Below are positions 1 through 33,219 of a DNA stretch of 33,219 nt, one piece after another; the stretch's first letter is position 1, and each line of letters opens with the position of its first letter. Location: the IMG/VR virus record IMGVR_UViG_3300048549_000117, positions 1-33,219 of that record; one strand, written 5' to 3'. Both the position numbers and the translations under genes were made by a program. The DNA comes from a virus. The notes under the pieces are model-generated. The model made no database searches, had not been told where the DNA came from, and worked only from the letters and a program-made list of their open reading frames with translations.

Positions 1-609
1 ATCAATTAAACTAACCTCACTTTTAAATATTTCTCTTTTAAAAGGTATTACTTGAGCAAGGGGCGTTCCTTTTGGAATTAAAAATTCACCATCGCCTCCT
101 GTCCATACAAACGGAAAATTTATATTATTGTAATAAGTGTCAGTATCAACAACACCATCAAAAAGTTTAAACCTTTTTTCCATTCTATTAAGGGGTGACA
201 TAAAATAACAACTATAACCTTTCGGAGTTTGTATTACCCAAGGATTATGAAACTTTAATGGTATGGTTCCAAAAGGCATATCTTGTAGCGGATACCCTTC
301 TACCTGATCAATGTTATGTGGAGACATTCCAGAAGATAATTCTTTTTCTGCAAATTCAAATTCAATATTATCGTTTTCTGCTTTAACAAAAACATCACAA
401 AAAAATGGTATAATATATCCTTGATTGCAAGCTTCTAAAAATGGAACACATTTCTTTACAGAGCCACTTTCTGGATGTCTAGTAAGTGAAGGCGGTAAAT
501 TTTTAAACCAGTCTGGTAATGCCTTACTTGCTACGAAAGGATGAGGATAAGCATCAAGTATTTCTTGAGGGGCTTGAAATTTTATTATATTTTTATTTTT
601 TATTTTCAT
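1..609 (-). CDS. Partial hypothetical protein, DUF6065-like (C-terminus outside window)
   Basis: The reading frame starts at ATG 609 and is open to base 1, giving 203 residues without a stop, so the C-terminus lies beyond the left edge. Visible features are an N-terminal LPDWFKNLPP, a central PLKFHNPWVIQTPKGYS segment, GVVDTD around residue 160, and FLIPKGTPLAQVIPFKRE near the cut end. This order (pressure to a 'GYxx' strand, a VVDTD turn, then a 'GxPxxxxxPF' strand) resembles DUF6065 proteins as I remember them; function is unknown. It is one base from the preceding gene, which carries a related C-terminal pattern. Its place after a tail fibre suggests a virion or tail-tip role, which is inference. 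Confidence 0.7.
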   Translation of the reverse strand, partial: MKIKNKNIIKFQAPQEILDAYPHPFVASKALPDWFKNLPPSLTRHPESGSVKKCVPFLEACNQGYIIPFFCDVFVKAENDNIEFEFAEKELSSGMSPHNIDQVEGYPLQDMPFGTIPLKFHNPWVIQTPKGYSCYFMSPLNRMEKRFKLFDGVVDTDTYYNNINFPFVWTGGDGEFLIPKGTPLAQVIPFKREIFKSEVSLID

Positions 610-610
610 A

Positions 611-1291
611 TTAAGTTTTCATCCAATTTACAGGCATTTTTTTTGCACCCATTTTATAAATACCATGTTTAAGGAAAAAATTAGGATAGTTTGTCATATA
701 CTTATAATATAAATCAGTGTCATAAGTGTGCTTCAATTTTACTCTTCTATCTGAAATAGGAAAAATATTTAATAGCGGCTCTCCAAAATTCCATGAAATA
801 TTTCTATGCTCACCTTTAGGAACATACATGAAAATGTTAAGTGCTTGTTGATATTTAAATTGCACAATACCTGATGGAATTTGGAAATCTAAAAAGTTAA
901 AGGGCGTCTGACAAACAACAAATTGCACATCTTCTTTACACCTTATAAAAACTGGTGAAGTAATTTTAAAAATACTCATATTTTTTGATTTACAAAAATC
1001 TGGCGCATGTTTTGTATGAAGATCTAATTTTACTTGATCATCTACAACAGTAGAAAATCTAAGTTCATCTGGCGTTAATGTAACCTCCATGTCAGTCCAC
1101 GATTTTAAGGTTAAACTTTTTTTTTGGGTTTCTATCATGCCGTAACAGCTAGTGAAGTCTGGTCTATTATGTTTAGTAGGCCGCATACAATCCTTTTTAT
1201 CTTTCCCAGTATGACAGAGAAGGTCTACACCATATAGATATTCTGGCATGATTACTTCCAATCTTATCGGCCTTTTTATAATGCTTAACAT
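611..1291 (-). CDS. Hypothetical protein, possibly related to the following DUF6065-like gene
   Basis: This 226-residue protein starts at an ATG that shares its A with the stop of the tail-collar fibre gene (TAATG), so translation is probably coupled. An in-frame alternative start is residue 15 (MPEYLYG). No signal peptide or membrane segment is seen. The C-terminal half contains ALNIFMYVPKGEHRNISWNF followed by GEPLLNIFPISDRRVKLK, which parallels the 'pleated strand, GxP, IxPF' ending of its neighbour. The two may be a diverged tandem pair. Cysteines are frequent in the first 120 residues. No function can be assigned; location just after a tail fibre suggests a structural or fibre-associated role. 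Confidence 0.65.
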   Translation of the reverse strand: MLSIIKRPIRLEVIMPEYLYGVDLLCHTGKDKKDCMRPTKHNRPDFTSCYGMIETQKKSLTLKSWTDMEVTLTPDELRFSTVVDDQVKLDLHTKHAPDFCKSKNMSIFKITSPVFIRCKEDVQFVVCQTPFNFLDFQIPSGIVQFKYQQALNIFMYVPKGEHRNISWNFGEPLLNIFPISDRRVKLKHTYDTDLYYKYMTNYPNFFLKHGIYKMGAKKMPVNWMKT

Positions 1292-2331
1292 TAAGATTTC
1301 ATAATAAACGCCAAAGTAAAGAATACTGGTGTAGTTGTTAGCGCCGAACCGCTTCCAGTTGCTCCAGTGTTACCTGATATGTTGTGCGTGTGATTTCCAG
1401 AGTTACCAGTATTTCCACTAAAACTGTGACTATGGTTTCCAGTGTTGCTTGTATTGAAGTTGTGACTGTGGTTTCCAGTGTTATTTGTTTGTTGGTTGTT
1501 AGTTAGTCCTCTTGCGCTTTTGTTATTAAAAATCCAAGTTTCAATATGATAATAACTACCAAAATTGTTGCTATTGTTTTTATATAAATTATGACCATGA
1601 CCACCAGTATTAGAAGTGCTTCCACTATGAGAGTGAGCGCCAGTGTTGCTAGTGTTTCCGCTGAAGCTATGAGAGTGATCACCGCCAGCCGCCGCCGCCA
1701 AATTGCCACTGTCATGCGTGTGACTTGGCAAGTTTCCTTCTGCTAGCGTAACAGTGTTCGATCCACCAGTGCTATTTGTATTAGTTGAACCCTCACGCCC
1801 TATAATAAATTTTTCTGTTAAATCTGGCGTACTGTTATTTCCATCGCATAAGTGCCAGCCTGACGGAATATTTCCATTTGTTCCTGACCACATTGCAATT
1901 AAACCTGACGGAATAGAAACAATACCTGTCAGCGCAGAACCGTCACCAGTTAAAGCTGTAGCCGCCAAAGTACCTGTTACTGTCGCACCTGTCGCTGATG
2001 CAGCAACTTTTGTAACGCCAGCGTGTTGCAATTCATTAAAGTCAGTATTGATGGCTGTCACTGATACTGTAGCAGTACCAGTTAAAGAAATAGCATTATC
2101 GCTGTTGCTACTTTCGCTGGGCGTTCTTGTAAGTGACGTTCCACTACTACTATACGTTCCAGTGCCTATCTCAAAATTAGCACCTTCCTCAATTACATAT
2201 TGGACAACATCACTGTTACTTACCCCAGCGTCTGCAAAGCTTTGAAAGCCTACAGAAGCACTACCTAATGTAACCGTACCAGTTCCAGTAGTGCTAGTCG
2301 TCATTTTGGCTCTGTTAAAAAGTTTCGCCAT
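1291..2331 (-). CDS. Tail fibre with phage tail-collar domain and His-x-His repeats
   Basis: A 346-residue fibre. Residues about 1-135 are Ser/Thr/Gly/Ala-rich repeats typical of trimeric shaft folds. A tail-collar domain begins near residue 140 (GLIAMWSG, IPSGWHLCDG, TPDLTEKFIIG). It continues into a long receptor-tip-like region with about eight HTH/HSH/HGH motifs separated by GNTxNTG spacers. In T4 gp12 and related collar fibres, such His-x-His motifs bind metal ions along the trimer axis; this is family knowledge applied by analogy. The last residues (TTPVFFTLAFIMKS) are the conserved collar-fibre ending. The ATG start follows a purine-rich GGAGATCGTC. It probably forms a host-recognition fibre. 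Confidence 0.85.
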   Translation of the reverse strand: MAKLFNRAKMTTSTTGTGTVTLGSASVGFQSFADAGVSNSDVVQYVIEEGANFEIGTGTYSSSGTSLTRTPSESSNSDNAISLTGTATVSVTAINTDFNELQHAGVTKVAASATGATVTGTLAATALTGDGSALTGIVSIPSGLIAMWSGTNGNIPSGWHLCDGNNSTPDLTEKFIIGREGSTNTNSTGGSNTVTLAEGNLPSHTHDSGNLAAAAGGDHSHSFSGNTSNTGAHSHSGSTSNTGGHGHNLYKNNSNNFGSYYHIETWIFNNKSARGLTNNQQTNNTGNHSHNFNTSNTGNHSHSFSGNTGNSGNHTHNISGNTGATGSGSALTTTPVFFTLAFIMKS

Positions 2332-2343
2332 GACGATCTCCTA

Positions 2344-2775
2344 TTATGTAAGTGTTAAGATACCGTTAGTTCCAATATCTACTGTGAAAGTATCACCATC
2401 ATTTAGCGTAAGTGATGATCCGTAATCATAATAACCTATCAATGGATCTGCTGGTGACGTCACTGTGTCATCATAGATAATCACATATCTAAAAGCTGCC
2501 ACTGCACCACCTGATGCTGTCAAAACTAAGTCACTAGCTGATAGCTTATAAGTGCCAGAAGTTTGTGTGCTTGTGACACTTGCTAATGTTCGTGACGATA
2601 GATTGGTGTAAGAAATCTCTGTAATATTTCCTAAAATACCATTTCCATCGGCCGCTGCGTTTGTTCCAGCCGTAGGATCTGTGTTAGAAAGAGCCACTTT
2701 TAAAGTATCTCCATCTAGGTCCATTGTGTTAGCCAGATTGACCACAAAGTCATTTACTTTAGTAAAACTTGCCAT
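2344..2775 (-). CDS. Hypothetical virion protein (small beta-rich tail or neck component)
   Basis: This 143-residue protein is rich in Thr, Ser, Asp and Gly, with alternating hydrophobic residues suggesting an all-beta fold and no membrane segment. It begins MASFTKVNDFVVNLAN, and DLDGDTLKVALSNTDP follows; both are patterns I associate with small phage proteins encoded next to adaptors and fibres. It lies between the head-tail adaptor gene and the tail-collar fibre, with almost no spacing, in the late operon. A role as a minor head-tail or tail-tip protein is likely from context only. No catalytic motif is visible. Confidence 0.7.
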   Translation of the reverse strand: MASFTKVNDFVVNLANTMDLDGDTLKVALSNTDPTAGTNAAADGNGILGNITEISYTNLSSRTLASVTSTQTSGTYKLSASDLVLTASGGAVAAFRYVIIYDDTVTSPADPLIGYYDYGSSLTLNDGDTFTVDIGTNGILTLT

Positions 2776-3396
2776 TTAGTAACTCCTAATTTTAATTCTA
2801 CGCCCAGAACCTGACGATCTAGCACGTTCTCCTTCAAAATTTATAGCAGAAATCGCTGCTTGATACAATGATCCCCACACTTGCACTCTACTATCTTCCT
2901 GTAAATATGGTGCTGAATGCAACAAACTACCATATAAAATAACATCAGGAAAATATTCTAAAACCCAATTTGATTGCAATGAAGCACTCAAATGAGGGAT
3001 TGTTTCATAATATACTAGTTCAACTGTGTAATCTGTATCAGGATTAGGAAATACTTCAAATGCACCATCAACAACTGCGTAAAATTGTGGGCGTCCAATT
3101 GTGTTTGAATTATCTTGCCTTAGTTTAGATATTTCGAATGGGCCTACCAATTCTAAAGTATAAGACCTGTCGGCTGGTATGGTAATTCTTACGGGTTCAA
3201 TAAAATTAAGAGGTAAAGCAGTATATTGGCTATCGACTGTAGCTACGGCTCTATCTTCCATTCTCCAATGCCTTGCATCACGATTGATTTGAGTTTCAGC
3301 CATTGTAATAAAATCAGGTATCTGTGTAGTTAGATCGTCACGATTTAAAGTATCTGCTATTGAAGCTTTCAGTTCATCGTAAGTTGTAAGAGCCAT
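2776..3396 (-). CDS. Head-tail adaptor protein (SU10-type)
   Basis: A 206-residue protein. The N-terminal TYDELKASIADTLNRDDLTT followed by DFITMAETQINRDARHWRME matches the pattern of adaptor proteins that bind the portal ring and form the head-tail connector in podoviruses and siphoviruses with SU10-like capsids. The middle is beta-rich (LPLNFIEPVRI, GRPQFYAVVDGAFEVFPNPD). The C-terminal helices (YFPDVILYGSLLHSAPYLQE) and a basic tail (RRIKIRSY) also fit. It directly abuts the genes on both sides. The assignment agrees with the SU10/DUF5309-type capsid gene at the other end of the window. Confidence in adaptor function is good, lower for the exact subfamily. Confidence 0.8.
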   Translation of the reverse strand: MALTTYDELKASIADTLNRDDLTTQIPDFITMAETQINRDARHWRMEDRAVATVDSQYTALPLNFIEPVRITIPADRSYTLELVGPFEISKLRQDNSNTIGRPQFYAVVDGAFEVFPNPDTDYTVELVYYETIPHLSASLQSNWVLEYFPDVILYGSLLHSAPYLQEDSRVQVWGSLYQAAISAINFEGERARSSGSGRRIKIRSY

Positions 3397-5115
3397 TTAT
3401 TCGTCCCCTTGCATCGCTTGCTGTGAAACCATCAGAGCAACTACCCATGTCGGGGCGTTCATCTTTTTGGCTTGCTTAATCAATTCATTGGTTACTTTAC
3501 CCTCTGATAACACTTTTTGAGCAAACTGATAAGCCCTATCGCGCCCTTGAGTTTTTTCGACGTCAAGAAATGTATTAACTGTATCTACATCTATCTGCTC
3601 TATTGTTTGTTGGGCTGCTTTAGGAGACATTTCAAGTTGTTTATAAACTGCGCTATCCATCATTAAACCACCGCGTTTACCACCTGAAGCCAACCTTTGA
3701 TTTTCAGACATATTTCGAAATAATAAATTAGCTGGTACACCCATGCTTTCGTTAAGATAAGTATCAGCTTCCCCAACTTTATCGTACACCGCTTGATATG
3801 TTGTACTCATTTCTGGTGTGGTTTCGAAAACACCTTTTTCTACATCAGGGGTAAATCCACGATACCCAACCGTACCCCAATCCATACCATATTGTTTTAA
3901 ATCAGCCACCGCCAACCTTGCATCTGAAGGTTTGGGTAAACCTTTATTGTAAGCCCACGCCTTGTCCAAGCTTTTAATAAATTCTGCACGTAAAGTTCCT
4001 GAAGGTAAGAAATTTAAATACTCTGTCATGGCTTTTGGATCTGCGACATCAGGAAAATCTTTGTAAGGATATATTGTTTTGCCACCGATTTGTGCGCTCA
4101 TATTTCTTATTTTATCATTTAAAAATTTATAATCTTTTGGATCGATTTTATTATGCATTTGTGTAAACATTTGACCATAAACATCACCAGTATGCATGGC
4201 AAAATCAGATGATTTCTCACCCATCAAAACACTCATAACGTAAGGATCTCCACCAGCATCCAAAATACGTTCAGCTTCATTTAATTTTGAGCTTGTTGGA
4301 CCTTTGTCTCCCGCATAACCTTGTCCTTTTATATCTGAAAATTCAAAACCCGCATAACTTCTTACAGGTTTATCAAATTTTAAATCGTTTACGGATATTA
4401 CGTCCTGTCTCCCAGTTTGATCACCAACGATAGATAAAACTGTTTTGCCTTGCAGATTATCGATACCCTCTCTTACAGTTGGAGCCACACCTTCTCCTGT
4501 TTTTTCAACAACACTTTTGTGCTGAGACAAAGCAATAGGTTTTTGGCTTTCTATGTTAGCTGTGTTTGACATCGGAATTTGTGGAGTGTCCGTTGTAAAC
4601 CCTTTGGCTGTTGAAACATTTCTAAGTTCTTCTAGAATTTTTTCACCGTCCCTAGTTTCTATTCTTGGTTTTATCCTAACATTTCCAAGATTGCTACCAA
4701 CTGTGCTTGGATCAAACTCCAAACGATTAGCTACATCGAACAGCGACTTAGCACCTGACGAAATGCCTCTAGCAGCCAAGTCACCAGCATACGGCACAGC
4801 ACCAACCGCTGTAGCTAAACCCAACGCACCAGCTAATGGATAGTTTGGATTTTCACTTGTAAGCTCTTGAGCAACGTCAGACACACCAGCCACATCACCA
4901 ACTAATGGAAGAAAGTCACCGTAGTCTTGCAGAAACTGAACACTTGACGGGGTAGATGTTCTATTCCCGTACACATTTTGAAAGTTAGAAGGTATTTCGT
5001 TTTGACTTAACGCCCTGCGATAAGATCCGTCATTCTCAAACAGACCACCAACAAAGTTACCAAGTTCTTCCCGACGTTCTCTGGCTGGCAATGTCAAAAA
5101 TTCTAAGAAGTTCAT
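3397..5115 (-). CDS. Large hypothetical protein (572 aa), possible virion-packaged protein
   Basis: I do not recognise a defined enzyme. The N-terminal 130 residues contain two weakly hydrophobic Ala/Gly-rich helices (AGALGLATAVGAVPYAGDLA) like those found in phage ejection proteins. The middle section (residues about 215-330) has VLSIVGDQTGRQDVISVNDL, KPVRSYAGFEF and GEKSSDFAMHTGDVYGQMF. This is faintly reminiscent of the accessory domains in large 'polyvalent' phage proteins, which travel with the DNA and act early in infection. The C-terminus is helical and polar. It is encoded between the basic mini-proteins and the adaptor in the late operon, so a virion location is plausible. No catalytic residues can be named. 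Confidence 0.6.
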   Translation of the reverse strand: MNFLEFLTLPARERREELGNFVGGLFENDGSYRRALSQNEIPSNFQNVYGNRTSTPSSVQFLQDYGDFLPLVGDVAGVSDVAQELTSENPNYPLAGALGLATAVGAVPYAGDLAARGISSGAKSLFDVANRLEFDPSTVGSNLGNVRIKPRIETRDGEKILEELRNVSTAKGFTTDTPQIPMSNTANIESQKPIALSQHKSVVEKTGEGVAPTVREGIDNLQGKTVLSIVGDQTGRQDVISVNDLKFDKPVRSYAGFEFSDIKGQGYAGDKGPTSSKLNEAERILDAGGDPYVMSVLMGEKSSDFAMHTGDVYGQMFTQMHNKIDPKDYKFLNDKIRNMSAQIGGKTIYPYKDFPDVADPKAMTEYLNFLPSGTLRAEFIKSLDKAWAYNKGLPKPSDARLAVADLKQYGMDWGTVGYRGFTPDVEKGVFETTPEMSTTYQAVYDKVGEADTYLNESMGVPANLLFRNMSENQRLASGGKRGGLMMDSAVYKQLEMSPKAAQQTIEQIDVDTVNTFLDVEKTQGRDRAYQFAQKVLSEGKVTNELIKQAKKMNAPTWVVALMVSQQAMQGDE

Positions 5116-5116
5116 G

Positions 5117-5392
5117 CTAACAATTCCACGCTTTACGTGACCAGTAGTTTGCTGAGAGCTTGCTACTCTTACCTTTTATTCCACCACTTCTAGCACAATA
5201 TGATTTCTTTGCTTTAGGCTGGTCCTTTTTGATACTCATGTTTGGATCACCAAAATTTACTTTTTTAACTGTATTACCTTCGACTGCTAACACTTCAAAC
5301 TTTTTAGGGCCACCCCTTCTAGGAGTATTTATCTTTTTAAATCCATGACGCTTTTTTGCAGACGCAATCTTTTCGGCCCTAGACTTTCCCAT
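5117..5392 (-). CDS. Small basic protein, DUF6321-like
   Basis: A 91-residue, strongly basic protein. The opening KKRHGFKKINTPRRGGPKKF, the central VLAVEGNTVKKVNFGD and the ending KGKSSKLSANYWSRKAWNC follow the order of the DUF6321 family (KKRHG..KIN.P, 'FG' turn, 'AxYWxxK.W'), which I recall from marine phages and giant viruses. Function is unknown. The ATG shares one base with the stop of the upstream gene (TAATG), indicating coupled translation. Two terminal Cys-containing segments (YCARSG, AWNC) could bind metal. Part of a run of Lys-rich small genes that follows the terminase. Confidence 0.7.
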   Translation of the reverse strand: MGKSRAEKIASAKKRHGFKKINTPRRGGPKKFEVLAVEGNTVKKVNFGDPNMSIKKDQPKAKKSYCARSGGIKGKSSKLSANYWSRKAWNC

Positions 5393-5985
5393 TACTTCAT
5401 TAGACCCACACGCTTGTATCGCTTACGCTTGCCTTGATCGACGCCACCTAAAAAATCTATCAGGTTAGCCATTGCACTAACAGTACCACCACCCATTTTA
5501 GGACCGCCAGAGAATTGTGGACCACCGCCATCTGTCATATCTGTAGCATCACGATAGCCAATGTCAGCACGATCTACCATAAAATTACCTTCCACATCAC
5601 GCTCTCTAGCCATACCCATCGGACGAACTTTGGCTACGTTCAACGCATTTGATAGAGGTCCACCAGCAAAGAAAGTATCTGTGGTATTCATCCCGCCACC
5701 GTTAAAAGCATCTTCCATAAAACTAATATAACGACCCTCATTATTGTAGTAACCATAATTACCGTCATTATTAAATTTAGCTTGGGCCATAGCTAATTCT
5801 TCAGAACCCTCATTAGTATTGGGATTAATATCAGGACGCCCGCCTTTACCACCACCACCACTTCTGGATACTGGCTGTGCAGCGGATGCCCCAATGTTAC
5901 GACCACGATTAAATCTTTCGTTAAAATCGTTTTCTTCTTCTTCAGTCATTTTAACGACTTGACCATCTTTAATATAGGAGGCCAT
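5392..5985 (-). CDS. Hypothetical Gly/Asn-rich protein (197 aa)
   Basis: The protein begins MASYIKDGQVVKMTEEEEND, contains a glycine-rich basic stretch (SRSGGGGKGGRPD) near residue 40, an Asn/Tyr-rich segment (NNDGNYGYYNNEGRYISF), and ends with a basic patch (QGKRKRYKRVGLMK). It appears largely unstructured, with no membrane segment or recognised domain. Its ATG overlaps the stop of the 13-residue peptide gene upstream and its stop overlaps the next ATG, both as TAATG, so it is locked into the same translational chain. A packaged or scaffold-associated protein is possible, but this is only context. Confidence 0.6.
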   Translation of the reverse strand: MASYIKDGQVVKMTEEEENDFNERFNRGRNIGASAAQPVSRSGGGGKGGRPDINPNTNEGSEELAMAQAKFNNDGNYGYYNNEGRYISFMEDAFNGGGMNTTDTFFAGGPLSNALNVAKVRPMGMARERDVEGNFMVDRADIGYRDATDMTDGGGPQFSGGPKMGGGTVSAMANLIDFLGGVDQGKRKRYKRVGLMK

Positions 5986-6026
5986 TACTTTTTCTTGCCG
6001 CCTTTTTTCTTACCTTTACCGTACAT
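5985..6026 (-). CDS. Tiny Lys-rich peptide ORF (13 aa)
   Basis: Reading leftward, an AGGAGATCCTA ribosome-binding site is followed by ATG at 6026 and 13 codons encoding MYGKGKKKGGKKK, then TAA. The ATG overlaps the stop of the upstream gene as TAATG, and its own TAA overlaps the next gene's ATG the same way. It thus fills the gap between its neighbours exactly. Seven of 13 residues are Lys. Similar 'MYGK' poly-Lys mini-ORFs occur, in my recollection, in other marine phages. It may be a real DNA-binding micropeptide or a leader whose translation couples its neighbours. Confidence 0.5.
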   Translation of the reverse strand: MYGKGKKKGGKKK

Positions 6027-6202
6027 TAGGATCTCCTTCCTATTTTTTTCTTAGCTGTATCACTCAACTCACCAAAATGATATAGCCGTTTGCTAGTTTT
6101 GCCGTGAGTTTTTCCACTGTGAAGCTGACCATTTGGCATTTTGTGCATTCCACCTTTATGCTCAGTTCCATCTCTAAAATAATGTTTTACACTTTTAGCC
6201 AC
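6026..6202 (-). CDS. Small conserved phage protein (58 aa, HYFRDGTEHKGG motif)
   Basis: The protein contains KHYFRDGTEHKGGMHKMPNG, then LHSGKTHGKTSKRLYHFGEL and the ending KKKIGRRS. It is basic and His/Gly-rich, a pattern I associate with small late proteins of marine phages; function is unknown. A longer frame runs upstream to TTG 6226, but GTG at 6202 is preferred. It has AAAAGGA seven bases upstream and overlaps the stop of the previous gene (TAGTG), as do the other genes of this chain. The His residues could bind metal or nucleic acid; no catalytic site is apparent. Confidence 0.65.
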   Translation of the reverse strand: MAKSVKHYFRDGTEHKGGMHKMPNGQLHSGKTHGKTSKRLYHFGELSDTAKKKIGRRS

Positions 6203-6423
6203 TATTTTTTCCTTTTCGACTTCCAACTTATTCTTGCTTTACCAGTTTTTTTCTTAGCCATCTTTTTAGCTAATGCTGATTTAGCTTCGCTGGCTGGCCT
6301 ACAAGCTGGATAGGATCTACGTTTATCTTTCTTGCCACTTCGACCACATTTCTTACCTGTCTTAACATCGCGCCAATCCTCTTTAAACCACTTGGTCAAT
6401 CCACCTGTTGGCTTACTAGGCAT
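6202..6423 (-). CDS. Small basic protein, DUF5872-like
   Basis: A 73-residue protein with GGLTKWFKEDWRDVKTGKKC, then GRSGKKDKRRSYPACRP, and a Lys-rich tail. This is the characteristic DUF5872 order: a WF.EDW.DVKTGK.CGR core, a YPACRP cysteine motif, then KKKTG..RI.W. Function is unknown; the two Cys (about residues 26 and 41) may bind zinc. The ATG at 6423 lies inside the end of the upstream 55-residue gene, and a weaker GTG start exists at 6450. The preferred start gives the short overlap seen between all genes here. About a third of residues are Lys or Arg, suggesting nucleic-acid contact. Confidence 0.75.
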   Translation of the reverse strand: MPSKPTGGLTKWFKEDWRDVKTGKKCGRSGKKDKRRSYPACRPASEAKSALAKKMAKKKTGKARISWKSKRKK

Positions 6424-6583
6424 AAGTACCGCCACGTTTTTTGTATTCACGAACTAACCAAGCAGAGCCATAAGCACTAGGCCACGACTTAAATTTCTTT
6501 TTACCTTCTGCTTTTACCCTTGCATAGAGGGCAGCATTCTTTGGTTTAGGATTACTTGTTTTCTTAGAATTTCTGGTAGCCAC
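6416..6583 (-). CDS. Small basic protein (55 aa, LYARVKAEGKKKFKSWPSAY motif)
   Basis: Starting at GTG 6583, with a GGAG ribosome-binding site eight to nine bases upstream, 55 codons run to TAG at 6416. The product carries AALYARVKAEGKKKFKSWPS followed by AYGSAWLVREYKKRGGTYA. This 'PSAYxSAWLVxEYKKRGG' block is one I recognise from small basic viral proteins that often sit beside DUF5872 and DUF6321 relatives. Function is unknown. It is the first gene after the large terminase and overlaps the next gene by eight bases. The conserved block makes it very likely real despite its short length and GTG start. Confidence 0.75.
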   Translation of the reverse strand: MATRNSKKTSNPKPKNAALYARVKAEGKKKFKSWPSAYGSAWLVREYKKRGGTYA

Positions 6584-6620
6584 GCAAACAACTCCGACTA
6601 ATTGATGTCAGCTTAACATA

Positions 6621-7907
6621 TTATGCAATCCCGCGCAAATTCCTTCTGATGGGTTCACCCCAATCTTGCACTGGGTTGTATCCAATAGCCATGTAACGCC
6701 AAGCATCGGCCCCGTGTGAAGTCCAATCGTGAAGTGGTCTAGCTCTCCAAGCCTTGTTCTTTTCATCGAAGTCCCGCCTGTATTGTCTAAGAGTTTCAAC
6801 TCCCCGCGCACACTTTTCTTCGTCAAACCAACATCGCGCCAGCATTGATCTAGCTGCCTGTATTCCATCTTCTATTTGCAGCTTGGGAGCTATAGAAACA
6901 TTTCTAATTCCTAACGCATCTAATGTTTCAAGTCGGCTCTTACCTGTCCCCAGTTCTCTTACTCTGGCGTCGTGTGGCAAAATATGTTCTTCGTAATGAT
7001 AATTTTTATCGATCAATACTTTAGCATAATGGTCTAATCCAACCCCGCTGTTTTCGTAATAGTCGATCACCCGTATTTCTCCAGCCCCGTGAAACTGGCA
7101 AAACCATATCGATGTACTGTCAGAAATTCCTAGATCCCAACTTGTTATTACAGACATACTTGGATCATATGGGACGCTGGTGATCCTTCCATCATCCGTT
7201 GCCTTTTTCATTTCTACCCCGTAGTAAGCCCCCTCTATAGCTGCTTCGAAGGAACACTCAAACTCCTGAAGGTATCTGTTCTCACCCATTGTTTCTTTTG
7301 CATCGGCTAATTCTTCAGGGTCTAAGATATTTGTTTCTGATGCTTTGAACATCGCACTGAACCATGTTGGATCTGTCTTGGCGTGTTGCCACATTTCCCA
7401 GAACTCATTTTTTCCTTTGGGCGTTCCAATAATGCAGATCTTACCTTTACGATCTACTGTGGCTGGCCTGATAACATTAGGATAGGCAGATGCTGGGAAG
7501 TCAGCGTATTCATCGATGCAAACGTAATCGAAGTACAGCCCCCGTATTGCGTTGTAGTTATCACCCCCAAACAATCTAAACCTAGAACCATTATCAAAGT
7601 CTATTCGAAGTTCGCTGTGATTAACTTTAATGTTTGGAATATCCCGCGTGTATTGCAACACGTAGTCCCACGCTACAGCTTTCGCTTGGCTTAAATATGG
7701 AGCTATGTATCCTACCCTGACATTCTCACGATCAAGCTCTAAACATTCTTTAATCAGATCATTGATCACAGCTACGGTTTTACCGAACCTTCGATGCGCC
7801 ACGATAATAGCAAACCTTTCAGTTCGATCATGGAATGCATCCATTAGTTCACGCGGTTCGTAATCAAGCTCTATGTCGTGGAAGATTACTTCTTGGTCTT
7901 TCGCCAT
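6621..7907 (-). CDS. terL: Terminase large subunit (packaging ATPase and nuclease)
   Basis: This 428-residue motor protein translocates and cuts concatemeric DNA at the portal. The N-terminal ATPase has a Walker A variant AHRRFGKT (residues 37-44) and Walker B VCIDEYADF (D132, E133), with IIGTPKG as the coupling motif near 160. The C-terminal RNase H-like nuclease shows SWDLGISDST (D258, D263) and HGADAWRYMA (D401). Length is normal for headful or P22-like terminases. The ATG at 7907 overlaps the small-subunit gene by 17 bases after its chosen start, so the two are coupled. All key residues are present, so it should be functional. Confidence 0.96.
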   Translation of the reverse strand: MAKDQEVIFHDIELDYEPRELMDAFHDRTERFAIIVAHRRFGKTVAVINDLIKECLELDRENVRVGYIAPYLSQAKAVAWDYVLQYTRDIPNIKVNHSELRIDFDNGSRFRLFGGDNYNAIRGLYFDYVCIDEYADFPASAYPNVIRPATVDRKGKICIIGTPKGKNEFWEMWQHAKTDPTWFSAMFKASETNILDPEELADAKETMGENRYLQEFECSFEAAIEGAYYGVEMKKATDDGRITSVPYDPSMSVITSWDLGISDSTSIWFCQFHGAGEIRVIDYYENSGVGLDHYAKVLIDKNYHYEEHILPHDARVRELGTGKSRLETLDALGIRNVSIAPKLQIEDGIQAARSMLARCWFDEEKCARGVETLRQYRRDFDEKNKAWRARPLHDWTSHGADAWRYMAIGYNPVQDWGEPIRRNLRGIA

Positions 7908-8203
7908 TGAACCCTCACAACGTGCTGTAGCTCCCCTTCCAGATCTGCTTTGACCTGAAGTGGTAGAACCTTACCCATTAAACTTAAATACGCGCTGGGG
8001 TTTTCCTTGGCCTGTTCTTCAAGATAAGAAATCAATCCTTCCTTACCAAACTTGTCCCCCGCCCTTGTAGCTGCCTCTAGGATTGCATCCTTTAACAATC
8101 TACTATTTTTGTTAGTGGCCCCCTTTGGTCTGCCCTTGCCAGCCGCTGGTGGTTTTCCACTATTTTTCACTATTTTAGTGCTTTGTTCTTTTTCTGTTCC
8201 CAT
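7886..8203 (-). CDS. terS: Terminase small subunit
   Basis: About 105 residues, recognising the packaging site on phage DNA and loading the large subunit. The N-terminal region contains an AT-hook-like GKGRPKGATNKNSRLLKDAI. It is followed by GLISYLEEQAKENPSAYLSL and GKVLPLQVKADLEG, a well-known pattern of small terminases in alphaproteobacterial prophages and marine phages. An in-frame TTG at 8215 is possible, but ATG 8203 gives the usual MGTEKE start and a weak GGACGG site upstream. It is the first gene of the leftward late operon, behind a terminator and a palindrome that may control it. Confidence 0.88.
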   Translation of the reverse strand: MGTEKEQSTKIVKNSGKPPAAGKGRPKGATNKNSRLLKDAILEAATRAGDKFGKEGLISYLEEQAKENPSAYLSLMGKVLPLQVKADLEGELQHVVRVQWRKTKK

Positions 8204-8244
8204 AGTACCGTCCAATCTGGGTGCGTCTATTATTCAAATATAAC

Positions 8245-8259
8245 TTAGAACTATTCTAA
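8245..8259. promoter_or_regulatory. Perfect palindrome TTAGAA-N3-TTCTAA upstream of terminase operon
   Basis: A 6-3-6 perfect inverted repeat lies between the terminator and terS. Reading leftward it is followed by an AT-rich TTATATTTGAATAAT that could hold a -10 box, but no good -35 is visible. This fits a late promoter that needs an activator bound at the palindrome. That reading is inference. Confidence 0.4.
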
Positions 8260-8304
8260 AAAAAACCCCCCTAGCTGAAATGTGAGAAAGGAACGCTAGG
8301 AGGG
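8258..8304 (-). terminator. Intrinsic terminator after the replication operon
   Basis: Read leftward, a 10-bp stem CCCTCCTAGC/GCTAGGGGGG (one T-G wobble) encloses a 19-base loop and is followed by eight T. It lies downstream of the two replication genes and just before the terminase operon, so it separates early from late leftward transcription. The 8305-8369 stretch between it and the upstream gene shows no gene; it holds a short direct repeat (TAACAGG-CAG / TAACAGG-GAG). Confidence 0.85.
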
Positions 8305-8369
8305 CCAGTTAACAGGCAGTATAACAGGGAGGGTGTTACGACCACCTCACCTGATACTATCATATGCAA

Positions 8370-8834
8370 TCAGACTTTTCTATGCAGCATGGCTTCACGA
8401 TATGGATCAAGATCGTATTCATCAACCATGCCCTTTCGCAAAAGGATGTCAGATTGCTTTCCAACGATATAACTTTCACACACCGCCTGTCCAGCTTTAA
8501 TCCTAGCCGCATTAATTTTGTAAGGATCTGGGACATACTTATCATCACCTGTTAGATCTCTAAACTCTGGACGCCTTGGTGCAATCTTTTTAGCAGCCGT
8601 ACTTAAATCTTTTTTAGTAGGCCAACTTCTTGTCTCCAAGTTATCAAATACCGCATCACTAAAATCTTTCCACCAGTCAACGTAGCCGCGTGTGGGTGCT
8701 AGTTTAGTTATCGCATCACAAAGGAACTCAGCCTCTTCTTTCATCAATTCTGGGTTACCTGACACGGCCCGTGGAGCATTTAGCCGCCCCAACATCTTTA
8801 GCATTAATTGTTTTAACTCTTCATTCCTAGACAT
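8370..8834 (-). CDS. Hypothetical replication-associated protein (possible helicase loader)
   Basis: A 154-residue, mostly helical soluble protein. It contains SNR-type charged helices, KLAPTRGYVDWWKDFSDAVF, RSWPTKKDLSTAAKKIAP and a C-terminal DPYREAMLHRKV. I do not recognise a family with certainty. It follows the O-like initiator with an eight-base overlap. In lambda-type phages that position is held by the P or DnaC-like protein that delivers the host DnaB helicase to the origin. No Walker motif is visible, so a DnaC-type ATPase is unlikely; a P-like loader remains possible. Role assigned from context only. Confidence 0.55.
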   Translation of the reverse strand: MSRNEELKQLMLKMLGRLNAPRAVSGNPELMKEEAEFLCDAITKLAPTRGYVDWWKDFSDAVFDNLETRSWPTKKDLSTAAKKIAPRRPEFRDLTGDDKYVPDPYKINAARIKAGQAVCESYIVGKQSDILLRKGMVDEYDLDPYREAMLHRKV

Positions 8835-9522
8835 TTGCTATTCCTTCCCTGTTAACAAACATTTCGTTTAGAACTTGATGTTGCAAGTTTTCTTTTGACA
8901 CTTCAATCTCATCATTCCATCGTTCTTGATTAAGCCAAGTGGCTGCGTGTGGAACAAACTTTTGATCCTTACCCTTACACACTGATGCAAAGAGATCTAC
9001 TTTTCTTAGAAGTTCATCACCTTCAATTTTTGTTAAAGCTTTAGCAATAGATTTTTCTGCTTGAGCCTTGCCAACCTTCCTTGGATAGCGTGACCAAAAC
9101 TCTTTAAAATAATCTATAACCTCATCAATTGATCTAACTATTACTACTTCATTACTTCCAAGGTTACTACTTACAAGGTTAGGGTCGTGTTTTGCAACTA
9201 GGGGTGGTTGCGTTTTACCACTAGGGCTAGTTGTATTTTGCGACTTGGGTTCAGCTAAGTTTAGAATGTAAGTATTTGAGGTAAATCCCCCGTCACTTCT
9301 CTTCTCTTTTACCTTACGAATAAATCCATGAACCATCAAAAAATCGATGTGTCTAATAACAGAAGTCTTATCCATTTCGCAACACTCAGCCAATCTGGTA
9401 AGGCTGGGGAAGCACTTATTAGTTTCACCGTTATGGTGATCTGCTAACCAATAAAGGACTATTTTAGTGGCTGGCTTTAACCCCTGTTGTTTCATGGCTA
9501 AAGCTGTCATATAGTGGGACAT
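8827..9522 (-). CDS. Replication initiator, lambda O-like (helix-turn-helix)
   Basis: A 231-residue protein. Residues about 10-85 form a winged helix-turn-helix of the HTH_36 type found in phage initiators (TKIVLYWLADHHNGE, FPSLTRLAECCEMDKTSVIR, FLMVHGFIRK). A polar linker (about 92-125) separates it from a C-terminal helical domain. That domain carries YFKEFWSRYPRKVGKAQAEK and FVPHAATWLNQERWND, common in DnaT/O-type replication proteins. The linker-coding DNA contains three 23-bp iterons, as in lambda O, so it probably binds an origin inside its own gene. The ATG has TAAGGAG upstream. With no phage polymerase or helicase in view, it would recruit the host replisome. Confidence 0.85.
   Translation of the reverse strand: MSHYMTALAMKQQGLKPATKIVLYWLADHHNGETNKCFPSLTRLAECCEMDKTSVIRHIDFLMVHGFIRKVKEKRSDGGFTSNTYILNLAEPKSQNTTSPSGKTQPPLVAKHDPNLVSSNLGSNEVVIVRSIDEVIDYFKEFWSRYPRKVGKAQAEKSIAKALTKIEGDELLRKVDLFASVCKGKDQKFVPHAATWLNQERWNDEIEVSKENLQHQVLNEMFVNREGIANV
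9190..9258. repeat. Candidate replication origin: three 23-bp iterons inside the initiator gene
   Basis: Three tandem units start at 9190, 9213 and 9236 with cores TTTTGCAACTAGGG, TTTTACCACTAGGG and TTTTGCGACTTGGG. The spacing is exactly 23 bp, which is not a multiple of three. The copies are therefore read in three different frames and cannot reflect protein repetition. To the left lie two 13-bp repeats, ACTTCCAAGGTTA (9154) and ACTTACAAGGTTA (9169), and an AT-rich stretch at about 9100-9155 that could unwind. The layout matches the lambda origin in the O gene. Confidence 0.7.
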
Positions 9523-9569
9523 GAGAATACTCCTTACATTGTTCTCACTTTTTATCTCTTTAAACTTAA

Positions 9570-9597
9570 ACCCCTAGTTCACGCTGGGGGTTTTTTT
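9570..9597. terminator. Hairpin terminator between repressor and initiator genes
   Basis: An 8-bp stem ACCCCTAG/CTGGGGGT (one wobble pair) with a 6-base loop is followed on the plus strand by seven T. Read leftward it is flanked by A7 and TTTAAGTTT, a weaker tract. The leftward repressor message would pass through it into the replication genes, so it may act as a partial attenuator; rightward it would block stray transcription. It overlaps the repressor stop codon. Confidence 0.65.
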
Positions 9598-9784
9598 ATT
9601 CACTATCCATTAAATAATCGGATAACCTTTCTACCGTATCATAACTGACGTTGCCCGTGTTGTCACGGACGCGATAGAAAGTATGGCGGGATAATCCCGT
9701 GGCATCGCATACCTTAGACGCCTGTCGATCTTGTATGGCTCTTCGCACATACTTTAAATTGTACATCATTCCAGCATTAAGCAT
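9596..9784 (-). CDS. Small Cro/CI-like helix-turn-helix repressor
   Basis: A 62-residue DNA-binding protein. An HTH spans about residues 22-58: ASKVCDATGLSRHTFYRVRD, then NVSYDTVERLSDYLMD, resembling the XRE/Cro fold with its typical 'xVERLxDYL' last helix. There is no C-terminal oligomerisation or peptidase domain, so it is closer to Cro or a minimal repressor than to a cleavable CI. ATG 9784 is chosen because GGAG lies six bases upstream; ATG 9796 lacks such a site. It is transcribed leftward from a promoter that overlaps the rightward early promoter. It is the most likely ligand of the CCTATA-type operators in the window, which is inference. Confidence 0.8.
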   Translation of the reverse strand: MLNAGMMYNLKYVRRAIQDRQASKVCDATGLSRHTFYRVRDNTGNVSYDTVERLSDYLMDSE

Positions 9785-9814
9785 ATTAATCTCCATTTTT
9801 TTTCGCTGCTAGGG

Positions 9815-9843
9815 TTGTATATAGGATACAGATAATATATATG
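9815..9843 (+). promoter_or_regulatory. Rightward early promoter candidate
   Basis: TTGTAT at 9815-9820 and TATATG at 9838-9843 are separated by 17 bases. The same -10-like TATATG with a TTGNA-type -35 recurs in three promoters downstream. It would drive the recombination operon starting at 9875. A small inverted repeat TGTAT-ATAGG-ATACA (9816-9830 region) and a TATAGG half-site lie inside it. Confidence 0.6.
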
Positions 9844-9846
9844 CAA
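9818..9846 (-). promoter_or_regulatory. Leftward promoter of the repressor gene, overlapping the rightward one
   Basis: On the minus strand TTGCAT (9846-9841) and TATATA (9823-9818) are separated by 17 bases, a good sigma70 match. The two promoters are superimposed face to face over about 26 bp, so polymerase can occupy only one at a time. The leader to the repressor ATG is about 30 bases. Confidence 0.6.
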
Positions 9847-9874
9847 GAGACATCAAGTATTAGGAGTGAGAAAA

Positions 9875-10084
9875 GTGAATAATAAATTTAATCTGAAAAT
9901 GCAGTTAGTAATAAGGACTGCACTTTTTAATGTAATGACTGAAAGAAACATTATGCCTTTGGACAGTCATAAAATTCATAACGCAATCGTTGATGCTATG
10001 GAAAATCATAATAAGGATCAGGATGCAGACATGCATTTTTTTAATAAGAACAAGAATAAAGTATCTGGAAAGGAGATTGCGTAA
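9875..10084 (+). CDS. Small hypothetical early protein (69 aa)
   Basis: First gene of the rightward early operon. The GTG at 9875 has AGGAG eight bases upstream; an in-frame GTG at 9866 would overlap that site. The product is basic and Asn-rich (NNKFNLKMQLVIRTALFNVM, then HKIHNAIVDAMENHNKDQDA), probably two or three helices, with no known domain. Its stop overlaps the ATG of the annealing-protein gene (TAATG), so the two are coupled. By position lambda-like phages often have small regulators or recombination accessories here; nothing more can be said. Confidence 0.65.
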   Translation: MNNKFNLKMQLVIRTALFNVMTERNIMPLDSHKIHNAIVDAMENHNKDQDADMHFFNKNKNKVSGKEIA

Positions 10085-10725
10085 TGGCTAATAAGAAAAC
10101 ATCAGTGTGGGAGACACTATCGACAATCAATGTTTCTGAACGTGTCGAAAAGAAATATTTTAAAAACAAAAAAACTGGCAGAGAATATGGTCTGTCATAT
10201 TTGTCGTGGGCTTGGGCTTGGGCCGAAGTTAAAAAGCGGTATCCAACTGCATCATATGAAATACACGACGATATATTTTTTCCTGACAATACTGTCGAAA
10301 CCAGAGTAAGCGTCACCATTGAGGATCAGACCCACATGATGTGGCTACCCGTAATGGACTTTAAGAACGACGCCAAAGTTAACCCTACATCACGGGAAGT
10401 AAGTGACACCCGAATGCGTTGCCTGACTAAAGCTATCGCAATGCACGGGATGGGTCACTACATCTACGCGGGTGAAGAGCTACCCGAAGGTCAATTAACC
10501 GAAGAAGAAGCTAAGACTAACGATCCAAACTTAAACATGAGCCATGAAGAAAAGGCTGAAGCTTGGCTGGAGTTCTTTTACAACGATACAGTAGATGCAA
10601 CTAAGTTTGCAGAGAACGATAAAAAATTTCAACGGTGGTTCACAAGGGCTGATGAACTAACCCAAGCGTTACGTGAACGCATCAATGAAGCCTATCTAAC
10701 TAAAAAAACGGAGTTAATGTTATGA
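10084..10725 (+). CDS. Single-strand annealing protein, Sak/DUF1071 family
   Basis: A 213-residue protein whose N-terminal 140 residues match DUF1071: LSYLSWAWAWAEVKKRYPTA, WLPVMDFKNDAKVNPTSREV, RMRCLTKAIAMHGMGHYIYA and GEELPEG. This family belongs to the Rad52-like phage recombinases. They anneal complementary single strands during recombination-dependent replication and concatemer formation. The C-terminus (about 145-213) is helical and charged, probably for oligomer or partner contacts. It precedes SSB with an ATGA overlap, the classic recombinase-SSB pair. No exonuclease partner of the lambda Exo type is seen, though the nuclease-like gene at 11469 could serve. Confidence 0.92.
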   Translation: MANKKTSVWETLSTINVSERVEKKYFKNKKTGREYGLSYLSWAWAWAEVKKRYPTASYEIHDDIFFPDNTVETRVSVTIEDQTHMMWLPVMDFKNDAKVNPTSREVSDTRMRCLTKAIAMHGMGHYIYAGEELPEGQLTEEEAKTNDPNLNMSHEEKAEAWLEFFYNDTVDATKFAENDKKFQRWFTRADELTQALRERINEAYLTKKTELML

Positions 10726-11093
10726 AAGCTATTAGTATCGCAGGGCGTACAACCAAGAACTGTGAAGTTCAAACGTACGAAGGAAGGGAGTTTATTACCT
10801 TTTCTGTCGCGGTTGAAACGTATCAAAAAAAACAAAAGGGAGTAATGTTCTTTGAGTGTACTTACTACCGTACGGGTCTAGCCCCCCATATGCCCAAAGG
10901 AACCCCTGTAGCTGTGTCTGGGGAGTTTGTTGCTGACGAATACAATGGAAAGACGTACCTGAAAGTTCGCGCATCAGAGGTCACCCTGTTGGGTTCTGCA
11001 AGGAAAGAAGAAACAGCGTCAAATCCTGAACCAGCCCCGCCACAGCATGAGAATACAACGTCCCAAGACATGGACGATGAAATACCTTTCTGA
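10722..11093 (+). CDS. ssb: Single-stranded DNA-binding protein
   Basis: A 123-residue OB-fold SSB. It shows ISIAGRTTKNCEVQTYEGRE, FITFSVAVETYQKK, FFECTYYRTG, KGTPVAVSGEFVADEYNGK and TYLKVRASEVTLLG. A flexible Pro/Ser linker and the acidic tip DMDDEIPF follow, the tail through which SSBs recruit partner proteins. It coats single strands at phage forks and works with the upstream annealing protein. The ATG overlaps the upstream stop (ATGA), and the TGATG at its own end overlaps the next start. Slightly shorter than host SSBs, as usual for phages. Confidence 0.95.
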   Translation: MKAISIAGRTTKNCEVQTYEGREFITFSVAVETYQKKQKGVMFFECTYYRTGLAPHMPKGTPVAVSGEFVADEYNGKTYLKVRASEVTLLGSARKEETASNPEPAPPQHENTTSQDMDDEIPF

Positions 11094-11488
11094 TGGCTAT
11101 CAATTTGCAAATGGAACTAAGTGATGGGCAGCTACAGCCCGTCACACGTTACGACGCTGAACGCATGGAAGAATATGCAAACGGTCAACTGTTTAATATT
11201 AAAGCAGCCGCTAAGAGATCGAACCCTCACCATAACCTGTACTGGTCCACGCTTCGAAATGTGGCCCGTGATACAGGCAAGTGGCCCACAGAGCATCACC
11301 TACATGATGAACTAAAGATTGCTTGTGGCTACGTGCGTATCAAATTGTCGGGACTTAACGGGGAGCTAGTCAACATTCCTGACAGTATCCGTTTTGATAA
11401 AATGACCCAGAATGAATTTACGAAATACTTTGATCTTGCCATGCAGAAACTTGCAGAAGGAATTGGTTATGACCCTTTACGTGAATAA
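11093..11488 (+). CDS. Recombination-associated protein, DUF1367/NinB-like
   Basis: 131 residues. The motif order KAAAKRSNPHHNLYWSTLRN, HLHDELKIACGYVRIKLSGL and IPDSIRFDKMTQNEFTKYFD recalls DUF1367 and NinB proteins, which are found near SSB and junction-processing genes of lambdoid phages. NinB-type proteins bind single-stranded DNA and act in Orf-type recombination; this is family knowledge and the match here is by pattern only. It is coupled by TGATG to SSB and overlaps the next gene. No catalytic site is evident. The middle region seems shorter than in typical DUF1367 members. Confidence 0.6.
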   Translation: MAINLQMELSDGQLQPVTRYDAERMEEYANGQLFNIKAAAKRSNPHHNLYWSTLRNVARDTGKWPTEHHLHDELKIACGYVRIKLSGLNGELVNIPDSIRFDKMTQNEFTKYFDLAMQKLAEGIGYDPLRE

Positions 11489-11957
11489 GAGTGATCAGGA
11501 ACATGAGCATCGGGTATTAAATTTTTTAGAAAAGCGTTGGAAGTGTGACAGTGTCAGATCCTTAGAAAAGAAAGCAAGCTTCGATGGGTTCCTACATCGG
11601 GATGGTAAGCCCACAGCCCTAGTAGAAATACGTCGATTGAATTGCTACTCCAACAGTTATCCAGACGCTATGATTAGCTACACCAAAATTCAAAACTGGC
11701 AGACGCTGTATCCTGTTTTAAATTTGCCGTGCTTGTTTGTCGTTAATTGGCTGGATCAAGTTCGATACGCCAACATCGAAGATATAGTTTCGCACAGAGA
11801 CATTCGGGTTAGCCCAATAAGTAAAAATAGACGTAACCCAGAAGAGGACAGGGAGATTGTTTTTTATTACCCAGTTCAAAAATTTAAATTGATCGCAATT
11901 GATTTAGAAGCAGAAATCATGCACGATCCAAACAAGGTAGATAAATATGACCCATAA
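11469..11957 (+). CDS. Putative PD-(D/E)XK-type nuclease
   Basis: 162 residues from ATG 11469, inside the end of the previous gene; an upstream in-frame ATG at 11412 is less likely because it would lengthen the overlap. The N-terminal helix EHRVLNFLEKRW, strand CDSVRSLEKK, then ASFDGFLHRDGKPTALVEIR give the alpha-beta-beta-beta order of the PD-(D/E)XK core. D39, E53 and R55 sit in the D...ExK/R positions; Arg in place of Lys is an odd variant. The rest is a beta/alpha mix (WQTLYPVLNLPCLFVVNWLD) consistent with the fold. In this recombination operon it may be a resolvase or exonuclease. Activity is unproven. Confidence 0.6.
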   Translation: MTLYVNKSDQEHEHRVLNFLEKRWKCDSVRSLEKKASFDGFLHRDGKPTALVEIRRLNCYSNSYPDAMISYTKIQNWQTLYPVLNLPCLFVVNWLDQVRYANIEDIVSHRDIRVSPISKNRRNPEEDREIVFYYPVQKFKLIAIDLEAEIMHDPNKVDKYDP

Positions 11958-12219
11958 GTTCAAATATACCGACGAACAAATTATGATAAGGGCTATGCCT
12001 TGCCCTAAGTGTTTTGCTAAACCTAGAGAGTTATGCAAAAGAAAACCAAAAGCAAATGGTATGGTTAGAAACCACGAAGAACGAATGTTTTTATTTCACG
12101 ATCACGTTATGGAATGTTCTTATGGTGCTATGTATTTTCAAACACACTCCGTTCCTACTACAAAGAAAGCTTCTGATGAGTTAGACGAATTTGAAAGTTT
12201 ACTTGAACCATATGAGTAA
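11947..12219 (+). CDS. Small zinc-finger protein
   Basis: 90 residues with a C-x2-C-x7-C-x12-H zinc site (C19, C22, C30, H43) in MPCPKCFAKPRELCKRKP and VRNHEERMF. This is the pattern of the small phage zinc-binding domain often fused or adjacent to nucleases and DNA-modifying enzymes. Its role is unknown; nucleic-acid binding is likely. It overlaps the upstream nuclease-like gene by 11 bases and the downstream HNH gene by eight, so it is tightly co-translated and may be a subunit of either. The C-terminus is acidic (DELDEFESLLEPYE). Confidence 0.7.
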   Translation: MTHKFKYTDEQIMIRAMPCPKCFAKPRELCKRKPKANGMVRNHEERMFLFHDHVMECSYGAMYFQTHSVPTTKKASDELDEFESLLEPYE

Positions 12220-12556
12220 TCTAACAAACAGACCACCTTTAGGACTTAAAAAACCAAAAGATAAAAAAGATGCAAAATTTTTACAGAAAATCCGTGAATT
12301 ACCATGCTGCGTTTGCAAACGGTTTGGGCTGGTTCAACGATCCCCAACTACAGCGCATCACCCGATACACGACAGGTTCTCAGCAAGAAAAGTTTCAGAC
12401 CGACTTGCTATCCCGCTTTGCGACGATCACCACCAACAGCTTTGGGGAACCGACAAATCTAAACTGGCGATACACAGAAGTCCTTTGAAATGGCGTGAAG
12501 CTTACGGCCCCGACTATTCTTATTCTTTTTCATCCGTCCAAGAAACCGACACGTAA
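12212..12556 (+). CDS. HNH-like nuclease, DUF968/Ref-type
   Basis: 114 residues from ATG 12212 (a TTG at 12191 is in frame but lacks support). Cys and His ligands appear in order: PCCVCKRFG (C32, C33, C35), TTAHHPIHDRFS (H49, H50, H53), KVSDRLAIPLCDDHHQQLWG (C70, H73, H74). This is the layout of DUF968 and Ref-type HNH proteins, which cut DNA at recombination intermediates; Ref does so with RecA. Together with the neighbouring annealing protein it suggests D-loop or junction processing. Its last 37 bases overlap the opposite-strand rusA gene end to end. Confidence 0.7.
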   Translation: MSNLTNRPPLGLKKPKDKKDAKFLQKIRELPCCVCKRFGLVQRSPTTAHHPIHDRFSARKVSDRLAIPLCDDHHQQLWGTDKSKLAIHRSPLKWREAYGPDYSYSFSSVQETDT

Positions 12557-12966
12557 AGGGCTGGGCCGCGCTCTGGGTGACAGTAACGTTTCTGTGCCTT
12601 GATGGACACAATTTGCTTATCATCAGCATATACGGTGTGTATAAGCCCGTCTGCAACGCATTTGACGATGTTATCTAAGTCAGGGGTGGATGTGTGAGAG
12701 ATAACCCCATATTCAGCTTCTAATCGTTTTACTTTGGGCCACGACTTGGGGATCTCCATGAATGCTACAATCTCCAGCACCACGGGCCGTTTTGTTTGAT
12801 CGACATTCTGCTTAACCATCTGACCCCAAGCAGCCGCGTGTAAACGACGTTCATAATCTCTGGTCTTGTTTGGGGTGTAAATGTGACCCGCTTTAGTGAA
12901 CCGTGGACGCCCTTTACCAACAGGCTGACCCGACAATTCAATCTCTACTTTTGTTAGTTCGATCAC
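12520..12966 (-). CDS. rusA: Holliday junction resolvase RusA
   Basis: 148 residues. RusA hallmarks are visible: GQPVGKGRPRFTKAG near the N-terminus, STPDLDNIVKCVADGL (D96, D98, K102), and VYADDKQIVS (D115, D116). The acidic residues bind magnesium and the Lys is catalytic in E. coli RusA. It cuts four-way junctions so concatemers can be packaged. Start is GTG 12966 with AAGGAG six bases upstream. Oddly it points against the surrounding rightward operon and overlaps the end of the HNH gene by 37 bases. It may therefore be transcribed from its own promoter in 12967-13050, and the two messages would be antisense there. Confidence 0.93.
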   Translation of the reverse strand: MIELTKVEIELSGQPVGKGRPRFTKAGHIYTPNKTRDYERRLHAAAWGQMVKQNVDQTKRPVVLEIVAFMEIPKSWPKVKRLEAEYGVISHTSTPDLDNIVKCVADGLIHTVYADDKQIVSIKAQKRYCHPERGPALYVSVSWTDEKE

Positions 12967-13049
12967 ACGATCTCCTTAGATTTGTGTAAAAACTGCACCC
13001 AGTCGTTACATTTTTTTTCACTATTTACAATTTTTTTTGCATGACCCCC

Positions 13050-13090
13050 TTGTATGTCTGATAAAAATAACTATATGTATATTATAAGAG
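13050..13090 (+). promoter_or_regulatory. Repeated promoter/operator element, copy 1
   Basis: TTGTAT (13050) and TATATG (13072) sit 16 bases apart, in a 40-base block nearly identical to copy 2. The CTATA-N7-TATAAG palindrome is degenerate here. The ATG of the next gene is 39 bases past TATATG. Two T8 tracts lie just upstream (13012, 13031). Confidence 0.65.
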
Positions 13091-13110
13091 ACAAAAAGGA
13101 AGTTTTTAAA

Positions 13111-13326
13111 ATGGAAATTAAAATTCACAGCGACATGATCTGGTTAAAAGATAACTCAAAAGCACACGAATATGAAGTTGAGGTTTGGACAGATCAAGGG
13201 GACACAGTTTTTGTTGGAGTAGATGCTACCAACAGAACCCAAGCAGTTTCTTTTGTAAGAAAGTTTGCTTTTAAGTGGATAGCTGGAACTGGTCACGTAA
13301 CTGCATCATGTAACATGACTGCATAA
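13111..13326 (+). CDS. Hypothetical early protein (71 aa)
   Basis: Starts at ATG 13111 with AAGGAAG ahead; an in-frame ATG at 13054 lies inside the promoter and is rejected. The product (MEIKIHSDMIWLKDNSKAHE, then YEVEVWTDQGDTVFVGVDAT) looks like a small alpha/beta fold with an N-terminal beta hairpin and one helix (NRTQAVSFVRKFAFKWI). No known domain. It is the first gene behind copy 1 of the repeated promoter and ends before a GC-rich hairpin, so it forms a self-contained cassette. Position among early accessory genes allows a host-takeover or anti-defence role, but nothing in the sequence shows one. Confidence 0.65.
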   Translation: MEIKIHSDMIWLKDNSKAHEYEVEVWTDQGDTVFVGVDATNRTQAVSFVRKFAFKWIAGTGHVTASCNMTA

Positions 13327-13332
13327 TCAACA

Positions 13333-13350
13333 GGGGGGCCTAGTCCCCCC
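13333..13350 (+). other. GC-rich intercistronic hairpin
   Basis: GGGGGG-CCTAGT-CCCCCC, a perfect 6-bp stem, lies just after the stop of the previous gene. It is followed directly by AGAAAGGAGA, the ribosome-binding site of the next gene. There is no T tract, so it is probably an RNA stability or processing element, or a weak pause, rather than a terminator. Confidence 0.6.
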
Positions 13351-13366
13351 AGAAAGGAGATCTCAA

Positions 13367-13696
13367 ATGAGATTATATACTAATAAATCTGGGGCATGGT
13401 TTGGGACACAAGCTGACGCCCGTCGTAGTTCACCCAGAAACTGGGTTGAGGTTGATGTGCCTACATCTAAACAGGATCTCATCAACTGGTTGAATGCCAA
13501 TCAAGTGGGCGGTGGTTATGACCAGCCCGTGAGCAATGAGCCAGCCATTGAGACTGAGCCATCACATGAAAAGCTTAATAAGCTGTCAGCAAGCTGGGTG
13601 TCATGGGCCTTAGATACTCTCATCAGAGGGGACAGGGCTGAAGCAATCGATATGCTCAAGCTTGGACTAAAAGCACAGAGGGGTGTGGGTCAATGA
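13367..13696 (+). CDS. Hypothetical protein (109 aa)
   Basis: ATG 13367 follows GAAAGGAGAT. The N-terminal 45 residues (MRLYTNKSGAWFGTQADARR, NWVEVDVPTSKQDLINWLNA) suggest a small fold that shares a 'GxWxxTQxDAR...EVDVPT' look with hypothetical phage proteins. A Glu/Pro-rich linker follows, then an amphipathic C-terminal helix pair (SWVSWALDTLIRGDRAEAID). No enzymatic motif. Coupled to the next gene by an ATGA overlap. It shares the transcript from promoter copy 1. Function unknown. Confidence 0.65.
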   Translation: MRLYTNKSGAWFGTQADARRSSPRNWVEVDVPTSKQDLINWLNANQVGGGYDQPVSNEPAIETEPSHEKLNKLSASWVSWALDTLIRGDRAEAIDMLKLGLKAQRGVGQ

Positions 13697-13899
13697 CCCG
13701 CGCTCAAATCATCGGGGCCATCGGTAACCCTCACCTACAATTGTACAGGGGGGACGGATACTTCTATTTCGTTTACGACGATGGCAAGGATCGATGGGAA
13801 GATCAGTCCGTGTACGTCTACAGATTAAATCATCTGTCATATGATCGATGGGTTGATGAGGGAAAAAGTTTTTTAAAAAAAGTTCTATCTGATACTTGA
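13693..13899 (+). CDS. Small conserved hypothetical protein (68 aa)
   Basis: Short Tyr-rich protein: IGNPHLQLYRGDGYFYFVYD, then DQSVYVYRLNHLSYDRWVDE. I recall near-identical strings (GYFYFVYD, SVYVYRLNHLS) in small ORFs from alphaproteobacterial phages and prophages, so it is conserved, but no function is known to me. Probably a beta sheet with one C-terminal helix. It overlaps the preceding gene (ATGA). Its stop codon lies within the -35-like hexamer of promoter copy 2. Confidence 0.65.
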   Translation: MTRAQIIGAIGNPHLQLYRGDGYFYFVYDDGKDRWEDQSVYVYRLNHLSYDRWVDEGKSFLKKVLSDT

Positions 13900-13936
13900 A
13901 TGTCTGATAAAAGTACCTATATGTATATTATAGGAA
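13896..13936 (+). promoter_or_regulatory. Repeated promoter/operator element, copy 2
   Basis: TTGAAT (13896) and TATATG (13918), 16 bases apart, in a block matching copy 1 over TGTCTGATAAAA and CTATATGTATATTATA. It includes a perfect palindrome CCTATA-N7-TATAGG (13916-13934), a likely operator. The next ATG is 38 bases past TATATG. Confidence 0.7.
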
Positions 13937-13955
13937 ACAGAAAGGAAATTTTGAA

Positions 13956-14291
13956 ATGGGTTTAATAGTTCACATTTACAGAGACACTGGCATGGATTGC
14001 ACAATGGACGGTATCTCAAAATTATTCGATTACTTAACAGTCGTAAATGTTGAGGGGCCATTTGAGCCAGAAGAAAAACGTCCAGCCGTTATGATCGTAG
14101 ATGACAAGCCTTGTGGCAGACCATACCCCAAGCTAGTGCCAGCCACATGGAATGATGTGAAAGGTGAATGGGTTCGAAGTGAGGGCTGGTATATGGCTGG
14201 CGGTAACTATGGGGCAACCTCAGACAGTCGATTTAAAGCTGAAGGTATGGTCCACGATATTCTACCTATTCACGATAGAATTGAAAATTAA
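13956..14291 (+). CDS. Hypothetical protein (111 aa)
   Basis: ATG 13956 follows GAAAGGAAATTTTGAA. The protein reads MGLIVHIYRDTGMDCTMDGI, with VTVVNVEGPFEPEEKRPAVM near the middle and GWYMAGGNYGATSDSRF late, a set of strings I recall from hypothetical phage proteins in alphaproteobacteria and marine phages. It looks like a compact alpha/beta protein. Cysteines at about 14 and 54 are isolated. No membrane segment or catalytic motif. It is the single gene between promoter copy 2 and a UUCG hairpin. Function unknown. Confidence 0.65.
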   Translation: MGLIVHIYRDTGMDCTMDGISKLFDYLTVVNVEGPFEPEEKRPAVMIVDDKPCGRPYPKLVPATWNDVKGEWVRSEGWYMAGGNYGATSDSRFKAEGMVHDILPIHDRIEN

Positions 14292-14297
14292 TATCAC

Positions 14298-14313
14298 GGG
14301 GGCTTCGGCCCCT
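14298..14313 (+). other. UUCG-type intercistronic hairpin
   Basis: GGGGC-TTCG-GCCCC (14299-14312), with an extra G-T pair outside, just after the preceding stop and about 20 bases before the GAGAAAGGAT of the next gene. UUCG loops are exceptionally stable in RNA. There is no T tract. Confidence 0.6.
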
Positions 14314-14346
14314 ACCCACCCAGCAAATTAGAGAAAGGATTTGCTT

Positions 14347-15108
14347 ATGAAAAACTTAAACATCAAACCAGTGCTTCACGTAAAAGGCGATAAGAACCGA
14401 TACTGTGGCCCATCAGCAATTAGTGCTATCACTGGTATGAATACTGGCGAAGCTGCACGGATGATCCGTCACGTTGGTGGACGCAAGTCAGTCAAAGGAT
14501 CTTTCGATTGGGAAGTCCGTGAAGTTCTGGAGCGTTGCGGCATCAGAAGCGTCCGTGAAAATTTTGGTCTTAAACTTGGCAGATCAAAAGGACCAACACT
14601 AGCAGCTTGGCTTCGACACACTGTGAAGGAGCGCACAGCTAAACGTGTATTCCTGATCGTGGCTGGCTGGCACTACCAGTTAGTTCAAGGGCGTCGCATT
14701 GTGTGCGGGATACTTGGGGAGCCGAAATCGATCCGTGACAAAAAGGTTAAGCGTCGCGCCCGTGTAGCTGAAGTGTTTGAGCTTCACAGCATGGGTAAGA
14801 TCTGCAAGCCACCTGAAGCTATAAAACCCAAGCGTCCAGTTAACTCTGATTACAGTACAGCCCAGCGCATGGCTAAAGCTATGAACATCGACATCGACAT
14901 CGATAAACTTAGCAATGGCGAAAGCCAAAAGTGGATTGGCGGTTACGACGATGTGGACGAAAACGGTGAGGACATCGACTTCACTGAGATTGGAGTGATT
15001 GAATACCATTGCTGTTATGATTGGTGGGAAGTCTGCGACACCCTTAATTCAATAGCCGAATACAGAAAGGAGCATGGCTACAATAGAGCAGTAACTATCC
15101 CCGCTTAA
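14347..15108 (+). CDS. Putative papain-fold/C39-like cysteine peptidase
   Basis: 253 residues; ATG 14347 has GAGAAAGGAT seven bases upstream and is preferred to TTG 14341. The N-terminal DKNRYCGPSAISAITG places a Cys (C20) at the start of a helix, as in papain-like and C39 peptidases. A His-containing strand follows at VFLIVAGWHYQLVQGRRIVC (H109). These could form the Cys-His pair of the fold; a third Asp or Asn is not certain. The section after residue 120 is basic (KSIRDKKVKRRARVAE), then acidic, then a Trp/Cys-rich C-terminus (YHCCYDWWEVCDTL). No transporter or signal peptide. An early-gene protease could target a host protein, which is speculation. Confidence 0.55.
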   Translation: MKNLNIKPVLHVKGDKNRYCGPSAISAITGMNTGEAARMIRHVGGRKSVKGSFDWEVREVLERCGIRSVRENFGLKLGRSKGPTLAAWLRHTVKERTAKRVFLIVAGWHYQLVQGRRIVCGILGEPKSIRDKKVKRRARVAEVFELHSMGKICKPPEAIKPKRPVNSDYSTAQRMAKAMNIDIDIDKLSNGESQKWIGGYDDVDENGEDIDFTEIGVIEYHCCYDWWEVCDTLNSIAEYRKEHGYNRAVTIPA

Positions 15109-15116
15109 TTGCGGGG
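15099..15116 (+). other. GC-rich hairpin spanning the stop codon
   Basis: CCCCGC-TTAATT-GCGGGG has a perfect 6-bp stem whose loop contains the TAA stop of the preceding gene. It is followed by CCTCCCTGAAAAAAAA rather than T, so termination is unlikely; an RNA end-protection role is possible. Confidence 0.5.
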
Positions 15117-15160
15117 GTAACCCTCCCTGAAAAAAAATAAAATAATTTTCTTGACAACCC

Positions 15161-15197
15161 TTGCAATGTATTACGAAAGCACCTATATGTATTATAG
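15161..15197 (+). promoter_or_regulatory. Repeated promoter/operator element, copy 3
   Basis: TTGCAA (15161) and TATATG (15184) are 17 bases apart, with the palindrome CCTATA-N5-TATAGG (15182-15198). The palindrome spacer is two bases shorter than in copy 2. A TTGACA at 15151 is too far from any -10. The next ATG is 36 bases past TATATG. Confidence 0.65.
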
Positions 15198-15219
15198 GTT
15201 AAAGAGAAAGGAACCTAAA

Positions 15220-15711
15220 ATGTTAGATCAAATTAATAATGCATTCGCAGAATTAGATGAAAAAATGCACGTTGCTGCTATTGAATTTACAAAAGAAAAG
15301 AAAGCAAACTTTCAAAAAGAGTATATGAAAAAGCAAAACGAATACCGTGATTTAATTTCTAAAGGAGAAATGAAAGGGGACCGTATTTATGGAGCTATGT
15401 TTTATTGGACTGTGAACTATTACGGCTCTAAAGCAATGATGAATTTAATTGATGGACATGGTTTACAAGATGCTTTGGAAAATGTTGAAAAAAATGTCCA
15501 AGCAAAAATTGACCGACGTAATGCACAGATCATAAGGGCATTGAGAAAAAAAGAAGTTAATGAAATTCCAGAGTTTAAATTAGTTGAATATTCAAACGGT
15601 GTGGAAGGTTTCTTCGACGTAGCTGGTCACAAAGTACACATCAGAACAATCTTAGCTGGCGGTTACAATATTCAATGCCTACACGCCAGAACTTTAATCA
15701 ACATCAAGTAA
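15220..15711 (+). CDS. Hypothetical helical protein (163 aa)
   Basis: ATG 15220 follows GAGAAAGGAACC; an in-frame TTG at 15151 lies within the promoter and is rejected. The protein is long-helical and Lys/Glu-rich (NNAFAELDEKMHVAAIEFTK, EKKANFQKEYMKKQNEYRDL), with probable coiled coils to about residue 115, then a small C-terminal beta region (GVEGFFDVAGHKVHIRTIL). No known domain. It is the only gene between promoter copy 3 and the next UUCG hairpin. Function unknown. The helical composition would suit a binding or inhibitor protein. Confidence 0.65.
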   Translation: MLDQINNAFAELDEKMHVAAIEFTKEKKANFQKEYMKKQNEYRDLISKGEMKGDRIYGAMFYWTVNYYGSKAMMNLIDGHGLQDALENVEKNVQAKIDRRNAQIIRALRKKEVNEIPEFKLVEYSNGVEGFFDVAGHKVHIRTILAGGYNIQCLHARTLINIK

Positions 15712-15717
15712 TTAATA

Positions 15718-15733
15718 GGGGGCTTCGGCCCCC
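15718..15733 (+). other. UUCG-type intercistronic hairpin
   Basis: GGGGGC-TTCG-GCCCCC, a perfect 6-bp stem with a UUCG loop, immediately followed by AGAAAGGAC, the ribosome-binding site of the next gene. The layout is the same as at 13333-13350. Confidence 0.65.
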
Positions 15734-15748
15734 AGAAAGGACTTTCTC

Positions 15749-16012
15749 ATGGCAACTTTTTCTTCTGACGCAATGTTGGATTTCATGATTGAGGGTAACG
15801 TGGTTTCCCTTTTGGAAATGATGTCGATGTTTGGGGTTTGCAACCCAGCCGCTGAACTAACCAAGATCCGCAAGGATGGTTGGATTATCGAAAGTAGGCG
15901 TGTGCCTATGACTAAGATAATGGTACGCATGAATAAGGTCATGCAGTTCACACCACCCAAGCAACTCCCTCACAAGGAATGCTTGATGATGGAATACTGG
16001 ATAAGCAAATGA
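15749..16012 (+). CDS. Small winged helix-turn-helix protein (HTH_39-like)
   Basis: 87 residues. SLLEMMSMFGVCNPAAELTK followed by IRKDGWIIESRRV matches the short phage helix-turn-helix family (Orf80-like) in which 'xNPAARIxxLRKxGW' forms the recognition helix and wing. It likely binds DNA and may regulate the accessory operon. The C-terminus is basic and Met-rich (TKIMVRMNKVMQFTPPKQLP). ATG 15749 is nine bases after AGAAAGGAC. Its stop overlaps the next ATG (ATGA). A regulator embedded within an accessory block suggests self-control, which is inference. Confidence 0.7.
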   Translation: MATFSSDAMLDFMIEGNVVSLLEMMSMFGVCNPAAELTKIRKDGWIIESRRVPMTKIMVRMNKVMQFTPPKQLPHKECLMMEYWISK

Positions 16013-16293
16013 GTTACGCTTGTCCCATATGCCGCGACACTAAGCGGATTACGCACACCTTCAGGACTGAATACTTTGGTCCTGAACATCGAATGACTGA
16101 GATTTGCAGATGCGATACCAGCATGACTGATTATGAGCTTGCCCTCATCACTGGGGAAATGGACGCCAATTGTCTCAGCAATACGCCAAAACAAAACGAA
16201 GAACTATTGGATCGATTGTTTGATGGCAAATGTCAGACTACCAAATTGGAATATGGTAGACGTTACAACATACCTGTTGAGAAAGGGATCTAA
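16009..16293 (+). CDS. Small zinc-ribbon-like protein
   Basis: 94 residues from ATG 16009, which overlaps the previous stop; an earlier in-frame ATG at 15979 is possible but has its AAGGA almost touching the start. A C-x2-C (C5, C8 in YACPICRDTKRITHTF) and a C-x-C (C33, C35 in EICRCDTSM) form a zinc-ribbon-like site that resembles the 'CPxCxxTG' ribbons of small phage proteins. The C-terminal half is helical and acidic. Probably a nucleic-acid or protein adaptor. It is two bases from the following ATG. Confidence 0.65.
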   Translation: MSYACPICRDTKRITHTFRTEYFGPEHRMTEICRCDTSMTDYELALITGEMDANCLSNTPKQNEELLDRLFDGKCQTTKLEYGRRYNIPVEKGI

Positions 16294-16294
16294 A

Positions 16295-16690
16295 ATGGGT
16301 GAAAAAAAATATACTTTTTACGATAGCTTTGAGAAAAGAAGTATCACTGATGTCGAAATCGAAGTCATGAATAAAGCTAGGAAGGAACTCCACAAGCGTG
16401 GATACATTCCTATCGAATATGAGCTTGTGTTCTTATCAAGCTGGGGTGGGCCACGCATTCAGAAATTCAGCATCGTTGCTGACTGTGCTGGTGGTCCAGA
16501 ACGTGGGCTGGATAGATTGTTCCGTATTTGGGTGGACTACAAAATTTCTCCAGTTTCAACAAAGTCTGTGCTAGATTTATTTCACGTAACAGAAAAGATT
16601 ACGAATAAAGAAACGGGGCAAGTTTATTATAAGGATGAAAATAACACTTATAATGAAAAAGGTATAAGGACTAAAGTTTATGAAGATTGA
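16295..16690 (+). CDS. Hypothetical protein (131 aa)
   Basis: ATG 16295 has GAAAGGGATC upstream; longer readings to 16133 have no ribosome site. It opens MGEKKYTFYDSFEKRSITDV and contains YIPIEYELVFLSSWGGPRIQ, FSIVADCAGGPERGLDRLFR and LDLFHVTEKITNKETGQVYY. It looks like an alpha/beta fold with no membrane segment. No recognised motif. The last bases contain the ATG of a 30-residue membrane peptide, so those two are probably coupled. Function unknown. Confidence 0.6.
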   Translation: MGEKKYTFYDSFEKRSITDVEIEVMNKARKELHKRGYIPIEYELVFLSSWGGPRIQKFSIVADCAGGPERGLDRLFRIWVDYKISPVSTKSVLDLFHVTEKITNKETGQVYYKDENNTYNEKGIRTKVYED

Positions 16691-16772
16691 TTGGGAAGAT
16701 TTAACGATTGCAGCTATTGCAATTACAATGGTCACCGCTTGGATACTTGGCGTAAGCTGGGGGTACTTTTAA
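16680..16772 (+). CDS. Tiny single-pass membrane protein (30 aa)
   Basis: ATG 16680, inside the end of the previous gene, begins a 30-codon frame ending TAA at 16772. It encodes MKIDWEDLTI, then AAIAITMVTAWILGVSWGYF. The first nine residues are charged and the rest form a 20-residue hydrophobic helix, the pattern of a phage membrane micropeptide. AAGG-like purines lie upstream (AAAAAGGTATAAGGACTAAAGTTT). The TAA overlaps the next ATG (TAATG), so it is linked on both sides. Function unknown; small holin-like or membrane-sensor roles are possibilities only. Confidence 0.6.
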   Translation: MKIDWEDLTIAAIAITMVTAWILGVSWGYF

Positions 16773-16954
16773 TGATCGGGCTAAACCCAGAGCAACAACA
16801 GACGCTAAAATATTTGCGTCAACAGGTTGATCGATTGTCCGAAGAAAGATTTCGTAGGGACGCGCGTCGAACAGTTAACTCAGAATATCATTACGCCAGA
16901 TTAGAGCTAACACGTTATACTTCACAACTTAGGCAGAAAGGACACAATATATAA
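16772..16954 (+). CDS. Small helical protein (60 aa)
   Basis: The ATG at 16772 is in the TAATG junction with the membrane peptide; the upstream TTG extension to 16691 would run through that peptide and is rejected. The product is one long charged amphipathic helix: NPEQQQTLKYLRQQVDRLSE, then ERFRRDARRTVNSEYHYARL. It is probably a coiled coil. Its stop shares bases with the next ATG (TAATG). No known family. Functions as a partner protein are plausible but unsupported. Confidence 0.6.
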   Translation: MIGLNPEQQQTLKYLRQQVDRLSEERFRRDARRTVNSEYHYARLELTRYTSQLRQKGHNI

Positions 16955-17319
16955 TGGTACAAGTAATAGATGTGGACGTATCATTTGACAATTTCAAAGA
17001 AACATTTGGACGTACTCCAACAGAAATAGAATTGTCGATGCTGATGAAACTTCAGGAAAAAAAAGACAAAGCTAAGAAAGAAATAGAACGACGTAGAGCT
17101 TTGGGTATGGGTTCAGAAAGAAAAGAGCCAATAAGAAAGCCCCTGATAGCAGTTTCCCCGCGTGGCATGATGATAAACAAAATGTTGAAGTATGGCTTAG
17201 AGCCGATACAAATAGCTGATGTGCTTAACACTACTTTTGAAAAGGTCATAAACATGATGGCCCGATATAGGCTACCACGAAAAAATGTCAGGTTAGTTAA
17301 GCCTACTGACTACAAGTAA
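16954..17319 (+). CDS. Hypothetical protein with C-terminal helix-turn-helix
   Basis: 121 residues. The N-terminus (VDVSFDNFKETFGRTPTEIE) is followed by a strongly charged helix (EKKDKAKKEIERRRALG). A C-terminal part, MLKYGLEPIQIADVLNTTFE then KVINMMARYRLPR, has the spacing of a small helix-turn-helix. A DNA-binding role is likely. ATG 16954 overlaps the upstream stop. It is the last rightward gene, before the convergent junction at about 17320. Confidence 0.6.
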   Translation: MVQVIDVDVSFDNFKETFGRTPTEIELSMLMKLQEKKDKAKKEIERRRALGMGSERKEPIRKPLIAVSPRGMMINKMLKYGLEPIQIADVLNTTFEKVINMMARYRLPRKNVRLVKPTDYK

Positions 17320-17324
17320 TCGTG

Positions 17325-17387
17325 CGGGTGGTACATACGGTGTTTAAAGTGAGAGCAAAAAACAAGACATCAAAAAAATACCACCCG
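17325..17387. repeat. Inverted repeat at the convergent operon junction
   Basis: CGGGTGGTA at 17325-17333 and its perfect complement TACCACCCG at 17379-17387 are 45 bases apart. The inner stretch is A-rich on the plus strand and so T-rich on the minus strand (T7 and T6). The pairing extends to GTG/CAC with a one-base bulge. The 93-base gap holds no gene. It may terminate transcripts from both sides, but it lacks the close stem and T tract of a classic terminator. Confidence 0.45.
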
Positions 17388-17412
17388 ACACAACCCGCCT
17401 ATCAGAAAAGTT

Positions 17413-17886
17413 CTAATCCATCAATTCAAAATGCGGTCCGTCAATAAAAGGACGCCTTGATTGAGAACGTCTTAAATCAATGTAAGCATTCATCGCTTCT
17501 TCCATTGTACCTTCCCACTTACGAATATCCATTGGATACTTAGCTTGAGGTGTACCCCATGCGGCTCCCCAACAAATAGCAACACCTAATTGTGTGGCTG
17601 CTTCCTTTATCGCGTCTGCAACATTATCATAAAGATTAAGCTCCCAAGATAATCTTCCATTTATAAACGCTCCCAGATCTACAGCTTTACCCTCTAAGTG
17701 TTTACTTTTTAAAGTTTGGCTGGCTCCAGATGCCACCAATTCTTTTTGCTGTTCCAAAGTTCTCATACCTTGTAAAATTCCAAAATCAATTGATGATAAA
17801 GTAATAGCCATTTTACAGACTTCTTGCAGACTTTCATCTACACCTTCTAGCCTATCAAGACTGCGTCTACTTAATTTAAAACTCAT
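17413..17886 (-). CDS. Endolysin, M15C-type L-alanyl-D-glutamate peptidase
   Basis: 157 residues without signal peptide, so release depends on a holin. The M15C zinc-peptidase pattern is clear: FGILQGMRTLEQQKEL, SKHLEGKAVDLGAF (H63 and D70 as zinc ligands) and FIDGPHFELMD (D149 catalytic, H152 zinc), as in the T5 endolysin, which cuts the peptide crosslink of murein. The segment between GVAICWGAAWG and RPFIDGPHF is longer than in T5, as in some other phage lysins. The ATG overlaps the stop of the upstream holin gene (ATGA). It is the last gene of the leftward lysis cluster. Confidence 0.93.
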   Translation of the reverse strand: MSFKLSRRSLDRLEGVDESLQEVCKMAITLSSIDFGILQGMRTLEQQKELVASGASQTLKSKHLEGKAVDLGAFINGRLSWELNLYDNVADAIKEAATQLGVAICWGAAWGTPQAKYPMDIRKWEGTMEEAMNAYIDLRRSQSRRPFIDGPHFELMD

Positions 17887-18260
17887 TTTTTTGTATCCGT
17901 TTTGTTAAGTTTATCGAAACTTCTTGCGCCAGCCATTCCAAGCATTCCTAAAAGTAAAGGCATCATAACTGACATATCAGCTTGCGGAACAATGACACCA
18001 AACCCAGCGCATATTGGGCTGACAATGTAATTCACACCTAGCCCTATTCCCCCCAGCCATCCTATGAGTGGCCTCCAAGACGATTGGAACCAGTTGCCCT
18101 TGGCGTCATTTTTAAGTATTTCTAACTGAGCAAGTGCAAGCTCCTGAGAATGACGGTCTGCCATTGTAGCGACCTCATGGGCTAGTTTAGCAGCCTGATC
18201 CTTATCAGGGATCACCTTATCAATTATGGAACTTACAGGGCCTATCAGCTTGTCTAACAA
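17883..18260 (-). CDS. Holin, 3-TM superfamily type
   Basis: 125 residues. The N-terminal half is a soluble helix (ATMADRHSQELALAQLEILK). It leads to the signature NDAKGNWFQSSWRPLIGWLG of the Holin_3TMs family, followed by hydrophobic spans at about 65-90 (GLGVNYIVSPICAGFGVIVP) and 96-112 (MMPLLLGMLGMAGARSF). It would form membrane pores that time release of the endolysin encoded next. Start is TTG 18260, directly after the TAA of the upstream gene, with GAGGGAG about eight bases before; no ATG exists near the N-terminus. Two or three membrane spans are present. Confidence 0.9.
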   Translation of the reverse strand: MLDKLIGPVSSIIDKVIPDKDQAAKLAHEVATMADRHSQELALAQLEILKNDAKGNWFQSSWRPLIGWLGGIGLGVNYIVSPICAGFGVIVPQADMSVMMPLLLGMLGMAGARSFDKLNKTDTKK

Positions 18261-18608
18261 TTATTTGTCTCCCTCTATACTCATGGATGTTTTCTTATCC
18301 GACTTTGCAGAGTAAGCATTGAAGCCCATAAACGCAGCAACGACCCCACTAGCCGCAATCACGTATACAGAAGCTATGTCCGTAATCAACGAAGCTGCTT
18401 GATCAAAGCCCAGAACACTAGCCAATAATATAATAAATGGATAAATCAGCATCCCTGCTAATGCGAAGCCAGTATAGCGCCTTTCAGCATCCCTTTTTAA
18501 ATCCCTATCATTTATCTCTAAACGTCTTTCTTCTAGGCGTAGCTTTTCCCATTCCAATGGCTGTATAACACCATCGCCATTACTGTCAGCTTTGTCGAAC
18601 TCTTTCAT
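18261..18608 (-). CDS. Membrane protein with an N-terminal EF-hand
   Basis: 115 residues. Residues 8-19 (DSNGDGVIQPLE) are a canonical EF-hand calcium loop, with D, N, D, G, I and E at positions 1, 3, 5, 6, 8 and 12, flanked by short helices. A charged helix (LRLEERRLEINDRDLKRDAE) and two membrane spans follow (about 48-70 FALAGMLIYPFIILLASVLG; about 78-100 DIASVYVIAASGVVAAFMGF). It sits directly upstream of the holin with no gap. A calcium-sensing or holin-modulating role is suggested by context only. A single EF-hand without a partner loop may bind weakly or dimerise. Confidence 0.75.
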   Translation of the reverse strand: MKEFDKADSNGDGVIQPLEWEKLRLEERRLEINDRDLKRDAERRYTGFALAGMLIYPFIILLASVLGFDQAASLITDIASVYVIAASGVVAAFMGFNAYSAKSDKKTSMSIEGDK

Positions 18609-18675
18609 TCAGAAAACCCCTTGCTACTCTAAGGTCACTTGTCTGTATAACAACTTTACCATTTTTTGTATACAC
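18586..18675 (-). CDS. Possible small protein (29 aa), overlapping the EF-hand gene start
   Basis: From GTG 18675 a 29-codon frame runs to TGA at 18586, giving VYTKNGKVVIQTSDLRVARG then FLNERVRQS. It fills the 74-base gap between two genes and overlaps the EF-hand gene by 23 bases. A TAGG sits about nine bases upstream. The sequence reads like a real protein (beta hairpin then amphipathic helix) and has no odd codons, but its length is near the limit of chance. Function unknown. Confidence 0.4.
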   Translation of the reverse strand: MYTKNGKVVIQTSDLRVARGFLNERVRQS

Positions 18676-18682
18676 TACAAAC

Positions 18683-18922
18683 CTATTTTGCTTCACCTCT
18701 ACTATCGTCATCTAATAATGCTATACATTCAATAATCATGTCGTTGGCTGTGACTAAGACACTAGCCTTGTCACGTTCTATTAAACAAATTTCTTTATCG
18801 GGGTAAGTATCCAATAAATAATATTGCAAATGATCCGTTCGCACAAAGTGAAACCAAACTAACGCATAAGCTACCAAGGCCAGTAATCCCAAATATTTAC
18901 CCACCCCAGATGGTGCAGCCAT
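18683..18922 (-). CDS. Small membrane-anchored protein (79 aa)
   Basis: N-terminal hydrophobic span (about 10-27, YLGLLALVAYALVWFHFV) followed by a soluble acidic domain with two Cys (EICLIERDK, MIIECIALLDDD). No lipobox is visible, so it is not a typical Rz1-like lipoprotein. ATG 18922 lies within the end of the upstream gene, with a 52-base overlap. Spanins are often encoded as overlapping gene pairs, so these two could be a divergent spanin-like pair, but that is weak inference. Part of the lysis cluster. Confidence 0.55.
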   Translation of the reverse strand: MAAPSGVGKYLGLLALVAYALVWFHFVRTDHLQYYLLDTYPDKEICLIERDKASVLVTANDMIIECIALLDDDSRGEAK

Positions 18923-19332
18923 GCCGTAGCTCCAATAGCAGACGCTGTGAGTAGGAAAAAGATACCAGCTAGGGTAACAGCTAGCTCTTGACGTTCTATG
19001 GCTTCACGCTTCGCTATACGCTCTGCCTCACGTTTTTCAACAAGTATTTCTTTTCTGATTTTTAATAGCTCTGTCCATTTTGACGGCCCAAGTTGTTCAT
19101 CAATATATTTTTTTAAGGACGCTTCAGCTTCTTCATAAGCAAGCTTATCCGCAAAGGTTGAAAGAGCTTCTTGATTTACGCTTGTAAAGGACCGCTGCAT
19201 TTTACGTGAATGATTTTTCTTTGCAGTATCAGCGCTATCAAAAAAATTGCCTATCTCTTTTGACAAACTTGCAAGTGTTCGCCCTGCTTTTATAGCACCA
19301 GTAATTGACGTAACGATTGAAACGGGGTCCAT
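18871..19332 (-). CDS. Hypothetical protein with C-terminal membrane helix (153 aa)
   Basis: N-terminal MDPVSIVTSITGAIKAGRTL is amphipathic, then a charged helical region (EEAEASLKKYIDEQLG, EILVEKREAERIAKREAIER) likely forms a coiled coil. A C-terminal hydrophobic span follows (about 117-138, LAVTLAGIFFLLTASAIGAT) and a short Trp-rich tail (WVNIWDYWPW). Topology would be a cytoplasmic coiled coil with a tail anchor. It overlaps the next gene by 52 bases and is two bases from the previous one. Function unknown; lysis-cluster location suggests membrane timing or spanin work. Confidence 0.6.
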   Translation of the reverse strand: MDPVSIVTSITGAIKAGRTLASLSKEIGNFFDSADTAKKNHSRKMQRSFTSVNQEALSTFADKLAYEEAEASLKKYIDEQLGPSKWTELLKIRKEILVEKREAERIAKREAIERQELAVTLAGIFFLLTASAIGATAWLHHLGWVNIWDYWPW

Positions 19333-19334
19333 GA

Positions 19335-19730
19335 CTACATCCCATCACGGCGGCTAAACTCTACTGTCTTCTCTAATATTGCCACTCTGGATTGAAGCTT
19401 AATGATCTCCATCATATGAGCAGCCATCCCCCCAAGGTCCTCATTTATCATATCGATGTCATCCCAAATGGAATTATCACCATCTTCAATCTCTTCATAA
19501 ACCTCTGACAATATATCAATAATCTCTTGCAGATGGTCAGTATTACGCTGCACATCTCTAATTAGATTAGTCTTATCGGTAGCGTTATTCTCAACAGTCA
19601 GAATGTTTACAGTTTCTTCAAGATTAGATATTGTACTAGCTTGCTGAGCCGTCCACCAGATGAAACCTCCGATTTGGGCTATCACAATCCCCACAACCGC
19701 AATGCTTACCTTTGGTAGTTTATCACTCAT
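19335..19730 (-). CDS. Spanin-like membrane coiled-coil protein (131 aa)
   Basis: A single N-terminal span (about 9-27, VSIAVVGIVIAQIGGFIWWT) is followed by a long periplasmic-type coiled coil (NLEETVNILTVENNATDKTN, EIIDILSEVYEEIEDGD and IIKLQSRVAILEKTVEFSRR). That is the plan of an inner-membrane spanin (Rz-like), which links to the outer membrane to finish lysis, though no outer-membrane lipoprotein partner is identified. ATG overlaps the previous stop (TAATG). Alternatively it may be a generic membrane-tethered scaffold protein. Confidence 0.6.
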   Translation of the reverse strand: MSDKLPKVSIAVVGIVIAQIGGFIWWTAQQASTISNLEETVNILTVENNATDKTNLIRDVQRNTDHLQEIIDILSEVYEEIEDGDNSIWDDIDMINEDLGGMAAHMMEIIKLQSRVAILEKTVEFSRRDGM

Positions 19731-20005
19731 TAAAACCCGTTAGCTACTAACTTACTAAATTCACCAGACATTAATTTTTTCTTGATGTATTCATTAAGTT
19801 CTTTGCTACCTAATTTTGCGCCACATTCTTTCATCCACATTTCTATAACGACAAAAGGAATAGACCCAGCCAGCCGCATATCTGCTTTACGATTGTGACC
19901 TTCGATGTTTCTCTCTTTATTAAAATCCAAAATATCCTGAATATCCTGAGATCTTTTAATAATTACTTTACCATCTTCGTCAAAATACTGTGATTGAACA
20001 CTCAT
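19730..20005 (-). CDS. Hypothetical protein (91 aa)
   Basis: Soluble, helical: EDGKVIIKRSQDIQDILDFN, NRKADMRLAGSIPFVVIEMW and CGAKLGSKELNEYIKKKLMS. I recall similar short proteins encoded near capsid genes in podoviruses, with the string 'IPxVVxExWxxECG', but no function. Coupled to the following gene by TAATG and to the preceding gene by ATGA. It sits between capsid and lysis genes and could be a minor virion or assembly protein. Confidence 0.6.
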   Translation of the reverse strand: MSVQSQYFDEDGKVIIKRSQDIQDILDFNKERNIEGHNRKADMRLAGSIPFVVIEMWMKECGAKLGSKELNEYIKKKLMSGEFSKLVANGF

Positions 20006-20295
20006 TTCTTTTTTGGCCTCCCACGTTTTTTAGGAGCTACGCCACCTTCCCACGCCTCATTGACTTCAGGTGTGCTGGGATCATCAGCTTTCAAATGACC
20101 TTTTGCTGTCCTAGCCCTTTTGGGTTTTAAATCCATATCTTTAAGCTCTGAGGCTTTAATAAACGGATACGCGATAGCCATGCCAGCATCTATCAAAGCT
20201 TTGGCTTCAGCGTCATCTAATTCTATTTCATCATCTTTTACACGTGGGCTACCATTAGCCCAAGGATTTCTATCTGAAGTTATTTTAATTTTCAT
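20002..20295 (-). CDS. Hypothetical protein with C-terminal AT-hook
   Basis: 97 residues. The N-terminal domain (MKIKITSDRNPWANGSPRVK, then DDEIELDDAEAKALIDAGMA) resembles short head-associated proteins. A Lys/Arg/Pro-rich segment (DLKPKRARTAKGHLKADD) leads to a C-terminal KKRGRPKKK, which is an AT-hook that binds the minor groove of AT-rich DNA. It is the first gene after the major capsid gene, separated by a hairpin. A role in DNA contact within the head or on genome ends is plausible but unproven. Confidence 0.65.
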   Translation of the reverse strand: MKIKITSDRNPWANGSPRVKDDEIELDDAEAKALIDAGMAIAYPFIKASELKDMDLKPKRARTAKGHLKADDPSTPEVNEAWEGGVAPKKRGRPKKK

Positions 20296-20311
20296 ATTAC
20301 TCTCCCATGAA

Positions 20312-20337
20312 GGTGATGGGGCATTGCTGCCCCACCA
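20312..20337 (-). other. Hairpin after the major capsid gene (attenuator-like)
   Basis: A TGGGGCA/TGCCCCA stem with a 4-base loop lies in the 48-base gap behind the capsid stop (20317-20334). Outer GGTG/CACC pairs add to it. There is no T tract. It probably lowers read-through or protects the capsid mRNA end, so capsid is made in excess over the lysis genes. Confidence 0.55.
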
Positions 20338-20343
20338 GTTATC

Positions 20344-21336
20344 TTATGCTGCGTTACAATCAGCCACAATACCGTGTGCCTTTTGAGAAGTAACCTGTAA
20401 GCCATATTCGCAAGAAATTAATCTACGATCTGACAGTCCAGCCTTACCTAACGCTTCCTGTTTTGCAGTCTGCAAGTAAGCAACTTCCGCATAGCTTGGA
20501 TCAAGAACAAGAACGTCTGGAGTATGCACCACGCTTGACACTGTGCGTTTTCGCATGTGTCTTTGAGGCACGATTTCCACGGTCCCAAAATCAGAAATAT
20601 ATACATCTACAGCCGCAGTTAAACGCTTCGCGTCCACATCTTGGAACTTAGTTGCGTTGCCTGTAAAGGTAGATATTTTCTGTTTTTGCTCTGGTCCACA
20701 CATAACGATTGTTGGTTCAGCACCATTGTTCCAGCATGACTGTATGACCGTCTTCAAAAGTGCTTCCGTTATGGGACGAAGCGTTCCATCAGTAGCCGCT
20801 GCGTTAACAAAGCCACTTTCACCAGCACCAGAAGTTGTACCATTAGCACCACCTGAACCCCGTGAAACGTTTGAGGTTAGGTATGCTGGTAAGCCAGCGG
20901 TCTGTCTTGCAGTACCAGATGAACCAGCCGCAGACGCTACGTTATCTAGAAGCATAGCTTCCATATCACGCTTTAGCTCAGAAAGTTTGTAAGCAACTTG
21001 CTTTGCTACAGTCTGTGCGTTTGCCACACCGTTCACCGCCTGATTGGTTGAACTCACTTCCACAGTTTTCGTGCTGATCTGGCTATACGATCCCTTACGA
21101 ACTGCATTCGTGGGAGCTGTATTCGCTAATCCCGAATCGCCCTCAATCTGCCTATTTGCACCCGTTGCTGCCAAATCTATTTCAGCCCATTCAAAAAACG
21201 TATTGTCTATATTTTTAGAACCGATTGTACTCATCAGCAAAGTTTCAGTTGGAGTTATTGAGGTTAATGCTTCTTGCAAATCCTCCCGAATTGTTGTGAC
21301 ATCATATGTCTCATTTGTGTTAGCTGTTACAGCCAT
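20344..21336 (-). CDS. Major capsid protein (SU10/DUF5309-type)
   Basis: 330 residues. It carries TPTETLLMSTIGSKNIDNTF then FEWAEIDLAATGANRQIEGD at the N-arm. KRDMEAMLLDNVASAAGSSG is in the spine helix region. EPTIVMCGPEQKQKISTFTG, FGTVEIVPQRHMRKR and VLVLDPSYAEVAYL lie in the P and A domains, with a closing RLISCEYGLQVTSQKAHGIV. These match the HK97-fold capsid family named after phage SU10 (DUF5309). It forms the icosahedral shell. It follows the scaffold gene and has a strong hairpin behind it. There is no N-terminal prohead peptide large enough to be an HK97-like delta domain, consistent with a separate scaffold. Confidence 0.93.
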   Translation of the reverse strand: MAVTANTNETYDVTTIREDLQEALTSITPTETLLMSTIGSKNIDNTFFEWAEIDLAATGANRQIEGDSGLANTAPTNAVRKGSYSQISTKTVEVSSTNQAVNGVANAQTVAKQVAYKLSELKRDMEAMLLDNVASAAGSSGTARQTAGLPAYLTSNVSRGSGGANGTTSGAGESGFVNAAATDGTLRPITEALLKTVIQSCWNNGAEPTIVMCGPEQKQKISTFTGNATKFQDVDAKRLTAAVDVYISDFGTVEIVPQRHMRKRTVSSVVHTPDVLVLDPSYAEVAYLQTAKQEALGKAGLSDRRLISCEYGLQVTSQKAHGIVADCNAA

Positions 21337-21360
21337 GATTTTAGTCCTTTTGACAAAAGA

Positions 21361-22344
21361 TTAAGATGTAAGCCAGCTTGCAACATCATCGATGCTCCCT
21401 GACTTGCTCATTGCCGCCTTCTGTTTATTAGCATTTGAAGCTTTAGCTGCACCTTTGGCACGGGCTGCTGAAGGTTTAACTACGGGTCTAGCCCCCTCAG
21501 TCTTTTTATCGACTTTGGTTTTTTTGCTATCCTGTAGTTTTCTCCATTGGACAGCGTCATTTAAGATCATAACCTCTTCCGCTGTTTTAACAGTGCCGAT
21601 TTGATCATCGGTTAACTTGTAAAACTTTTTTGCGTTTTTGGACATATCTACCATGAAGTCAGCACGTTTCTTTTCGTCCCTATATTCGGGCATCCACTCA
21701 GAAAGCCGCATGGCTTGCTGTTCTAGATTTTGAACGTGGAGCCGTTCTTGCTCCGCTTTCTCCCGTTGTGCAACGATTTTAACTTGCTGTTCCCATTGTT
21801 GACGTTGTTCAACTGCACGACGATATTCTTCTGCCATCTGAGAATGCCTGAAAGGGTCACTCTGTTTGAGTTCCTCCGCTGGATACTCAGGTATCATAGG
21901 AATATTACCTTGCTGCATTTGCTGCATCATTTGCTGTAGCATTTGGCGTTCTTGGGACGTTTCGCTTGTTAGCCTATCAATTTCTTTTTTCTGAGAAGCT
22001 ACGTCACTCATTCCCTTTTGGATATACTTTTGCCCTGAATAACCGCGTTTCAATTCATCCAAGGTGACTTCACGATCTTCGCCATCAATTTTGACTTGGT
22101 AAAGTTCTTGCTGAACAGTTGGCTCTTCTTCCTCAATATCCTCAGTATCAGGTATTTCTTGATCGATGTCTGATACATCATCGACATCAACATCTTCGGC
22201 AACCTCTTCTTCAGTTTCGGTTTCCGTGTCCAGAATTGCCTCAACCACTTCATCAGTTACTTCATCTTGATTTTTAGGAGTTTCCATAATTAGGTTATCG
22301 ACAACCTCCTGTACATTGTCACCTAATGGGTTAGTCGTTTCCAC
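21361..22344 (-). CDS. Scaffolding protein
   Basis: 327 residues, very acidic in the first 100 (EAILDTETETEEEVAEDVDV, DIDQEIPDTEDIEEEEP). Long coiled coils follow (QKKEIDRLTSETSQERQMLQ, QRQQWEQQVKIVAQREKAEQ), and the C-terminus is basic (KKTKVDKKTEGARPVVKPSA). This composition and position, directly before the major capsid gene, are those of podoviral scaffolds that shape the procapsid and then leave. Start is GTG 22344, 14 bases inside the upstream gene. No protease motif is seen. Confidence 0.85.
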   Translation of the reverse strand: METTNPLGDNVQEVVDNLIMETPKNQDEVTDEVVEAILDTETETEEEVAEDVDVDDVSDIDQEIPDTEDIEEEEPTVQQELYQVKIDGEDREVTLDELKRGYSGQKYIQKGMSDVASQKKEIDRLTSETSQERQMLQQMMQQMQQGNIPMIPEYPAEELKQSDPFRHSQMAEEYRRAVEQRQQWEQQVKIVAQREKAEQERLHVQNLEQQAMRLSEWMPEYRDEKKRADFMVDMSKNAKKFYKLTDDQIGTVKTAEEVMILNDAVQWRKLQDSKKTKVDKKTEGARPVVKPSAARAKGAAKASNANKQKAAMSKSGSIDDVASWLTS

Positions 22345-22579
22345 GGTGCTTTCCCTTCCGTTCTATGAGCGTCATTGCATCTACATCAGCTTGCAACGAA
22401 TACTCTATTGCGTTTAACGCCCTAAGTATGGCGTGAGCATCCTCACGTTGTTCCACCTCTGAGGCACTGCTATTTGCAAAGATACGAAGTTGTGTATCCC
22501 GCAAATTCTTTATGGTTTCCTTAAACCATTCGTTCTCTAGTAATGATTTGGAGCGTTTTGCGCTCTGTTCAATATCCAC
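22331..22579 (-). CDS. Small hypothetical protein between portal and scaffold (82 aa)
   Basis: Helical: AKRSKSLLENEWFKETIKNL, EQREDAHAILRALNAIEYSL and DAMTLIERKGKHRGND. The pattern (two long helices with 'LLxNExFKExxxxL' and 'REDAxxxLxALxAIexxL') is one I have seen in small proteins encoded between portal and scaffold or capsid genes of many phages; function is unknown. It overlaps the portal by 11 bases and the scaffold by 14. A role as a head assembly accessory is likely from position. Confidence 0.65.
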   Translation of the reverse strand: MDIEQSAKRSKSLLENEWFKETIKNLRDTQLRIFANSSASEVEQREDAHAILRALNAIEYSLQADVDAMTLIERKGKHRGND

Positions 22580-24689
22580 TACCGTTCATTCCCATGTTTT
22601 TCATTTGTTCGTTATGCTGCCTTTCAGCATCCTGTTCTGCTTTGATTGACTGAGTATCAACCGCTGTTCCATACTGACCAAGAACTTTAGCAACCTCTAC
22701 CGCTAGATCTTGTACCATCTTATCACGGGCAAGATCATCATCCATACCCAACTTATGCATTTTGTATTGATTATCAATTGCAGTCTTTTGCATTTGAACT
22801 TGTGCCTCTGTTTGGGTTTTCATTGCTTCAGCTTGCATAGCCATAGTCATTGGATCTGGCTGTCCTTGCTGTTGTTGCATCATCATCATTTGCTGTTGTT
22901 GCTGTTGTTGGATCATTTGCTGTTCCATTTCTGGCGTCATAGGTAGAAAATGCCTGTCAATATTTCTAACGCCACCTATCGCCAGTATATCAGCCATTGT
23001 GTTTCTAAGCTGTGAAAGCGTTACAAGGCCGTTTGTAGGCCCGTAAGTCTGATATATCTGTTGCTGTATACCAAAAGCCATTTGCAGTGATGCTAGACGC
23101 TCTGCTTCGCGCCCAGTGCCTATACCGACATTAACTATTAGATCCATTTCTGTATTCCATGCCATTGGATCGACAGGAACAAATGAACCATTCATTCTCA
23201 TAACTTCTTCATCTTCAGAATTTTTGACGTAAAGATCCAACATCAATTTAAACAATCGACGCATACCACCTTCAGCTAAGTTTCTGGCAATGACTTCAGC
23301 TTGTCCAGCTTGCCCTTCCATCGATGCCGCCACACTAGTGGCTGTAGCACTCTTTAAGACTTCTGGATCTAACCCTTGCGCCATTTTACTAACGCCAGTT
23401 TTGTTATCAACTAGCTGGTCAAAATATTGTAGGGCTGGCAGTGTCTGAGCCGCTGTGAACGGAACCGCCATTTCGCCAATTGCGTTTAAATTTTTAACTC
23501 TGATAACGCGACCTATTTCATTTGAAAGTAAATCATCTACGGCAACCTGACCATCTACTATTTGCATGGCGGGATTGTTAACCAGCGCAGCGTTATCCAA
23601 TATTCCACGAAGCATCGATGTGGCTGCGTCTTGGTCATTCATAACCAAGTCAACCAATGACGTTCCAAACATTGCATGAGGCTCTGGATCTACTTCAAAC
23701 AATGCATATGGGGCATGATCAGCTTCATAAAAATTTAAAAGCTTGTAGTTTGCTCCAGCACAGATGAATTGGTAAAGCTGGGGAACACCAGTACCCTCAA
23801 TATCCAATTCCATAAAAGCTTGCGTGACCGTTATTTTTTTAGAAGAAGTGCTTGAATTTTCATCTTCACTTTCATCAACAGCATATCCACGACGTTCAAA
23901 TTCAGCCTCATCATCGGTTACAGAATAATCGCCACTATTTATGTCAGCTAAATCATCCATTGTGAAACCCATAGCAAGCAAATCTGCTACACGCATTTCA
24001 GAGCTATGACCGACCACATAATAATCATCAATTGATCTGGCATTCCTATCGCAGAACCAATCCTCTGGCGGCACACTTTCGACGCACATTTTACCATCTG
24101 GTTTTTGCCGTGAAATCTTAACAGCGTGTTCTGGCATTTCCATTTCAGCACCATCTTCATCCACTTGGATCTTCATAACTGCTTCATGTTCTAAAACTTC
24201 AACGTCATCATTACTGACCAGCAATGCATATTCATCATCACTTAAATTTCTGTAAGTATGAATTTCGCTTCTCATTGCGTCCATATAGTAGACGTAAGCA
24301 ATACCCATTTTCTTAACCAACGCATCTTGAAAAACGTCGTTAATAATTCTGTACCCGTTCATCTGTTGGAATTTATAATTAATAAACTGTGTCGCTTGCT
24401 CTGCCTGTTGTACGTCCTCTGGACCTCTGGGAACAAATTCTACTGGCTTATCACTAGCCAAGAATACACGCTGTAACGACGGCTTAATCCCGCGAACCAC
24501 CTCACGACACTTGGTAGCTACGACACTTGATCGGCCCTCTTCGTGTTCCAGATCTGTTTCTAGATCAAAATACTTTTGAGCTTTTGTCCTTTGAGGTGTA
24601 ATTTCACCCGATATAAAATCTACCGCTTCCTCAATAGCATGAGAAACTATACCTTCAATTTGCGTTTGGTCTAATGGTTCTAATTCCAT
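22569..24689 (-). CDS. Portal protein
   Basis: 706 residues, the dodecameric ring at the head vertex through which DNA passes. The N-terminal half has YFDLETDLEHEEGRSSVVAT and REVVRGIKPSLQRVFLASDK. ALVKKMGIAYVYYMDAMRSE and PDGKMCVESVPPEDWFCDRN follow, then MFGTSLVDLVMNDQDAATSM with a helical stem ending in MAQGLDPEVLKSATATSVAA. These strings are typical of podovirus portals. A Gln/Met-rich tract (QQQQQQQMMMMQQQQ) near residues 590-610 precedes a charged C-terminal barrel. It lies between the ejection proteins and the scaffold. ATG has AGGAGAAATA upstream. Confidence 0.92.
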   Translation of the reverse strand: MELEPLDQTQIEGIVSHAIEEAVDFISGEITPQRTKAQKYFDLETDLEHEEGRSSVVATKCREVVRGIKPSLQRVFLASDKPVEFVPRGPEDVQQAEQATQFINYKFQQMNGYRIINDVFQDALVKKMGIAYVYYMDAMRSEIHTYRNLSDDEYALLVSNDDVEVLEHEAVMKIQVDEDGAEMEMPEHAVKISRQKPDGKMCVESVPPEDWFCDRNARSIDDYYVVGHSSEMRVADLLAMGFTMDDLADINSGDYSVTDDEAEFERRGYAVDESEDENSSTSSKKITVTQAFMELDIEGTGVPQLYQFICAGANYKLLNFYEADHAPYALFEVDPEPHAMFGTSLVDLVMNDQDAATSMLRGILDNAALVNNPAMQIVDGQVAVDDLLSNEIGRVIRVKNLNAIGEMAVPFTAAQTLPALQYFDQLVDNKTGVSKMAQGLDPEVLKSATATSVAASMEGQAGQAEVIARNLAEGGMRRLFKLMLDLYVKNSEDEEVMRMNGSFVPVDPMAWNTEMDLIVNVGIGTGREAERLASLQMAFGIQQQIYQTYGPTNGLVTLSQLRNTMADILAIGGVRNIDRHFLPMTPEMEQQMIQQQQQQQMMMMQQQQGQPDPMTMAMQAEAMKTQTEAQVQMQKTAIDNQYKMHKLGMDDDLARDKMVQDLAVEVAKVLGQYGTAVDTQSIKAEQDAERQHNEQMKNMGMNGSGY

Positions 24690-24698
24690 TTATTTCTC

Positions 24699-27077
24699 CT
24701 ATGGTAGTATCGGTAGTAGCCCAAGACCGTATCTTGGAAAATTAGTTTCTTCTTTACGCCCAGCCGCTTCTGATATTTGTTGCTCAGTAGTTTTTTGATT
24801 TGCGCCCTGTAAGTAGAATGCTAATCTTGTAGCTGCAAATTGTCTATCTTCGTTACTTACTTCCAAGCCACGTTGAACACGACTTAGAACTTCCAGAACT
24901 TCTGTGGCATCATCTGATCCACGCCTTGTTAAAGCTTCAGCTATTTCGTTAAAGATACTTTGCCGCTGTCGTTCACTGAACTCTTTTGTAAATCCTGTTA
25001 GCTCTTGAGTTAATTGCTGTGTAGCCTCTAACGGTTTACCTTCAAGAAAAGTTCGCACTGGACCAGCCGCTGTTAGATCGTCTACCATTTTCTGTGTGGA
25101 TGCTCTGATTTGAGTTTTAGAATTTGCAGCTACAGAAGCCCTTGTACTTGCAGCGGTTTGAACTTGTTCGATCTGTTTAATTAAAGCGTCAGCCCCGTCA
25201 CCCATTACGGCTCTTATCTTTCTAATTGCGTTATTAGATCCAGTTGACTTCATAAATTGGGCTAGTTGCCTTGACGCCATGTCGGTGTCACTTGGAAGAA
25301 TTTTAACATCATCTAGTGACTTTCTGATCATGGACTGTAAACCCATTCGTAAAGCCCCAAGCTGTGCAACTGAGGGATCATCACCTATTGCTTCTAAAAC
25401 ATCTTCTAATTCTACTTTATCTTTTAATAAGTCACGGCCCATTTTAAATGCAGCTTCTTCTTGCAGTACGTCACCGCCAAATTGGGTAGCATTTTGATAA
25501 ACACGGTTTCCATTTACATCTGTGATAGCGTCATTCATTGCGTTTCGAAGCCGCCTATAAAGATTAGAATATAATCGGGTATCGTCTGTTATTTTACCAA
25601 ATTCACCCTTACTATCCTCTGCTAATCCACCCAACGCTTTCTTAATGTAATCTAATTGCATAACATTTGGCGGGTTGCTGAAAGTTATTTCACCGTCATC
25701 ACCTATGGTAGCTTTGACTTGCATATTCTTTAATTTATCAGCCCTCATTCTGATGTTCGCTCTTCTGACGGCTGCTTCCATAATAGATGGATCTATCGTA
25801 TCCAAGACTTCTTCTAAGGCTATACCAGCCTGACTACCGTAATTTACGGGGGTTTCATAAGCTATATTGTAAGCATCTGTTCTTTGAGTACCCTGACGAT
25901 CTCTTATAATTTTCAATGCAGATTTAGGACCAAGAGTTGGCGACCCAAGATTTTCAACCAAAGTGTTATCTAAATTACCTATGACTTTATCAGCACGTTT
26001 AGAAATATTTGTTGCAACCGTTTCCGCTGCCTCTGGACCAGCCGCAGCCGCTGCATCGGTAAGTGCTTGAGCCGCCACACCAGCATCCGCAATCCTTCCC
26101 TCATCACCAGCCTTTGAAATATTCTGGAGCATTTTTCCCAAGTCTCCACCTTGAGTAATAGAGCTTTTGATTACCATTGCCGCTGATCGGCTAATCCCTA
26201 GCGTTGACGCTATTTGAGCAATATCAGATTTCTTAATTACTTCGGCAACACGATTAAATCCATCACCAATAAATGGCGTACCAGTACCAATAATACCACC
26301 AGTAGCAAGGCCAAGACCACCACCAATCATACCTTCTCTAAATCGATTTCCATCTTCCGCTTCCCCAGCCGCTTGTATACCCGATGTTATGCCAGCCGCT
26401 GTACCAGACGCTACACCAGACCTAACGGCTTGCGCTAGTTTACTTCCCCCCTGTACACCAGCACCAAAAAGTCGAAGAAGCTGTGGAAACGCTCCAACAA
26501 TTGAAGCTGCTTCAACCGTAGTTACACCCGCCTGTATTAGAAATGTTTCCAGTGGTTTTTCTGCGTTCATTGCTCTGACGTATGCGTCGTTAGCTTTTTT
26601 GTAATCACCGCCAAATAGATAATCAATGGCTTCGTCTGCAAAAGATCCAAGTCCACCGAACGCCACTTGGCGTCCAACGGCTGCACGGGCCGCGACGGGA
26701 TTATTTTCTATAAGAGCTTTATTAACTTCGCTGGCATCCAGTTCTGATGAACTAACTTGGTCATTAATAAATTTTTCTATATCAGCGGGATCGCTTGAAG
26801 AAAAAGATTGACCAGTTAAAAATCTTTGCCCTTGTGTACTTTCTAAAACAACATCACCTACATAACCACCTTTTTTTCCTTCACCTGTTTTTCTCCACAA
26901 TCGTTTTCCATCTGGACCTTTAGCGACGTAAGTTGTTCTCTCAGGTTTTAAGTTATCCATTATTTTGTTTGCTTCTTCCTGAGAAGCCGCCTGTATCATT
27001 ATCACACGATCACTATCAGGAGCGTTAAAGAAAAACTGTTCTCTAGTTTCTTTTATTCTAAATTTTTCTTCAGCCAT
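24699..27077 (-). CDS. Internal virion / DNA-ejection protein (792 aa)
   Basis: A very long protein with an N-terminal domain (about 1-90, REQFFFNAPDSDRVIMIQAA, VAKGPDGKRLWRKTGEG). An Ala/Gly-rich region follows with amphipathic or weakly hydrophobic helices (SGVASGTAAGITSGIQAAGE, MIGGGLGLATGGIIGTGTPF), then extended coiled coils to the end. This is the plan of podovirus ejection proteins that leave the capsid with the DNA and form a trans-envelope channel. It is encoded between a lysozyme-containing ejection protein and the portal. No enzyme motif is visible. The exact function is inferred from composition, size and neighbours. Confidence 0.8.
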   Translation of the reverse strand: MAEEKFRIKETREQFFFNAPDSDRVIMIQAASQEEANKIMDNLKPERTTYVAKGPDGKRLWRKTGEGKKGGYVGDVVLESTQGQRFLTGQSFSSSDPADIEKFINDQVSSSELDASEVNKALIENNPVAARAAVGRQVAFGGLGSFADEAIDYLFGGDYKKANDAYVRAMNAEKPLETFLIQAGVTTVEAASIVGAFPQLLRLFGAGVQGGSKLAQAVRSGVASGTAAGITSGIQAAGEAEDGNRFREGMIGGGLGLATGGIIGTGTPFIGDGFNRVAEVIKKSDIAQIASTLGISRSAAMVIKSSITQGGDLGKMLQNISKAGDEGRIADAGVAAQALTDAAAAAGPEAAETVATNISKRADKVIGNLDNTLVENLGSPTLGPKSALKIIRDRQGTQRTDAYNIAYETPVNYGSQAGIALEEVLDTIDPSIMEAAVRRANIRMRADKLKNMQVKATIGDDGEITFSNPPNVMQLDYIKKALGGLAEDSKGEFGKITDDTRLYSNLYRRLRNAMNDAITDVNGNRVYQNATQFGGDVLQEEAAFKMGRDLLKDKVELEDVLEAIGDDPSVAQLGALRMGLQSMIRKSLDDVKILPSDTDMASRQLAQFMKSTGSNNAIRKIRAVMGDGADALIKQIEQVQTAASTRASVAANSKTQIRASTQKMVDDLTAAGPVRTFLEGKPLEATQQLTQELTGFTKEFSERQRQSIFNEIAEALTRRGSDDATEVLEVLSRVQRGLEVSNEDRQFAATRLAFYLQGANQKTTEQQISEAAGRKEETNFPRYGLGLLPILP

Positions 27078-27086
27078 AATTTTTCC

Positions 27087-28616
27087 TTATTTAAACGTAC
27101 TAGGATCAACAATATTATTTCCACCAGCGGTTTTGTTTTTATTACCGCCACTTTTTAATAATTCGCGTTCTTTCTTATACTCTTCTGTTCCAAATAACGG
27201 GTTAATCGATTTTGCTAATTCGTTAGCTTTCTGTTTTGCTAACTCACTTGCGTTTGGACCTGATGAAGCCAAAATCATGTCAATGGCAATCTGTCGTGCC
27301 GCCCTTTTTTGAGCTATAACTTCTGGTCCATCAAAAGGCTGGGGAAAGTATTGTTTGTTTGCACCCTCAAATTCACTAGCTGCAATGGCAGCACCAGATT
27401 CCCGACGTAACACTGAGTTAATAAATTGCTCTCTAGCTTGATTGTATTGTTGAAACTCTGTGCTTACCATTGCATTCCCAAAAACTGGTATTTTTGAAAA
27501 AAACGTTTGACCTAAATCAGCACCAATATCTTCTACCTGATTAATTGTCATATTGGCTAGTTCCATCCGCGCACCAAAATCCATGCCCTTGGCTTGAGCT
27601 TCACTTTGCTTACCAAGAGCTATTTTAGTTCCATCAGGTAATTCAATAGTACCTTGCGATTGGCCCCCAGTTTTGCCTTGATAAATTACCTTGCCTGTTT
27701 TTCTATCTACCAATGCATCACCAACAACAACGTAGTCACCCGCTTGGGCCTTTTGATAAGCTGTATACACTTGGCCTATTGGCACACCCATTTCAAGCAT
27801 TTCAGCATATAATGCTCCGTTAGGTTGACCTCTAAAAAATTCCGCTGTGAGATTGGTTTTATCTTGTGCCGCCTGACGTAGACCTTGCTCACGAATTGCT
27901 TCCCCCTGACCGTAGCCACGAAGGATCAAACTATCCATACCAGCCCCTAATGATTGAAATGGTGTCAGTCCAGTAGCTTGATTACGCTGATTGAAGAACT
28001 TATTCATGCCCGTCATTTCAGATCTATTTTCTTCTTCAGGGCGTCTGCCCATCAACATATCCATTAATGAAGCCATTCTGTTTTCTCCTGACGTTTCTTC
28101 TGAAGTTGTCCCTCTTACTATTGGACCTAAATTTTTATTTGCGTTTAATGGTGGTGCTGTATTCGGATAGTTCTTATTGAAGTTTACCAGATCTTCCAGC
28201 CTAGATCCACGCCATTGTGCAATACCGTATGCCCCCTGACCGCCACCCTTTGAATTGAAAGCATCTGGCAACAATGTTTTATAGCTTTCAGCCATCAGGT
28301 TACCAATGATGCCAGCCTTTTGTGCATTGTTAAATCCTTTACTCCCTAGAAATTTAGAAGCTTCTAATGCATTTTCGGACAAGTCAGGATTGTCTTTATT
28401 CAGTTCTGCAAAGACTTCATCAGCAAATCTTGTGCGACGCTCTATGTTTGAGCCATCTGACCTTTCATATAAGTTTTCAAAGGCTACTGCATATTCTGTT
28501 GGGGTGGAAAAATTACCGCTTTTGAAAGCGTCTAAAGTTTTCTTTTCTTTACCTAAAAGCTCATCATAAAGAAACGCTAATTGCGTTCCAAAAGGTATAT
28601 TAAATGTTTGAGCCAT
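27087..28616 (-). CDS. Internal virion protein with phage tail-lysozyme domain
   Basis: 509 residues. Residues about 80-150 hold KFLGSKGFNNAQKAGIIGNL, then MAESYKTLLPDAFNSKGGGQ and GAYGIAQWRGSRLEDLVNF. This is the Phage_lysozyme2 pattern in which E110 (LMAES) is the likely catalytic Glu and GAYGIAQWRG shapes the substrate cleft. It would cut murein locally so the ejection channel can cross the wall. The remaining part is helical and Gln-rich with no membrane span. Position next to the other ejection proteins fits. A short spacer separates it from the gene before. Confidence 0.85.
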   Translation of the reverse strand: MAQTFNIPFGTQLAFLYDELLGKEKKTLDAFKSGNFSTPTEYAVAFENLYERSDGSNIERRTRFADEVFAELNKDNPDLSENALEASKFLGSKGFNNAQKAGIIGNLMAESYKTLLPDAFNSKGGGQGAYGIAQWRGSRLEDLVNFNKNYPNTAPPLNANKNLGPIVRGTTSEETSGENRMASLMDMLMGRRPEEENRSEMTGMNKFFNQRNQATGLTPFQSLGAGMDSLILRGYGQGEAIREQGLRQAAQDKTNLTAEFFRGQPNGALYAEMLEMGVPIGQVYTAYQKAQAGDYVVVGDALVDRKTGKVIYQGKTGGQSQGTIELPDGTKIALGKQSEAQAKGMDFGARMELANMTINQVEDIGADLGQTFFSKIPVFGNAMVSTEFQQYNQAREQFINSVLRRESGAAIAASEFEGANKQYFPQPFDGPEVIAQKRAARQIAIDMILASSGPNASELAKQKANELAKSINPLFGTEEYKKERELLKSGGNKNKTAGGNNIVDPSTFK

Positions 28617-28624
28617 TCAGTCAT

Positions 28625-29254
28625 TTATCCCCTTGGCATACTGCTAAGTGTTTGAAAATAATTGAATAATCCGGGTTGGAAGGACGAAGTTGAACCCGAT
28701 AAAGTAGGTTGCGCTGAGATTGTTCCGATTAGATTATTTAGGTTTTGGGCTGGCTGACCAACGAACCCGCTAAACATTCCTTTGCCTGAATTAATCAGAT
28801 CTTGCATCATCTGTTGTTGCAATGCTCCTTGCTGCATTTGCTGGTTCTGTATTGCTTGTCCATAACCAAAAGATTGTTGCCCAGCATTTTGCAAACCTTG
28901 TGCTGACCTGAATGCATCGTTCATCGATTGATTGTATCCTTGCTGATTTAAGGCTCCTACCTGATCTAATGCTTGCTGGTTAAAACCCTTCAGTGCTTCA
29001 GCTTCTGCTATGCCTTGCCGTGAACCACCAAAAGCCCCAGCCCCTTGTGCTTGCGCTCCGATTTGATTTAACCCCATCTGAGCCGCTGAACCAACGTCAC
29101 GCAATGTCTTATCAACAACATTTTGTTGGTAAGGGTTCATCATGTTCATTGCAGTTGCACTTGGGTTTGCGTATGTTTGTAAGGCTTGCGATTGAGCCGC
29201 TGAAGCCTGTTGAAACGGATTGACCGTCATTGCTGGATTAGCTGAACCCGCCAT
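28625..29254 (-). CDS. Gln/Ala-rich internal virion protein (gp14-like)
   Basis: 209 residues extremely rich in Gln, Ala, Asn and Gly: NPFQQASAAQSQALQTYANP, NPYQQNVVDKTLRDVGSAAQ, QAQGAGAFGGSRQGIAEAEA and GYGQAIQNQQMQQGALQQQM. It is predicted mostly helical. Such proteins, placed directly before two larger ejection proteins, correspond to the smallest member of the T7 gp14-15-16-type set, though sequence similarity to T7 is not evident. The motif 'ETQAQGAGAFGGSRQ' type is recurrent in podovirus virion proteins. Location in the virion is inferred. Confidence 0.7.
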   Translation of the reverse strand: MAGSANPAMTVNPFQQASAAQSQALQTYANPSATAMNMMNPYQQNVVDKTLRDVGSAAQMGLNQIGAQAQGAGAFGGSRQGIAEAEALKGFNQQALDQVGALNQQGYNQSMNDAFRSAQGLQNAGQQSFGYGQAIQNQQMQQGALQQQMMQDLINSGKGMFSGFVGQPAQNLNNLIGTISAQPTLSGSTSSFQPGLFNYFQTLSSMPRG

Positions 29255-29689
29255 TTACTTACCCCCTCTACCGCGTGATTGCATTTCTAATGGCACTGGT
29301 AATTGACCAGTTGCCGAACGTGACCCTACCGTTCCAGTTGTGGGATCAATTCCAAAACTTGAATAAAAGTCTCTAACTGGAGCTTCTAAATTAGCTACTG
29401 CCTGATCGTATACGGGAGCCGCTGAATATCCGATTGCTCCACCCGCCTGAACAGGATCTGGCAAGTAATTAGCACCGCCTGTAGTGGGCATTCCGAATGC
29501 AGATGACATTTGGTCCGTCCCTTGAAAAGCTGCATTCTGGAGAGGACTGAAAGCCGCTACGTCAGGACCGCGATAAACAGCAAATGGAGCATCTGCCAAA
29601 TCTGTACCCATACCAACACCTTGCTGGATAGCCGTTTCGAAAAATTTGGGCATAGTTGTGTCTTTACTTTCCCTACCGCCTTTAGCCAT
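29255..29689 (-). CDS. Hypothetical virion protein (144 aa)
   Basis: ATG 29689 lies seven bases after AAGGAG; an ATG at 29692 and a TTG at 29695 are also in frame. The protein is Gly/Pro-rich with YRGPDVAAFSPLQNAAFQGT, SAFGMPTTGGANYLPDPVQA and AIGYSAAPVYDQAVANLEAP. It ends QSRGRGGK. It looks like a partly disordered companion of the Gln-rich protein encoded next, and both may descend from one longer gene. It abuts that gene directly. Function unknown, probably an internal virion or tail-associated protein. Confidence 0.6.
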   Translation of the reverse strand: MAKGGRESKDTTMPKFFETAIQQGVGMGTDLADAPFAVYRGPDVAAFSPLQNAAFQGTDQMSSAFGMPTTGGANYLPDPVQAGGAIGYSAAPVYDQAVANLEAPVRDFYSSFGIDPTTGTVGSRSATGQLPVPLEMQSRGRGGK

Positions 29690-30068
29690 CATCAAACTCC
29701 TTCATAAAACATACCTGTTGTAGCTTCCAATTTAGCGGGGCAAGTGGTTTTTTCCAACCCATGCGTCCAGCCATCGTTGCAGCGGTACATCCGTTAGCTT
29801 CTGCCCAAGCTTTAACATCATCATTCATTTCTAATATTTGATCTAACTCACCACCAGCTAAAAAAATATTTAAAACTTTCTTTCTTGGATATACCACAAT
29901 TTCAGTAACAATACACCCCCTTGGACTAGGCCACAACTGCATGGTCCCAAGTGCTATGTTTTTTACAATATCATCGAAGTGATGTGTCCCACCCGTGTAG
30001 ACTAATGCTGCTTCTATCCACGGTCTGCATCTTTCCAAATCATCTGATAAAATAAAATCTTTTGCCAT
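29682..30068 (-). CDS. Conserved podovirus protein of unknown function (128 aa)
   Basis: Alpha/beta protein: LERCRPWIEAALVYTGGTHH, FDDIVKNIALGTMQLWPSPR, GCIVTEIVVYPRKKVLNIFL, AGGELDQILEMNDDVKAWAE and ANGCTAATMAGRMGWKKPLA. The order of a strand pair, then 'AxxxGCxxxxxxGRxGW' recalls a small GNAT-like fold found among podovirus head-tail genes, but acyl-CoA binding residues are not clear, so no activity is claimed. It lies between tail and ejection genes with short overlaps and starts at an ATG one base from its neighbour. Confidence 0.65.
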   Translation of the reverse strand: MAKDFILSDDLERCRPWIEAALVYTGGTHHFDDIVKNIALGTMQLWPSPRGCIVTEIVVYPRKKVLNIFLAGGELDQILEMNDDVKAWAEANGCTAATMAGRMGWKKPLAPLNWKLQQVCFMKEFDDG

Positions 30069-30416
30069 TTAATATGTAGACAATGCTACCCTCTTCCAAA
30101 TTGCTGTTGATCCATCATGTGCAGCGGTACAAATATAAATATAATTAGTATCCCAAGCTATCATGCCAGCGCCATCGCCAGCCGCACCGACACTTGAACT
30201 AGGTGTGGTTTGCTTCATAGCAACTTGCTTAAATGCGTTCTGCGCTGAAACGACAGGATAGTTGTTTTGCTCATCCCATAGAAAAATTCCATTATCGGCT
30301 GGCACATCATCAGACTGTTTAAAAAACAATTTACCTAAATTTCTGCTAAGAAAAAGATTAAGTTCTCTACCCCATTGCCGAATATCGGTACCTATAACTG
30401 GTGGTGTAACTGGCAT
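30069..30416 (-). CDS. Hypothetical virion protein, fibre-like (115 aa)
   Basis: The N-terminus (MPVTPPVIGTDIRQWGRELN, LFLSRNLGKLFFKQSDDVPA) is followed by a C-terminal region (DGAGMIAWDTNYIYICTAAH, DGSTAIWKRVALSTY) that is the short beta motif often found at the ends or joints of phage fibres and tail-tip proteins. It shares a base with the next gene (TAATG). No membrane segment. A small adapter or fibre-linking protein is likely, from composition only. Confidence 0.6.
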   Translation of the reverse strand: MPVTPPVIGTDIRQWGRELNLFLSRNLGKLFFKQSDDVPADNGIFLWDEQNNYPVVSAQNAFKQVAMKQTTPSSSVGAAGDGAGMIAWDTNYIYICTAAHDGSTAIWKRVALSTY

Positions 30417-32242
30417 TATCTACGCCCTCCAGCTTTTGTTTCTAATCGCATAGTTCCTACACGCCAATTTGTTGCCTGATCACCTTCAACTCTCATTCGC
30501 ATTTGTCTGCCAGTAAATCGCAATGAAGTTGGGTTGCTTGGATTAAATGGGCCATGCGTTGTTTCTGTAGCGTTAGGATAAAATCTTGTTTTAAATTTTA
30601 AATCAACATCACCTTGCGTTTTTTCGTCTGGTATAACCTCAGTAACTTTTGCAACTTGATCACCATTGCCAATTGATATTGGACCAGTTTCACAAAATAC
30701 AGAACCGCTGTCGTAGTTTAAACCTTGCTCATGGTTATAAATTACCACTGGTTCGATTACATTTGCAGTTCCACCCATGCCTGAGTGGTTAACGCAATAA
30801 TAATAAAGCGTTGACGGTGTGCTGTCTGAGACAACTATCTGAACATAACTCCCAGCACTGCCAGCCGTTCCTACTGATGTGACGCCCGAAGAATAAGCTG
30901 ATCCACCGCCATGCGTTCCATCTGATGTTGTAGAAAACTGTATTGGATGATTTGTATTACTAGCTGCACTTTGGTCAAATATATAAGTGTTGCCTTTTTT
31001 AAGGTTAATTGTCGGCGCAGATCCAGAATAACCAGACAAGAAATATTTATTTCCGCTATCATTAGCCACAGTAACATCATAAGTAATAGTTTCGGCGCGT
31101 TCACCACCCATTAATGGCGTTCTAAAAACACCTCTAGGAACACCGCCTGTTCTTGATAAGTCACCAATCAGCCAGTGATTTTCTAATAAATCTAACGCAA
31201 CATACCTGTCTATTTCTAAACTTCCAGCAGAAGGGTAAAACCACCAAACTTCACTAAACTCTGCATTGCTAAATCCCCAGATTTTTGATTGCTGGTTTAC
31301 GTTAATATCGTCAAAAACATAGTCATGCACTTCACAAGACAATTCTTTTATAGAGTTACCATCGAAAGTAAAAAAGCCCTTCTGCCCCATCCAAAATGCA
31401 CCCATGTCAGTATCTACAGCCGACATACGCGAAACAGCACCGCAAGAAGTTCCTACACGATCAAAACCATAAACATACGGAGGCCCAATATATTTTGCAG
31501 CGAAAGCATCGCTATCTGTTATAATTAATGTTTGCCCTCTGGTTTTTAATCCCTGCATAATTTGACCAGTGGTCTGCAAATCAATATCACCAGCTTCATT
31601 CGTTGCCGCTGGCGTCCAAACGGTATTATTTTCTTTATCTGAGAAGGCCACTCTACGGGGATTTCCACCAGCCCCTAAAAGAAAAACAAACCGTTCCTCT
31701 GTCACAACCAATCCAAGATTGTTAATTGGTGCGTTAGCTACTGGCGCTGCTACAGCCGATGATCCTAACTGCCACTCCACTAAAGTTCCAGTGTCAAAAT
31801 GAACCCCAAGCAAATACTGACCAAAGTTGTCTAATGACCACGATGTTGCCTCAGAATAAGTACCTGTCGCTGGTCTTTGTGTTCCATAATAACCAGTTCC
31901 GTAAAACCCACCGCCAAAACCCAAATTTAACGCAGCATCTTCACGACCAGCCGACATTGTTGACGGTGTGATGGTGTAAACTGTTCCAGCCCCTGTCATT
32001 GCTTTTAATTCGTTATACGAACCAGCCGCAAAATAAGCAGTGCCACCGTTATCTTCCCAAGCGTGAGCGCCTCTAATCGGATTAGCGCAAAACCCACTTT
32101 TCATAGATTGCCAACCACCAATCGGACGCAACGAACCATCACGCCACCTAACCAAAGAACCATCGCGCCATCGGTTTGATGCATCTAAGTCTGTACCGTT
32201 ACGATAAAACCCAGCTTTTAAATCCAGTGGTATTAGAGGCAT
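30416..32242 (-). CDS. Tail protein (stabilisation/nozzle-type) with cupredoxin-like insert
   Basis: 608 residues. The N-terminal MPLIPLDLKAGFYRNGTDLD, then RWRDGSLRPIGGWQ is a conserved opening of podovirus tail stabilisation or nozzle proteins. Beta-propeller-like repeats run to about 372 and resume after 497 (YNHEQGLNYDSGSVFCETGP). Between them, about residues 385-497, is an inserted beta domain containing NHPIQFS (H432) and YYYCVNHSGMGG (C483, H486, M489). The spacing C-x2-H-x2-M with an upstream His is that of type 1 copper sites such as amicyanin. I recall this insert from marine phage virion proteins. Copper binding is unproven. Confidence 0.75.
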   Translation of the reverse strand: MPLIPLDLKAGFYRNGTDLDASNRWRDGSLVRWRDGSLRPIGGWQSMKSGFCANPIRGAHAWEDNGGTAYFAAGSYNELKAMTGAGTVYTITPSTMSAGREDAALNLGFGGGFYGTGYYGTQRPATGTYSEATSWSLDNFGQYLLGVHFDTGTLVEWQLGSSAVAAPVANAPINNLGLVVTEERFVFLLGAGGNPRRVAFSDKENNTVWTPAATNEAGDIDLQTTGQIMQGLKTRGQTLIITDSDAFAAKYIGPPYVYGFDRVGTSCGAVSRMSAVDTDMGAFWMGQKGFFTFDGNSIKELSCEVHDYVFDDINVNQQSKIWGFSNAEFSEVWWFYPSAGSLEIDRYVALDLLENHWLIGDLSRTGGVPRGVFRTPLMGGERAETITYDVTVANDSGNKYFLSGYSGSAPTINLKKGNTYIFDQSAASNTNHPIQFSTTSDGTHGGGSAYSSGVTSVGTAGSAGSYVQIVVSDSTPSTLYYYCVNHSGMGGTANVIEPVVIYNHEQGLNYDSGSVFCETGPISIGNGDQVAKVTEVIPDEKTQGDVDLKFKTRFYPNATETTHGPFNPSNPTSLRFTGRQMRMRVEGDQATNWRVGTMRLETKAGGRR

Positions 32243-33219
32243 TACGTTGTCGCTCCATAAATAGTTCCGCTATTACTTAATGTGTAAGTGTTTCCAGTAT
32301 CTTCAATGGCCTTACCACCAGCACCGCCATTATTATCTGTGCCGTTACCACCAGCCGCACCCCAGCCACCACCGCCGCCGCCTAATTCGTTGTTCGTAGA
32401 GTGTGCGCCAGCATTACCATTTGCACCGCCACCAACAGAACCACCTGTCGCGCCTGATCCAAGAATACGTCCACCTCCACCGCCTGATCTAAGACCATTA
32501 GCATCACCAGAATAGCCGCCGCCACCACCGCCAGCACCACCCCCAGTTCCACCTGAATAGCCAAACGCAGTAGAACTTGCACCATCTTCACCAACTGCAT
32601 TTAAAACACCACCTGACGCCCTATTTGATGGGGGTGCTGGGTTGCTCAATTCTGGATTACCACCACCAGCACCACCGCCACCAAATCCATTAATTGCTGT
32701 TCCATTTGTACCAGAACCACCGCCACCACCGCCGCCTCCAGCTATAAATGCGCCAGATGCATTTGTAATAACAACACCACTAACCCCAGAGTTAATTTTT
32801 ATAGCAGGGCCACCGTCTTGGGCATTGCCAGCGGAACCAAATGAACCATAGCCACCTTTTCCAATAATTTTACCTTCGTTTTGAATTTCACAACTTATAT
32901 CAATTATTAATGCTGGCACTGCAACATCATCTGACCAGACCCAAAAACCTGACGGTATTCTCAATATGTTACCAGCAGTTACAAAACTAGAAGCGGTTAT
33001 TTGTTTTCTATTAGATTGCCCATTTATTATTGCCGAAGATGTTAACGTAGTTGTTGTTTGGGCAACCGTTCCATAAAAATCACTTATACTTATAGTTCCA
33101 GAAGTTGGAACAGTAGTGTTTTGTGGAGTAACTAAACCGCCATTTCTATAATATTCACTTAAACCATGCGGCGCAGAACCACCAAATTCGCCCACTATGT
33201 TATTTATGGTTAGAATTCC
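32242..33219 (-). CDS. Glycine-rich tail fibre/adhesin, N-terminus cut by the window edge
   Basis: At least 325 residues; the frame stays open to base 33219 (GILTINNIVGEFGGSAPHGL), so a GTG at 33195 is not needed and the true start is outside. The first part (EYYRNGGLVTPQNTTVPTSG, TISISDFYGTV) is a known fibre N-domain, followed by a beta domain. Then about 160 residues are Gly-rich with runs such as AGGGGGGGGSGTNGTAINGF, GGTGGGAGGGGGGYSGD and LGGGGGGWGAAGGNG. Such segments form polyglycine-II helix bundles in adhesins like gp38 of T-even relatives, displaying variable loops that contact receptors. Its stop overlaps the next ATG. Confidence 0.85.
   Translation of the reverse strand, partial: GILTINNIVGEFGGSAPHGLSEYYRNGGLVTPQNTTVPTSGTISISDFYGTVAQTTTTLTSSAIINGQSNRKQITASSFVTAGNILRIPSGFWVWSDDVAVPALIIDISCEIQNEGKIIGKGGYGSFGSAGNAQDGGPAIKINSGVSGVVITNASGAFIAGGGGGGGGSGTNGTAINGFGGGGAGGGNPELSNPAPPSNRASGGVLNAVGEDGASSTAFGYSGGTGGGAGGGGGGYSGDANGLRSGGGGGRILGSGATGGSVGGGANGNAGAHSTNNELGGGGGGWGAAGGNGTDNNGGAGGKAIEDTGNTYTLSNSGTIYGATT

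Follow-up and report, generated by a model that had tools for sequence, protein, structure and literature searches.

The window analysed here is the whole stretch of 33,219 nucleotides of DNA from an uncultivated marine phage, and the features of interest lie within a minus-strand gene encoding a protein of 231 aa (8827-9522). This protein matched the profiles phrog_270 (7.5e-39 over residues 1-217), the O-like phrog_391 (1e-17) and HTH_36 (5.8e-13; 48.9 bits against a cut-off of 25), is annotated by profiles as a replication initiation protein with a primosomal-type C-terminal domain and, judged on these matches, is a member of the phrog_270/HTH_36 phage replication initiators. An AlphaFold2 model consisted of an N-terminal winged helix (residues 1-90, with a helix at 52-64 and wing strands at 68-74 and 80-87), a linker predicted to be disordered (residues 93-126, pLDDT < 50), and a helical C-terminal domain from about residue 132; fold matches included MarR-like proteins. 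The linker-coding DNA hosts the repeats described below. An earlier sequence-only reading had placed a lambda-like origin within an O-like gene here. The lambda-like layout was upheld. Membership of the lambda O family was ruled out, as profile search gave no match to PF04492 (Phage_rep_O), which lambda O as a control matched at 5.7e-36, and BLASTP gave no significant similarity between the initiator and lambda O.

The initiator gene is overlapped downstream by a gene for a 154 aa protein (P0002; 8370-8834, minus strand) with no profile match, homologues of which follow the initiator in most relatives. Profile search of this downstream protein thus identified no recognised helicase loader next to the initiator; by position alone it is a candidate partner or helicase loader. 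Upstream lies a Cro-like HTH gene (66 aa; 9596-9796, minus strand; phrog_18104, 1.6e-07), and between it and the initiator start a terminator-like hairpin (9568-9593, plus strand), antisense to the operon, recalls lambda oop. An antisense hairpin of any strength was present in only 6 of 47 genomes, with comparably strong examples only in L011 and L086, and a lambda-oop-like antisense RNA was therefore left out of the finding. An Rfam scan of the window returned no RNA family. A recombination set adjoins the origin region at 10084-12966 (Sak-like annealing protein, SSB, NinB-like protein and RusA resolvase). A pelagiphage-like large terminase and a portal of phrog_1216 are encoded at 6621-7907 and 22569-24689, both on the minus strand, the terminase being nearest to those of pelagiphage HTVC podoviruses (46-49% identity). 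The pelagiphage-like packaging module and the replication module, with related initiators in Rhodobacterales, point to different host groups.

Within the linker-coding part of the initiator gene, three 14-bp cores recur at exactly 23-bp spacing. Matches to TTTTRCNACTWGGG were found at 9190-9203, 9213-9226 and 9236-9249 on the plus strand and nowhere else in the 33,219 bases, against a chance expectation of 0.01 per window; three copies were obtained in 0 of 100 shuffles. The contiguous 23-bp units span 9183-9251 (spacings 23 and 23) and, numbered in the reading direction of the gene on the minus strand, comprise iteron 1 (9229-9251), iteron 2 (9206-9228) and iteron 3 (9183-9205), all three kept in position in relatives. 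Each contains an imperfect inverted repeat (9230-9244, 9207-9221 and 9184-9198, respectively) with 5-bp arms around an A-rich centre, reading on the coding strand GTCGC-AAAAT-ACAAC, GTGGT-AAAAC-GCAAC and GTTGC-AAAAC-ACGAC, or GTYGC-AAAAY-RCRAC with half-sites GTYGC/GYRAC; this symmetry was judged by reading the sequence in the window and its relatives, not by a statistic. The pitch of 23 is not divisible by 3, and when codons were shuffled synonymously with the protein held fixed, the observed repeat score was matched in 3 of 5000 shuffles. The iteron repeats exceed both chance and protein-coding need and are under constraint at the level of DNA. The pattern count and the shuffles bear out the earlier claims that three repeats lie at exact 23-bp spacing in the linker and that this period, by shifting the reading frame, places selection on the DNA.

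A protein search of viral contigs yielded 80 relatives, across which the array was again found. A set of 39 representatives with less than 80% N-terminal identity was made up of 23 from this search and the others from a scan for the paired word described below. The tandem array exceeded the synonymous null at the 5% level in 37 of the 39, the two failing being L044 and L076. Pitch was 22 bp in 19 genomes, 23 in 16, 24 in 2, and 21 and 26 in one each, and so lay between 21 and 24 in 38 of 39 representatives; neither of the common pitches, 22 and 23, is divisible by 3. Across 50 dereplicated genomes the register of the third core relative to the invariant pair was the same; iterons 2 and 3 were spaced 23 bp apart in nearly all, and iterons 1 and 2 mostly 22 bp. 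Conservation of the cores in relatives had been proposed as a check, and the outcome was favourable: close relatives (86-100% protein identity) retained the iteron cores, and distant relatives (to approximately 40% identity) carried a palindromic repeat of another, clade-specific sequence, internally consistent and with place, pitch and register unchanged. One near-identical initiator gene (L010:1122-1815) was frameshifted by one base where the linker begins, reflecting either a contig error or a broken gene. In L090, L093, L100, L129, L144, L154, L189 and L192 the N-terminal domain, iterons and pair are common and the C-terminal domains apparently unrelated, so that modules appear to have been exchanged directly after the origin cassette.

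Iterons were alike within a genome (mean identity 78% over 17 bp) and differed between clades. In Mantel tests without tree correction, iteron distance correlated with recognition-helix distance (r = 0.61; partial correlation 0.55 with the rest of the domain taken into account; 0 of 2000 permutations). Sliding-window covariation peaked at initiator residues 46-57, and the best single covarying residues were 53, 51 and 56, where the predicted recognition helix begins, followed by 75 and 80 in the wing. For pairs of initiators less than 72% identical elsewhere, iteron similarity was 0.64 with an alike helix and 0.31 with an unlike one. By eye, helix SRRSVE was associated with ATGCGCA, SKRAVQ with TGGCAGAATCTGCCA, D(K/R)STVIRH with GTYGC, and (T/S)DRSVR with AGGAA. 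As would be expected of an initiator and its iterons, the repeat sequence tracks the recognition helix, which supports the sequence-only reading.

A second element, TAACCTTG(G/T)AA present twice at a distance of 15 bp, directly abuts the iteron array. On the minus strand, copy 1 (TAACCTTGTAA, 9171-9181) lies directly beside iteron 3 and copy 2 (TAACCTTGGAA, 9156-9166) 15 bp from copy 1. These are the two "13-bp repeats" previously mentioned beside the iterons, TT(C/A)CAAGGTTA at 9156-9166 and 9171-9181 with a spacing of 15. Their presence was correctly noted; their standing as a side remark underrated them, as comparison of the genomes showed stronger conservation for the pair than for the iterons. 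In the 23 representatives found by protein similarity alone, conserved residues over most of the gene had a codon homozygosity close to the background set by codon usage, but N115, L116, N120, L121 and G122 reached 0.88-1.00. Codons of the pair were fixed (CTT at 40 of 41 Leu, AAC at 45 of 45, GGA at 21 of 21), with synonymous sites elsewhere mostly saturated. Members of the pair with core changes were seen in L045 and L064. Codon bias above background was also observed at initiator residues K11 (AAG), Q12 (CAA in 22 of 23) and S40 (AGC in 17 of 21), within 9522-9403 on the minus strand.

Searching viral contigs for the paired word gave at least 119 stretches, and among the matches listed the word was read in one and the same frame of an ORF of initiator type in every distinct viral context examined. 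The same word was matched 7 times in 84,980 bacterial and archaeal genomes. Three matches were in Rhodobacterales, with L189 (Donghicola) and L192 in initiator genes and the context of L191 (Thalassobacter) duplicating another locus. The remaining four (L190, L193, L194 and L195) were repeat-rich or intergenic, lay outside initiator genes and were rejected as initiator origins; L190 (5608-5648, Glaciecola pallidula) has three TAACCTTGTAAGTGT repeats 15 bp apart in a short ORF or between genes, and not in a gene of initiator type. Gamma-phage relatives carried GAACCAGTCA twice, 17 bp apart, at the same place. The two copies are read as RTSH and EPV, and a pair read in two frames argues for selection on the DNA; with respect to the GAACCAGTCA word as a whole, all 89 distinct contexts found shared one frame. 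A scan with the SfV O protein gave near-identical copies only, and cultured gamma phages of 29-48% identity were therefore used; of nine such phages found by protein similarity, six matched at 20/20 and one at 18/20. Arthrobacter phage Kuleana carried four GAACC repeats in three frames. The words by phage host group were TAACCTTGKAA (alpha), GAACCAGTCA (gamma) and GAACCGTCC (Arthrobacter). Clustering of AACC as a general statistic in cultured phages was weak per gene, so that a wider occurrence, outside alpha and gamma phages, is no more than a lead.

Seen from the iterons, the invariant pair is followed by 9096-9155, a candidate DNA unwinding element where the duplex is less stable than anywhere else in the gene (0.33 percentile of the window by nearest-neighbour stability). 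AT content was 71% at 9100-9182 compared with 62% for the gene, confirming the AT-rich stretch earlier reported beside the iterons, and AT enrichment at this place was seen in 45 of 50 relatives. GC skew, which had been put forward as a further check, did show a local minimum near 9.8 kb. As the direction of transcription switches at the same point, this minimum is uninformative as independent evidence, and it was dropped. No DnaA boxes (TTWTNCACA) were present within 3 kb of the origin, which in this respect differs from an iteron plasmid origin with host DnaA.

Lambda and its near kin supply most of the known cases of an origin inside an initiator gene. The annotation of lambda lists four iterons within O, spaced 20-24 bp apart. 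These iterons are imperfect 19-bp inverted repeats bound by dimers of O, which cause the DNA to bend and, if it is supercoiled, open the adjacent A+T region of 40 bp, after which O and P hold single strands and bring DnaB (PMC5043065, PMC7466680). The locus described here is like lambda in having iterons inside the initiator gene, an AT-rich neighbour and a Cro-like gene upstream, in the A-rich centre of its inverted repeats (CCCTC-AAAAC-GAGGG in lambda, GTYGC-AAAAY-RCRAC in the window), and in the order of palindromic iterons with low-stability DNA beyond, here with the invariant pair between them. It differs in carrying three iterons, not four, and an initiator of HTH_36/phrog_270 in place of O (PF04492). 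No AACC pair was found at the corresponding place in lambda, and by eye there was no equally clear counterpart of TAACCTTGKAA, only ACAAAAGA twice, 15 bp apart. The HTH_36 genes annotated as "primosomal protein I / replication protein O" in SfV, ZF40, Vibrio and Pseudomonas phages are of the same domain family and likewise contain linker repeats of 20-25 bp followed by a short repeat pair, but differ in having GAACCAGTCA at 17 bp and in their iteron half-sites, C-terminal domains and neighbours. No published description of HTH_36-type phage origins was found in the openly licensed papers searched, which cover lambda and Stx origins and DUE repeats generally. The DUE repeats of oriC and iteron plasmids (13-mers, DnaA-trio, RctB ssDNA motif) also place short repeats with a possible role in strand capture between initiator sites and the melting region (PMC10797057). 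Those words vary between replicons, whereas here one word is fixed across phages with differing iterons. Within a layout already known, what is new here is the invariant pair, together with a helix-iteron code that can be read.

These data indicate that the locus is very probably a theta-type phage replication origin of lambda layout, embedded in its own initiator gene and read by the product of that gene, and the sequence-only interpretation is supported. The winged-helix initiator would bind the three imperfectly palindromic iterons through its recognition helix, probably as dimers, and the bound protein would assemble an O-some-like complex that opens the AT-rich DNA on the far side of iteron 3. 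Lying between iterons and AT-rich DNA, the invariant pair most likely takes part in opening, with one strand of it held by the conserved part of the initiator (the N-terminal helices) or by a host factor; this may permit loading of the host helicase, perhaps by the product of the overlapping downstream gene, and a bidirectional start of replication. The iterons would thus serve assembly, the invariant pair strand opening or capture, and the AT-rich DNA melting. As the iterons are clade-specific and the pair generic, the pair would serve a step that all these phages share. A reading of the iterons as operators of an autoregulating winged-helix repressor, with no origin at this place, would suit the MarR-like fold matches and the Cro-like regulator gene upstream. 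We consider it very unlikely, as the sites lie approximately 270 bp inside the coding region, not at a promoter, with no strong promoter predicted there; the profiles are those of replication initiators with a primosomal-type C-terminal domain, cultured annotated homologues adjoin helicase or P-like loader genes, and the low-stability stretch and invariant pair abut the array.

With respect to the pair itself, the 15-bp pitch of the alpha group is in frame and encodes NLGxNNLG, and synonymous constraint alone would fit a function in either DNA or RNA. Action of the pair in mRNA or as a protein motif NLG..NLG is nonetheless highly improbable, since its codons are fixed far past amino-acid need, a G to V change preserves most of the DNA word, and the pair sits in a disordered linker in fixed register to the iterons; codon fixation and the two-frame gamma version rule out the protein motif. 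A more serious alternative, which we regard as possible if somewhat doubtful, accepts the array as an origin and takes the pair to be the site of a host factor (a nucleoid-associated or replication protein) and not a contact of the initiator. The pair stays unchanged where iterons, C-terminal domain or downstream gene have been swapped, and phages of different hosts carry different words, both of which favour this alternative. On the other hand, host chromosomes lack the paired word except in prophage-like initiator genes and a handful of repeat-rich stretches; it is missing from Caulobacter phage Sansa, which has an alphaproteobacterial host and a diverged initiator; and it tracks the conserved N-terminal helices of the initiator. 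Returning to the origin as set out above, we tentatively propose that HTH_36-type origins may have a second obligatory part, an invariant AACC-containing pair (TAACCTTGKAA in alpha, GAACCAGTCA in gamma and GAACCGTCC in actinobacterial phages), that would serve a host factor, or the conserved face of the initiator, in opening or holding one DNA strand.

At least 50 natural initiator-iteron pairs are available on one scaffold, and the tracking of the half-site by three helix residues makes the recognition code readable and testable. The paired word offers a sequence-only origin finder for uncultivated phages, as among the matches listed it occurred in viral contigs only inside initiator-type genes. 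According to a 2024 review, iteron-bound O is without a solved structure and models of origin opening are still debated (PMC10797057); the invariant pair, one 26-bp word of fixed sequence and position beside interchangeable iterons, is a precise target for the question of strand opening. If the proposal is true, the pair would be the phage counterpart of the DnaA-trio, unchanged amid free exchange of iteron specificity, C-terminal domain and helicase partner.
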